From assembly GCA_037043015.1 (NCBI GenBank), contig CM073327.1, forward strand, positions 1,532,727-1,596,726: DNA of 64,000 bases, in the 5' to 3' direction. Positions within the stretch are counted from its first letter, which is position 1. The number at the start of each line of letters is the position of its first letter. Below are positions 1 to 64,000 of this stretch, in pieces. A program made the translations under genes and the position numbers. A model generated the notes under the pieces. That model was not told where the DNA came from, did no database searches, and saw only the letters and a program-made list of their open reading frames with translations. The stretch is from Bryum argenteum (taxonomy: Eukaryota > Streptophyta > Bryopsida > Bryales > Bryaceae).

Positions 1-965
1 ACTGGTGCGAGACGGATGGGACATAGACGACGTCAGGAGTCACGGCCTCACCGCCTCAAGCAAGACAACAAGTTCCTGTAACCGCCTATCATCCAAATTG
101 GAGATGTTGTCTTCTGCCCACTTTCCAAGCAGCAAGTCGAGCTCTAAGTAACCACGCTGCCGACTCCGATATAGAATTCTGCAAACTCAAAGCGCAGGAA
201 AGGATAGCGTGACAGATTATGAATTTCGCGCAAGATTTAACTACTGATGCAGGAGACAGGGAATTTCTAGTAAAGTCTTGCAGAAAAGAGAGGGAGAGAG
301 ACAGTTCGAACCTGTTCAACATTCTGTGACGCTTTTCATCATCACTTACATCTCCCCTCACAGTGCTGCAGAAGTACCGTGTGATCATTGGCAAGTCAGC
401 TTCACCGCCTGCCTGCACCCTGGAACCACTATATCATTAGATATGCTTCAAGAAAGGTCGGAAAGTCTGAGATGCCTTCTCGCACGTGGACTTAGGGTTT
501 CCTCACACCACATCGACGATGCTAATTCTGCGATAAAGTCCGTCAACGCAACGGATCACCATTGCTCTCCTTCGATGAAATCAAGCACGCGCAAGATAAT
601 CTCTAACTGCGGTAATCTCTCTGCACTCTCTGCACAGCACCAGCTGCGACTACAGCAGCCCCGCGAAGCAAGAACAGCTTTGCATCCACTGGACGAAATA
701 TAGGATGCTGGGATTTCTATGAGCGCCAATTTCCTCACCCCCACGATGCTGCGAGGCCCAAGAATGCGCGCGCTGCCGGAATCCTAACAAAACGAGAAGC
801 CAATTACTGTAGAGAGGAATGAGGAGCGTACTTCTGCCATGGAGTTGACGTGGGTAAAGAAGGATGACGTAGTAACGAAGCGCTTGGGGCAAATCGGGTC
901 CGTGCGGAAGAAGCGATCAAGGATCCCAATAGCGGCAATCGACGTAACGCTCTCGATGCTGCCAT
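1..965 (-). CDS. SDHAF2: Succinate dehydrogenase assembly factor 2 (5' part; gene runs off the left edge)
   Basis: SDHAF2 (yeast Sdh5) promotes FAD attachment to the flavoprotein subunit of mitochondrial complex II. Three exons can be joined in phase: 965-808, 365-312 and 178-52, with GT/AG borders. The first begins at an ATG and encodes an arginine- and serine-rich, acid-free start (MAASRALRRLPLLGS) typical of a mitochondrial presequence. The next two encode DDEKRHRMLNR joined to ILYRSRQRGYLELDLLLGKW, the conserved core of the family, ending NLDDRRLQELVVLLEA. A donor GTGAGG follows at 51, so the C-terminal exon with the usual ENP-x-LW region must lie outside the window. 113 codons are visible. 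The middle exon is only 54 nt, which is why no long open frame shows here. Recognition by family motif; confidence high for the core, moderate for the start. Confidence 0.8.
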
Positions 966-3900
966 GCCTGCAGACCTCGAAGAACCTTCCCAACCCTGGC
1001 TGCTCCGCGAAATGGTCGACGGGAGTGTGAGGGAGAGACACCAACTCGCTGGACTATCTACAACTTACATCAGCTGTCAAAGCTCTCGAAGGCCACATGT
1101 AAGTTATGCTTGAGGCGCCTGCGGGCCATCAGCAGCGGCACCATACCTCTCGGTTCCGAAAGTGGAAAGGACATGTGGAAAAAGGGCCCTCCAGACGGCA
1201 AGAAATTTTAACAACTTCCTGTAAGAGGAGTTTCACAACTTTCCCTAGCTTGCCCTAAGGCAGGCAGTCCTAAAAGCGCTCTATACCCAAAAGCGATCTG
1301 TACCTCATTTGTAGATCGTGAAAATATAGATGTACCTCATTTGTATATTACGCATTTGGGTCAAATCTTACTTAGTACTTTGGAATTTTGTATAAAACAA
1401 ATGCGAATTATATGTTGCAAATTTTTGCAATCCTTCCAAAAACCTATTTCGAAGGTGGTCATAATTTTATTTTGAATTTAGTAGTGCTAAAAATAGGTCA
1501 AATCTCTTAAGGTGGTGCTTTTAGGACAGTCTACCATAGGTTGTCGTTGAATGCACCGGAGGCTGATTAGGGACATTCCCAAGAACATTGAAATGCCAGA
1601 ATCGGCCTTGGGTGCCGATTTTGCTTGAGTGGTGCCGATTTTATATGGATAGGACCAATTCGCCTCACACTTTTGCCAAGCCTTATCATTTCTACACAAA
1701 TCAGCCTTAGGTGCATTCAACACATGTGGAGAATGCGGAAGATTCTGCACCATTTGCAGTTTTAGGTCTCGTCCTCCGGGCTCGACCAAAACCGCTGACA
1801 ATACGGAATCTTCTGGGCCCAACCTATTCACTAGTACAAAATTGAAACCCATAGAATTAGGTAACAATTATTAAAGTTTAAGAGGGAGAGAAAATATAAA
1901 AGAATCAAAGCTTATAAACAAATTGAGCAATGAATACATACTCATTCCAAGCCCTTGCTTATATATCCATAGGTAAGCACATAGTGCTACGATTAATTTG
2001 GAATAACAAAGGTGATGGCATTGCAAGGTAGTAACTATAAGGGAGGTTCTCTGGAGTGATGGAAAGGTGAGAATTGAAAAATTGAGAAGGTAAAACTCCT
2101 ATTACCGTAATTATCCGGGAAATAGTGAATTTATTTTTCACTCTATAAATAAGAAGGAAGGATCCATCTGAAGAAATAACAAAGGTCAAACTAAATCTGT
2201 AATTAGAAAACAGCACGCTATGCACTCGGGGTAGGTACAGATAGTTAACCCAGAAGGGAATTCAGGTCAAGGTACGACCGGACGACCGTGGTGTTGGTGC
2301 ATGTCGAGATCAATTTCTATCAGGGAGTGCTGAGAGGTCTCACTGTGGCAAAAGAGAGAGGCCGAATCCCCATAAATACGTTTGGTCTAGTTGTTGTGAA
2401 TAAGGAGTAACCGGTGGAATATCTGGAAAGGACCGCTTTTACTTTACAGAATCTCCGTGGACCCTTACTCGGAAAGTATTCTAAATTACCTTTTATTACC
2501 GTTGGAATGGGTGATTCAAGGTCATCTTTGGTTGATATAATACTACAACATACACCAAAACTTTCCTTAGTGACATTCTCAGGTTGGCTCTGGAGTTGAA
2601 GATTTCTTTTATATAAGAGAGTAGCTGTCACCGCCACCGTCGTTGTGATGGTCTTTCAGGAGTAAAGAGGCTCAAAGAAATGTGGAATTGAAGTACTACA
2701 ATCAAGGTTTGAACAATTAGAGTTTAGTGTAGAGAGTGTGCCAGGCGATGGCGACATCAAGGTTGCTGGTGATTGTGTGTGCAAGGATAGCTTGAACGCT
2801 GGCGCTTAGCAACAAAAAAGCTTCCAAACTTCTTAATAATCTTTCTCAAGTCAAGTGATTGTTTACATTTTCTCCTTGAAGTCATCATCTGGATTTTCTT
2901 TAAAGTATTCGTCTCAAATTTTCCCCTGAAGAGGTTGAAGGTGATAGATCGGGGCTTCTAAGATCATGAGTTTTCACCTCGTCGCTTCCTGTTTTGGAAC
3001 TCGGTTGTGATTTACTGTGACATTGTTGACAACAGTGATGGTATATACGAAACCATGTGACTGAGGTGCAAAGTAAAGGGGAAAGGGGAAATGCCAAGAT
3101 TGAGGAATCTCAGCACCTTGTGCTGGGACTTGAGGGGAAAACCGATTAAGTTCAGGCCAACCAAGAAATTGCCAACCAACCAAGAAATTGCCAACGTAGC
3201 ACTTCTGTACCATTGTTGTTGCTATGCAGGTAACATCTCCAACTTCTTCTGTTTATTTTTTATTATTATTTTATTTGTAATACTTTGGAGTTGAAGGTGG
3301 TAAGATAGCGTTGCCTCTTATCATCAGTCTCTGAAGCAAATGCATGTCTTGTGATTAGAATGTATTGTTTGTCCATCTTTCAAATTTATCATGATCCAAT
3401 CAAGTTCAGGGTATATTCAGATGGTCCTATACGAGATATTGTTACTTGTATCGAGGATACTATTTGCTATATATAGTTTCAGCAATTAAGCTGGATGTAG
3501 TAGAGTTGCGGTCGGATCCTTGGATACAGAGCCGTAGAAATCAACTGACTTATGAGTAATATAAGCATTAGGAGCTTTGACAGGGATTTGAATATCGTCT
3601 ACCATGAACGAGTCAAACTCAAAACCAACGTATGTAACTACGTTGCTGATTTCTAGTTGAGTAGTTGAATAATTGCTTTTTATTCTGGAGTCACGCTTAT
3701 ATCACTTTTCGCCAACTGTGGTATTAATGGATGGTTTCAATCTGTCTCAACACGGCCTTTCCAATGAAAGGTCTCTACTCCGCAGCCCCTTGCAGCGGGC
3801 GACGTTAGTGACTCTCTCTGTTTGCTATATAATTCCTAGGTTCTTTTTGTTTCATTATAGTGGAAGAAATATTTTGTTCTTTCTGCTTGGTTATCTCTCT

Positions 3901-6900
3901 TGTTTGTCGGAATGTTAAGCTTCCTTCTTATGACTTGACTTGTCTGGAATAAGGAGGATTGATAGAGTTGCAGTACTTCATAGAGCTTTTGGTCATTGGA
4001 GGTCCAGAAAGTAGCAGGGGGTCCTTTGACAATGCAAAACACAAAAGCGAGGGTGTCGACATGACATTAAGTCCACGAGCACTGAGAGACAATTTCTTGC
4101 AAAGTCCAGTCGTTGAACGAACCATTTTGTTTTGCTCCTCAGATAAGCATGGACCATTGTAATCAAAATTATTTAGTTGTATAATTTTTGTAAGCTCCAT
4201 TGCTGTCACTCAGTTCAGCTATGAACAAGGACGGTCTTAAGGGCTGCTTCAAGTAAGGGGGAGCGGTAGCTAACTTCTACTTTTCAAAAGCTCTTGTTTG
4301 AAGTGACCTTGAACCAAATTGAATTGAGCTTGCACTGTCTGGAAGAAAAGCTCAACTACACCCTCTTAAGTGAAACACAATAATTTTCTTAGTATTGTTG
4401 CACGATAGGAAAAAACCTTCAAAGAAAGGGCAAAATGTCTCCATCATTTGCTCATACGGTTGAATATATGTTATAAGTTTATGTGAGCTTGAGTAATAGT
4501 ACGCGAGGCCACCAAAAGGTCAAATAGTCTTCAACTTTCTTTTACTCATTTGGCTTAATATATATTGTAATTTATTTGTGAGCCAAGTAGCACATGAGGA
4601 TATCACTAGGTACATCTTTCTTGCCACTCCATATCTGAAGAAGCCCTTAGCACTTACCTACTTTCAAAGAATCTTTCCAATTAGATATAAAGTCATTGTA
4701 GGTTCATTTTAACCCGTAAAGGTGAGCAACCTCAAAACAACTAAAAATTTAAATACAAAGGCCCATTTTTAGTAATTAAAAAGGCGTGTAAAAGAAATTG
4801 GATTGAAAATCCAAATGGTGAGTACATGCTATACGACCTTTTCTACATATGAAAGAATTTTTTTTAAAAAACAAATTTAAAAATTAAAAAAAATTAAAAA
4901 ATCTCAATATTTTGTAGATTTTTAAAGTTTGTCCGTTTCAACTAATTTGGGGCAGATTTTGAGAATAATGAGCATATACCACAGTCTGGGCAATTTTGGG
5001 CAAATTTCAAAATTTTCTCAAACTTTGACTCTAAATATCTCCTTAAGTATAAGAAATTTTGAAGTATGAGATGACTTTTTGGAAAGGTATGAAAAAGCTT
5101 TACAACTTGCAAAAAGGAATCAACCTCATGACATCTATATTTCGTAATTGAGAGTCTAATCGACCCGATTTTGCCCTCACTCACTTTTAGGGGTTGAACA
5201 TGCAACTAGGAGATTTTATGACAAGGAACTCTAAACCTTGAATGAACAACCTTCATGTACCTTACCACCATGCTTTGTAGAGTAAGGTTATTTCCAAACA
5301 AAAACCCCCTCCTCCAGTTCTTGGGTCCTCCACACATGTAATACATTTGAGTGAAAGGGTGGAGTTACATTAATTCATTCAATCCTATTGATTTTAGTTT
5401 CTTAGATGGACGTTGAATGCAAGCAAAGGTTGAATGTTTTGTTGCATAATCTTCATAAATCGTGCTCAATATGAAAGAGAAGACAAAAATTGGCCATGGA
5501 ATATGTTGTTATTGTTAGAGATTAGGTTGCTCGTAGTTTATAAGAGCAACTAATAGTTATTAGAGGATGTTAGAGTAAGTAATAGAGGCTAGGTATTAGT
5601 CCTCTAGGGTGTGTGAAGAGGGCTGGTCCTAAAAGTCTTAGAGAGAGAAGAGAGGACTTAGCCTCTCGGTTATCCCATATTGTTTGTAGCACCATGTGCC
5701 TACCTATGGATACATAAGCAAGGGTTTCGAATGAGCATGTATCTCATTCAAGCATTCATAGCTCTACCTTGTGTGTAAGCTTTGATGTTTGTATTCTCTC
5801 TCACCCTCTATTGAGCTTCAATAGTTATGGGTAAGCCAAGTACTAGGAAGGGTGTCCCTTGAAGTAATAGAACATATTGATAAGTACAAAATCTTCAAAA
5901 AGTATTTGTATTGAAGCTCATAGATGCCCCTTTACCCCTATAGACTCCACGTGTAATAAACAGGCATCTCTACTACGAAACAAGAGTTGTGGAGTAATAT
6001 TATGTAAAAAGCGGTTCTATGATTAGTGGTCAATTTGGGCCATCATCACAATCACTGATCTTTGTTTTTTCTGGAGCACCAATTGCAATATTTCCATTAA
6101 ATTCTTCTCTTTCCCAAGAAATTTTCAAACTCTCGCATTTACTGATATGTTTTGAAGATTAACGTTACATCAAAATGGTGTGTAACATAGTGTTTTGGTT
6201 TGCAATTAATCTTTGTAACACTAATCAACAGTTTGTGCAGTGAACAAGGTGCATTCTACAAAAGACAATTAGTAAGAGTTGTAAACTATCAACTTCATCC
6301 AAATTGTGCAGCGCACAAGGTGCATTCTACAAAAGACAATTAGTAAGAATTGTAAACTATCAACTTCGCCCAAAAAGTACACTTCACATCTTGACAAGTA
6401 AGAATATTGCCTTGAAGGGAATGAATCCTTCCTGAGACCGAGCAAATCTTTTCAAGAATGTTTTTTCCATGTTCTTCCCCTTCTAGAGAAGTAAAGAGGT
6501 CGACTTTTGGTGCTGTTTGGTCATTGAGCAGGATACCTTATTGGTTGCTAAGATGAGACAATATGAACATCTTCAGGTTGGAATGGTATAATGGAGATGT
6601 AGAATAAATAAAAAATATTAGTAGACCGAGATTGCTACACGCCCCCGATTGAGGAAGGGGTTTAAGAAGTCCAGTCTGTCTGAGTGAGTGCACGGTCTGA
6701 CAGACATCTCTCCCTGCCCTTGCCTATGCCGGTCGAATGTTGCACAAATGATAGCAGTCAGCAGACAGCAGGTAGCTCAGAAATATAACGTACAAGTACT
6801 TCTTGAGATGTAATGGATCCTATATTGATCCAGTCGACCATAGATACACTTCATCTAGACTGCACCGTGCCGGGTAACCGAAGCTTCCAATGTTTGTTTG

Positions 6901-7278
6901 AGCTTGTTGGTTTCTGCCTCGTCCGTTTCTTCCTTCAGTAACCCGTCCTGCACGCTCAAACTATTTCAATTCAGTATAGTTTCACTTGAGTTACCGGCTA
7001 GGTTAGTGCCGGTTCAGATGTACGCTCAACAGTAAGCACGTTAATGGTACCATATTCACCCAGCCTTTTCACTCTGCGTAATGCATGCTGATGAACTTAA
7101 ATTTTCCTCGCTCGTTCATTCATTCACCCATTCGCTGCACTTTATTGTGACGTTTCAGAATCATATCGCGTTTCATTGAGGAGCATGATCTACTGTTACG
7201 ATAATACTGCTAGTTAGACTTCCATACTATCACCCAATCTTTCCGAAATTCTGGCAGGACCAGTAAGCGGGCTATCAA
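966..7278. other. Gene-poor AT-rich intergenic stretch
   Basis: I find no convincing gene in these 6.3 kb. Open frames are short and lack family motifs or splice context. There are AT-rich blocks (for example 4855-4915) and decayed repeat-like DNA. A stretch near 5510-5835 has LTR-like looks but could not be confirmed (see rejected items). The last few hundred bases are the 3' flank of the dynein gene. Confidence 0.5.
6233..6374. repeat. Two-copy 71-bp tandem duplication
   Basis: Units start at 6233 and 6304. Each begins TTGTGCAG and shares ACAAGGTGCATTCTACAAAA and TTGTAAACTATCAACTTC. The copies differ at only a few bases, so the duplication is fairly recent. It lies in intergenic DNA with no clear role. 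Confidence 0.85.
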
Positions 7279-10200
7279 TCAGCTACTAATAAGCCCTCCT
7301 CTGTACAGGACACATGTGTGTGTCCTTTGTAACAAACAAATTGGGCAAGTGGGCGACCGAAGCCCGGATTTCCGAGAGCTGGATGGACTAGACTTCTTGG
7401 CACTCGCGCTGACTGGGGTGCTCACAAATCTTAGGATGTAGAGGGCGCCTTTGCTGCCTCCCACGAGAATCACAGGCGATTCTTCACTGAACATCATGCA
7501 CGACAACACACTCTCGTCGTCTATCAAATGAGCCACCACTGGCTTCATCACTGAAAGGTGCAAGTCCCACATCTGCCATTTAACAGAATTCCATGGATCA
7601 GGTTAGAATCGACCTGCCCGAGTAAACTATTCTAAACATGAAGCTGGGAAGGAAGGAGGTGGGGAACACGAGATACTCACTCAGACACTATATGCATGCA
7701 TGCATGCATACTTGCATTGGAGTTGGTCAATGTCAACCTTGCTTCAGAATGTTCTTCGTGTTCGAAGGATCAACAGCAGTGAGCCAATATTACACAATCA
7801 GAATTACAGAATTATTACAGAATTACAGCAGTGAGTCAATATTACAGAATCAGAATCAGAATTACTCAAAGTAAGAAAGTCAACCAAGAAGGCAGTATGA
7901 GGCTTAGAGCGAGCACCTCGATATGACCGTCGGTGGAAGCCACTGCAAAAACGCAAGCATGAAGAAACGACCACCGAACATCGGCGATAGCCATGTTTGT
8001 TGTTTGGAACACAAGAAGAGCTCCTTCCTGAGTAGAAAACATTTACATTCATTATTACCTGGTCTGACTGTAACTTTAACAGTTGTGAAAGCAACTAGGG
8101 CAGAATTAAGTACTGACTTGATCTTCGCTCCAAAGTCGTACTGTCCAATCAGCGCTGCAGCTCAAAAACAAGGACGGCAAAAACGGCGACCACCGAACCT
8201 ACACCCCACCTCTAGACATGAATGGGAGAGTAAAATTTGAAGTTCCATTCCTAATCGAATAAGAAGAGCCAAGCCACCATCCATACCTCCTGCCTACTAA
8301 AACTGAAAAAACACAGCTGACAGGCGCCTCCATTTCTATAAGGCCGCTTCAGAATATTTACGGCAGCTTCGAAGCATTGCTAGAATGCTTCCAATCATTT
8401 GACAGAAGTTGGGATGTTTATTAAGAATCAATTTTTATCTGGCTTGTATTGTTTGTTTGTTTCTTCCTCCTTCCTTGATCCGTTTTATACATTCTATATG
8501 TTCCATATCTCTCCAAATCAGAGATCGCCCTGATTTCTACCCAATAAAAGGTAACATGCTCGTATCCACGGAATATAGAGTATGACAACACTACAAAAAG
8601 TTTGTTTCCAACTGTAGTTTCTCTCAATTCTGAGTTGACGTGGAACCAGATAATATCTCAAGAAAGTCCGAAGTTGCAGGATTCTGTTGAGGTAGAGTCT
8701 TGGTAACTATATTTCTTCTTTACGTTGTAGGCGGAAAAGATGGCTCACCTGATAAACGGGACCATTGTGGCCGGTGTAGATCATCACATATTGCTCACTG
8801 TAGGAGCGATCACATTTATAGATGGGTCCTTCTTCAGAACCTACAAGATACATGCTGCCCAGCCCAATCGAGGACATGTAAGCAACTCGGCGTCGTAATA
8901 TAATTGCAAGATGAAACAAACTGAAATGATAGATTTAAAACGAAATAAACGAGCGACATCCTAAGACTTAAGATTTATCTGTGCTCTGACCGATCCTTCG
9001 TCAAGTTAAAGGCACATGCTCCTGAGAGACGGGTCGTGAACTTCCTTACCCAATATCTTTCTTTGAGAACTCAAAACACAAGCCAGCAGAGCGTCGAGAT
9101 ATGAAAGGCTGTGGTTGAGCGCCTTTATTTTGACTTGAAACTTTCTTTAACTTCATCAGGTTCACGAATTCCAAATCCTTGCATTTGCACATGGGGCAAT
9201 TCCTAGAATTTCAAAAATTGGGAAGATACAAATAAACCAGGGCCAGTACAAGCAAGTTTCAAGTTCCACTTATATAAATCAGAGCAGATGAACAATACAA
9301 ACTCAAGTACACCACGTGACATATTTCTAGCAGTATCAGTCTTTGTCTACTTGCTCATCTTAGATGCAAAAGTTACCGCTCCTGCTGCTCTCTTCTTTGA
9401 AAAGTATCCAAAATTTAGGAAGTTTGAAATATATGATTCCTTTTTCATTTTTGGTTGATGGTTCACCTTCTTTATAGACCATTGGGATACACGACCGTCA
9501 GTAGAAATAGAAACAAGAGACTCTCCATGCTCTGCAGCATGATCAACCCATTGCACTTTCCATACAGGGTCGGTGTGTTTTCCTGTTGCGAAGGAGCTCT
9601 TCACCATTGGCTCAAGATCCCTTGGGTTTCGGACATCGTAAATAGCCACATTCCCAGAGTAGAATCCCACTGCACTTTCCATCCACTCCAAGAATCTAAT
9701 GTGAAGATGTTAGAATCATGAATCAGCTGAAATGAAGTGAACTGGGCTCATCTGATAGAAAACATTTGCATTCTAGAGCCCGAGAAAAGCGACAAACAAT
9801 GATCTGCAGTTCGCTTGCTCAAATGGATCTCTTACTCTATTACCATCATGCAAGCAGAGGGTGAGGGAGGATAAAGGTGGGTAAAGGTGGTGCGCATCGA
9901 GAGATGGCGCCTCTTTTATCATGGTCCAAGTAAGCAAGTAAGCAAGTCGCGAAAGATCCTAAACTTAAGATGACGTAAAAACGCACCCGCAAGTAAGCTA
10001 GGACTGGACGTGGCGAAGTCCACAGAGGTGACACCCGATTGTGTGGGGAGCATTGCATGTGGATAGCGCGGATTCTTTAAGGACCAGAATGCAATCATGC
10101 CGTCCCTTTGATTGCCAAATTCAAATTCACCGTAACCCACAGCAATCAAATGCCTGTTCACCTACACACTCAAACGAACCAAACTCCTAACGGATTAGTG

Positions 10201-13200
10201 AATCGATCAATGATTTGATCTACATTGATAACACTCTCAACTGAGTGCGAAAATAAGAGTAAGAGATGCAAAATGAGATAAAGAAATCTTTCAACTAATA
10301 CTACCGGTTCCAATTCATGCATGCAAGCGTGCTCTGATTAATTAAATCGTAAAGATGATCACCTTGTTCCAGGCCATGCAACTGATATTTCTGCCCTCCG
10401 TGACATCGCATTGAAAGTCCCAGATTGCATGCACTGTCGCTGTCGAGTCAAATAAAGTTGGCAAAATGACTTTCGGTATCACTTCTACTGGTTCATCGAA
10501 CTCCGCAAGTGCAGCCAATGGATCTAGTGGCGCTTCCGGTTCTGCCACTTTCGGTTGCTTCTTCTTTATTGGCTTCCCATCCTTATCGAGTTCGGGAGGA
10601 GGTTCAGGAGGTGGAGGTTCAATTTCTCTCGCCCTAAAGTCCATGTAATCCAAGAGCTGCAACGCGAATCAATGCAAGTACGGGGAGTCGTCAACAAACT
10701 TTTGTCGTAGCGACGAAACTTAGAAATCCTTGTATTTCCCAAGAATAACACTAAAGAAGGAAGGGAGGAAGTCCCAAATGCACAAAGGCCGATGTGCTGC
10801 AATTGCGAAGTGACTAGAGTACAGTACGGGCAAGATAGAGACAGTGAGAGTAAGAGAGGGGTCACCTTGTCATGATAAGAATTCAGCATGCAGGCTCGTT
10901 CAAGGTGATCTAAAGCCTTGAAGAGTCCAGGGATCGTGCTGATCACGATTTCTGGTTGGACGACTGGCTCACCACTGTCCGCCGCGCTACCCGCACCAAT
11001 CACGGCAGAGGCCGGACTCATTAACCTCAAGACGTCATCCAGACCCTGCACCTGCCCCTGCCCCTGTCCTTGCCCCTGTGAAATGCCCCCGCTTGTTGAA
11101 GCTCGCCTTGACGCCACACTGGTTCGTCTCGACTGCTGCCCTCCACTAGCTGAGGGTCTCCATGAGTAACCCCCAAGAGTCGACCCCCGCCTGGATGCCA
11201 TCGATTGTCGCCTCGACTCCTGCCACAAGTGTTCAACTCCCTTCAGCCCACCTCCTGTCCATACATGCCTACTCACCTGCTCCTATACTCCTTTACTTCG
11301 GCTGTGAGCACAGCCAGCCAGCCAGCCAGCCAGCCAGCCAAGTCACCTGAAGTGGTCACACGGTCGCGAATCGTCTCCATCTCCACATTCTCTATAATGG
11401 CTAGATAGGTCTACGTAATGTAAGCCATCATCGTCCAAGAAGCATTGCTTCTATTCGGTTCTATTCATCCGATGTCTCCATATTGTGGTGCCAAACAACT
11501 GATAGATATGCGGGCTCGGCAAGCTAGCGGTCAGTTTAGTCCGCAATACTGGAGTAGCGAATCCTGACTTGATTACACGATTGATTGATTGGTTCGAGGA
11601 ACTTATCTAAAAGGAAGGATAATATTGATGGCAGCACAGATTGAATGCAGAGCCAGCAACCACTTGGTACTCAGGCATGCCGTACCGGAGGGCTGGTTGT
11701 CGGTGTCACATCGGTGTCGGAGAAGAGCTCTGGCAATATCACCACTGTAGTAGTGGGATTTGTAGTCTTGGTATCCTTGGATCCATGTGGCACCACCTTC
11801 CAAGGCTGATACTGATCTGGTTTTACTTTTCCAGCAACCGAATCTGCAATATCCCAAGAGTTCACCTGCAATTCTGGTCGATTATTACACAGTTACTCCC
11901 CCTGTTTACTAAAACGTCGTTTCGTAACTGAATGGTTATTTCAGTTCGCGATGATCATCAATTTCTACCAAAGCAGACGACACCCCCCGGCACAAAAGAT
12001 GGCCATTAGGAACATATATATATATATATATATATATCATAGCCATCCAGATTGTCTCTGTTTCTACAGAAATAAAATCTGATGGCCAAATCAGGTTCAG
12101 GTCTAAGAGTTGTATCGGTTAAAAGACACACCTGAACCGAGTTAGATTGAGTAGACAGAGCTGAAGCTTGGGCTTCCTTATTTTTCCTTAGACTGAATAA
12201 GGTCTGGGCTATATTTGGCTGAAAATTATCACTACCCAGCTTCATCTGCGTGACTCCACCATACACCCGTTCTTAATGGTAAGCATGGAACTCTGAATAC
12301 TGAGTCATCATTCTTGATGCCAAGCAAGTTAACGCCAGTACAGTACTCTTGCCTATGGTTCAGAATTTTCGGTATCTGTTGCATCGCATCAACCGCAGCT
12401 GTCCTCGTTGTGTCATTCTATCCAAGTGATATAAACCAAATACTCAAGACCGACAGTACATGATCGACTTGCCTGCAGAAGCTTCTCGTAACGGTCATTG
12501 CGGTCCAAAATTTCGTTGAAGGTTTCAAAGGTTGGATTCAGGTTATGTCCACGAACACTCAACATGATGCAATTTTCACTCTCCGTTATAGTGATTGGAA
12601 TAGGCTTCTCCAGTTCCTGCGTCATGGAGGCAAATATGTAAGGTAACTCGAAGGAGTGATGGACTGGGAATATTTGGCGTGTTCATAGGTATATCAATCT
12701 GTACTCTACCCTACTACTACAACATCACGTATATCGACTTACCATTAATATCATCAGAAAACATAAAGCAAGCTGCTCAATCAGTTCTATATAACATGCT
12801 CTCAGAGCCTTGAATTGTGTAGCTGGTCTTCGGCTTACAATTGACGCAAACTACCTACATGTCTAACCTACCTAGATATACTGAATGAGTATCCCAAACA
12901 AACATTCCATCTCTATCTTCCGTCCAACTGGTGAATCAAACTTTTGTCAGAATAAACCACAAGTGAATTGAACTGAGCCAAATTTTCTGAAGATGACCCA
13001 GAAACCCCGGTTTCCAGATACACTTCGAAGCTGCCTCAGGCAACCCAAAAGCCTTCAAACCCCGTGATGTTGGAAAGCCCACTCAGATTTCACACTTGGA
13101 ATCGGGCAAGTGCTAACTGACGAAATGAGGCCATATTTTCTGCATAAAATGCGAAAACTTGGATATGCACGGTTGCTGCTACGATGCGCATTGATACATA

Positions 13201-15508
13201 CATTTCTGCGTACATCATGAGCAATTCGACCTAAACATTGAATGAAATAAGATACATTCGATCTTTTCGTCAATAATACAGAACCTTTGAAACTGTTGGT
13301 TGAACGATTGGGGCTGGCACAATAGCATATTTTCGCTTTGGATGACGAGGAGTTTCGATAATCGCTGAGCCGCGATAGCTTCTCGATTTTCGAGATTCTT
13401 GACCATCTAACTCGTCGAGGTCAGTGCCCAAGTCGACGGTCTCTGGAGTAAGGCTCCCGGCTGTGCTTGTCACGGAGAACCCTGTTCGACTGCAAGAATC
13501 AAGGATAACCCAACACAGTTAAGAACATACGCATAATATACATCCGAAAATGACTAGGTTGCTTATGATGTAGCTTACTAGATCTGCCTCTAATATGAAA
13601 TCCCTGTCGAAAGCGAACAGTTTCAGTAGATCTGCCTCTAATATGAAATCCCTGTCGAAAGCGAACAGTTTCAGTATAGATACAAGTCAGTGACGATGAT
13701 AATAGCGTCACTACTCAAACCAGCATGCACTACCTGCTGGTTGTTCCTTAATTTGAGAGATTAAATCGTGACAAACCATGTAGATAGGAATGCCTCTCAA
13801 GGTCAACACCGAACTGTTCTTTACAGATAGAACGGTGTTTATGCCTTAAACAAAATTTAAGCTCGAAAGTGTTCCTCCACCGAAAACGGCTAACTTTTCA
13901 ATTTAAGACTGCTTACGAGATTACATATTTTGGAGATTATGTCTGGCGATTGGTACATAGTTTGAATCTAAGAATAGGTAGAAGTTCTAACGTACAAGTT
14001 AGGCAGAGGCTCTTACCTGAACAAATAAAAAATGCTCAAAAAGTGCATACTCTGCCTTGTATTAAGTGGTGACTATATTGAGGTTATTTAGTTGAAAAAA
14101 CGAAAAAATTATAGAGGTTAATAAGGCTGAATGCAGCCCTGACGTAAAGCATTGATCTAAGTGTCTCAATATGAGCCAGGGCTCTGAACTACCTTGTGAC
14201 ATACGATGGAATTGAGAAAGTCAAAGGATGCTTATAATTTAAGCTCCAGCTCCACTCCGAGACAGAGGCATCATCGGTAGCTCAAACTCACCTGTAGACT
14301 GGAACGGAGTGTTCAAAGTCAGTGCCTTCAATAGATTGCGCACTTATGCTCAAAAGCCTATCAATGAGCACAGTGGGCTTCAACGATGAGAGGGGCTTGG
14401 GTGTCACGTCTTTCCCATTCTCGTTAAAAACCTAATTTATCCATCTGAGTGTCAAACTTTTAACATTGAAAGCTCAACTGGCTCTTACATACAGATACTG
14501 TAAAAATACATGAATAACAGATGATTAGATACATAGCTCTTTCGGAGATTCCTTCATAGGGAGTAGATTAATAGGGAAGGGTGCATGAGGACAAGTGGTG
14601 AACATAAGTTGGCGACTAGAGTGTTCAGGTTGATTCTGGTTCTAACGACTTGGAATGAATGAATGAATGTCAAATACTCGGCGAACATGACGTGCATTAT
14701 CTATGGACTCTCCGAAGACGACAAATCACCAAGTCAACTGGCATGCATCACATTTCTGACGTACCTATTCCGTCTTCACCGGTTTTGCAACAACGGGTTT
14801 CATGTCCGAAAGGCTGACCTGAATAGGATCATCCTGGCCTCTTTTCTTTTTGGCCCGTGACCGCTGGCCAGGTCGGCCGCTGCCCCTGCACCATCCAGAC
14901 ATGAATAAATAACAATAAATGAATGAGCCAGCCCGGCATGTCGGAACGCTTCACTCTGCATGTTGGCTATCATCGATCTAGTCGTGTGCACTTCAGAAGT
15001 TAATTCAAATATCTATCTCTTCTTCGTAATTCGATCCACCACTTTCTTTAAAGAATCTCGACTTGGCAAGAAATCAAATCGTGGATGCAGCAGTCCAGCC
15101 TTCCCTTACGATGAAAGTTCTCTGTATTGCAATATCACGAAGATGGAAGCGCACACGCAGCAATTGAGCTGTGAGGTTTCGAGAGCAAGAGAGGAATGCC
15201 TACTTGGATGAGTAAGAGATCTGTGAGCTTCCGGATTGGCGCCTGGATGACGGATGCGTAGAAGTTCGCGAGCTCGTTGTCCCAGATATGGCAGCCGCAT
15301 CGGCTCGCGCTTTTGCTGCGTTGAAACTGTTCCGATTGTTCTCTCGTTGCCCTAATGGCAATGTCGGCATCCCCGCCTTCGTTTCTGCGGAATTCGAATC
15401 CTTGGATTTTCCAGCCGATACCGATCGCTTGGGCGAGCCTTTTTGCGACTTCATACCCGCAGAGCCTGCGGACGCTGGCCGCGCCTTAGCGTTCTCCGAC
15501 ATTGTCAC
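7279..15508 (-). CDS. DNAI4: Axonemal inner-arm (I1/f) dynein intermediate chain IC138, DNAI4/WDR78 type
   Basis: WD-repeat intermediate chain of the two-headed inner-arm dynein of flagella, so it should act in sperm. Exons I can join in phase: 15508-15204, 14885-14780, 14431-14292, 13489-13285, 12616-12473, 12245-12132, 11865-11686, 11389-11347, 11254-10866, 10656-10363, 10161-9987, 9669-9467, 9177-9050, 8854-8749, then about 8163-8127, 8027-7917 and 7572-7279. One short exon between 8749 and 8163 is not resolved. Family marks: VFNENGKDVTPKPL near residue 140, the LGSDNFQ..IAQTLF block, FQCDVTEGRNISCMAWNK, then WD blades HLIAVGYGEFEF, GFYSGNVAIYDVRNP, YLVGSEEGPIYKC, SADWTVRLW and EMWDLH. Total about 1,000 aa, close to algal IC138 and longer than human WDR78. 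The Ser/Arg/Ala-rich N-terminus and a (QG)n run near residue 410 are low complexity. The exon at 12616-12473 seems to use a GC donor. The start is the first ATG (MTMSENAK); a second ATG lies two codons later. Confidence 0.82.
7691..7709. repeat. (TGCA)n microsatellite in a dynein intron
   Basis: Alternating TGCA repeat (ATGCATGCATGCATGCAT) in the intron between the last two exons of the IC138 gene. Confidence 0.8.
11311..11340. repeat. (CAGC/CCAG)n microsatellite in a dynein intron
   Basis: About seven copies of a 4-bp CAGC-type unit. It lies in the intron between the 43-nt exon (11389-11347) and the large exon starting at 11254. Confidence 0.9.
12014..12037. repeat. (TA)n microsatellite in a dynein intron
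   Basis: About twelve TA dinucleotides in the intron between exons 12245-12132 and 11865-11686. Confidence 0.95.
13579..13674. repeat. Two identical 48-bp tandem units in a dynein intron
   Basis: Units begin TAGATCTGCCTCTAATATG at 13579 and 13627 and are identical over 48 bp, which suggests a recent duplication. They lie in the intron between exons 14431-14292 and 13489-13285. They have no visible coding role, although the open frame through them repeats. Confidence 0.95.
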
Positions 15509-17607
15509 TTCTCAATCATTTAGGTCAAACCCGAGACCTGAATTTGGTTGCAACACTAGCCTTAACCATCACCGCAAACATACATGAAGTCAACCCCATT
15601 GACACCGTCCACGACAAAGTCACAATGCCCGACTTAATGAAGATTGAAACCCATAGGAAACCCTCGCCTACACAAAATCATCATGAGAAGCACAGAATAA
15701 TCATGCGTGCCCGTCATCCAATGCAAGCGAAGCACAAGCAGAGGACGACACGGATGGGGCCTGGGGTTGTCAACCGCTGGCACAAAGTCATGGATTGAGG
15801 GGGAAGTGGATGCAGAGGGATGGCGGAGACAATGTGAGGGGAGCATGGTGCAGGGCAGCAGGGGCAGCAGCATGAAAACGGATAGGTGAGCAGCAAGAGA
15901 CTTCAGCCGGCAACCGTGATGCAGAACGCCTCTTCGTTCCCTGGACACCCCTCCGTCGATCGACTGCATGAAAGGGGTTGGAGCTCCACAAACTCCAGAG
16001 GCAAGAATCTGCCCTGCGTGAGCGGATGACATCGAGCCAAGCGCTGCACTGTACATCCGGATAAGTTAGTTAATCGAATCAGTACTGTTGCAGTAGTGCC
16101 ACAATATTACAGCATTGGGGACGCAGTGTAATGGTTTAGTGTAGTATTCATACGCAGGATTGTCTCGATCAAACTAATCACCCGTTTTGATGTCTAGCGA
16201 AAGTGTAGTGGTGACATTATTGATGCGAGCATCATCAACGAGAATGTTGGAGTATTCCCTTGAAGCGAAACGGACACCCTTGATAACCGATGGTTGGCAC
16301 TGATTTGCTTCAGATTCCTGTAGACCTTCACAGAGGTTAATTCTGGAACTCCATGCAGCTGATACTTTTAGTCTATGAGATCGTAACGATCAAGCCTCGC
16401 AGAGCGCGTGAGGGAAAACTCACCATACTCACCGAACTCTCTAGCACTGGCAAAGCTGGTCAATATATATCTTCGCGGGCCACCTTACTTGCCCCTCGCC
16501 TCCAGCCCCGACTATTCTGAGCTGCTCTTGCTGCCGATGAAGATCGTCACCAGCCTGCTGTCTCTTCTTTTACACTCCTCCACTTCTACTAAATTCCTCC
16601 GCAACTTCTTCATCTCTACGGACCGTCGCAGGACCAGGCAGATGCAAATAGTCTTTCGCTTTATCACTGATGAGGCCTGCCTCGATGGCTATGAATAACA
16701 TCAACACATCCTTGTCTCTGTTTCGGCCATCAAGGTTGTTGCTACAGTCTCAGTTCTCTAATCGCTGATCGTAAAGCTTCATCATAATTCTTGTGATCTT
16801 CTTTTGCAGCCCAAACACCTTGCAATACTATCACGTCCGTGGAGATGGTTGCAAATTTACAAAACCCAGCTCATATCTACCAGATTCGGACATGGTTCGT
16901 GGAGCCATCTCTCTTCACGTCCTAGGATGAACTCGCACACCTGGAGGCTGCCTACCCTCATTACAACACCCTTCCGCCCATCTCGGTATATCTCTATATA
17001 GATATCAGGAGTGCAGATAAGTAAAAAGACTTACCCGGCGGGGAGTGCTCGAGCTTCTACAAATCCAATTTTTCTTGCACAATATTTGCAGCAGACGATT
17101 GACTACAGATCCTAACCCGATCTATCCCACCCAAAAACTTGTACACATCATGTTTGACGGTTCACAACCTGGATATTAGAGATCGCGCTCTCCTTTGACA
17201 CACAACTACACTGTTCAAGTAAATAACAGTAAGTGCCGAAGAACACCATAACTCACACCATTGTATACACGAGGATCCTGTGAATTCTTAAACGATGCAC
17301 GAAGATGGCAGTCCTCCTTTGTCACAAAAGCTCTACCCTCGCTGAAACCTGGTTGCGGTAAGCGATGATAGATGCGACTCAATCACAGTTGCGGAAGACT
17401 TTACCCTTCATCCGCAGACACCTGCAGCACACACCCCAGTTCCTAAGAAGCATTAAGAAAGCAGGGTCCAATCAGAGGTGTCCCACAATAATTAGAAGTC
17501 CACTAGCAGTTAAAGATGCCACAATGGGCGTACTTATCTGAGCCAGTGGTGCTACAAGATGATGGGTAAATGAGACTTTGACAGAGTTTTGGCCCTTACC
17601 TCATCAT

Positions 17608-17667
17608 GTGCATCTCTACCAATCCAAGTATATGTACGTGCATCTCTGCCAATCTAAATATATGTAC
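17608..17667. repeat. Two-copy 30-bp tandem duplication
   Basis: Two 30-bp units starting GTGCATCTCT and ending TATATGTAC lie back to back with three differences, directly next to the GA-rich microsatellite. Confidence 0.8.
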
Positions 17668-17792
17668 GGTCGAGAGAGGTCGAGAGAGGGCAAGAGGTCG
17701 AGAGAGGGCGAGAGAGGGCGAGAGAGGGCGAGAGCAGTCCAGAGGGGTCGGAGGGGGGTCGAGAGCGGTCGAGAGAGGTAGAGAGAGGTAGA
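17668..17792. repeat. GA-rich minisatellite (GAGAGAGGGC/GTC units)
   Basis: Purine-rich array built of GTCGAGAGAG and GCGAGAGAGG units on the plus strand. It opens long Arg/Glu-rich and Ser/Leu/Pro-rich frames that are artefacts of the repeat. Confidence 0.85.
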
Positions 17793-18355
17793 AGTAAGAG
17801 ATATGCAAGGGCAAGTTGCCTCAATACAGTAAGTGAAATGTGTTAAAGTTGCAAGTAAAACATTCAAATAGAATGACATCGAACTAAGAGTAAGATCAAC
17901 AAAGAACACAGTTAGCTCAAGCTCAAACATGGTCTCCAGCTACCAAAACCCAAATTGCGATCAACTATTAACTATTAACTATTGCATAGTATCATTGAGT
18001 AAAAGTTCGACTAGATAAACTTCCTTCTTTAACAGCAAGAACTATGATTAAAACTATCATGTGTATCATTGTTCCATCATGAACACATTATGGAAACTCC
18101 AGAAGTGCCCAATCTACATGCATTCATATAGAAATGTTGCAAATCGCATGAGCGCAACCCGAAGAGTGCGCTCAACTTGTACACCGCACTATGGTGCCTC
18201 AAGAAGTGATGAAGACTAAGAAAGATCTAGAGGGAGAAGAATTTAGGGTTGGCATGGGCAGTTGCTAGAGGTTAAAACAAACTTCTCAAGACAAAAGAAT
18301 CCAAAAGGATGAGAATGTTCTTGGACAAACATTGTGCAAGCCAGCCAAGACTAGG

Positions 18356-21191
18356 TTAGTGATGCGGCTGACGATGTGTGATGGAGAGGAGCAGCGGATA
18401 GCAGTGATCTTCGTCGTAGTTGGGCCATTCGGTTCCTGATTCATTCCTTACAAAGCCTTGATGAAGATCCCATATCCGCCGATCGTACTGCTCCTGGATT
18501 TTTACATCCAGCTGTACACTTTGCGATGCTCGCACAAAGCGGTCCAGTGAGTCTCCCCTTCTTGGATTGAACAGAATCGCTTGACACCCCTCCCTTGTTC
18601 CAAGCAGACCCTTGATTGTGTGCGCCAAGTCGAGGTGAAAATCCTTAAAGAACGTACTGCCCAACCACGCAAAAGCAACCCTCACCATCAACAAAATCTC
18701 CAGTGTTCTTAGCAGGCTAATACATTTAGGTTAGATCCGGTAATTCTAGTGAAAACAACAACAGCATCAACGACAGCAGTAGCGAACTCCTTAGTTTATG
18801 AACACCGAAAGATGATGATGACGATGATGTTTTCTCAAGATATCACGCTTCGCTAATATTGAGATACTCTGAAAGAAAGCAACTTGGGAATAGGAATGTG
18901 TGACCGCCACATAACCCTTCAACACTAACGCAAAGAAATAGATAAATTAAATTTTAACTATCACCATAACTTACTACTTCACAACTACAATGTAGTTCAG
19001 GAGAAATGAAGGAAAAATCACCAGTCTGCAGCAATGACCACGTCAAAATCTACTCCCGGCATGGCAGCTTGATGTTGGCTCCAGTGTAATGTGCAGGTGC
19101 GGACTTTGGTATCACCAAATAACTTATTATTTACATCAATATTCTCTTGTAGATCTGCCATTATAAAGTGGGGCACATCAGCTTCATTTTCCAGTCAACC
19201 CATTTCTATGCCTTCTTTGACGATCCGAGCATGCAATTCAATGCGCCTACTGGTTGATCACCTGACTGACTGACTGACTATCCCATACAAATCTGCTCAA
19301 AAGCTTGCAAGGTTCTATGCTAAAAGCTCCAGTCGGCGAGGAGGGAATTGCTAAAGCAGCTGCTGCTACATGTAGAAGGGAAAAGACCATAACACTGGAA
19401 GCATACATTCGACAACTTGAGGATTGCCGTCAGTGAGGAGGACTTCTGATGCTCGAGTGCATCCAGCAATTGCCAAACCTGCCAATCCGAATCCTGATCC
19501 AAGCTCGATGACTCTTTTGTCTCTGCACCAGACGATTGTGCACCAATACATGTTAATCATAGCAATGCGGGATCTGAACCTAACCTAACTTAACCCTTGT
19601 CCTGATGTGATATGAGAACAGTCTACCTGAAAACCTCTGGTCGTGAAATGCAATAGTAGGTCATGATTTCCTCCGCTGGCCACATACCTGTTCGTAAAAA
19701 GTAATAACATGACACTCTCAGCTCATAATGACGATATGATAATCCGTCACAGCACCACTTTGATACATTGAGAGGATCTGTCTCAGATAGGAGCTTTCAC
19801 ACAGGCACTACCAAGAGGATGGAGCCCAAATCAGGAAATCACATATATGTTACTTACAGACGAGGCCCGTGCTATCAATATCGTGCCTCTGCGAGTTCAT
19901 GAAATCGCTCAAATCAATTCCTGCATCCTTGCGCTGTCTGCAGAATCATGCATTATGCCTTTATTCAGGCTAAAAAACAGACACATACACAACTCTACAA
20001 CAGTCCACCGGTACGCAAAATCAAGACAATTCAGTTCTTCACTTCTTCCAAGTGTAGATGAAGATAAATCCGACTGCTCACATCCGCGAACTAGCTAGGA
20101 CACAGTTGGTCCATATTCCGATAACCTAAGCAGGATAGGCAACCTTCATCAAACTACCAAAATGATCGGTATCGTCGCTTTCGGTATGCTTCAACATTTC
20201 AACGACCGAAGATACATTGGGTCTCTGTTATGATGCTATATTTGTGGACCATACGAAACCTCGACATGCAGAAGCAACACTTCCTGTAGTTGGAGATAAG
20301 TGACAAGCCCTTGCGGCCCAAGAGTTCCAGCAGCAGATCGAGTGGGTTCACATTGATCACTATACCTTAGCGTTAGGACCACGGAAGGATCCGAGGGAAG
20401 AACGTACTGTGCCACCACTTCTCTTCTGTTCTGCCCAGTCTGTTGTTCAGAAGTTGCACTGGGGGAGTCCGGAGGGAGACAACACTGGATGATATTGAAC
20501 CGCCCTCCTGGTCGCCTGGAAATCTTATTCAAGTCTTTCTCTCCTTCGAGCCCTGTTTTCTGCACAAGATTGCCACCTGAGTTCCTCCATATCCATCCTT
20601 ATCCATCAATGCATTTCTGCAGAATGTCACCTTCCTGCCTAACGATTCAAAAGTGGTTGGGGTTGCTTGAGTTCTTCAGAATGATCGTGAGAGAGCTTAT
20701 GATTTCTCCAGCTCCTACGTCTCTTCCTAGTAATTATAATCTGAGGATGGTAGCTAACCTTGGATGGTAGCTATCCAGGTCAAACATGCACAGCTGATGC
20801 ACCCCAACCGCAATGAGCCCAAAGGGATTGCGGAAGGATGAGAGAGTGGATCAGGCACCGAGGCAGGCTCAAAGCAAAGCGGTTCACGTTGCTCTTGGGT
20901 ACGCATACGACAAATGTCCATATCAAGGGGAAAAGGAGAGCGATGATACGCACCCGGTTTACTCGAGGAAATGAATCGACCTAATAGCCTCCATCGTAAT
21001 GCGGATGCAGACGGAGCTGCTGAGACCAGACCCTCCACGTCTGTATCTAAATCTGCACCATTACTACCACTACCCCTCATCATAACCTCCCCCTTCTCCC
21101 CGCAATCGGATCGATCACAAGCTACAGCGTCCCTCACAACCACAGGGTGCACCTCACGTGGAGATCGCCCCAGTGTAGTGTCGTCCCGCAC
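18356..21191 (-). CDS. CAMKMT: Calmodulin-lysine N-methyltransferase
   Basis: Family-16 SAM-dependent methyltransferase expected to trimethylate a calmodulin lysine, probably in the cytosol. Seven exons join in phase: 21191-20954, 20552-20366, 19937-19858, 19687-19627, 19522-19407, 19154-19022 and 18656-18356, giving 371 aa. Marks in order: ASALRWRLLGRF (about residues 62-73), KISRRPGGRFNIIQC, the SAM motif KRVIELGSGFGLAGLAIAG, LLTDGNPQVVE (acidic motif II), FDVVIAADCTFFKDFHLDLA, then AHTIKGLL and ILFNPRRGDSLDRFV. These follow plant CaMKMT order and length. The second exon could instead start a few bases upstream, but only the chosen AG keeps phase. The start is less sure: a TATA-like run lies only about 13 bp upstream of the first ATG, so translation may begin at the Met pair near residues 37-38. 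The gene is divergent from the pectin methylesterase gene. Confidence 0.85.
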
Positions 21192-21467
21192 TCTCCCTTG
21201 TCATATATATTCGGACCACCAACCCCAACTTTCTCTCTTGCGTGACTTCCTACCATCCGGAGAATCCCTCAACTAAGTTCACCCTTAAACAAGAGAATGT
21301 CATCGGTAGGGCGTCACTGCACAGCAGAAAAACATTCAAAGACATCCACGGGTCAGCCGTGTGGGAACTCTGGGAACCGCGAGGACCTGGTGAAGGTGAC
21401 CCAAAACGTCGATGCGGTAGCTGGCTATGCTGCTAATTTTGCCCACGCTGGTGCAGGGGAGTGATCT
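21192..21467. promoter_or_regulatory. Shared divergent promoter region
   Basis: Only 276 bp separate the first ATGs of CaMKMT (minus) and the pectin methylesterase gene (plus), so both promoters must lie in or overlap this spacer or the first exons. A TATATAT run lies at 21204-21211. Any further control site would be guesswork. Confidence 0.45.
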
Positions 21468-23103
21468 ATGGGAGCTGCGGGAAGCATCACCAAGTCACCA
21501 CAAGGACGCCACCGCGTGCCTCCGCCAGCCTCACTTGGAGTGGTTAGCGCACGCGCTGCGCCTGTTCAGCCTCCAGTCGGCAGCGGTTGCGGTGCTGGTG
21601 TGGTTGCTGCTGATGCTAGTCTGATGGGAGATTTTCAGGCTTTGCGAAATCATTCCACTCCTCATATCACTAATCCATCCAATGGACCGCTGCTGATGCG
21701 CGTGGCTCAGGATGGTAGTGGCCATTTCTGTAGCGTGCAAGCGGCAATCGACGCCCTGCCGCTACCCAACAGGCAGCGCGTCGTCATCTCCGTGGCTCCT
21801 GGGCTGTACCGCCAGCCTGTGTATGTGCCTAAACAAAAAAATTGCATCACACTCCAGGTACGACCTCACTTCATCGTTTCAACCCCTAGCGAATCAGCAT
21901 GCTCAGTACTTCGGCCTGCATCACCTAGCGAGTGTGCTCAGTAGACGAGAGTGAGAGTACACCCTGCTGTCCAATGTCCATCGCTTCATCCTCTGTTCTC
22001 ATACCAAACCCTAGATAGCGAGCACCAGGTATCCTTATTATCTCACATCCTCATGACACACAATGCACTATGGCAGCATAAGATTCGATAAAGAGTAAAA
22101 AGAGATTTGGACCACCTACTCCAAAAACTCCTTCTGTGATGTCGTAGTCCACCATCTACAAAAGTTCATCTGATGGTCGCCGGGAGTTATCGATTTGTGA
22201 CTTGTACTTATCGATGCAATAGAGCGTGCAGTCTATCAGAAAGAAGAAGACGAGCATGTCGATCGTAGTCCAGGGGTTTATTTGCATAATAAAGCGTGGG
22301 TGTTGCATTAAGTGCAGGGCGAAGATGCTTTTAAGACGGTTTTGCAATGGGCGAACACAGCTACCGACATCCAACACGATCAGTCGCCGCAGGTGATTGG
22401 GATAGGAACATTTGCGTGCGGAACGGTGATTGTGGAGGGGGAGGATTTCATCGCGCAGCATATTACCTTCGAGAACGCGGCTCCGCAAGGAGCCGGGCAA
22501 GCAGTGGCCATTAGGGTGACTGCAGACCGGTGTGCTTTCTACCAGTGCCGCTTCCTAGGGTGGCAGGACACGGCCTATTTGCATTACGGCCGGCAGTACT
22601 TTCGGGATTGCTACATCGAGGGCAGTGTCGACTTCATATTTGGCAACGCGCAGGTCCTCCTGGAGCATTGCCACATCCATTGCAAGTCGGCGGGTTTCAT
22701 CACTGCGCAGTCCTGCAGGAGCGCCGAGGAGCCCACAGGCTACGTGTTCTTACGGTGCGTAATCACAGGGACGGGGAGTGCCAAGCCATACATGCATTTA
22801 GGGCGGCCCTGGCAACCATGTGCGCGTGTGGTGTTTGCGTACACTTTCATGGACGGGTGCATCGTGCCAGCGGGTTGGAACAACTGGAGTGATCGGGAGA
22901 AGGAGCGAACGGCGTGCTTTTGTGAATATCGATGCACGGGCCCTGGCAGCTCGCTTGCCCAGCGCGTTACATGGATGCGCCAGTTCACTGAGGCTGACGC
23001 AGCCAAGTTTCTGTCCGTGGATTTTGTGGATCCGCAGAGGACATGGCTCACGCGTCCTACTCACACGGCCGGTCCCTATACGCCAGTACCTCTCTCGGCC
23101 TGA
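21468..23103 (+). CDS. Pectin methylesterase, PME31-like (carbohydrate esterase family 8)
   Basis: Hydrolyses methyl esters of homogalacturonan. Two exons, 21468-21857 and 22318-23103, join in phase 0 across a GT...AG intron to give 391 aa. Family marks: VAQDGSGHFCSVQAAIDALP near residue 80, GAGQAVAIRVTADRCAFY, the first catalytic Asp in GWQDTAYLHYG, the second in GSVDFIFGN, and the substrate-binding Arg/Trp in YMHLGRPWQP. The C-terminal block VGWNNW..ERTACFCEYRC is represented by AGWNNW and ACFCEYRC. Family I pro-regions are absent. There is no signal peptide. The N-terminus reads MGAAGS, which fits an N-myristoylation signal (Gly2, Ser6) and is odd for a wall enzyme. Arabidopsis PME31 also lacks a clear signal peptide. 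The start is the only ATG in frame that leaves a plausible N-terminus. Confidence 0.88.
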
Positions 23104-24078
23104 CGCAGCCGGGATAAATGCTCTCGCGGATCCTTGCTCTGGATTTGGACTTCGAGATTTTAATGTTGTCAGACCGGTCTCATGTACCCAAGAGCAGCAC
23201 ATCCGGTTCTCCGTCAAAGCTTTGGTTTGAGTGGCTGCGTGGACTGCCTAGGTGCATCGAGTGACATGTGCTTCCCAAGGGTAACTGCAGTTGTTGAACA
23301 TCGAGATCCCGGAAGATGCTGCATGCACTTGCAACTTGGTTGTCTCTGATATTTCTTGGTGGTCTGACATTTTGTCATGCAATTGGGTGGGCTATCAGTC
23401 GTCGATGGGATGCCAGTAAGTTGTTTCACTGACTCACAATAGAAGCTGTGTGCCTTGTGCAAGTGTGGGCGGGCATCGACAGAGATGGAAACACGCGGCA
23501 GGGGTGGTGACATAGATATAGATTCTGTACTTGGAGGGTTTGGACGACAGAAGTAACCGGTCGAGGGCTTAGGCTCTTGGGAGACAGGGAATTGCACACA
23601 ACCTATATCATTAGGGCAGATTGTGGATGTTGGCACCGAACTCACTGTTAGGGTGATCGGAAAGTCCACAACGGTTATTGTAGCTAGCTAGGGTATGTAT
23701 TTCATCCCTCTCCTACTTTGTGTTTTGTACCATGTCTGTATGTCGTGATGTGTGATGACGATGGTGATGAAAGTAAGTGACAGTGAATCTGCGGAACGAA
23801 CGAGCATTTCAAATTGGCCATTTAGATTTTCAGAAGATGTGACACCAGAGGCATTTTTCTTGGATAGTTAAACGAAGACTCCAGCACGATAAGCGCACCG
23901 TTGCACGCACTGCCTAAAGATTGTTCACTTGTGCTTGGTTTACACGCAGCAATTCGAAAATGGATGGGATTGATCCGTTAGTGACCAGGTGCTCATAGAA
24001 GAGGGCAAATCCCCTGTAGTGGAACCACGCGGCTCGAGTTACCTTGCCTGGATTTACTCTCATGGTAAATCTGGCCAT
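23104..24078. other. 3' flank of the pectin methylesterase gene
   Basis: No gene recognised. It probably includes the 3' untranslated region. Short open frames on both strands lack motifs. Confidence 0.45.
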
Positions 24079-25248
24079 CACTACGTTAAATAGGTAGATT
24101 AGTGTCAGATGAAGATTAGTGTTAGATGCACTTTTTACCCAAAACACTAATTGTCAGCTGTAATTACAATTAGTGTTAAGATAGGGTTTCTAATACTCTC
24201 AGCGTCGCCTCTATCTTGCCTCTTGTCGCCTCTGCTTCGCCTCTTGCCGCCTCTTGCTTGCTTGTGCTTGTTCTTCTTCTTTGTGAGATTGTATGTGCGG
24301 ATGGTCAGAACTGGGAGAAGGAATAGGAACGAATTAGGAGTCACAGAGTGGCAACAAATTGACCAGCGGAATAAGTGCAACCCTTGTGTGAACTCGGAAG
24401 TTATGTTTACACCAGGAATCACCATTGGAGGGAGAGTTTGGGAGTCCACCACGTCGAGGTCCCAGATTTCGATTTCTGGCTGTATAGTTTCCACGGCAAC
24501 GTAGTTCCCCTTTCCTTTGTTGTTCGGATTGCAATCCAACCAAGAGAGGCACAAAGGAAAAGCCGACAACATGATGTTGTGGCAAACGTACATGTTACTG
24601 TCTTTGGGGTCCTCAGTTAGGGTATCCTCTATTTCGTAAACCCAAACCTCGAGGTGGCTCACGTCCTCTTTGTTTCGAGCTGTGAGAACAATCAAATCCG
24701 AGTCCTTAATCGCCATGTCTTCAATTTCCTCCTCATCGTCGTCTTTATCAATAAAGTAAGAGTCATCTTCTTTGCTATGATAATACGTTGCACCTAACCC
24801 GCCGCTGCCGAAAATCTCCACTCCCTATTCGTCTTCCTCATCGTAATGGTCCATGTTGAGCTCCGCTAAGCCATCAGCGAGCGTTTGCTCGTAGGATTTT
24901 GGTGTTAGGCGCGAAACCGTCACTCTAAGCGCGCAAGGGAGGGAAAATTATCCATGTATGTATTTTGCATTCTCAAAGTTAAGTACCATGACATTTAATT
25001 TTGTAATACCAAATTTTAAACATATTGTATTTCTTATGAGGTTTTCATAATCTCCTTCCAATATTTTATTCGAATTTTTACAAAAAAATTCATAGAACAC
25101 TAGATGTGCTTATGTAAATCTTCAAAGTTACAAATTAGTACAAATAATGTTAGAGTTGACAATTAGTGTTCTAACAATATGGAGTCAATTGACATTTAGT
25201 GTTTCCGTCGGCTATTACTATTTCCAACACTGATCTACCTATTTAGTG
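24079..25248. mobile_element. Non-autonomous CACTA-like element carrying a PWP1 gene piece
   Basis: The ends are inverted: the left end reads CACTACGTTAAATAGGTAGAT and the right end, on the other strand, CACTA-AATAGGTAGAT with a 3-base gap. Both subterminal zones carry several copies of a (G)ACAATTAGTGTT-like motif in both orientations, as CACTA (En/Spm) elements do. No matching 3-bp target duplication is visible, so the exact borders are uncertain. There is no transposase inside; the interior is a host gene fragment. The same subterminal motif recurs in the element at 44.7-45.6 kb. Confidence 0.6.
24390..24930 (-). pseudogene. Captured fragment of a PWP1 (periodic tryptophan protein 1) homologue
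   Basis: PWP1 is a WD-repeat nucleolar protein needed for ribosome biogenesis. The fragment reads SYEQTLADGLAELNMDHYDE, then EIFGSGG, DLIVLTARNKEDVSHLEVWV, LSAFPLCLSWLDCNP, GNYVAVETIQPEIEIWDLDV and a short tail, all in PWP1 order. It covers only the region before and at the first WD repeats. An in-frame TAG at 24827-24825 splits the acidic segment, and both gene ends are missing. It sits wholly inside the CACTA-like element, so it is best read as a transduplicated piece, not a gene. Confidence 0.75.
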
Positions 25249-27611
25249 TACCGTAACTCTGGTTACTGTCATGGCTTCAGCGTGCAAGTCTGGCACACCC
25301 GTCGCATGCCATCCATGCCACACCTACTCATGCCATCCCCATCCGATGTCACAAAAGAACTTGGCGCCGCCTTTCCAACCCTACTTTTCCATGTCGTGTC
25401 ACAACTTCCTCCTACTTTCAAAGCTCTACCACCGATTTGTTTACCAATCACTGAGACGACGCGAGGAGGTTACAATAATCAATGCGAGGTTACAATGATC
25501 AATGATTACTGGAGGATTTTAATAATAAGTTGGTAATTTATTTGGAGCAAAACATAATTTGCCATTGGATGGGATACAAACTAGGAATGGGATGAACAAG
25601 GCTTTCAAAATTGAATTGTAGGATGAAAGCAACGGCCATACCTAGCGTCTCGGATATGTTCGTGCGAGTACATCCTTGCCTTGTTTCCTTGCTTTGTTTG
25701 TTGGCCTCCTTTTATAACATGACATGCTGTTTTTTTAGCACTCTTTATTTCTTTTTTTTTTTTTTTTTGTTTGTTTTTCTTCGTGCTCTCTTGTTTCGAT
25801 CTTTGTCCGCACTTTTTTCAATCTTGTTCCATATAATTTTGTCATTGCAGTCTTCTGGTCTTCTCAAGCTTCCATTAGAGGTCATTTTCCGGTTTCAGAG
25901 CATCTTTACTACATAAAGCCTATATCTTAAAATTTGTAAATCTTGTCACAGTCTAGAGGTAGGGGCGCTAATTCATGACATTCTTTCTTATCATTTAGTC
26001 TTGCGAGCAGAGCCGAATCGCAAGCTGATACTATTGTTCAACGATTTCAGGAGGATTTGAACCCGATCAAACAAAATGCGGTATCAACCAACCGATTCCA
26101 GGACATAGCGACTATATTTGGAGTCGCCGCAGATTTCTTCGACAATTATCTCATCTTAAGTCTTCATGATGTAATAGAGTGAGCTAATCCTTGTGAACAC
26201 TCATATAAGTGAATTATAGTTAGAGTTTATGTTGAATTTTGACAAGATGTTAGTAATTGAAATAATATGCGGTGAAAATCTAACCATTGGGTTGGTAACT
26301 GGATAGGTAGAATGTAAATATATGTATTACAATGAGATAAGGAGATTATAAGGGGCAACATGAGTGACAATGCATGCGTAATATCATGAGAGCTACCATA
26401 TGGGCATGGCATAGGCCTTGCTTGCCCCCACCCCTTCTCTCCTTCTCCTTCCTCCTTGAGGATTGTTAACTTCGAAGTGGTGTTGCGTTTTGAGTTCTGA
26501 GAGTTTGATTTTGATTTTTGAATATGTTGTGAATAATTCTTAAAGTAAGCGTGTATCAAGTGTATATAGGTGTTTCGCAATAAAGAAGCAAGACTCTTTT
26601 TAGTGAAAGGAAGTCTGCTACCTTGTATTTTTATTAACCGTGACTTCGAGGAGCAACTATTTTCTATAGAAACAGCTCCAGAGTGTGAAATTTTGAGAGT
26701 TTGTGCATGTTTAGATTTTCTTTGTAAAAAGCTATCAAGTGTGCAATTTGAAGCTAGTATGAAGCCGTGGTGTTATGTGGAAATAGAGAGTGTATGTTCC
26801 TCTCTGAACATGAAAGCAATTTTAATATGTGTGGTTCAATCTTATCTTGTAACTTGTGTGTGTATCTTTTGAGATTGAGGTTTTTGAAAGTCTTTAATAT
26901 AACAAATTAGTTTTTCTTAGAGCTATTACATACTGAATTTGAAGCCTTTGAGTGCTATTGACACTCCTTTTAATGAAAAGAGGTCTGTTGCTTTTGATTT
27001 TACAGCCCCATCTTCAACTAACTATATAGTTTTGTGTTTTACTTCCTAATATTTGTGTTTTGGCACAATTGTAACATATTTTACTAGCTCATTGACAACA
27101 TGATACTTGTTGAGTTCCAAAACCGTATGAAACCAGTGTTTAATCAAAAGAGGAGAATTATAACAATTATCATTTGTTAAAAACTAAAATACGGTTTACT
27201 AAATGTATAACTAAGAGAAGAGTATAGTGTGAAGGTATCATAGAGGTCATGATATTGAAGGGAAGGTACTTTTGAAACTATAGGATGTTAAAAATTAATT
27301 ACCTTAATCACCTTTGTTTTATACTAACTATGACTAGGGCTTCGGTACTCTCCGCATTACCAGTGACGTTTAATATCTTATGATATATTTGTTCATATAC
27401 ATTTTATATGTTATAATTTTTACATTTTTTTAGGAAATAGTATTAATTTTGATTGTGTACCGCAATATGTTATATAATGTCTCATGTCACGAATATTGCA
27501 TATTGATGTTTCCGGATACACAGACATAATTACATACATAGGCAGTTCTAAGAACTCTCTCGTGAGTTTCCCACTACGCACTATATTCTCCTAACATGTG
27601 TATATACCATC
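25249..27611. other. AT-rich spacer without a recognised gene
   Basis: Contains a T-rich run near 25750-25769 and low-complexity AT DNA. Open frames are short and without motifs. This may include the left part of whatever element carries the gene pieces starting at 27.6 kb, but I found no end repeat. Confidence 0.4.
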
Positions 27612-28306
27612 CAGACTTGGGATTTTTACTATCACGTCTTCAAGCGCAGCAACAAGAAGCTTCCGAGCTTGGCAACCTTAGAACTACATGTATGTCCTAA
27701 CCTTAGAGCTACATGTATGTCCTCTAATTTTTCTGCTTTGTGTATTACAGCATTGTTCAGAAGATGCATTTAGAACATTGATCTACACCTGTACTGTAAT
27801 GTGCTACTATGATCCTTCTGACATCCAATACTTACTACTTTCTTTGTTGCAACTTGCTTGGCGGGGCAGTCTTTATCTCCTGAGCTTTTGGAAGCTTTAC
27901 ATTTAGGGCTTGCTATTCCTGGAACTTACGAAGTAGGTTATTCTCTCAATTCATGGTATATGTTTGTCACTGTGTAGATGGTACGTGTGTTAATTTCTTG
28001 TCTCTCTTCACTTTGTTTGAGCAAAGTTGCTCTCTCTGGCCACTTCCACTGTGCAAACTATTAGTGTGCGGGTCGTGCTTTGTATATCTTGACGGATACA
28101 TACATATTCTTATCAATGTTTTTCTGGATGCAACAGCTTCGCCCATCGTGAAAGTCGCGGGATTCTCCCCGCAGCTTGTTGTCATCACTTCAAAACAACG
28201 GCCAAGAAGATTAACCATTCATGGTGAAGATGGTGAAGATGGAGAAAATTACGACTTTCTTCTTAAGGGGCATGAAGACTTGCATCAGGACGAGCATGTT
28301 ATGCAG
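27612..28306 (+). pseudogene. Fragment of the TOR (target of rapamycin) kinase gene
   Basis: Three consecutive exons of TOR are visible with introns kept: 27615-27690 (TWDFYYHVFKRSNKKLPSL, end of the FRB domain), 27870-27932 ([19 protein letters not shown]) and 28137-28306 ([20 protein letters not shown] then [13 protein letters not shown], start of the kinase domain). Upstream and downstream TOR exons are absent. The usually invariant RQDERVMQ reads HQDEHVMQ here, and a short acidic insertion follows TIHG, so constraint looks lost. A 26-bp duplication copies the end of the first exon. Retained introns mean the piece was copied from DNA, not from mRNA. Confidence 0.78.
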
Positions 28307-28644
28307 GTGTGGGTCTCTTTCGCTCTTGGATCTCATCTAATGATTGAATCAATTCGCAACAATTGAATGATTGAATCAATTGGTTGGCTCTTGGACCTCT
28401 GATCTTGCCTATCAAAACCACCTGCAAGAAAACTGATGTTAACTCTTCCAAAGCGAACCAAATTATCTACGTGTACAGCAGCATGTAAAGCATCCCAAGA
28501 TGAATCTATGCTCGAGGAACTATATCACGCACTCCTTCGACAAGAAAATAATGTGATTACCTATAAGCAGTAAGAATCAGCAAGACTTTTGTATCACAAC
28601 ATAGGATATGAAGAACACGACTCAGGTACATGAACAAGAATCGG

Positions 28645-29968
<1,324 letters not shown>

Positions 29969-29986
29969 GATTACGAAAACATCCAC

Positions 29987-30835
29987 TCACGGAACTCGAT
30001 ATTGACTTTTGTTGATGACCAGTGTAGGCAAAACGGTTACGTCTCCCCGACCCTCGCCACCAACTTGCTTGATTTGCTCGTTCTTCAAGATTTCGTTAAC
30101 TTCGTCAGCATATGGGTTGCCCATGCACTTGCGCACCGCGTCCACATCGATAGCTATATTGATGACCCAGAATCTAGTTGTCAACTACACTCAACAAATA
30201 ATCTCGCAGTCCTTTGAAGCCCTCAGAGTAGAATTCGCTGAACACAGATTGAGGACTTACATAGAGATTTGATGACTTCCTCGGCACGCTCGGGGCCATA
30301 CTTGTTGCTTCGCATACTGCAGCGGATCTGGAAATCTGCGACATAGTCCCACCACTTCCATGGCCGGCGAGGAGTGCTTTCGTTTGCGGCCTTGAATACG
30401 CACAGCTGCCTCAAATTTTCCGTCACCACTTGCTTCCCCTCATACCCTTTTGAAAAGTCCTGCTCGGGATCCGGAGCGCAGTAACGGCCGTTGTTGATGC
30501 ACTGTGCCTTGCACTGCTTGCTCTCAATAAACGCCTGCACAACAGAATGCAAGGACATGGCGTCAGACAATTAGAAAATTCAAGGGTCTTCTTTCCACCA
30601 TTTTGCAAACAGTTCACTCCACGAAGAAAGGGTCAAAAGTTTATGATTACCTGCGGACAGTACCACGTGATGTAATGGGGAATGAACTGAGTGTAACCCC
30701 CTCGCTCAAGGAGCTGACCGACGCCCTTGAAGTTGCGAGCAAACTCAACCTGCGCATTGCATTGAGGACCACACTCGTCGTTGTTGTCTCATACTCCACG
30801 CGTTCGTCGGGGTGAGACAGTGCAGGACGCAAGCC
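29987..30835 (-). pseudogene. Fragment of a vacuolar sorting receptor (VSR/BP-80) gene
   Basis: VSRs carry soluble cargo to plant vacuoles. Exons visible: about 30830-30650 ([10 protein letters not shown], then after a frame change [20 protein letters not shown] and [17 protein letters not shown]), 30536-30262 ([48 protein letters not shown]) and about 30165-29987 (KCMGNPYADEVNEILKNEQI, RGDVTVLPTLVINKSQYR). This is the middle of the lumenal domain. The protease-associated part, EGF repeats and membrane anchor are absent. Introns are kept. On its 3' side the VSR intron runs straight into an NDR kinase intron, and on its 5' side it joins an aldolase exon. Confidence 0.8.
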
Positions 30836-31040
30836 CGTCCAATCCCTGGCACCACGACTCATCGTTCGATCCCGTCAAAGGCACCAAACCTTTGTCAACC
30901 TTGATACCGTGAATGATGTTCTGGGCGTTCAAGCAGTCCACCATGGACCTGCCGTCTGACGTGTTCTGGTACAGAGTCTCCTCGAACACGATAGCACCGG
31001 AGATGTACTCGCCTAGGTTTCTTTCAGTACAAGAATCCAC
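30835..31040 (-). pseudogene. Fragment of a fructose-bisphosphate aldolase gene (class I)
   Basis: Reads LGEYISGAIVFEETLYQ, GIKVDKGLVPLTGSNDESWC and QGLDGLAS, the well-conserved N-terminal quarter of plant class I aldolase. The rest of the enzyme is missing. It fuses at about 30835 to the vacuolar sorting receptor piece within a few bases of partly shared sequence (GG-CTTGCGTCC region). A short open leader at 31205-31145 (MTVLKFRRTVPTLNGTLSPR followed by a GTAAGG donor) could act as a first exon for this chimera, which is inference only. Confidence 0.78.
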
Positions 31041-31330
31041 GAAATCGAAGGCGCAAAGACGAGAAAACGAGCATCGGTTCCACTCCCGCGCAGCTCTGAG
31101 GTTCCTAAACCGTCGCCCAAAACGGCTAAACCCTAAAACCACCTTACCCGCGGAGATAGGGTGCCGTTGAGTGTCGGAACTGTTCTCCTAAATTTCAGAA
31201 CAGTCATGGTGGCGAGACGAAACTGGAATTGTCCTTGTGACGAAATGAAATTGTCTTGTCGATGTACATACCATCTATGTACACTAAACCAGCTCCGACC
31301 TTGGTCGTCACTGGAATTAAATTTCTTCAA

Positions 31331-33859
31331 CTTACAGTAATTTATCTAATCAACGTTAGAGACTAATCCAGATAAGAATTAGTGTACAAGTGAATGAGTG
31401 TTTTGGTAAGTGAAGGTGGTCAAAGAAGGGTGTTCATTCCTTCACAGATCAATTTGCAGAGCATTAGGTTATGAACTTTTCACTAACCAACTTTCTGTCG
31501 TAGGTCTGCTTCGTTCATTTCGTGTTGTCGGAGGTGCTAGTCGTCGAGAATAATCACAACTGCCGAACTTTGTAAATATATCATTTGCAATTTTGTTTCG
31601 TGCGCTCTACTGACATCATCATGAAGCTCCCGTCACGTTAGATTTCGCGCTCCACATAGCCGGTTCGTGAGAATCGCATACAATTTTCACCACAATTGCG
31701 CAACGAGTGGTGCACTTCCCTTCTCACCGCTTCATGCATTGCATTTGCGCACTAGACATGACCATCAACCATTGCTACATGTCTTTTGGAATAATGTTTC
31801 GTAAATGTAAAAGAAAACCTAAAAAAACAGTTAAAATTTTTGAATCACTACAAAACACACAAATCTCATCCCAAAAGTAAATTTTTCTCAAGTTTGAATT
31901 TTTATTTTAAATTCAAAGCTTAAAAGAATTAAAACAGAATTTTGAAAAATTTAAAAAAATTTAAAAAAAATAAAATAATAATCTCAGGTATCTATACGCC
32001 TCGAATAGACGTCAACAATCGAGAGTACTAGACAAATTCAACAATCAAGACTTACGAGTATTACGGATTTTCCACTTTTCAGGAAGCACGCAGAGTACTC
32101 CAGCATGCACTCTGAACGTCATCGATGCACTTCAAAACTTGCTCTTTCAATTCCAACAATTCTGCGGACCTTCCTGAGCTTTAGAGCGACCTGAAAACCG
32201 AGTCTCGAAAATTCTTGTTTCAAAAACGTGGTTGAAACAGGACGATTCTAGTTGTTTCGAATCATTCGTTCCTTGTATTTATCATACAGCCAGACCATGA
32301 GTGACAACGAACTCACGTTCTCCGTTTCTCACTCTGCTGCTGGAATACATTGAGCTTGTTGTAAACCAATTGTGATTGTGAATTTCTACAAGGATCGGGT
32401 GTTGAAATTCAAGCGGCTCAAGGTCCTGATCATCAATGACACTGCAACCATTTCAAGACCCAAATTTGTACTCTACTGTCCCATGCTCTTGATCAACTGA
32501 ACTTCCCTTGTAAATATTGAAATGAGCTCATTAATTTTTCATTGTGTAGTCAAGGAATTCTTTGCTCTCGTGTGCGGAAATTTCTTTGTACATTTCCCTT
32601 GATGAAAGATTGCCATTTCGTTACATATTTCTTATTTTCTTAAGCAAGCTAATTAATCTCAGCTCTACAGTGACCTTCAAACGGCCATATGTGAGATCCA
32701 TGAGTAAATTTTTTGAATTTGAAATATATCGATGCGAAGTTTCGATTTCTTCAAAACAGAACATATGATTTTAGCAATTGATCACAATATGGCCAATTTT
32801 GATTTCAGGCGCTCAGAAATACAATTGTACGAGAAACTATGCCTAGAGAAACAATCGCTAGTGCAACTTCCGTCACGAATACCCAACTTCATATTCCAAA
32901 GGCCCTTCAAGGTACCCAATACAACAAGGATTTTGGCCGTCAGATGTTTCAAATTTCATCCCATGCAGAATATCCCGATGTGGTGAAGACTCAATGAACC
33001 GACCACACAATCGTTTACTTCACAGAACTCGTCCCCTTTTATCATCCTTGACCCGTCAGCGTTTCAAACAGTTTGTAGTATACAACTGGTACGCGTTAAG
33101 ACGTCGAAGAAAAATCCTTTCCCTTCCTTTTATTCCCATCCATAATTATAACATACAGAAAACATCCACTTTGTACAGTGATTCCGTTCATCTGATTACA
33201 TTGTCAATGATGGAAGTGTGTGCTAAATCGTGCAGAAAGTAAACTTACAATAGAAGCTCCTATCCTCGTCTACAGTGTTCATTTGTACCCCCAATTCTCC
33301 ACGAAGTAAATAGTATTCATACATCTAAACATCCATACATACATGCCATAACAGCTTTGGATAAAGGGAACTCGGAACACAAATATTCAAATATTTCACA
33401 AATTCGCAGCTTTATTTCTTCACCCTTCAGGATAGGCCAAAAGAACTTCACACGTACAGACTCCATGAAGCAGTAAAGTATGTTGCACAACGATCTACGA
33501 AATGCATATATGAGTCTAAAATTGGTAAAAATACATGTTTTTGAGGGTAATCTAACTATTCCCGACCTTGACTACAATCCGCTTGCGATAACTTCCATGT
33601 CGGATTAACGAAACCACACCCTCGCTTGTCTCATCTTTCCATGCAAATTGCTCACCACGTCCACGATCCAACCAGCGTGCTGAGCGAAGAACTGAAAATA
33701 ACCGTCCGCTTTACTTGAACAGATCGATGATGAGAAAAAGAAATACCAGAGTCAGACATCACTCCATGCTGAACATAGAGCCAACGTCTATCTTTGTTTC
33801 TGGAAATCATACGACTGACTTGCTGGCGACTGTGTCCCTTCTACGATCCTGCAGATATC
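31331..33859. other. AT-rich spacer, 3' flank of the phosphate transporter gene
   Basis: No gene recognised. Includes an A/T run at 31900-31975 and an ATTAGTGT motif near 31378, similar to the subterminal motifs of the CACTA-like elements. Small frames at 32.5-33.2 kb on plus have no motif. The 3' end of the phosphate transporter transcript should lie at the right side. Confidence 0.4.
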
Positions 33860-36771
33860 TTACGACGTCAACTTCGGAGCTCTACAAGCCTCCGTGAAAT
33901 TACCCGCCCCTATCGACGCCACATTACCACTGTTACACAACGGCACCCCCGGATACAAGTTTACTTGACCAAGCGTTAATAGCGTGTAGTTTTGATACAA
34001 CGCAAGAGTCTGCTTCAAAGACGACGTCACATTCTTCACAGGCACTGCCACACCACACCCGCAACGGTCCTATTAATATACTGTTCAACCCCCACAAGTG
34101 ATTCCAATATATTCATACACTTCCATGCAAGCAAGCAGGATCAAGAGATACAACAAGATACACATACCAGGAATGGGCTTCGAAGCGTCGATGTAAGTCT
34201 TCACAGTCTTCGAATTCTTGGCTACAGTAGCATTAAGCTCCGCCCACTGAGTAGCGGTCAGAGTGGGGATGGCATTCGCCGCAGCGGCAGCTTGATACGT
34301 TTGCAAAGTAGTGTTAAAATCAGTGTACAGCGCGCTGTTGAGCGTGCCAATCTCCGCCTTGTAAGTCTGAATGTGACGCGACTCAATAGCTCCAGGGGCA
34401 TACACGCCCTGCGCAAACAACGCCGCCACACCCAAGCCAACGACGGCTAATGTGCTCACCCACGAAAGGAACTGACGAGCGAACTGCTTCCAATTAACAC
34501 CCTCCGTCCCTTCCAACAATCCTACACCCACAATTGCTCCCGTCACGCACTGGCTGGACGACTGAGGCAATCCGTACTGGGCGGCAATCATAATCACCAA
34601 CGCTGTCGCCAACTCCGCGGCGAAACCTCGAGTGGGCGTCAGCTTTGCGAGCTGTACTCCCATCGCACGAGTCACGTTGTAGCCATACGTCGCCAAGCCC
34701 ACCACCAAGCCGCACGCGCCGATAAGAATGACCCACACTGGCGGTGACACACTCTTCGCTAACACACCCTTGTTGTACACATCCCAGATGGCCGCTAATG
34801 GACCTGCCATGTAACCTACCTCGCCCGCTCCATGGGCGAAGATCACACAGATAGCCGAAAAAACCTGCAATGAACAAGCATGCAGCCAATTAGCCACAAA
34901 TCTCCATTCCAACGGTACATGAAATGCATGCTAACGAACTCCACAACACAATCATCATTCTCCACTATTTACAGTTCACCGAATCTTTTCGGCAATATTA
35001 GATAGCACCCTAATAGCAATACGCTGACTTCGGCTGTATATGTTCGTCAGCGGCATTACAATACATTTAGTATACTCAACCTACTCAATAAGTGCACTCG
35101 ACCTAGCGAGCTTTCAGGATTAATTATTGAATATCCAAGGCAAAGATAGACGGTTGTAGAAATACCTGCAAGTACGAGAACGCATACTCTACGCGAGGCT
35201 CAAAAACTTCCGCTCGCTCGTGGATGGCGTTAACGGCAGCATCAGTCTTCACAACTTTGTGGATATCAACATTCAACCCGTGGGTAGCCCCCGCCCACGC
35301 ACGCTGGTGCCATGCAGCCTTCAAAGGTTCATTGTTGGGACCAAGCTCCAAAGTGTCAATGGCCGCACCTTCGCCCGCGCCAGCAGCTTGAAGCTCAGTG
35401 CCCTTCGTGTCATGGCTAATTTGAGTTCCGTCAAGATGTGCGATGGGACGACCGTTAGCGTCGAACAACCTCTCGCAATGACGCTTGAGCAAGGGCAGGA
35501 CGATAACAGCTGTGAGCGCGGCACAGCCGACAGCAACAAGAATGGAAATCCAAGCAGACTTCGACGATGACCACTCCCCGCCGAGCGACTTTTTGGCGCC
35601 CTTGGTGAACACGAAATAAATGTTGATGAAAACCGTGAGCAGCACCATCGGCGGAAGGCACCAGAACGATAGCTGGTAAGCGTTCTTACGACGCAGCACC
35701 AGGAAGCGAACACCACCAAAAATTATCGCTGAAGCGAGACCGGTGAGGACGGGCGCCACGAACCACGCCATAACGATGGCTACCACGCCCTTGTAAGGAG
35801 GGAAAGAACCACTATCCTTCTCAGCCCACACCACAGCGTTCGCACCATCCCAGACCAATGCAAACCCAATGATAGCGCCAACTGCACACAACACATCACC
35901 GTCAGTAACCACTCGAAAGCTGACTTGAATTGCGTGAAACGCACCAGGAATGTCACAGACTAGGATGTTGTGACTCACTGATAGTGTGGGTGGCGGAAGT
36001 GTTTAATCCCATGTACGACGACAACACCTGCCATATCGTCCCTACGGTCAACGCACACACCATTCCATAGGCGTACACCTCCGGATTGGCTTCAAAGGCA
36101 CTGATATCAGCAATACCTCCTGCAATTGTGTTCGTCGACACTCTACCCAGCACCAGAGCGCCCGTAAACTCAAATACAGCGGCGATCTGTTCAAGGCAGT
36201 TGATGCATTTCTCAGATTCCAATTCGTTCTACAATCCGGCAGCGCAACTGTAGATGTGGTAGAACTTTCAAAATGAAGTGAAGGAAGGAATTGACCGTAA
36301 TTGATTACCAGTAAGGCTTGACGCAAGGTCAAGGTCTTGCTTCCCACAGATGTACCGAAGGCGTTAGCTACGTCGTTGGAGCCTGTCAACAACGGCAGGC
36401 GCAATATTAGCTCTGAGAAAGTCTATTATCGGGCGTACCCTTCACATGATAATCGTCACCGATGATTTTCGAAGCCCGCGCTCACCATCAAAAGCGTACT
36501 TTCGTTCTACCCAGAATCCAAAAAGCACGAAGGATTTCAATCTAACAAGTGAATAGGAGACCGCTCGATGTAGCAGACTGGAATGCCTAGACAGACAACA
36601 ACTTCGGAAGCATCGGAAAGAAGTTGCATGAACTCCTCGATGCGTATGACAAGTTGCCGATTGCGGATGTTCCAAAGCATGTGATGCATTACCAGTGCCG
36701 AAGCCGAAGCCGAATGCCACAAAGGCGCCAACGACGACCAGCCATACGTACTCGTCGAGAGCGGCGGCCAT
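33860..36771 (-). CDS. Sodium-dependent phosphate transporter, PiT/PHO89 family (PTB type)
   Basis: Plasma-membrane Na+/Pi symporter of the SLC20/PHO4 family. Six exons join in phase with GT/AG borders: 36771-36693, 36382-36309, 36186-35979, 35881-35166, 34864-34168 and 34044-33860, giving 652 aa. The N-terminus DEYVWLVVVGAFVAFGFGFG is the first membrane span and leads into the signature TGSNDVANAFGTSVGSK. Then come VLGRVSTNTIAGGIADI, IIGAIIGFALVWDGANAVVW, a polar central loop (about residues 230-370) rich in charged residues, and the second family repeat FAHGAGEVGYMAGPLAAIWD, ending YGLPQSSSQCVTGAIVGVGL. The C-terminal 120 residues form a predicted outer or lumenal segment with several N-x-S/T sites. 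No break is seen. Seed plants lack this plasma-membrane class, while bryophytes and algae keep it (established knowledge). Confidence 0.88.
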
Positions 36772-36894
36772 GGTGAGGCGCTAAGCTGCAGCAAGTCAAA
36801 TTGTCAAAGGTGCAGTAGGATGAGGTGCCGGCAGAGACTCAACACCATGGGAGGGACCACGGGGGGCTCTGGGACGTAGAGAATGCACCGGCCC

Positions 36895-36904
36895 TCTATA
36901 TAAA
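36895..36904 (-). promoter_or_regulatory. Candidate TATA box of the phosphate transporter gene
   Basis: TTTATATAG on the minus strand, about 125 bp upstream of the ATG, in otherwise GC-rich DNA. Position and sequence fit a TATA box. No phosphate-response (P1BS, GNATATNC) site was confirmed next to it. Confidence 0.4.
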
Positions 36905-37877
36905 CGACGCAGCAGCCTGTGGGAAGCGGGCACCCATCAACCCTCAGCCAAGGGAATATGCCCCCGGATCGGAATCCTGCCCCTTGCAGAGGGAGTGGGG
37001 GGCTAGATATGGCGTAGGGAAATCGTCCGAAGCTAAAATATGGGCAATGTGGCAGAGAACTCCCACTTGTCCTTCTTCGTGGTAGTAAAGGTACTACGGT
37101 AGTACCATCGGCCACCCCAGACCCCACGAGGCTGACTTGGAGGCTACGTGCGTGCTGCGAAGTTGCAAGAGCAATGATATAGCGGCCCCCAATTAAGAAA
37201 GGTCGATAAAGTAACAGAAAAGTAGGCCGTTGCTGGATGTTCGCGGGCAGGATGGCTGGACTCTGGGTGGGAAGCGAGAATTGCGAGCGGCGACGGGAGT
37301 GAGGTGATGAACGAATGAAAATGGAATTCAACGAAAACGCTCAACCGCCCGACTCGGAAAGCGACGCCTGCCTGAGGGTTTTGTGTGATACCAGACGCCT
37401 CTTAGGCTCGCCGTGGGGACCTACGTCCAGGGCCGCTATTAGCCCTCTCTAATGTCACTGCGCTCCCACCGCACTCTGTACTATTATAATAGGGGGTGGT
37501 TCTCTCGCCTCCATTCCCACCTATTTTCTCTGTTTCTTTTTCTTCTTTAAAAATAAAACCAGATTTTTATTTGGCTTCGTCTTTAGGGGCGCTTTACGTT
37601 TTTTACCAAGGGTCATAAGAGTCATACACTTTTAAATTTAGGTACACTTTTACACCTTGATAACTATAGAAGATCTTTTCCATATTAATATATTTAACCC
37701 CAAGTCAGTCCCATAAGTTGGTATCACTACACCGTTTATAAACCTCAAATCACTACTCTCGCTATCACTTCAAAGTTAACGAACTCCAAGGGAATACTTG
37801 AAACGAGGCTACCTAATTTCCTTGGTATAATCTTCATCCATCTATTTATTAGTATGAAACATAATGTGTAGTGCTAC
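36905..37877. other. Upstream region of the phosphate transporter gene
   Basis: The right part turns AT-rich and meets the CACTA element at 37881. Long minus-strand frames at 36.8-37.3 kb are proline/serine-rich and lack any motif. I take them as promoter DNA, not genes. Confidence 0.4.
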
Positions 37878-37880
37878 ATA

Positions 37881-40313
37881 CACTAGAGGAAAACAGGGTC
37901 CTCGGACACTCTTTTTAACGTTGTTTTTAACGCGGTTTAACGTAGTTTAACGCGGACAGAAAAAGTGACCAAATAAATCGAAAATGTCACAGACGTCTTT
38001 TGGGTTTAACGTGTAGTGTTAAAAAATGTTAACGGGGACAAATGATTTAACATGCGATGTTAAAATGACATTTTTCCAGTTGGGGAAGTTACCTAGGGTC
38101 AGTAACTTGGTACTTAAGTAAATTACTTTCCACGTCAGCTTTTCCCGCGTTTGTACATGCCACGTGGGACAAGTTTTCATTCTTGTGATGGATGAAATCT
38201 GATCTGATGTGGCATCGGAAATCTGACATGGCATTTGAATTTTGGTCGCTGAGATCGTGACACGTGGCCACATCCTGGAATGTGAAAGAAGTTCAGAGTT
38301 TGTGTAAAAAGAAACAGGAAATGAAAACGTTAAAAGTGACGTTACATGACACATTTGATAACGTAAATGCAACGTCAAACATAACACACTCTGACAGAAA
38401 CATACACGAAATGGAGTGCAACATGAAGCTGGTCAGTGCTTTCGCCGTATTACATGGAAAATTAGCCACTGATACAAAATTGCAAGTATTGAGTAGCATA
38501 AAGCATAAAGGCTGCATGTATGTGCTATGTGATTAATAGGGTACTCCTTGCGTTATACTACGTCAAAAGTGACGCGCTGGCGTTAAACCTGCATCAATAG
38601 CTACGCGTTCACGTACCCTATATGATGATTCTCTAAAAACAGTGTTTATTACAACCTATGTCACTTTTGGCGGGCGCGTCACTTTTGATGCAGAAACTCT
38701 AGCCGCCGTAGAGTGACTTTATGGGTTTCCTCGATCATGCTGGATTTTTCTTGATCTGCACAACACAAATTACCACGGACACGTTGAGTTTAATAAGGCA
38801 CATCATGCAATCAAACTGGGATGGAGATCATCACGATGCAACTCTCGAACAACCTAAGAATTGCAAAGAAAGATTAAAAACTTGTAAAACTCCAAAACCT
38901 CTACAACTTATATTTTAACAATCTAACATGTTAATCTCTAAAACTGTAAAACTCTAACACAAAATGTGTAGAAATGAAAGCAAGAGTGAGATTCTAGCTT
39001 ATATCTTCCCTAAAAGTACCATGACTTAACTATGGCGGCTAACCCTAGCCGCCTCTCTTCATCCACCCCGTTGAAAGTCATCCCTCTGGATGGACTAAAG
39101 TATGTTATTTTAGACGTCATAGTAGACGTCTTTTTTCACATGCTTGTGTTAATGTGATCATGTCAAAAGTGACAACGTTCACGTTATATAAGTAACACGA
39201 CGTCAGTAATGACTCGCTGGCGTTAACCATGCGTCAATAGAAACGTATGCATGATGACATCTTTAGAATCATTGTTTAACACATCATATATCTTTTTAGA
39301 CATGTGCGTCAATTTTGACGCATGTCAAACCCTAGCCACCGTAGGTCAAACCCTAACCCTAAAGCACAATATAAAATAAAAATATGTTACTTTTGACATT
39401 CACGTCACGATTGACACTCTTTAGGATCATTGACCAAGTCAAACCCTAACAACCACGTCACCCTACCATAAATGCACTTGACACGTCAGCTATGTCATTA
39501 CGAATCCTTAAACACACGTTGACACAATTGTGCGTCAAAATAAACACCAACGTCACTATTGACATCCACGTGGGACAAACACCAACTTCTCCTAGTCACC
39601 CCTATCGTCCACATAAGCCTTCCACATCACCAAGGCATTCAACGTAGGATTTATGAATATGTCAAAAGTAACACACTGAACGTCGCCCATGTCACTTTAA
39701 CCCCTAAATTTCCTTGATGCAAAACGGTCCAAGTCACAAAATTTGACCTTCCTTTAGATTATGCTCAAAAACTCTCAATCTATGCATTACTTAAAAGATT
39801 CAACCGTAAGATCTCAAAGTTCACTTGACATTCTTTTCACATACGAAATTTGAGCCGTTCATTCTTCCTCATTTGTGAGATTATAATGGTCAAACTTGGC
39901 TGAGTTTTTCTCCTGCGGGAACCTCCAAAACCCGTTTCGGGTTTTAAGGAAAGTTAGGGGTTAAACGTCATCAATGTCAAAAGAAACATGCTGACATGGA
40001 TCATGAATATATTTAATCATTTAAATATTATTAGAGGGTAAAAAATGAAGTGCTGAAGTTACCCCCCAGGGGCGTACATGTCAACGTTGACGTGGTTCTG
40101 TTCGATTTAACGCGGTTCCGTTCTTCCAAAATCCATGAGTGTTACTATGACACTCGCTGTTAAACCATAGTCAATAGTGACGGAAGTATGTTATACCGAT
40201 TAACATGCAGAAAGTCACTGTGGTCAAGTTACCCACACTAATTTTGACTAGTCTGGGTAAACGTCACTTTTGACGCGAAATAACGCTGGACAAATCATTG
40301 TTTTCCTCTAGTG
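37881..40313. mobile_element. Non-autonomous CACTA transposon with 3-bp target duplication
   Basis: The left end reads CACTAGAGGAAAACA and the right end is its exact inverse, ending TGTTTTCCTCTAGTG except for one tail base. The element is flanked on both sides by ATA (37878-37880 and 40314-40316), the 3-bp duplication typical of CACTA (En/Spm) elements. The 2,433-bp interior has no transposase. It is packed with GTCAAAAGTGAC, its inverse GTCACTTTTGAC, and close variants, most densely near both ends. In En/Spm such subterminal repeats bind the TnpA-like protein. A 90-codon frame at 38264-38536 has no recognisable family. The near-identical ends and intact duplication suggest a fairly young insertion. 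Confidence 0.88.
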
Positions 40314-40316
40314 ATA

Positions 40317-40964
40317 AAACATTCTTATTTTTATTTATGATTTATATCACATACAATATTCAATAAATATTCAACAAGGTCATTAATTCATACTTCGTAA
40401 AAGACACCGAAGAAAACTTCTAAAAGATTTAGCCAATTTTGAATTTGATTGATTTTTGCTGAATTTGATGTCCTTATCTATTAGTCTACTTTGTGCAATG
40501 GGGACCGTGATAATTGCTACCCCAGATATTTAGCTTGTATGTTTTGACATATAGATAACTAAGTTGAGTATGCCCATAAAAAAAATTCAAAGACTAAATT
40601 AGATTTTTGAACCTTTATGCAGTTTTCTCTATAGAGAAAGGTATAAAATTGTGGATTTGCTAAAATATAAGTCATGTTGATTGTATTTGTTCAGAAAAAA
40701 ATGAACAACGGACATGTATGTCTATAAGTTTTTGAATTTCAGATTAATTTTATTTTCATAATACTCATAAATTTCAACTTTGACAAGTCTTCAAACAAAA
40801 TAAAGGTAAATTTACAAAAGCTCCGAAGCTTGGCCTTGCACAAGTTATAAGACTATCTTTGTGCACTTTATAATGGCTTCAGCACTAGTCACTTGCAAAG
40901 TTGAGTAGGATTGAATTATGAAGAAATTCTTAACAACATTCACATATAAAGTTTAGTCTTACCT
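40317..40964. other. AT-rich spacer
   Basis: Nothing recognised between the CACTA element and the SINE-like sequence. Confidence 0.4.
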
Positions 40965-41330
40965 TGGTGGTTGGGGTTCATGGCCCAAATGAGGAGGTTG
41001 TGGGGTTCTATTCCCCATGTTAGCGTGGTGCTCACCACTATAGTCCACCCAACTATTGTGAGGGATCCTTGGACCTTCTTGTATGAATACCTCAAAGCCC
41101 TTGGGGGGATACTATGTCAAGTATCTTCAAGGCACTAGTAACTAGCTAGAAACTAGCGTACTTATAGTGTCGACCCTCGAAAGGAGGAAGTAGTATTGTT
41201 CCAATTTTCCCTTGTCCAGTGGGCATCGGGTAATTATCATTACGAACGGACACTTCATTCACGCCGGCAGCTCAGAAAGAGACCCGAGTTTCTATCTGTC
41301 TATCTAAACCCCTTTGTGAACGCTTGCTCA
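40965..41330 (+). mobile_element. tRNA-derived SINE candidate
   Basis: A pol III promoter-like pair: an A-box-like TGGCCCAAATGAGG at 40981-40994 followed by a B-box GGTTCTATTCC at 41004-41014 (consensus GGTTCRANTCC), with tRNA-like spacing. A GC-richer body of about 300 bp unlike its AT-rich flanks follows, ending in TCTATCTGTCTATCTAAACC. No target duplication was found, and no second copy in the window. Confidence 0.35.
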
Positions 41331-43002
41331 AAATAGCAAAAATTATTTCTGGTACTCTTGAATGTTTAGGGGTTAACCATAGAACTTTTGCAAATGTTGT
41401 AACATATGCATTTAATTCTTAAATGTGCGCGTTTTTTGAGTAACTCAAAAGCCATTGAGAGCAACGGTGTACAAAATTAAAAAATCAGTAATAAATTGAA
41501 ACAAATCAAATTTCAGCTTCAAGGTTTATGTGCTAACTTTCTTGGTTATGTAAATGAGTTGGCGAGTTTCAAAAAGTGTTCACAATATGCAAAGTCACAA
41601 GGTTTGACTGCAAAAATTTAGGTGTTGGCTAGACTTGCACGCACACCCAGAGTTGAGAACTCAAGGCACAAGATTAGTGACTTCGGGTGGGCTTTGAGGA
41701 GGCGGTAAGTTTTTGAGGTTGTGCCGTTAAATAGAAGAATAAATTTTCCACATTTTTGTGATATTTTTAAGCACTTAGATAGTTATATGCAAATTTTGAG
41801 AAAGCTTACCAATGTAGCCTTATCTATAAGGGAACACTAAATATGTATGCATGGGGTACATGCAAGGGTCGACTAATCTAAGAAACAAGTGAGAAAATCT
41901 ATAAAAAAGGTTGTTGGATTAAGAGGGGCAACCAAACCTAGATTCTCCCATGGAATTTCTAAATGTGGAGGGGGGCTAACAAAGGCGTAGATAGGACATT
42001 CCTCAAGCTAGGACTTACCCTAGCGTCTGCTCGCCCGTACTCCTTGCCCAGCCAAAAAATGGCAACTTTATTTTTTTTTTGAAATTTTGAGTTCAATTAT
42101 GGGTTCTAAGACCCCATTTTATCCTAGGTAGACCTTACCATGGGAGCATGGGTGACATAAACAATTAAAAAATAGGGGACAAATTTACTCCCAAATTTTT
42201 CATTCGATCACTAAAAATCCTCTCCGTGGAAGAGTTACACAATGACGGAGTACACACAAAGGCAAGCTAGAGGTACTGTACAATAGGGGGAATGAAATGA
42301 TAGAGGAAGGTTGGCACGTAACCGCTAGAGAAGCAGAGGGTTTGGTAGTTGGAACGATGGCGTGGCACAAAAAGGGAAGGGTTGACCCGGGAATGCGGGA
42401 AGAATCGCGGCTACGGCATGGAAAGGGAAGCATCTGCAGGCGGCACTCCGCATATCCCCTCCCCTGCATAACATGCACACAATAATATCTCTCCCTTCTC
42501 AACCACCGGACTCTCTACTCTCTACTCTCTATCATATCATACACCTGCTTTAATCTCCCCCCAATAAGGCTTTCACCGATATCATACTCTTGCTAGATAC
42601 CCTTCTTTCTTTCCCATACGTGTCCTGCTCACTTCGACTGTTGCTGATTTCCTCGCGAATTGCACTCCCACTTACTCAAGCAACTTGGCGATGAAGCTCA
42701 CTTGCCTCGCCTCTCACCCATTCGTACACCTGCTCTTACAAGTGCTGTACCCTCCAACCTCAGCTTGGCTACTTTCAAACTGAGATTTTGGCAGGTTGTT
42801 TGAGATTTTTTTGTTTCTAAGAAGTCAATACAAGCATCTTCTTTTGCCGTGATATCATATCTAATGATATTCTCCCACTGACATGTGGCTTACTTAATTA
42901 CCATCCATCTCAATTCCAATACAAAAAAAAGCTAGTGTTCAATATTAGATTTCGTCTAGTCTTGAGTATGAGATCTGGAAGAAAAAATTGTTCACGGAGT
43001 TC
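41331..43002. other. Spacer with low-complexity DNA
   Basis: No gene recognised. Contains a T-run at 42071-42080 and CTCTCTA repeats near 42510-42530. A TTAGGGGTTAA-like terminus occurs at 41364-41374 and may mark the end of a further TTAA element. Confidence 0.4.
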
Positions 43003-43371
43003 TTAACCCTTAAATGCCCAAGCAAGCCCGAGGGGCTTGATTCCAACAGAATCTTCTCTGTAGCTCTCAATGTATTCAACTTTTCACTTATATTTTGATG
43101 TCAAACTGGTCACCGTCTTATGATGCATTCAAAAGTGAAATTTTACAATTCAAATCACAATTTGTATGAATGATTTTGTGCTTTGAAAGGATTGTGGTAG
43201 GTAGGTTGGGGTTGTACATAACCTTGTAGGAGGTTGCAAGCTCATCAGTGATTGGTGCATTCATGATGCCCAAGTTCAAAAAGTGCACTATTCATGATGC
43301 CCAAGTCCAAAAGATGTTGTGATCCAATTTTGGGCTGCCCGTTTCACACCCCATGGGCGTTTAAGGGTTAA
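43003..43371. mobile_element. 369-bp TTAA miniature inverted-repeat element, copy A
   Basis: Begins TTAACCCTTAAATGCCC and ends GGGCGTTTAAGGGTTAA, so the ends are inverted and bounded by TTAA. The interior shares long stretches with copies at 46878-47246 and 60289-60887 (for example GGATTGTGGTAGGTAGGTTG and GCTGCCC near the right end). No coding capacity. The TTAA may be a target duplication or part of the inverted repeat; its palindromic form hides which. Both A and B are 369 bp including the two TTAA. Confidence 0.88.
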
Positions 43372-43594
43372 GCATTATAGAGATTTGAAATTTGATCAAC
43401 TCATGTGACCTTGCGCACTAAAACCAAATAAAGTTTTGCTATTGTATATACTTCATGACTCTTCAGATATTAATTTGTTTTCATATTCTTCAAAAATTAC
43501 TAGTATTTGTTGGGATAATGTTTTAAAAGTCGTGATCAACTCAAGAATGGTAAATTGGGCCTTTAAGGGTTGACCTTAAGATTTAGGGTTCACC

Positions 43595-44544
43595 TTAACC
43601 CTTTCATGACCAATCAACCAAATATGGTCGCTGAAGTGTGGTTATTCCATGACTGAGTAGAATCTGTGTAGAAATAGCAAAATGTTAAATAACAACGCCG
43701 GAAGAGGAGTGTGTGCTGGATCTACTACACAAAACAACGATGCATTTGGACTCGTACTCCGCCTGATAGAGTTGTCTATACATGGTGATGAGTATGAGAT
43801 ACGGTAGCTGGTCCGGAAAGAAGTGAGAAAGATTCACGACATACAGCTGTCGAGGACACATGACACCAATTCTAAGGGTCCCTTGGGAACATGGGAACAT
43901 GGGGGGTACTACTCAATTAGCTCCGTCGACAAAAGAAGAGTTAATTTCTTTTGGCAACCCAACACCGTCTATCAAAGCGTATACGTTTGTACAACCAGAA
44001 ATCCTCCCCAAAAAGAATCAACCACATGTTGTTTGCACACTAATTCTACGTCAAGGCTCGGCGTCTGATGAATGTGACCATGTCTGATTTTTCAATCTAG
44101 CCATATTTGCTACGATATCCCATGTATTTCTCGTACGCTACCATATACAAGGAACTGGGTTCTTGGTCTCTTTTCAGAATTTTAGTTTCATAAATGCTTG
44201 AAATGCAACGCTCATGGTGTTGTTGGATAGATCTTCAAACTCTCTACAATATTCACCACATGTGTTTTGTCCAAATCTGGATATTCTGGTCTCTAATTCT
44301 AGTAAAAAGCTTTGAGGTCATGTATACGCTATGTAATACACTTCACTCATAACATCATAATACTTTAGGTCATACGGTAGATCTGACCCATGTTTGGCCA
44401 CTAGCATGCATATGAAGTTCACTACACATTTCTACGGTCGGATCTTAATTTTGACCCTTCATTTGTTTGATACACTCCAAAATACATACAAACACCTCAA
44501 AACAACCTCGACTTCCAAAACAGGAGTGGTCATGAAATGGTTAA
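43595..44544. mobile_element. 950-bp TTAA element with different inverted ends
   Basis: The left end is TTAACCCTTTCATGACCA and the right end, read inwards, TTAACCATTTCATGACCA: 17 of 18 match. It shares the TTAACC start with the 369-bp family but not the rest. Frames at 43685-44087 on both strands have no recognised motif. Its right TTAA is also the start of another TTAA terminus (44541-44580), which suggests insertion into, or next to, an older element. Confidence 0.75.
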
Positions 44545-44580
44545 CCTCTAAACGCCCTTCGGGTATTTTAAGCCAAAAAA
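44541..44580. repeat. Orphan TTAA-type terminus (same family as 61842-61873)
   Basis: TTAACCTCTAAACG...GGGTATTTTAAGCC closely matches, inverted, the sequence ending at 61873 (TTAACCCTTAAACG...GGGTATTTTATGCC). It marks one end of a further element family whose other end I cannot place here. Confidence 0.55.
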
Positions 44581-44724
44581 TCATTTTCAAAAAAAGTGCC
44601 ATAGAGAAAAATAGAGATAAGCTATTTATATCTCAACCATACAAACTTGTAATAGACTTGTTGTAAATCATTTGAACCAAAACTTGCCTCATGAGACCTC
44701 ATAGTTTGCGAGATCAAAGATGTA

Positions 44725-45560
44725 CACTACACCTAAAACTATATTTAGTGTTGGATGACGAATTGTGTAGTCACCTCAATCATGTCACAACACTATTAGT
44801 CATGTGATGGGCAATTAGTGTATGGACCCATTCTTTGTGTTTCTTAAGCTTCGCTTCTTCGCTGGCTTTGAAATGCGACGGGAGAGGGGATCTCGCTGAG
44901 CATTTCCTCATTAAGAAAGGATCGAGGGGTTAGATGGCTGACAAAAGTTTGATGGCTTCAAGTCCACATGCGACGAGTCTAGGAGCGGCAACCTGCTCCT
45001 GTGGTTCTCTGTCCAGCTCCCTTGTTCTCATTTTCTTGGACGTCACTGGTTAGCTTCTCAATCAACAAATTGGTTGAAATGTGAAGCTTAGAGCTCTTCT
45101 TTCTTTTTAGGGTTTACCGTAACTCTTTCTTGTTTCTTTCTTTTTAGTTTCTCTTTTTTGCTTCGTTTGAAGCGATAAGAAGGGCAACATGCAAATAAAA
45201 CAACCTTTGCTTTGTACATAGTTACATGAATGGAAAATTCATGAAGTGAAAAAGTGCTTGTCAAGGAAATGGGGTCTAATGTTGAAAGTGAGGATCTGTG
45301 TGGTATTCAATTTGTTACCAAGATCATGAGACAGAGTGAGTTGAAGCATTTAATTGAGGAATTCAAGCCTAGGGTTACGTTAGTTTAAAACCCAACACTA
45401 AATGTCAACTATTTTTTACTAATATTTTCTAGAATTTACTGTATTGACAATTGGTGTTATAGTTGGCATTTAGGGTTGCCATGAGTTTACCCTTGTGGGC
45501 AATTAGTGTTTTTGTTCGCATTCAGTGTTGTCAACACTTGATATAATTTTTAGTGTAGTG
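44725..45560. mobile_element. 836-bp CACTA-like element sharing motifs with the PWP1 carrier
   Basis: Ends: CACTACACCTAAAACTATAT on the left, and CACTACACTAAAAATTATAT inwards from the right, about 17 of 20 alike. Near both ends are several copies of the CAATTAGTGTT / AACACTAAATGTCAA motif also found in the element at 24.08-25.25 kb. No matching 3-bp target duplication was seen. The GC-richer interior (44840-45110) has a short ATG frame from 44934 that may be a captured first exon, but I recognise no gene. Confidence 0.65.
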
Positions 45561-46877
45561 CTCTACTATGATACATCAGTCCAAACAAAAGAAAAAAATA
45601 GTTGGGGGAGCCACGGCCATAAGGGGGGGTGCTGGTGGAGGCGAAACTTTGAACCCTGAAAAGCGGGCGTGAACTTGGGTGCTGAGTTGCTGAGAAGCAG
45701 GAAGCATCAAAAGGACAGGCGTGAATGCGTGCATGAGAGCGAGAGAGAGAGAGAGGAGTACATCAGTACGGTACGCGCCAGTACAGAATACATTATTGTA
45801 CACAACATGATCGAACCCTTGCCCCTGGTGTACTAGCCCCTTGACATTCGGAACCTCAGTTGCTTCTATGCAATTGTCCGTATGATGACATTAACTGCGA
45901 GGCCACCTCCAGCAAGCAGTTCACGCCAGGGTTCGGGAAATCATTTCATCCTTATTGTTCTTGGTTTGTATCCATTTCATCCTTATTGTTCTTGGTTTGT
46001 ATCCTATAGTTCCCTTCTTCAACCGGTTTTAGGTGACATTATCATGGCAATTGTCTCATTTTATACTCAGAATAGAAATATTCTTGTGATTTTCATCGAT
46101 TTTTAGCTGGTGTTTTTCAAGAATTTTTTTTGGCTGATGGGTTATTTCCATTGGTGATAATGAACTAGCCATCGGTTTTTCCGATCATTGGTTCACACTT
46201 CACACTGACTTGGGGACGCTTTACGCGCCTGAGATCAATAAATCTCCGAAGTCAATCCACTCACATTTTGAGCCTGATTGGCTCAATACGCCACTTGGGA
46301 AACACATTAGAAAATTATCAATACCCAATATTCGAGTCACGTAGTTAGATTTACCCTTATTTTGACGAATATTCACAAATCGGTGAACCCGACTTTTCCA
46401 AATTTATTCAACTTGAATACATGACTATTCTGTGAGAAGTTGAACATGGCTTTAAGCTCTTCAATAGCGAAATTGGAGCTCAAAGTTGAGGACCCTAGAA
46501 AGGATTAATCAACACGTAAATTTTTTAGTTTAATGTTGAATGGTCATTTGTAAATGTATGAGTGTAACATAGGAAGATGCAACATGACCACTATCGTGAA
46601 AAGCCATGATTATTGTAGTGCTTTGGGTGAATTCAATGCACAAACTACGAAAAACATCAACGTGTTGTGTGTTGAATGACTTCAAGGCTATACCACCTTT
46701 AAGTGGTGTATCTCAAAAACTTTGACTCAATTGAAGAATTGTAAGCCGCTACTAACTTACTATTTTCTAGGTACCCTATATGGTAATCCCAAAGCCTCAT
46801 CATCATAAGAGAACTATCGGATTCGCTTGGTCGAGATTTGTTCATATACTTCAACTCATTGACTCAAATATTGGTTG
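45561..46877. other. Spacer between mobile elements
   Basis: Apart from the short tandem repeat and a GA microsatellite near 45738-45756, nothing is recognised. Confidence 0.4.
45942..46003. repeat. Two-copy 31-bp tandem duplication
   Basis: CATTTCATCCTTATTGTTCT... repeats directly at 45942 and 45973 with no visible difference. Confidence 0.9.
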
Positions 46878-47246
46878 TTAACCCTTAAACGGCCTTGTCA
46901 GCCCCTCGGGCTGTTTTCCTGCAGAATCTTCTCTGTAGCTCATTTGATTCTTCACTTTTTGCTTATATTTTTATATCATTGTGGTCACCTTCTTATGATG
47001 CATCCACATAGTAAAATTTCACAATCCAAATCACAATTTGTATGAGAGATATGTGATTTGAAAGGATTGTGGTAGGTAGGTTGGGGTTGCACAAAACCTT
47101 GTAGGAGGTTGCAAGCTCATCATTGATTGGTTCATTCATGATGCCCAAGTTCAAAAAGTGCACTATTCATGATGCCCAAGTCCAAAAGATGCTGAGATCC
47201 AATTTTGGGCTGCCCATTGGGGAGTGGAAGGCCATTTAAGGGTTAA
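46878..47246. mobile_element. 369-bp TTAA miniature inverted-repeat element, copy B
   Basis: Begins TTAACCCTTAAACGGCC and ends GGCCATTTAAGGGTTAA. Same length and interior as copy A with scattered changes and small indels. Orientation is the same as copy A. No coding capacity. Confidence 0.88.
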
Positions 47247-48599
47247 AGTGAGGGCGAATTTGCCCATGTGTAAAGCCGTTGGGGCCGCTTAGTCAAGAAT
47301 GAAAAACAATGTCATGGGGCCAATTTGTATTTCTCATTACAATTGATGATTTTTATTAAACTCTTTTTAAAAATAAATTTTAGTAAATTAAAGTCTTGTA
47401 ATGAAATTAAGAAACTACCCCCAAGTCCATGATTTGGCCCTCCATTCTTGTAGCTTCCAATCTTTGGAGTGCAAGCCTAGTCAAAAAAATTCTCCATCCA
47501 CTAAATGAAATGTTAAAAATACCCTTGACTACTCATGTTAAAACCCTTGAGACCAATTTCAATAAATGAACCATTCACATAAAAAGTTTATGCCATGAAT
47601 TGGCGGATCAATAACTTGGCTTCCTTGTCTAAAGCAACATTTAACCTCTAAAAATCTAGGCGTTTCCTCGACCTCCAGACCAAAAACTGCCATTTTTCAC
47701 CTTCAACACGCAATTAAGCAATTATGCACCCGGCTATTTAAAAGTGCACTTCGGTACTACGATGGCTATTGCTTGCAAAAATGGAATTTTTTATTTTTAA
47801 ACTTGATTTTTTCTGGAAAAAAAGGTGTTTTGCAAAGAATATTGTGTATTGTCAGAAGTGGTAATATAAAAAGACTTCTAATGGCATTGTGAACATATTT
47901 TTGGTATAAATCCATGTGAATAATACAAATATTTTTGTCCAGGGATATTTGAAATGCTTAGTATATGCTACAAATTGTGTAGATTATAGTTAATATATTT
48001 TTGGTGAAAGAAAATGACGCGAGCACCAAACTCTATTAATAAAATTAGGCACCAAATTGTTCCAATGGACATTTAATAAAAATATACTCTATATTGTGCT
48101 TTGTATATATGTCGTAGAAAAGTATCTAAATACACAGATTCTAAACGTATACCAAGTTATGTATATAACTGATAATACAACTAAATTCAACCCATATGTC
48201 CATCGCAACAACACGTCTGAAAATAATCCTTGCAATCTTGTACTATCTAGTACGTATATACACTTAGAAACACCATGTGTACACAAAAACACATGGACTA
48301 CGTACTAATATCTAATGCGGCTTGCAACCGGTCATCGTCGATAGCTTGGGTTTGCATTGCGATATATTCTAATATGTGGGCCTTCGCAGATTGGATAATG
48401 CAAATGTTGCTTGGAACCTGCACTCCAAAGACATTGCGGTTTCTCCCCGACTATGGCCGGACATGATTCTTTCTGTTCGTCCGCCCATGAAAAATACATG
48501 CCTCTTTCTCTATCCAATCGTGATTCTCCCGGATGGCTCCCACAATGAATCCTAACAACAGCATACCGTTGTAAAGAGGATCTCGGTCCGTCAAGAACT

Positions 48600-51501
48600 C
48601 CCCTCGTATGATTGGCCAATACCAACAAACTTTCATCTTGATTTTATTCCGGCCTTTTCCGTCTTCAATCACCTTCCCTAAATAAAATGGAACATCCTCG
48701 TCTACTTACTCACACGATCAACACCGAGGGCTACAAATTGTCCGAAAGGATATCGGATTGAGGATCAAATTGGGAAAAGGATCGTCGATGCCTTCCGATA
48801 CCGCTCTTTCTTCGGTTCCATCAAAGATGTGATCATGCGAGCCGTTCTTTGTGCCCTACGACTTTGCTTGGTTAGGTGGCCTCTCTCTTCGATGACCAAA
48901 GTATCCTCTAGCCTCGAGATTTGGAAGCATCGCCACTATTTGGTCCACAATAGTAATCTCGTGGTTTGATTCATTTCGATCGTCAATAACATCTATTGAT
49001 GCATCTATAGTAGGTGATGTCTCTAATACCTCTGAAGGCCAAAGTCAAGAAGAACTATGCTCGTTGCTACGATCTTTGCTTGGAAATTCGGCTAGGTATA
49101 GTTTCAAATGTTCGGCCTCTCTTTTCGCTTCACCATTTTTTTCCGGATGTTGGAATCTTTGAATGCACCTTTCTTTGTATGCAATAAAGTCATCCAATGC
49201 CTTCAACTCCCTTTCATCAGCAGCAAACACCTTTGCAAACGATGGTCGTTCTTCTTTATTTGGTAGCGACTGCAACGTCTTTGTCCCTAACTCAGGTCCC
49301 CATTTATCCTTGCTATAATGTTTGTGTTGTCTTTCGAACCTTACCGACCCCCTCTCGATTGTCCATATAAAATCGCATGTGGTGCGGAAAGGTTATCTAA
49401 CCAAAGAGTCCCCACCCGTCAGTAAGTGAGGGGTTATGAAGGACTTCCAGTCCCACACATTTTCTAAGAGTCTGGCGCTAACAAACGCCTCTGTTATGGA
49501 TGTACCTTGTTCTATTAGACTAAGCATTTCTTTCAATGAGTCGATGTCCGACCTCTTCAACACATTAGATATACAACTAAAGCGTTGGTCGATATCTTCG
49601 TGTGTATGGCCCACTATAAGGAAAGAGAGCTCCACCTCTTGAAAAAAACCCAATCCCACCAATGAAACACATAGAGCAAAACATGTAAATGTTTTTATTC
49701 TCTCGTGTGCGCTTATCCGCTTGAATACGTAATGTTGGAGGCAAAAAGCGTTTTCTCCTCTTCACATCTCTTATCACGCGTGCAACAATGTCTTTCACCA
49801 CCCTGTTGCTATCGTGTTTGTGGTGCGCGCCGAACCACACATCTCAATATAAACCAATCCCATGTACGAGGGCTCCACACAAATGGGTCTTCACAAACCG
49901 ATCTTTCGATGTTCTTCACGGTTTGACGATTCTCGTACTACCATGGTAGTGTTTTGATCCACGCCATCAACGATGATGCACATGTACAACTCCGGCCGAT
50001 ATAGCACGACCTCTTAAATATCCAATAATCCCTCCGTTCCTCCATCCGAATACGCAGATGCATCATAAACAACTCTTTTATTTTGATCCGAAGCATCTGC
50101 GTTCGTGGTTCCCTCCACGGCACATTTATACTCCCAAAGAAATGATAACACTTTGAAAACCTCGAGAATGGGGTACCGGGCATGAGGATATCCGATGCGC
50201 CACATCCTCCGAACGAGCTAATTGAAATGGTTTCTCCGTTACAAACTCTCTTCACCTCCTCGTTCACGTAATTGAATATATCGACTTCCGAGTATTCACG
50301 GCGAGGAGAATAAGAGGCACCACTTCGTTGTCATCCTTACGAAAAATTGAACGATGAGGTTGAGGACAACCACCGTCCCACAAATGATTTAAATGAGGCC
50401 TCTGCCGCCGACATTCTAGTGCTCTCCCGGCGGGTTTTGAAAGGTCATTCACGTGAATCGCCGCCACTCTTCCATATATATAAACACTCCTTCTTCAATT
50501 TGTTTAAACCGTCTTTGTGAATATCCAATGCCCGAAAGATAACAAGCATTGCAAACTTGTTTGCCATCTAACTTTGTGACAAATTTATCTCGTTGGAAAC
50601 GTTCCGTCCGTGTATAAAAAGAAAGCGGATTTGTCTCATCCAAGATTTTCAATTGCATAAGTAGAAGCCCACGCATTATAACGCATGTCCAATAGATACC
50701 GTTCTTGAATGTCTCTCAAACAATTTTGTTTGCATCCTCCTCGCCCTATTGCCCTTTGCACGCTTAGAAGAGATACCTTTGTAGATATACCTTCTCTAGA
50801 AGATGTCTCCCTGGAATCTCTCGCTTCTTCTATTTTCATATAGAATATGGACGTCGGGCCGCTCGACATGAATAAGCCCATCTACATGGGGCAAATCTCG
50901 GATGTTGGAAGGAGTATTTTGAGAGAATGGAGAGTTTCTCATCTACGGGGTTTGAAGCTATACTCTGCGCCGAGACCTATCAGTGGATCCAGGTGTGTTG
51001 AAGTTGTCATGGAAATCAAATTCTTATGCCAACCTCCGTACAGGTGGCGTTTGAGACCCATTCAATACGTCCTCGCCATTTTGAATGGTGGGTTCCATGG
51101 CTATCGCGACGTAGATAAGACTTGTGCCAACGGATGATCAATCCAACACACATTCCAAGACGCTCTCCCACAATCTCTCCAAATCAACGCAATGCATCGT
51201 CTACCCTAGTGATGCGTCTTTGCCACCTCGGACGGGAATAACTTCGATCCATGCAATTGCGCGCCCCGTTTGAAATGTATACTCCTAGTTGCCAAGCCGA
51301 CAACTTCTTCTTCTTTCGATAACAATTCAAATGTCCTTCCCAATTGAGATGAAATGACGCGAGTAATACCATCTCCAAATCCGCCTTCTGCACGAGTTTG
51401 CTCAGATTAATCGCGCCCCCATCAACCGTTTGGATTAATGACATCGCTTCAGATTGGGTGTTTTGATGTACTAAAGGGATTTGGAAATTGGAGTATCCCA
51501 T
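48600..51501 (-). pseudogene. Decayed transposase-like gene with GHTHEDIDQ motif (DUF7869-type)
   Basis: Pieces in family order on the minus strand: GCKQNCLRDIQERYLLDMRY (cysteine-containing N-terminal motif, near 50.75 kb), LDGKQVCNACYLSGIGYSQR (50.55 kb), RFLPPTLRIQAD...TRENKN (49.75 kb), VELSFLIVGHTHEDIDQRFS (49.63 kb) and a charged C-terminal region to about 49.05 kb. I know this combination from large families of transposase-like proteins in plants, algae, oomycetes and animals, catalogued, I believe, as DUF7869 with an RNase H-like fold. The reading frame is interrupted several times. Role in moving the element is inferred, not shown. Confidence 0.6.
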
Positions 51502-52827
51502 TGTCGTTGTTGAACTAATAGGAACCTATACATTGCAAACATGTGAAAATATGTGTGTAAGCGATAGAAAATATCATTCATTCAAACGAACATATATTCT
51601 AGGACATAAATTTTTGCTTCCAAACATGATTGTTAATGTTGGTTACTAAGTTCGAATGATATTGTATATAATTGTTAAGATTGTTTAAAGTTGTTAAATT
51701 ACTTAGGATTATCTTGTGTACTTTATTTATATATAAATTAACGGTTTATCTACCTCTACAAACCTGTGTTGGATAAAATAATACAATGCTAAGTTTTGAT
51801 TACATGGAAATAACAATAATCATGTTTGATACCTTGTCCAAGACTATGTTACACCTTAGGAATTGGATTGTTTGCGTTCATAATACATTGCTAAAAATCG
51901 TTGATTGAAATAAAAAAGACAATGACAACATGAAATGGCGTCAATTTACTTTGTACCTATGGCAATTTCTATTATAAATCCTACATCATGCTTTGAGCGT
52001 GCATAAAACCACAAAGATGGTGGTATTGTTTAGGATAAAGGAATAATTATTGCAATGACAATGATTATAGAAAGTTACAACTTACTTATAGGTTCAATTA
52101 AATTTGCAAGAAAAATAATATTTGCAATATTCATTGTATGATCTATTATCATAGCGATGGATAGAATTATCATGTGTTCTTGTATGAATGCAATATATTA
52201 TTGTTTGGAAAATATGGTAATTTTTGACTTTAACTTTAACTCCTACTACATTATAAAATTGAAAGTTGAATAAAACTTGCAATCAATGATTCAATTGCAC
52301 TCAAGTAGGAACAAAGTTTTATAGAAGAACAAAAAATATTAAATCAAATTGGAACTAAATTATTCCCACCTCAATGAGTTAGCTTTATAGGGCTTAGAAC
52401 CAAGTGGTGTTCACACCACATGTCCATTCTTAGACATGCTCTTCAATAGATGTAAAATATATAGACCTGGAAACATACAACAAATAAACCGGAATTTAGC
52501 AATGCAAACACTTGTGCGTTAGAGATTATTCAACTAGTAACTTACATTTTGAGTCATCTTGGAATTTGAAAGAAAAAAATAAATAAATAAATTTCATTTT
52601 CAAATCAATTTTAAGAATTAAAAAAATGATTCACAACATACAACAAAATTTCAAGAATTTAGTGAAACAATAACTTGTAGATTACATTATTTAGCCTTCT
52701 ACTAAAATCATTCAATTGTTTTCATAATTATAGAAAGTTTTTAAAAAACTAACATACAACAAAATTGCTATAATACAATAAAAAAATACCTTTGATTAGA
52801 CATCCTCAACTAAAAATGACATTATTT

Positions 52828-52831
<4 letters not shown>

Positions 52832-52861
<30 letters not shown>
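52832..52861. repeat. 30-nt poly(A) tract
   Basis: An uninterrupted A run on the plus strand that directly abuts the left arm of the foldback repeat. Confidence 0.98.
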
Positions 52862-52866
<5 letters not shown>

Positions 52867-53015
52867 GGTGGTAGAGGTGTTCGCACACACCAGCCCTGCC
52901 TTGTTTGGCGGGGTGGCCTGCCAGCCATGGCGGCGCTTGTCGCCGCGCAGTAGCCAGGCCACCCGCCAAAGAAGCAGGGCAGGGTGCCCGGCGAACACCT
53001 CTACCACCTCCTCTC
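52861..53015. repeat. 155-bp GC-rich foldback (inverted repeat)
   Basis: The outer 24 bases of the two arms are an exact inverted pair (AGAGGAGGTGGTAGAGGTGT then TCGC). Inner segments CCCTGC, TTTGGCGGG and TGGCCTG also pair, giving arms of about 65 bp around a short centre. The GC content stands out against the AT-rich surroundings. It could form a long hairpin. Next to the poly(A) it may be a small inserted element. Confidence 0.85.
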
Positions 53016-53063
53016 TTTTTTTCCATCCGACCTCCCCGCTCGATCTTCTTCCGCACACTTTGC

Positions 53064-53205
53064 GCTTTCTTCCTCCTCTCCCCCGCTTGCTCGTGTTTTT
53101 GAAGGTCGTTGTTGCTGCTTTCTTCCTCCTCCGCTCTTGCTCGTGTTTACGCAGTTGCTATTGCCTTTTCTTCCTCCTCCGCTCTTGCTCGTGTTTCTCA
53201 AGAAC
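53064..53205. repeat. Three imperfect copies of a CTTCCTCCTCCGCTCTTGCT unit
   Basis: Copies near 53067, 53122 and 53173, each followed by CGTGTTT, spaced about 50 bp. They give a Ser/Leu/Pro-rich frame without known function. Confidence 0.7.
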
Positions 53206-54861
53206 GCTGCTAGGACGATCTGTAGAGCACTAGGAGAGTTTCGTGACTTGTTGCAACCAAAAATATTTTTGCCGATTCTCCTTATCGCTTCTTTTTGTTG
53301 TCTTCAAATCGCCGCTGGCTTTAGTACCGAATCGCATTTGCTATTGTACCGGATCGCCGCTTTCTTTGTTGCTATCGAATCGATGCTTGCTACTTGCGAT
53401 CTTGTTGCTATTCCTCATTGCTATCACCTGGTATTGTTGCTCTTTGTTGCGGCGTGCATTTTGGGTTCTTGTTCGCTCTTGTGACAGAGTGCGCTACTAT
53501 TCAAGTTGTCCACTTTGTACTCGATATGTTAAAATCTTCGTCTTCCTCCCTTCATCCTCTTTGTGGTCTTTGTTGCGGCCATGCAAACACACCACCAAAG
53601 CCACCAAAAATCCTAATCTTAAAACCTTAAACCCTAAAAAATTTAAAAATCTTTTAAAAATACAAATAATAAAAAAATTAGCGAGAGATTGCAAGGGTGT
53701 GTGCGCGCACACCCACCCTCAAAACAATCAACCAAGTGAACTCCAATAAACATCCCATTTACTATATTAAAGCCATTTCAAACGTCTGATACCCGCCTAT
53801 GAGGGATACCCGCCCATATTGATACCCGTCATACATTATAGTTACTTGCTTAAGAACAAGAAAAATGAAAACATTTAGCAACACATGATAGTAAAAATAT
53901 TAATGTAGATATTGTAGAACTAACATCTTTCACATACAGTCGTTTGAGACTAAAAAATATTACCTTCTTTTACGATTCCAAATTTCTAAAATTGTCTTCA
54001 CTGTAAAAAGAGCATTTAACCCCAGTCAAACGTGTTCACACATTTTGGTCAAGGGAAAGAAAAAAAATACTATTTTCTACATAAAACCTATAGATCTTCA
54101 TTTAATTTTTTATTTTTTTTCTAGCGAAAATTTTATGTGATAAATAAATTCTTATCAATCATTTTGGATTTTCATTCTAAAGCATGTTGAGTTCACAAAA
54201 GATTAAAATGTGGCATAAAATTTTGTCAAATAATTTCAATCTCGATCCTTTGTATATTTGTTTTGAATATGCTACACACCTTTTCCATGTCTAGAAATTG
54301 GTTTTAAGGTAACCAACATGATCATGCCAATCATGATTTTAAAGAAGTTAGACCTTGTATAGTGAATTTTTTTTTAAGCCAAGTGAAATTAAAGTGTCTT
54401 AGACCACTAAATACAATTAAGCAAATGAATTATTCTTATGATTTCAAATGCTATAATATTTTAATCCTTCCGATGCATAGTAGCCTAAAAATTTGGTGGC
54501 TTTATATCAATGTTTATTTTAAGATTCTAGGATTAGAAGTCTTAAATTTCACTCTAAAACTAGATTTTGAAGCCACTTTTTGATAGTGATGATTTGAAGT
54601 GTTTCTTGAAGAATAATGGCCTAGGCTTTTCGGGGCTAAAGAGTCGTCAATCATAAAACAACTTCCACATGGAGTCATATTAGAATCAAAACAAACAAAA
54701 TGGCCTATGTTTGTCTATATTCACATGAACCATGTGGTCGGATGGTGAATTTTGGTATAAGTTATCAATATTTTATTGAATAGAAATCAAAACAATTGTC
54801 AAATAGACTCTAAATTACACCATATTAACCATTATGATATTGTGTTCCAATGATGATCAGG

Positions 54862-57800
54862 TTGCCATGCCTCGCAACGTCGGAACCAACCGCAAAATCG
54901 ACAAGGCATGGGAGAAGCGGGATGGTGGATTGTAGAAGAGGACCCCTCAAAGCCTTATTTGTGGATGACGCACCAACCTTTTAAAATAAGGGACCGTACG
55001 TCAGCGTTAGGCAAGCGTTTTGGCGAGATTCAAGCAATTACTACCCGCCCATCGTCTGACATGATATATGTGATGTGTGTCCCTGATGCTGATGAAGCAA
55101 TGCAGAAGACTTCTCTGTCGAGACAGCTTCTTCTTGCATCCATTCCGGAATCTTTGCTTGCAGTTAAGGTCCGTGAAATTTCTCAATACCTTGCGAAATT
55201 TTTGTCAATATCGCTCCCGCATGATGCGTACGCGGCGCAGGAGAGCATATGTCACATTGTCTAGGGTTATCGCGGGAGGATGTGCGCGCGCAATGGTTCT
55301 TATGGATGCCCATATTAAGACGAAGCATTACTAGAGGCGGATCCAACACATGCAACATCACAAGGTCCACCACCAACTGAACCAGGAAGAGACGGATCCA
55401 ATTCACCGTAGTTATGTTATTGGAAGTGAGTTGGATTACTGGCCACCCTTCAATGGATTGCACAATCTGTGCCCGTCCGAGATCGCGACTCTTTCGAGCC
55501 GCTGTAGGAAGTGTTCCTCATGTGGAAGAGGACGTCCTTCAAAGCGCCCACGACGTGAAGAGGCGACATAGCATCCGGTTCGGTGGACGATCGTCGAATG
55601 TGGCTCTGGTGGTGCGAGGTCAACGGACGAGGATCGAGGGCGCGTGGTAGGGGTAGTGGGTCTACAACCATGAGGTTCTGACTCGGCGTGGAGCATCTCC
55701 GCATATGTACCGAGTTCTTGGCTGAATGTATCGGCGGTGGAGGGCGAGTTTGAAAATGTCGGACCGGGGAAGAAGAGGATTGATCGGAACCGAGGATGGC
55801 GTTGGAGGCCTCAACGTCAAGTAAGTTCCTAGCACCGATACCTCTTGAAGCGAAATGCGAAAGGATCACTATGGGGGGACATTGTATTCGAGGTGAAGAT
55901 CGACAAGATTATCCAGTGGAGAGTCCTTTGACAAACCATCGGTCTCTCTCTGCGAAAGAGAGTTAGAGAGGTTTATGACTTTATGAGACATCCGGAGAAC
56001 AAGACTTGTGTGAGCAAGTTGGTTCTTCGTCCGATCAAGATACATTGTGGATGTCACTCTTGACGATGGTGTGGTTCGGCGAGAAGAGGTGTCATTCCCC
56101 CGAAAGAGCACAACGAGAGTTCCAACGCATATTTGATCACACGGATTAGCGTCTATTCACGGTACAACACACTCTCGATTGTGTTGGCTTGAGAGGATCA
56201 TTTGGGAGCCAGTGGATGGGCCAAGACATAGTTGCGGCCTGCAATTTTTGCGAAGGAAGAGGTTGCCCAACACAAACTCTCACATCTTGAGTTTGTTAAC
56301 ATCTTTGAAACGCGGGAGGCAACATTTGTCGTATCGATGATCATGCATTGTCTTAGCGAAGTCCGCGGGTCAATAAGAAGGAATGGAATAGGACAAAATA
56401 TTCCACCATGGATGAGGACTTGAGAAAGCTACGCGAGATTTGGGAGTTGTATGGGAGGCCGATAGATAGCTTGGTTCGTGCGGAGACGATGAACGCAGGG
56501 CTAAAGCTCTGGTGTGTGCGGCTAATCGATCTGAAGAACCTTGTTGAGGGCAACAAAGGTATAACAATCAAGAGGTTGGCAAAGCGGATGCGTGACTTGA
56601 CCATTCATGCGCGTGGAATCCTCGGCGCGAGTGTTACGAAGCTATCCTTCAAGTGTGCAAGACTACGAAGATGGCTATCTCTTTTATAGCAAGGAAGAGG
56701 AGAAGAAGTGGAAGGCGTTTGCAGACAAGAACAACCTAGATCCTCTCTGTGGATGTACGGGAGCGTCGGAAGCGAATGACCGTGAATTGGTTGAGGCCGC
56801 TCAATGTGGTTCCACGATCTGCTTATCTACGGCTAGTCAAGTCTTGTGCGGCTAAGCCGGTGGGGAGGACAATCGCAGACCTCGACAATCATATTACTTT
56901 CACGCCATCAAGGATGCGTCTAGGGATCCCGTACTATGCGGTGCGATTGACCGGATCATGAGACAAGAAGCGGTCGCTAATATCACTCGTTGGTTAATGG
57001 TGTCCAACAAAGAGCGCTCACCTAATTCCATGAAAGAGTTCTTCCACATATCTCATGCGGAATTATTTTCCCGGGGCAAGGAAGCAAATTGATGCATTTG
57101 GCAAGGACTTGGCCAAAGACACAAAAGCCGCATGGGCTAAACCTACACGAGAGAAGGTGTCCAGTTGGCGGACATAAGTGAACTTATTCCCACCTCCATC
57201 AAGTTCACTATCGGACATTGCAAAAGAAACACATGGAGAAGTGGAAGCATCGGCGAGATGAAGGTGGTGCCACTCCGTCGCGTGGAAGTGGGTGTTCTGA
57301 AGTTCGAAGGCCAACTCGCATCAAGTCACACCATATCATCTTATGGTTCGAGCTTGGAAGGATTATTTCATCCTGATGTCAGTGATTGACACAATCGTCT
57401 TGTGGGTTGTTGATTGTCGGCGTGGTGGAGGAAGGCGTGGAGACGGTCGCTTGGGAAGAAGAAGCGATTCACCAAAGTTATTGCACAATTGTCAGCGTGG
57501 ATGACGGGCGTTGAACGATGGAACAAGATTCTCTTTACCACCACCGTGTTCTTGCCGAGTTGTTCGCGGCTCAAACTTCCCGGTGGTGGCACTCAACGAC
57601 ATGGATGTTGGGCATTTGGCGCAAACTCGGTTGATCGAAGATCTGCCTCAACTTTCACGGGGTGGTCGATTCTGACAAGCGGTGGAACCATTTGGAGGTG
57701 TTGTTGTTCATATGCAACACCCTGCTGATACTTCCCCAACCGTAATTATGTTTAAGGGACCGTCGATGCACACTTGTATTTCACGATCAATGGAGTGAGA

Positions 57801-58522
57801 CACATCAACCGTCGGAGGGTGATAGACTCGGCGATCGCCATCCGAGCTCTCTCTAGACTAGTGGATGCGTATTTGCCAATTGGTTGGGGTTTGGTGCGTA
57901 TAACATTACAACGGCCATTCCGACAATCCTTCATGGAGGTTTCCGTGGATCGGAGATCATTGTCATTGACGATAGCCTGGAAAGGCTAAACTTCTTGTAT
58001 ACAAAGTTGTTTGACAACTTCCAATGACAATTTCAGATCCTCGAGATGACAGTGCAACAAGGAGCACCACGTTTGGCATTTCGAGGTGAAGATCCGATGA
58101 ACATAGGTTCAGAGGAAGGCGGTAGTGACGAGGACGAGCTTGGAGATGAAGCGGATACTTCTATTCCAGCACCATACACATTGGCAAATGTACGACAGCC
58201 GCGTGAGTATGACACAAATGTACCCTCGCCTGATCATAACTCATGTGACGACGGGCTTCATTCGTCTGTGGAACCTAATGGCTTTGAGGAAGGATCAGAG
58301 ATACCAGAGGTGGTTCTAGATACTCCAATTCAAACGAGACCAATGGTGCCATCCATTCTACAATCTACGGAATCAGCGGACACCATAGCTTTCAACGAGG
58401 CCTTTGCACCAATGATGACATTTAGAGACGGCTTCTACTATAACACCGATGGCATAAGGTACACTCGCCACGGTGAGCCGAAGCGATTCTGCGTCGAGAG
58501 AGAGTCAATCCATCATCCTTGA
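54862..58522 (+). pseudogene. Second decayed coding region of the 11.8-kb element, family unresolved
   Basis: GC-richer, codon-like DNA running rightwards in changing frames. It opens PRNVGTNRKIDKAWEKRDGG, passes through charged stretches such as LRKLREIWELYGRP at about 56.42 kb, and ends with an acidic tail (EDPMNIGSEEGGSDEDELGD, 58.09 kb on). I do not recognise a domain with confidence. The acidic end with a DPMNIG motif recalls the C-terminus of some hAT transposases, but no dimerisation motif is seen. It may be the partner gene of the transposase-like region at 48.6-51.5 kb. Confidence 0.4.
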
Positions 58523-59413
58523 TTCTATTGATCCCCGTGTCGGCGGGCGGCGGTGGATCGTATGGTACATGAGGCCTATGAAGCGACTGCGGTAGGACAA
58601 TGGAGGAGGATGATTAGAGCATCGAGATTTATAAGTAGCAAGTCAATATGATGTTTAGGTGGCATGTTAGGTTTGATTGATATGTTTGAGTAAAGTATGA
58701 GATGTTTGGTTATAGTATTATGCATGTTATATTATAGTATTTACTATCGATTCCTAAAGACGTTTATGAATTTTATGTATGGATTTTCATATAATATAGA
58801 GCGAGATGCTACATATTTTCTCGTTGAATAGCACATGTTGGCCTTTTATCTCTTATAAAGTATGTCTATTGTATAAATGCCAAAAATAGTATATAAATGT
58901 CATATAGCAATGTACAACGTAGAAGTTCATAATCAAAATTGCATTGAATCTAAAAAAGAAACACTATAGGAAGTTCAAGGACAAAATTGAATCTTTGAAA
59001 TTCTTTAAATTTCAATTTTGCACTCCAAGACGTGACGTTGTCCTTCATATTGATCCATTGGGATTTGTATTCCAAAAATTTATATGGTACACAAAATAAT
59101 AAAATAGATGTTGGCAATATTTGAATATAATAATTTGGTAGTATTTACAAAGCAATAAAACATGATTTAGCAACAAATTTGTTATTAAAAAAATACTATT
59201 TCTCGTTAGTTTAAGTTTAGTGCCTCCACATTTAAATTTTTTTTTTTGTGTGGAATTTTTGTTGTTTTTTTTCATTTTGGAGGAAAATGTTGTTGTTTTG
59301 ACATGCCATTGAGTGCACTTGGCAAAGTGCATAATTGCTTAATTGCGTGTTTTATGTAATTGGGTTGTCAAAGTTGAAAAGATGTTCTTAATCGGCAAGA
59401 TCTTAAGGTTTAA

Positions 59414-59977
59414 ATGCGCAGAGTGTTGAAAATCAACACAATGGATTAGAAGCATCAACTTTCAAGGGCCATCATAGCTTCTTCATCGATAGTCCAATAA
59501 TGGCATGCATTTAAGTGATGACAGCTTTTTTTTCTTGGGTTCTCAAGCATGGGGCATGTTTTACCAATGCAAGCCAATTATGTAAAATCAAGAATAGTGT
59601 TTTATGATTTTTTTTTTTTTTAATTTTTTTTTTTATTTATTTTTTTTTTTTTCATAATCATGATCTTAAGATGAGGTTCAACAACTTTTAGTTATATAAA
59701 AGTTGCAACTATGTTTCTACAATGAATTAAGTGAAAATATGGATGATTATTGAGGAGCTATATCTCGATCTATCGTTTTATTTTGACTTTATTTTTCATG
59801 ATGGCTTCCAATTAGAGTGTAAGTTTAGTAATAGAAACCTTGACCGAATTGAAGGTGTTTGGAACGTAAGCAAGAATTTGAGTGCAAGACGTGTAGTCTT
59901 GGACTATTTTTTCTTTGGGTCAAGATTTAATTCTTGTTTTATTTTATTTTAGTTAAATTAAATTTTTATTGAAGAAT
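59414..59977. other. T-rich spacer
   Basis: T-runs at 59609-59650. No gene or repeat family recognised. Confidence 0.4.
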
Positions 59978-60048
59978 TTAACCCCTAAAGATCCAAGAGA
60001 CCAAATGTGAGATTTTGCTATTTTGGGCAACCTAGATGAAGGGGTTAA
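59978..60048. repeat. Pair of TTAACCCC termini, possibly a remnant
   Basis: TTAACCCCTAAAGATCC at 59978 and an inverted GAAGGGGTTAA ending at 60048. The two may bound a 71-bp remnant or belong to different elements of the TTAA group. Confidence 0.35.
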
Positions 60049-60288
60049 ACTTCATACTTTTGCTTAGGATTTCTACAATGTGTCTCTTACACTAAAAAGT
60101 ATGCGTGCAAAAATTTGCAAAGTCAATTTTAACTTTAAGAATTTTAAAACACAAGTTGTTGATTTAAGGCCCAACTGGGGGAACAAAATAATAATTTACG
60201 AGTAACATATTTTTTCAAGTTTTTTTTTCATTGACCTCTTGTTGAAATGATTTCTCTTCTGATTTCCATCTCACCCAGTCTATAGCAT

Positions 60289-60887
60289 TTAACCCTTAAC
60301 CCTTAAAGGTCTGAGAGTGCCGTGGCGACCAGTAGAATACGGTGTATTTTGGTTGTATTTGGAGTGAATACACACCTTCAATGGGTTTGAGTTCAAAGAA
60401 GAAGTTGACATTTGAATTAATGCGGTCCTAGTGAGCTATTACGATTCCAATTTAGAGTTTCTTGTTGGTAGCAAATCCTAATCATACGACAGCGTACATA
60501 CTATCCCCAAGGGACTTTTAAGGGTTAAACACCCAAGCAAGCCCGAGGGGCTTGATTCCAACAGAATGTGCTCTGTAGCTCTCACTGTAATCAACTTCTG
60601 ACTTATATTTTGGTGCCAAACTGGTCACCATCTTGTGATGCATTCAAAAAGTGAAATTTTACAATTCAAATCACAATTTGTAAGTATGATTTTATGGTTT
60701 GAAGGGATTGTGGTAGGTAGGTTGGGGTTGTACATAACCTTGTAGGAGGTTGCAAGCTCATCATTGATTGGCTCATTCATGGTGCCCAAGTTCAAAAAGT
60801 GCACTATTCATGATGCCCAAGTCCAGAAGATGCTGTGATCCAATTTTGGGCTGCCCGTTTTAGACCCCATGGGCGTTTAAGGGTTAA
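60289..60887. mobile_element. 369-bp-type TTAA miniature element, copy C, interrupted by another element
   Basis: The right end GGGCGTTTAAGGGTTAA (to 60887) and the interior match copies A and B. At the left the first bases TTAACCC (60289-60295) are separated from the continuing ACACCCAAGCAAGCC by a 233-bp TTAA element (60296-60528). Removing that element together with one TTAA restores the left end expected from copies A and B. Confidence 0.78.
60296..60528. mobile_element. 233-bp TTAA miniature element nested in copy C
   Basis: TTAACCCTTAAAGGTC at the left and, inwards from the right, TTAACCCTTAAAAGTC. Its interior does not match the 369-bp family. It is inserted at the TTAA of copy C, with TTAA on both sides, which supports TTAA as the target sequence. 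Confidence 0.72.
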
Positions 60888-61841
60888 TTACTTGGAAGGG
60901 CAGCGTCCAAAGATAGCAATAGTGAACTACAGAGATTCTAGTAGTTTTTGATTTTTTTTCCTTTCCATATTTGTCAAGAATTGAGATGCACGATCTTTTC
61001 AATTTTTCATTTTAAAAAAAATAAATTATTCTTCTTTTTTTCCTATTTTTTCAATTTTCAAATTAAAAAGCATCTTCTCACCGTTCACATTTTCATTAAA
61101 ATAAATATGTTAATTGTTATTAAGTTTTTACTATGTTGTTGTTTTTAGACCTCTTTCTAGTAAACTATTTGCATGAAGGTCAAAAAAGAGCATTCCGTCT
61201 CTATAATTTAGCATGGGTGTATCCAACTTGATTACCTACATAGAATGAAATATGAGCAAAACGTTTGGAGTAACAATCTTCAACTCTCCCTCTGCACCAT
61301 GGATACAAGTCCTCTTGAGCAATGCCCAAAATTGTTTCTACTCAAACTTTGAATATTATGATCTTGCAAATGATAAACAACCAACGGTCAAAATGTGGAC
61401 CAGTCATAACTAATAGACCCAATAACAGGATCTTATGGTTGAAGTTTTAAAATTTTCAAAAAAAATCCGTTCACACCATTGGGAGTGTGTAGAGGTAGAA
61501 AATTGCAGTTTTAAGGTTTTGAAGCTTCCAAAATCGCACGGAAATTCACTTGTTAATACAAAAGTGTTATTTGAGATGAAGGTGAACAACTTTGTTATTT
61601 TGAATTTGGTGAAATTTTCATTGCAATTAGTCTACTAGTAACATTTCCACTTCAAAGTAAAAACGATGAAATATTGTAATATGATTTGAAGACATTAATA
61701 TGTTATGATCTTGTAATTTATGAGCCTTCACGACTCAAATAATAATCCTTCAATAACTCTTACTACAAGTTTGTACCCTCAATATCTGGATACCTTTTAT
61801 TGGTTTTTACCTATAAAACTCTTGAGATAAATGGGGTCTTT
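60888..61841. other. AT-rich spacer
   Basis: No gene recognised. It may be the interior of the element that ends at 61873. Confidence 0.35.
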
Positions 61842-61873
61842 GGCATAAAATACCCAGAACGTTTAAGGGTTAA
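61842..61873. repeat. Orphan TTAA-type terminus (right end)
   Basis: Ends CGTTTAAGGGTTAA. Read inwards it matches the left terminus at 44541-44580, so the two are ends of the same element family. Confidence 0.55.
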
Positions 61874-62914
61874 GAGCATGGCCAGCCCTGGGCGTCAGGC
61901 CGGCCCGCTCAATTGCAACGAATTCCTACAGGCGCCGCTCGGTCGGGCGTAGTAGGCCTAGTCGAGCCCACGAGACAAGCCAGCGGTTGAGGCTTCTCGC
62001 CAATAACAATCCCTTCTCAGCAGATTATAATAGAAAGTATTCTTTGCCAATAAACTCTCTGTCATGTGGCACCCTTCCATTGGTTAATAGGAACGCTAAA
62101 ATATGTGTGAAGGCACGGGATAACTTGGAGTTATAGTGTTCTAGAATTTAGGAGACCCCAACCTTCTTGACCAAGTTACAGGGATAGTGTGTGGGCTGGG
62201 GCTCCTCACACTCCAAATTTGGCTCCACTCTACCGTGCGGGTTGGGCATGCTTTAAGAACTCACCACCGGATAAAAGCAGCAAATTTTTTATTGGCAAAA
62301 AATCGCAAAAACCGAGCCCTTTTTGGGCAGGGCGACTTGCACCTTCAAAAATAAAAAAATTAAACTTCAAATCGCCATATGGTCGTGACGTGGCGCGAGA
62401 TGTTGCCTTTCCCGCCGCCCACGATCCCACTCCTATCGCCCAACCTGCAGGGCTCCCATCCATCGTCTCGCCAGCCATTTCGAGCTTCACTTGTCAGTTT
62501 GCCAACAGGTTTTTAGGAAGAGCGAGTGCTGTAATTAGCACATTGCCAATTGAGAGCCTGCAACAGCGCCGTGTTCGCCAGGGGAGTTGCACGATTTGAT
62601 CTTGTGAGCCGGTGACTCGGTGAGCGCGTGAGCGCATGAGCGCCGTAGCCCGTAGGGTTTCGGTGATGAATGGGAGTTTTGCATGGAGCGCAGCGCCGTA
62701 GGGTTTTGGAGATGGCGGAAGGCGAGGGAGGGGACGACCTGTAATCTTCAGAACATAAGATTAGGGAGTTTTCTTCCCCTCTCAAGCGTCTCATGCTTTG
62801 TTGCTCATGCGTGCCTGATTGTTGTGTGCTTGATCTTTCCATCTCCCACCCGCAGCCCACGCGAGTTGTTCATGCAATTTGTTGCTTGTGCATGTGTGTT
62901 TTGAATTAGAGGTC
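61874..62914. other. 5' flank of the hAT-like transposase gene
   Basis: Base composition shifts to GC-rich at 61874. CCAGCCCTGGGCGTCAGGCC at about 61883, or CAGGGATAGTGTG at about 62179, could be a terminal repeat of the transposon, but the other end lies outside the window. No other gene is recognised; a leader exon is possible. Confidence 0.35.
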
Positions 62915-64000
62915 ATGGCTCCGAAACAAGTAGATCTTTCTAAGTTTCTGTATGGGGGGCGTGTGAATGTCAGTGGAATTGTAGAACTGAGTGACAGTTT
63001 GACGACCAGCTGTAATCTGGGGCAAGGTGCGAGCACGGACACGGAGGGAGGTGGGTCAGAGAGTTTCGGAGACAACGTCTCTATTGGGAAGACAAAACCT
63101 TCATTGAGCTCTGATAGCGATGTGCAGGTGCTGAACCCTGCAATCGCTAGTCCGTTGGTGGAGGTAGCGAGGCTCCAAAGGCAGGGATATAAAAAGAACG
63201 GCGACTTTCAGGATGCATGGGCGGCAAGGTTTCCCTGGGCGGAGTCTGTCCTGGGGAGTGACGGCCGTGTGGCTCAAGTACGCTGTACCGTTTGCTCAGA
63301 GGTGGAGGGTAGAGAAAAACTCCTCATTCCGAAGCTCAATTTCCTGTGGAAGCATTCGGAGAGAAAGCTTGCCATCGCAGATGCACGCAAGATCAAGAAG
63401 GGCTTTCATTTCTTTGTGTCAACATGTGCGCATTCAAAGAATGTAAGAATCTATTTTGTTAGGGGGGGGGAGCGAAACAGTGGTGCAGTTGATGCAGGAA
63501 GGAGCAACTCGGGAGAACAAAAAAAAAATAAAATGGTTCAGCTTCGAGTGATTCTCTCCATGCTTAGTCACCGTCGGCCAATGGCTGATTATGAGGACCA
63601 GCGTGCACTGCTGGCTCAGTTGCGAGTCCTGGACATGCCCAGAAAACACTGGAGCGTGGGCTGCGGGTGGGAGATGACAAACTGCTTGGCCGAAGTGCTA
63701 AGTAAGCACACAAAAAAGGTAATCGCAGATGCCTCGTTCCTGTCCATCAGTACTGATGAGGTTACGACAATTGGCCATCAGTTTTGGCTTTCGTTGCATG
63801 CTTATGTTTATGTGGGATTTGGCTGCATTTCGATTTTGCTGGGTTTACAGCGCCTCACCAAAGGCAACGGGGTTGACGCTGTCACAGAAGCCATAGTCGC
63901 GCACTTGTTCCGTCACGGTGGATTAGATGAACGTTCACTTGCTTCGAAATGTGTTTCTTTTGGGGCGGATGGCATTTCACTTTTCAAGGATCCAGGAGCG
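62915..64000 (+). CDS. hAT-like transposase (ZMYM/DUF4371-like), 5' part, runs off the right edge
   Basis: One open frame of 362 codons from the ATG at 62915 to the window end, without a stop. The first 95 residues are low complexity. Around residues 105-165 a zinc-finger-like module appears: FQDAWAARFPWAE, VRCTVCSEVEGREK and FLWKHSERK, as in BED/TTF-type fingers before transposases. After a linker comes the RNase H-type core start: VIADASFLSISTDEVTTIG with the first acidic residue, then SFGADGISLF with the second, as in hAT-like transposases. The frame could encode an active transposase or a host-adopted protein; the missing C-terminus with the dimerisation region decides. Frame and start rest on continuous reading. 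Confidence 0.68.
   Translation, partial: MAPKQVDLSKFLYGGRVNVSGIVELSDSLTTSCNLGQGASTDTEGGGSESFGDNVSIGKTKPSLSSDSDVQVLNPAIASPLVEVARLQRQGYKKNGDFQDAWAARFPWAESVLGSDGRVAQVRCTVCSEVEGREKLLIPKLNFLWKHSERKLAIADARKIKKGFHFFVSTCAHSKNVRIYFVRGGERNSGAVDAGRSNSGEQKKNKMVQLRVILSMLSHRRPMADYEDQRALLAQLRVLDMPRKHWSVGCGWEMTNCLAEVLSKHTKKVIADASFLSISTDEVTTIGHQFWLSLHAYVYVGFGCISILLGLQRLTKGNGVDAVTEAIVAHLFRHGGLDERSLASKCVSFGADGISLFKDPGA

Follow-up and report, generated by a model that had tools for sequence, protein, structure and literature searches.

Structure and borders of the element

The window, i.e. the whole stretch of 64,000 nucleotides of Bryum argenteum DNA that was analysed, contains a full-length, decayed copy of a large element, 11,647 bp long, located at 47705..59351. 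This copy is terminated by 25-bp inverted repeats, AACACGCAATTAAGCAATTATGCAC on the left (47705..47729, plus strand) and its counterpart on the right (59327..59351, minus strand), which form a perfect inverted pair, as the initial annotation had stated for a mismatch-free 25-bp block. It also carries the two decayed, outward-pointing coding regions described at that stage. One of them is a DUF7869 gene, encoding the candidate transposase (48332..51525, minus strand), which is split into several broken frames and shares 95.5% DNA identity with another copy (L035). The other, its divergent partner (54857..58617, plus strand), is likewise interrupted into several broken frames and has relatives with open frames of 1,381–1,411 aa. 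The AT-rich centre that separates them (51526..54856) includes a long A run and a 32-nt inverted repeat (52853-52884/52991-53022) and probably acts as a promoter region shared by both genes. The subterminal palindrome GTGCAC, present near each end (47744..47749 and 59313..59318), is a weak candidate for an enzyme-binding site; it occurs twice within the element vs 11 more times elsewhere in the window. An Rfam search of the window gave zero matches.

The 25-bp block is the very terminus of the element and not an inner part of a longer one. Indeed, the homology of the other copies stops at these positions on both sides. At the left end, 39 other scored matches (best of 1,009 candidates) start 0–12 bp outside the block and, at the right end, 39 others (best of 159 candidates) start 0–24 bp outside it. 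The identity between the two ends of a same element halts after 25 bp in all five pairs of ends compared. The span initially proposed, 47642-59413, thus includes the element and has to be reduced to 47705-59351. The window copy is collinear with C1:22535775-22547657; the three largest aligned blocks are 94–96% identical, and a central block of 346 bp is 89% identical.

Copies, target duplications and empty site

The exact 25-mer is present 115 times (56 + 59) in the 258.8-Mb genome, and the control, the same 25-mer read backwards, 0 times. Among 100 sites listed, 28 pairs face each other, close neighbours in any other orientation are absent and the remaining 44 sites lack an exact partner in their vicinity. 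Single dispersal of the block, which would have spoken against the initial proposal, is therefore not what is observed. The genome search for similarly spaced pairs that had been suggested found 21 of the 28 listed pairs of this subfamily (subfamily A) at 11.5–11.9 kb, the others being spaced by 2.4–4.6 kb (five pairs), 10.7 kb (one) and 13.0 kb (one). In subfamily B, five of seven pairs are spaced by 13–18 kb. The terminal sequence of the element is AACAC in three subfamilies. In subfamilies A and B, DUF7869 genes are repeatedly found between inverted ends and, in two further groups, the end that was read is the one adjacent to the DUF7869 gene. The suggested enclosure of these genes is thus seen with inverted ends for the two subfamilies and fails for TTAA ends.

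Of the 25 copies examined in the two subfamilies, 22 lie between matching 4-bp target duplications, whose sequence varies between copies and is never TTAA. They were found in 16/18 cases for subfamily A, the exceptions being C5:21304871 (TAAA/AAAA) and the window copy, and in six of seven pairs for subfamily B. The duplication set of subfamily A corresponds to 16 of 18 noted end pairs and leaves out the short C3:2804271 and C11:3714803. All 16 fetched pairs of this subfamily display identical 4-bp duplications, a proportion biased towards intact insertions because these pairs were picked for high-scoring ends on both sides. Furthermore, the empty site of one insertion was identified: its junction is uninterrupted in 40/40 scored paralogs (best of 126 candidates), and the four paralogs retrieved all carry a single TATA, with bases immediately to the right that differ from those of the filled copy. 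Two subfamily-A copies, L029 and L035, are 98.8% identical over 3,073 bp and are flanked by different duplications (TTTT vs ATTT); they are therefore separate recent insertions.

Terminal inverted repeats bounding many copies, a duplication of fixed length and empty sites are the hallmarks of class II DNA transposons with terminal inverted repeats. The mobility that the initial annotation had supposed is thus borne out by dispersed copies with inverted ends, 4-bp duplications and an empty site, and the DUF7869 gene belongs to the element. A domesticated or purely structural repeat spread by segmental duplication could account for the near-identical pair L016/L018, which is a segmental duplicate with flanks common to both copies. 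For the family, this explanation has a negligible probability and is refuted by the empty site and by flanks that vary between copies while the 4-bp duplications are exact.

According to the initial annotation, the element ends in TTAA-CC..TAAA and could be the parent of the small TTAA elements nearby; it would then be a TTAA-duplicating element like piggyBac or Kolobok. This is hardly credible, even if TTAACCNYTAAA-like motifs are enriched in the window (22 vs 3.45 expected) and one of them lies 64 bp beyond the left end of the element. The TTAA flanks are not common to the other copies, and the 22 matching duplications are varied. The inverted similarity said to reach the TTAA ends is weak: when the two 70-bp outer flanks are aligned locally, the top score is 13, and 120 of 2000 shuffles and 44 of 3000 random window pairs reach it as well. 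Moreover, the left TTAA opens a different dispersed repeat. At 47641, TTAACCTCTAAA forms the extremity of this repeat, and 47641..47704 (plus strand) corresponds to the first 64 bp of a high-copy TTAACC... repeat that the element interrupts. This stretch is covered by 38 of 40 scored matches (best 40 of 894 candidates), the other two being the window itself, and 30 of these 38 start no more than 4 bp from 47641. Globally, the copy borders, the 4-bp duplications, the controls of the flank alignment and the separate TTAACC repeat refute TTAA borders, and the TTAA repeats are separate DNA into which the element inserts. With none of the 22 duplications being TTAA, the parentage of the TTAA mini-elements is refuted as well.

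The window copy itself looks rearranged, and the 4-bp target site on its left, CTTC (47701..47704, plus strand), does not match the one on its right, TTAT (59352-59355). As, in addition, its right flank does not carry on the interrupted TTAACC repeat, its own insertion is not directly readable.

The DUF7869 gene and its partner

The affiliation to the GHTHEDIDQ (DUF7869) family, initially recognized from the sequence, is confirmed by PF25273 matches in two frames of the window (E = 9e-25 and 3e-9). The profile match is above the curated cut-off, and E values go down to 1e-56 in the genome, where 151 matches were obtained from the best 150 of 1,808 candidates. Stop-free open frames of at least 950 aa are found in 17 of the 150 listed matches, the protein being about 1,000–1,100 aa long in relatives with open frames. 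Its dN/dS ratios of 0.15–0.30 indicate purifying selection. D583, D623, D625, N584, K590, N591 and H619 are invariant in 17/17 sequences, and D501 in the 16 sequences long enough to cover this position. The positions of D501, D583, D623 and D625 are also occupied by Asp in four relatives from metagenome-assembled contigs, the third motif being the pattern used for the search. The invariant aspartates at three places suggest that the DUF7869 protein is likely a DDD transposase, in which they may have the catalytic role. The structure model of one relative from a metagenome contig is poor (mean pLDDT of 48) and, with this model, Foldseek retrieved no match at E ≤0.001 in the PDB. A search for viral relatives of this protein or of the partner found none, and a literature search for DUF7869 or GHTHEDID returned no text.

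The partner, about 1,400 aa long, is also under purifying selection (dN/dS 0.24–0.29), and both genes are open in some copies. The same two-gene layout is kept in subfamilies A and B, whose partners are only 29% identical. Among the 86 partner places listed, obtained by merging by hand two lists of 92 and 54 rows, 36 have a listed DUF7869 match nearby, 35 of them divergent. Over 500 shifts, the corresponding count averaged 2.4 and never exceeded 7; this test used 150 of the 151 DUF7869 matches and a guessed extent of contig 11 for the shift control. The other 50 places have no DUF7869 match among those listed within 25 kb.

No convincing relative of the partner was found in Pfam, NCBIfam, PHROG, PADLOC or PDB sequences, nor by tblastn against phages and plasmids. 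Sub-cut-off matches are limited to DUF6544 (0.0009) and to an alpha/beta-hydrolase-like domain (0.014), in a search with a shortened stretch, the latter domain also at 0.005 in another Pfam search. By eye, a ParB-like stretch, W-E-P-x-D-G-Q-H-x-x-x-A-C-K, is followed by a degenerate DNA-methyltransferase-like stretch; profile searches gave no support to either assignment. If both were true, the partner would mark or protect the element. This conserved and constrained protein with no convincing family match is a question in its own right.

As both genes are linked, constrained and open in some copies, the partner could conceivably be the real transposase and the DUF7869 protein an accessory one. 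This is improbable, since the invariant D...D...D pattern sits in DUF7869, which is also better conserved between subfamilies A and B (41% vs 29% identity) and shows, in six of nine pairs, dN/dS values below those of all six partner pairs. DUF7869-like frames also occur in the metagenome-assembled contigs, where linkage to a partner is not judgeable.

Proposed transposition and comparison with known superfamilies

The window most probably harbours (probability of about 85%) a decayed and rearranged copy of a family of large, recently active, two-gene DNA transposons with terminal inverted repeats, DUF7869 being the likely transposase. The DUF7869 protein, a putative DDD-type (RNase H-like) enzyme, would bind the element ends, cut the element out by a cut-and-paste process and join it to a 4-bp staggered target, thereby generating the 4-bp duplications. 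The partner would most likely be a required accessory protein involved in end binding, targeting or protection.

A domain of unknown function thus gains a likely job, that of moving the element, and a catalytic assay comes within reach, given the precise ends of the element, the length of its target site and its empty site. Concerning genome annotation, the copies of the element are to be kept out of host gene counts. The candidate enzyme gene clearly belongs to PF25273 and, unlike this Pfam entry, whose name gives no function, it is tied here to element ends and target duplications.

The piggyBac and Kolobok elements are, like this family, DNA transposons with terminal inverted repeats. However, they duplicate TTAA, which was found in 0/22 duplications here, and membership is rejected. 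EnSpm/CACTA elements share with this family a large size, two genes and short terminal inverted repeats. Nevertheless, they have CACTA/G-type ends and 3-bp duplications, whereas the ends are AACAC and the duplications are 4 bp long here, which excludes this affiliation.

The Sola superfamily (Sola1/2/3) was reportedly described by Bao et al. in 2009. According to the available part of PMC10741241, Sola elements generate 4-bp target duplications, encode a DDD transposase, have terminal inverted repeats of 11–1124 bp and are 2–9 kb long, some exceeding 15 kb. Sola1 is tabulated for the moss Physcomitrella in the accessible portion of PMC9033089, which also names Capsicum; the corresponding portions of PMC4455052 and PMC10294476 name Sola groups with counts and sizes, and the word Sola is absent from PMC9985172. 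The present family resembles them by its 4-bp duplications, by a 25-bp terminal inverted repeat and sizes within the published ranges and by its occurrence in a land plant, a moss. It would also resemble them by a putative DDD-type enzyme, whose aspartates are invariant at three places and whose fold model is poor. It differs by the outward two-gene layout with a conserved partner of about 1,400 aa, which the accessible portions of these papers do not mention for Sola.

This difference leaves some room for a new superfamily of DNA transposons, distinct from Sola and defined by a DUF7869 enzyme, an obligatory partner of about 1,400 aa and AACAC ends. The lack of a convincing relative of the partner in the databases searched and the layout kept at 29% partner identity point in this direction, and the duplications, the DDD-like enzyme, the size and the land-plant presence, which all fit the published Sola (PMC10741241 and PMC9033089, in their available parts), argue against it, so that this alternative is possible and tentative. 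That a DUF7869 DDD enzyme with a divergent partner of this size defines a separate eukaryotic superfamily appears rather doubtful. As judged by published descriptions, the best guess is that the family belongs to the Sola superfamily or to its sister group. If DUF7869 is the Sola transposase, Pfam and the transposon catalogues can be joined; if it is not, the family represents a new superfamily.

Borders, copies and target sites

The element occupies window 47705-59351 (11,647 bp), as delimited by the ends of its homology to other copies. Its left end is the 25-bp block AACACGCAATTAAGCAATTATGCAC (47705-47729) and its right end is the same block, inverted and without mismatch (59327-59351). When both ends were compared with all 258.8 Mb of the genome (25 contigs, the window being C7:1532727-1596726), left-end matches started 0-12 bp and right-end matches 0-24 bp outside this block (39 non-self matches scored for each, from 1,009 and 159 first-look candidates, respectively). 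As copy alignments stop at the block and the outer flanks of the 44 ends printed are all different, the block is the element terminus. Left-right identity breaks off after exactly 25 bp in all five pairs compared. The initial annotation had recognized the inverted block correctly and had placed both borders (47642-59413) too far out, by 62-63 bp. GRAS genes are present in this genome (57 matches, versus 0 of 14 control genomes), in keeping with a land plant.

The exact 25-mer is found at 115 genome sites (56 + 59), versus 0 for the backward control. Among the 100 sites listed, 28 pairs face each other within 25 kb, including the window copy, and no close neighbours occur in non-facing orientations. 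The expected recurrence at similar spacing is indeed observed, since 21 of these pairs span 11.5-11.9 kb; one spans 10.7 kb, one 13.0 kb and five only 2.4-4.6 kb, the latter looking like internal-deletion derivatives. Given the 28 facing pairs, the block is not a singly dispersed repeat, which would have spoken against an element, although 44 of the 100 listed sites have no exact partner nearby.

In 16 pairs of subfamily A (elements with the 25-bp ends of the window copy), picked for good scores at both ends, the 4 bp outside both ends are always identical and never TTAA; a 5-bp comparison matches in none of the 16. The flanking 4 bp are inexact at C5:21304871-21317821 (TAAA/AAAA) and mismatched in the window copy (CTTC/TTAT). 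Subfamily B, a related group with different ends (AACACARTATTGAGGAAAACCGC; 39 exact genome sites, control 0), displays identical 4-bp duplications in six of seven pairs, the exception being C8:5732693-5739678, which brings the total to 22 of 25 copies. A 1.8-kb pair of subfamily-B ends with an ATTA duplication (C10:523786-525589) is probably a non-autonomous derivative.

The copy at C4:25143176-25154860 is inserted within a dispersed repeat. When its flanks are joined with a single TATA, all 40 scored places match across the junction (126 candidates), and the four empty places retrieved read ...CAACTATAA..., i.e. CAAC and one TATA. Immediately right of TATA, a few bases distinguish the empty paralogs from the filled copy; the left junction is therefore exact, whereas the right one is placed only as precisely as the divergence of the repeat allows.

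Movement is also recent. Two subfamily-A copies, L029 and L035, share 98.8% identity over 3,073 bp and carry unlike duplications (TTTT and ATTT), and pairs from other groups (L010/L013, 98.9%; L009/L011, 99.4%) have differing flanks. The near-identical L016 (C6:19.70 Mb) and L018 (C6:19.67 Mb), both DUF7869 copies of subfamily B, also have their flanks in common and are a segmental duplicate. Mobility of the DUF7869 element, about which the initial annotation knew of no description in land plants, is thus supported by recent insertions, duplications and the empty site.

The surrounding TTAA repeats

The element had been proposed to be bounded by TTAA, with inverted similarity extending outwards to such ends, and this proposal proved wrong. 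The similarity is weak, since 120 of 2000 shuffles equal it and so do 44 of 3000 random pairs, and the left TTAA opens another repeat. Indeed, the 64-bp segment adjoining the left end (window 47641-47704) begins with TTAACCTCTAAA and is the start of a high-copy repeat. A search with the joined window flanks scored 40 matches (894 first-look candidates); two of these are the window, and the remaining 38 span this segment, 30 of them starting within 4 bp of 47641. After CACCTTC, the five retrieved copies of this repeat read GTTGGG (4) or ATTGGG (1), and the right flank of the window copy, TTATGTAATTGG, differs from this normal continuation in all five. The element therefore interrupted a TTAA repeat. 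This copy may be a recombinant, or its right side may have become joined to different DNA at a later time, and the lack of a matching duplication would follow from either event.

The nearby TTAA mini-elements, of which the element had been suggested to be the parent, are real and common but belong to a separate family. Their motif is found 22 times in the window versus 3.45 expected, and the pattern TTAACCNNTAAAN{0,5}TTAA 320 times in the genome versus 149 for its backward control. Short stretches with inverted TTAACCCTTAAA ends lie at window 43003-43371, 46878-47246 and 60296-60887.

Two divergent genes under constraint

As initially annotated, the two genes are divergent, the DUF7869 (PF25273) gene being identified by a profile match on the left (minus strand) and its partner lying on the right (plus strand). 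Relatives of the partner have open frames of 1,381-1,411 aa. Among the matches listed, 36 of 86 partner places lie within 25 kb of a DUF7869 match, 35 of them divergently, whereas 500 shifts averaged 2.4 such places and never exceeded 7; the remaining 50 have no DUF7869 neighbour among the matches listed and are weakly informative. Both proteins were constrained during the spread of the family, as indicated by low dN/dS values (0.24-0.29 in six partner pairs, 0.15-0.30 in nine DUF7869 pairs).

The layout is also found in a 16-kb subfamily-B element (C2:11845600-11861624), with DUF7869 at one end and, divergently, a partner frame that is open over at least 833 aa at the opposite end. Its partner shares 29% identity with that of subfamily A over 732 columns (E 1e-87), and the DUF7869 proteins of the two subfamilies share 41%. 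The two-gene layout thus predates the A/B split, as judged for subfamily B from this one element. Two DUF7869 groups other than subfamily A end in AACACA... and AACACTCRATTC..., and in a fourth group, of two copies, the end of one copy reads AACACCTGCTTC and that of the other TTCACCTGCTTC; in the last two groups, ends were read on the DUF7869-gene side only.

The genome contains at least 151 DUF7869 matches (best 150 of 1,808 first-look candidates scored), and 17 of the 150 listed have frames of at least 950 aa without stop. In the numbering of the DUF7869 protein L091, D583, D623 and D625 are invariant across 17 aligned proteins, as are N584, N589, K590, N591 and H619, and D501 and D504 are invariant in all 16 covering them. 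The aspartates are spaced by 82, then 40 or 42 residues, and those at positions 501, 583, 623 and 625 are kept in four relatives that are more distant, on metagenome-assembled contigs, and were themselves found through the third motif. This DDD-like pattern suggests a catalytic role. A structure model of one metagenomic relative had a mean pLDDT of 48, and a PDB search with this low-confidence model gave no match at E 0.001 or better.

The last ~150 residues of L091 include a conserved stretch (F-V-A ... G-K-V ... W-Y) that, by eye, resembles chromatin-reader domains; Pfam returned only DUF7869 for L022 and L038, two related proteins covering it. The partner recalls, also by eye, ParB and a methyltransferase, searches for which gave no support, and the sequence and profile libraries tried yielded no convincing match to it. 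Within the AT-rich centre, window 52832-53022 carries a run of ~30 A, then a 32-nt inverted repeat flanking a GC-rich stretch; as it is partly common to another copy, L083, this feature is old in the family. Among bacterial and archaeal assemblies, 4 of the 84 contigs found with the pattern GHTHxDID have DUF7869-like frames (L124:893-3781, filed as a cyanobacterium; L164:2470-3681, filed as Bacteroidetes; L179; L180:1184-1720), which are likely eukaryotic contamination.

Proposed mechanism and relation to Sola

The element belongs to a genuine family of two-gene DNA transposons that has inserted recently and in which some copies retain open genes; this family ties DUF7869 to transposition. Beyond the observed borders, duplications, empty site, linkage and constraint, the DUF7869 protein would most likely bind and cut the element ends and insert them at the target with a 4-bp stagger, the partner probably being needed for end binding, targeting or protection. 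The literature search found no text mentioning DUF7869 or GHTHEDID.

Sola elements are described as having a DDD transposase, 4-bp duplications, terminal inverted repeats of 11-1124 bp and sizes of 2-9 kb, some exceeding 15 kb; they are found in the moss Physcomitrella and seemingly uncommon among flowering plants (PMC10741241). A table elsewhere includes Physcomitrella Sola1, and also Capsicum (PMC9033089). The two-gene element fits these descriptions in the features compared, although its DDD triad is only suggested; it is set beside Sola by description, rather than assigned to it.
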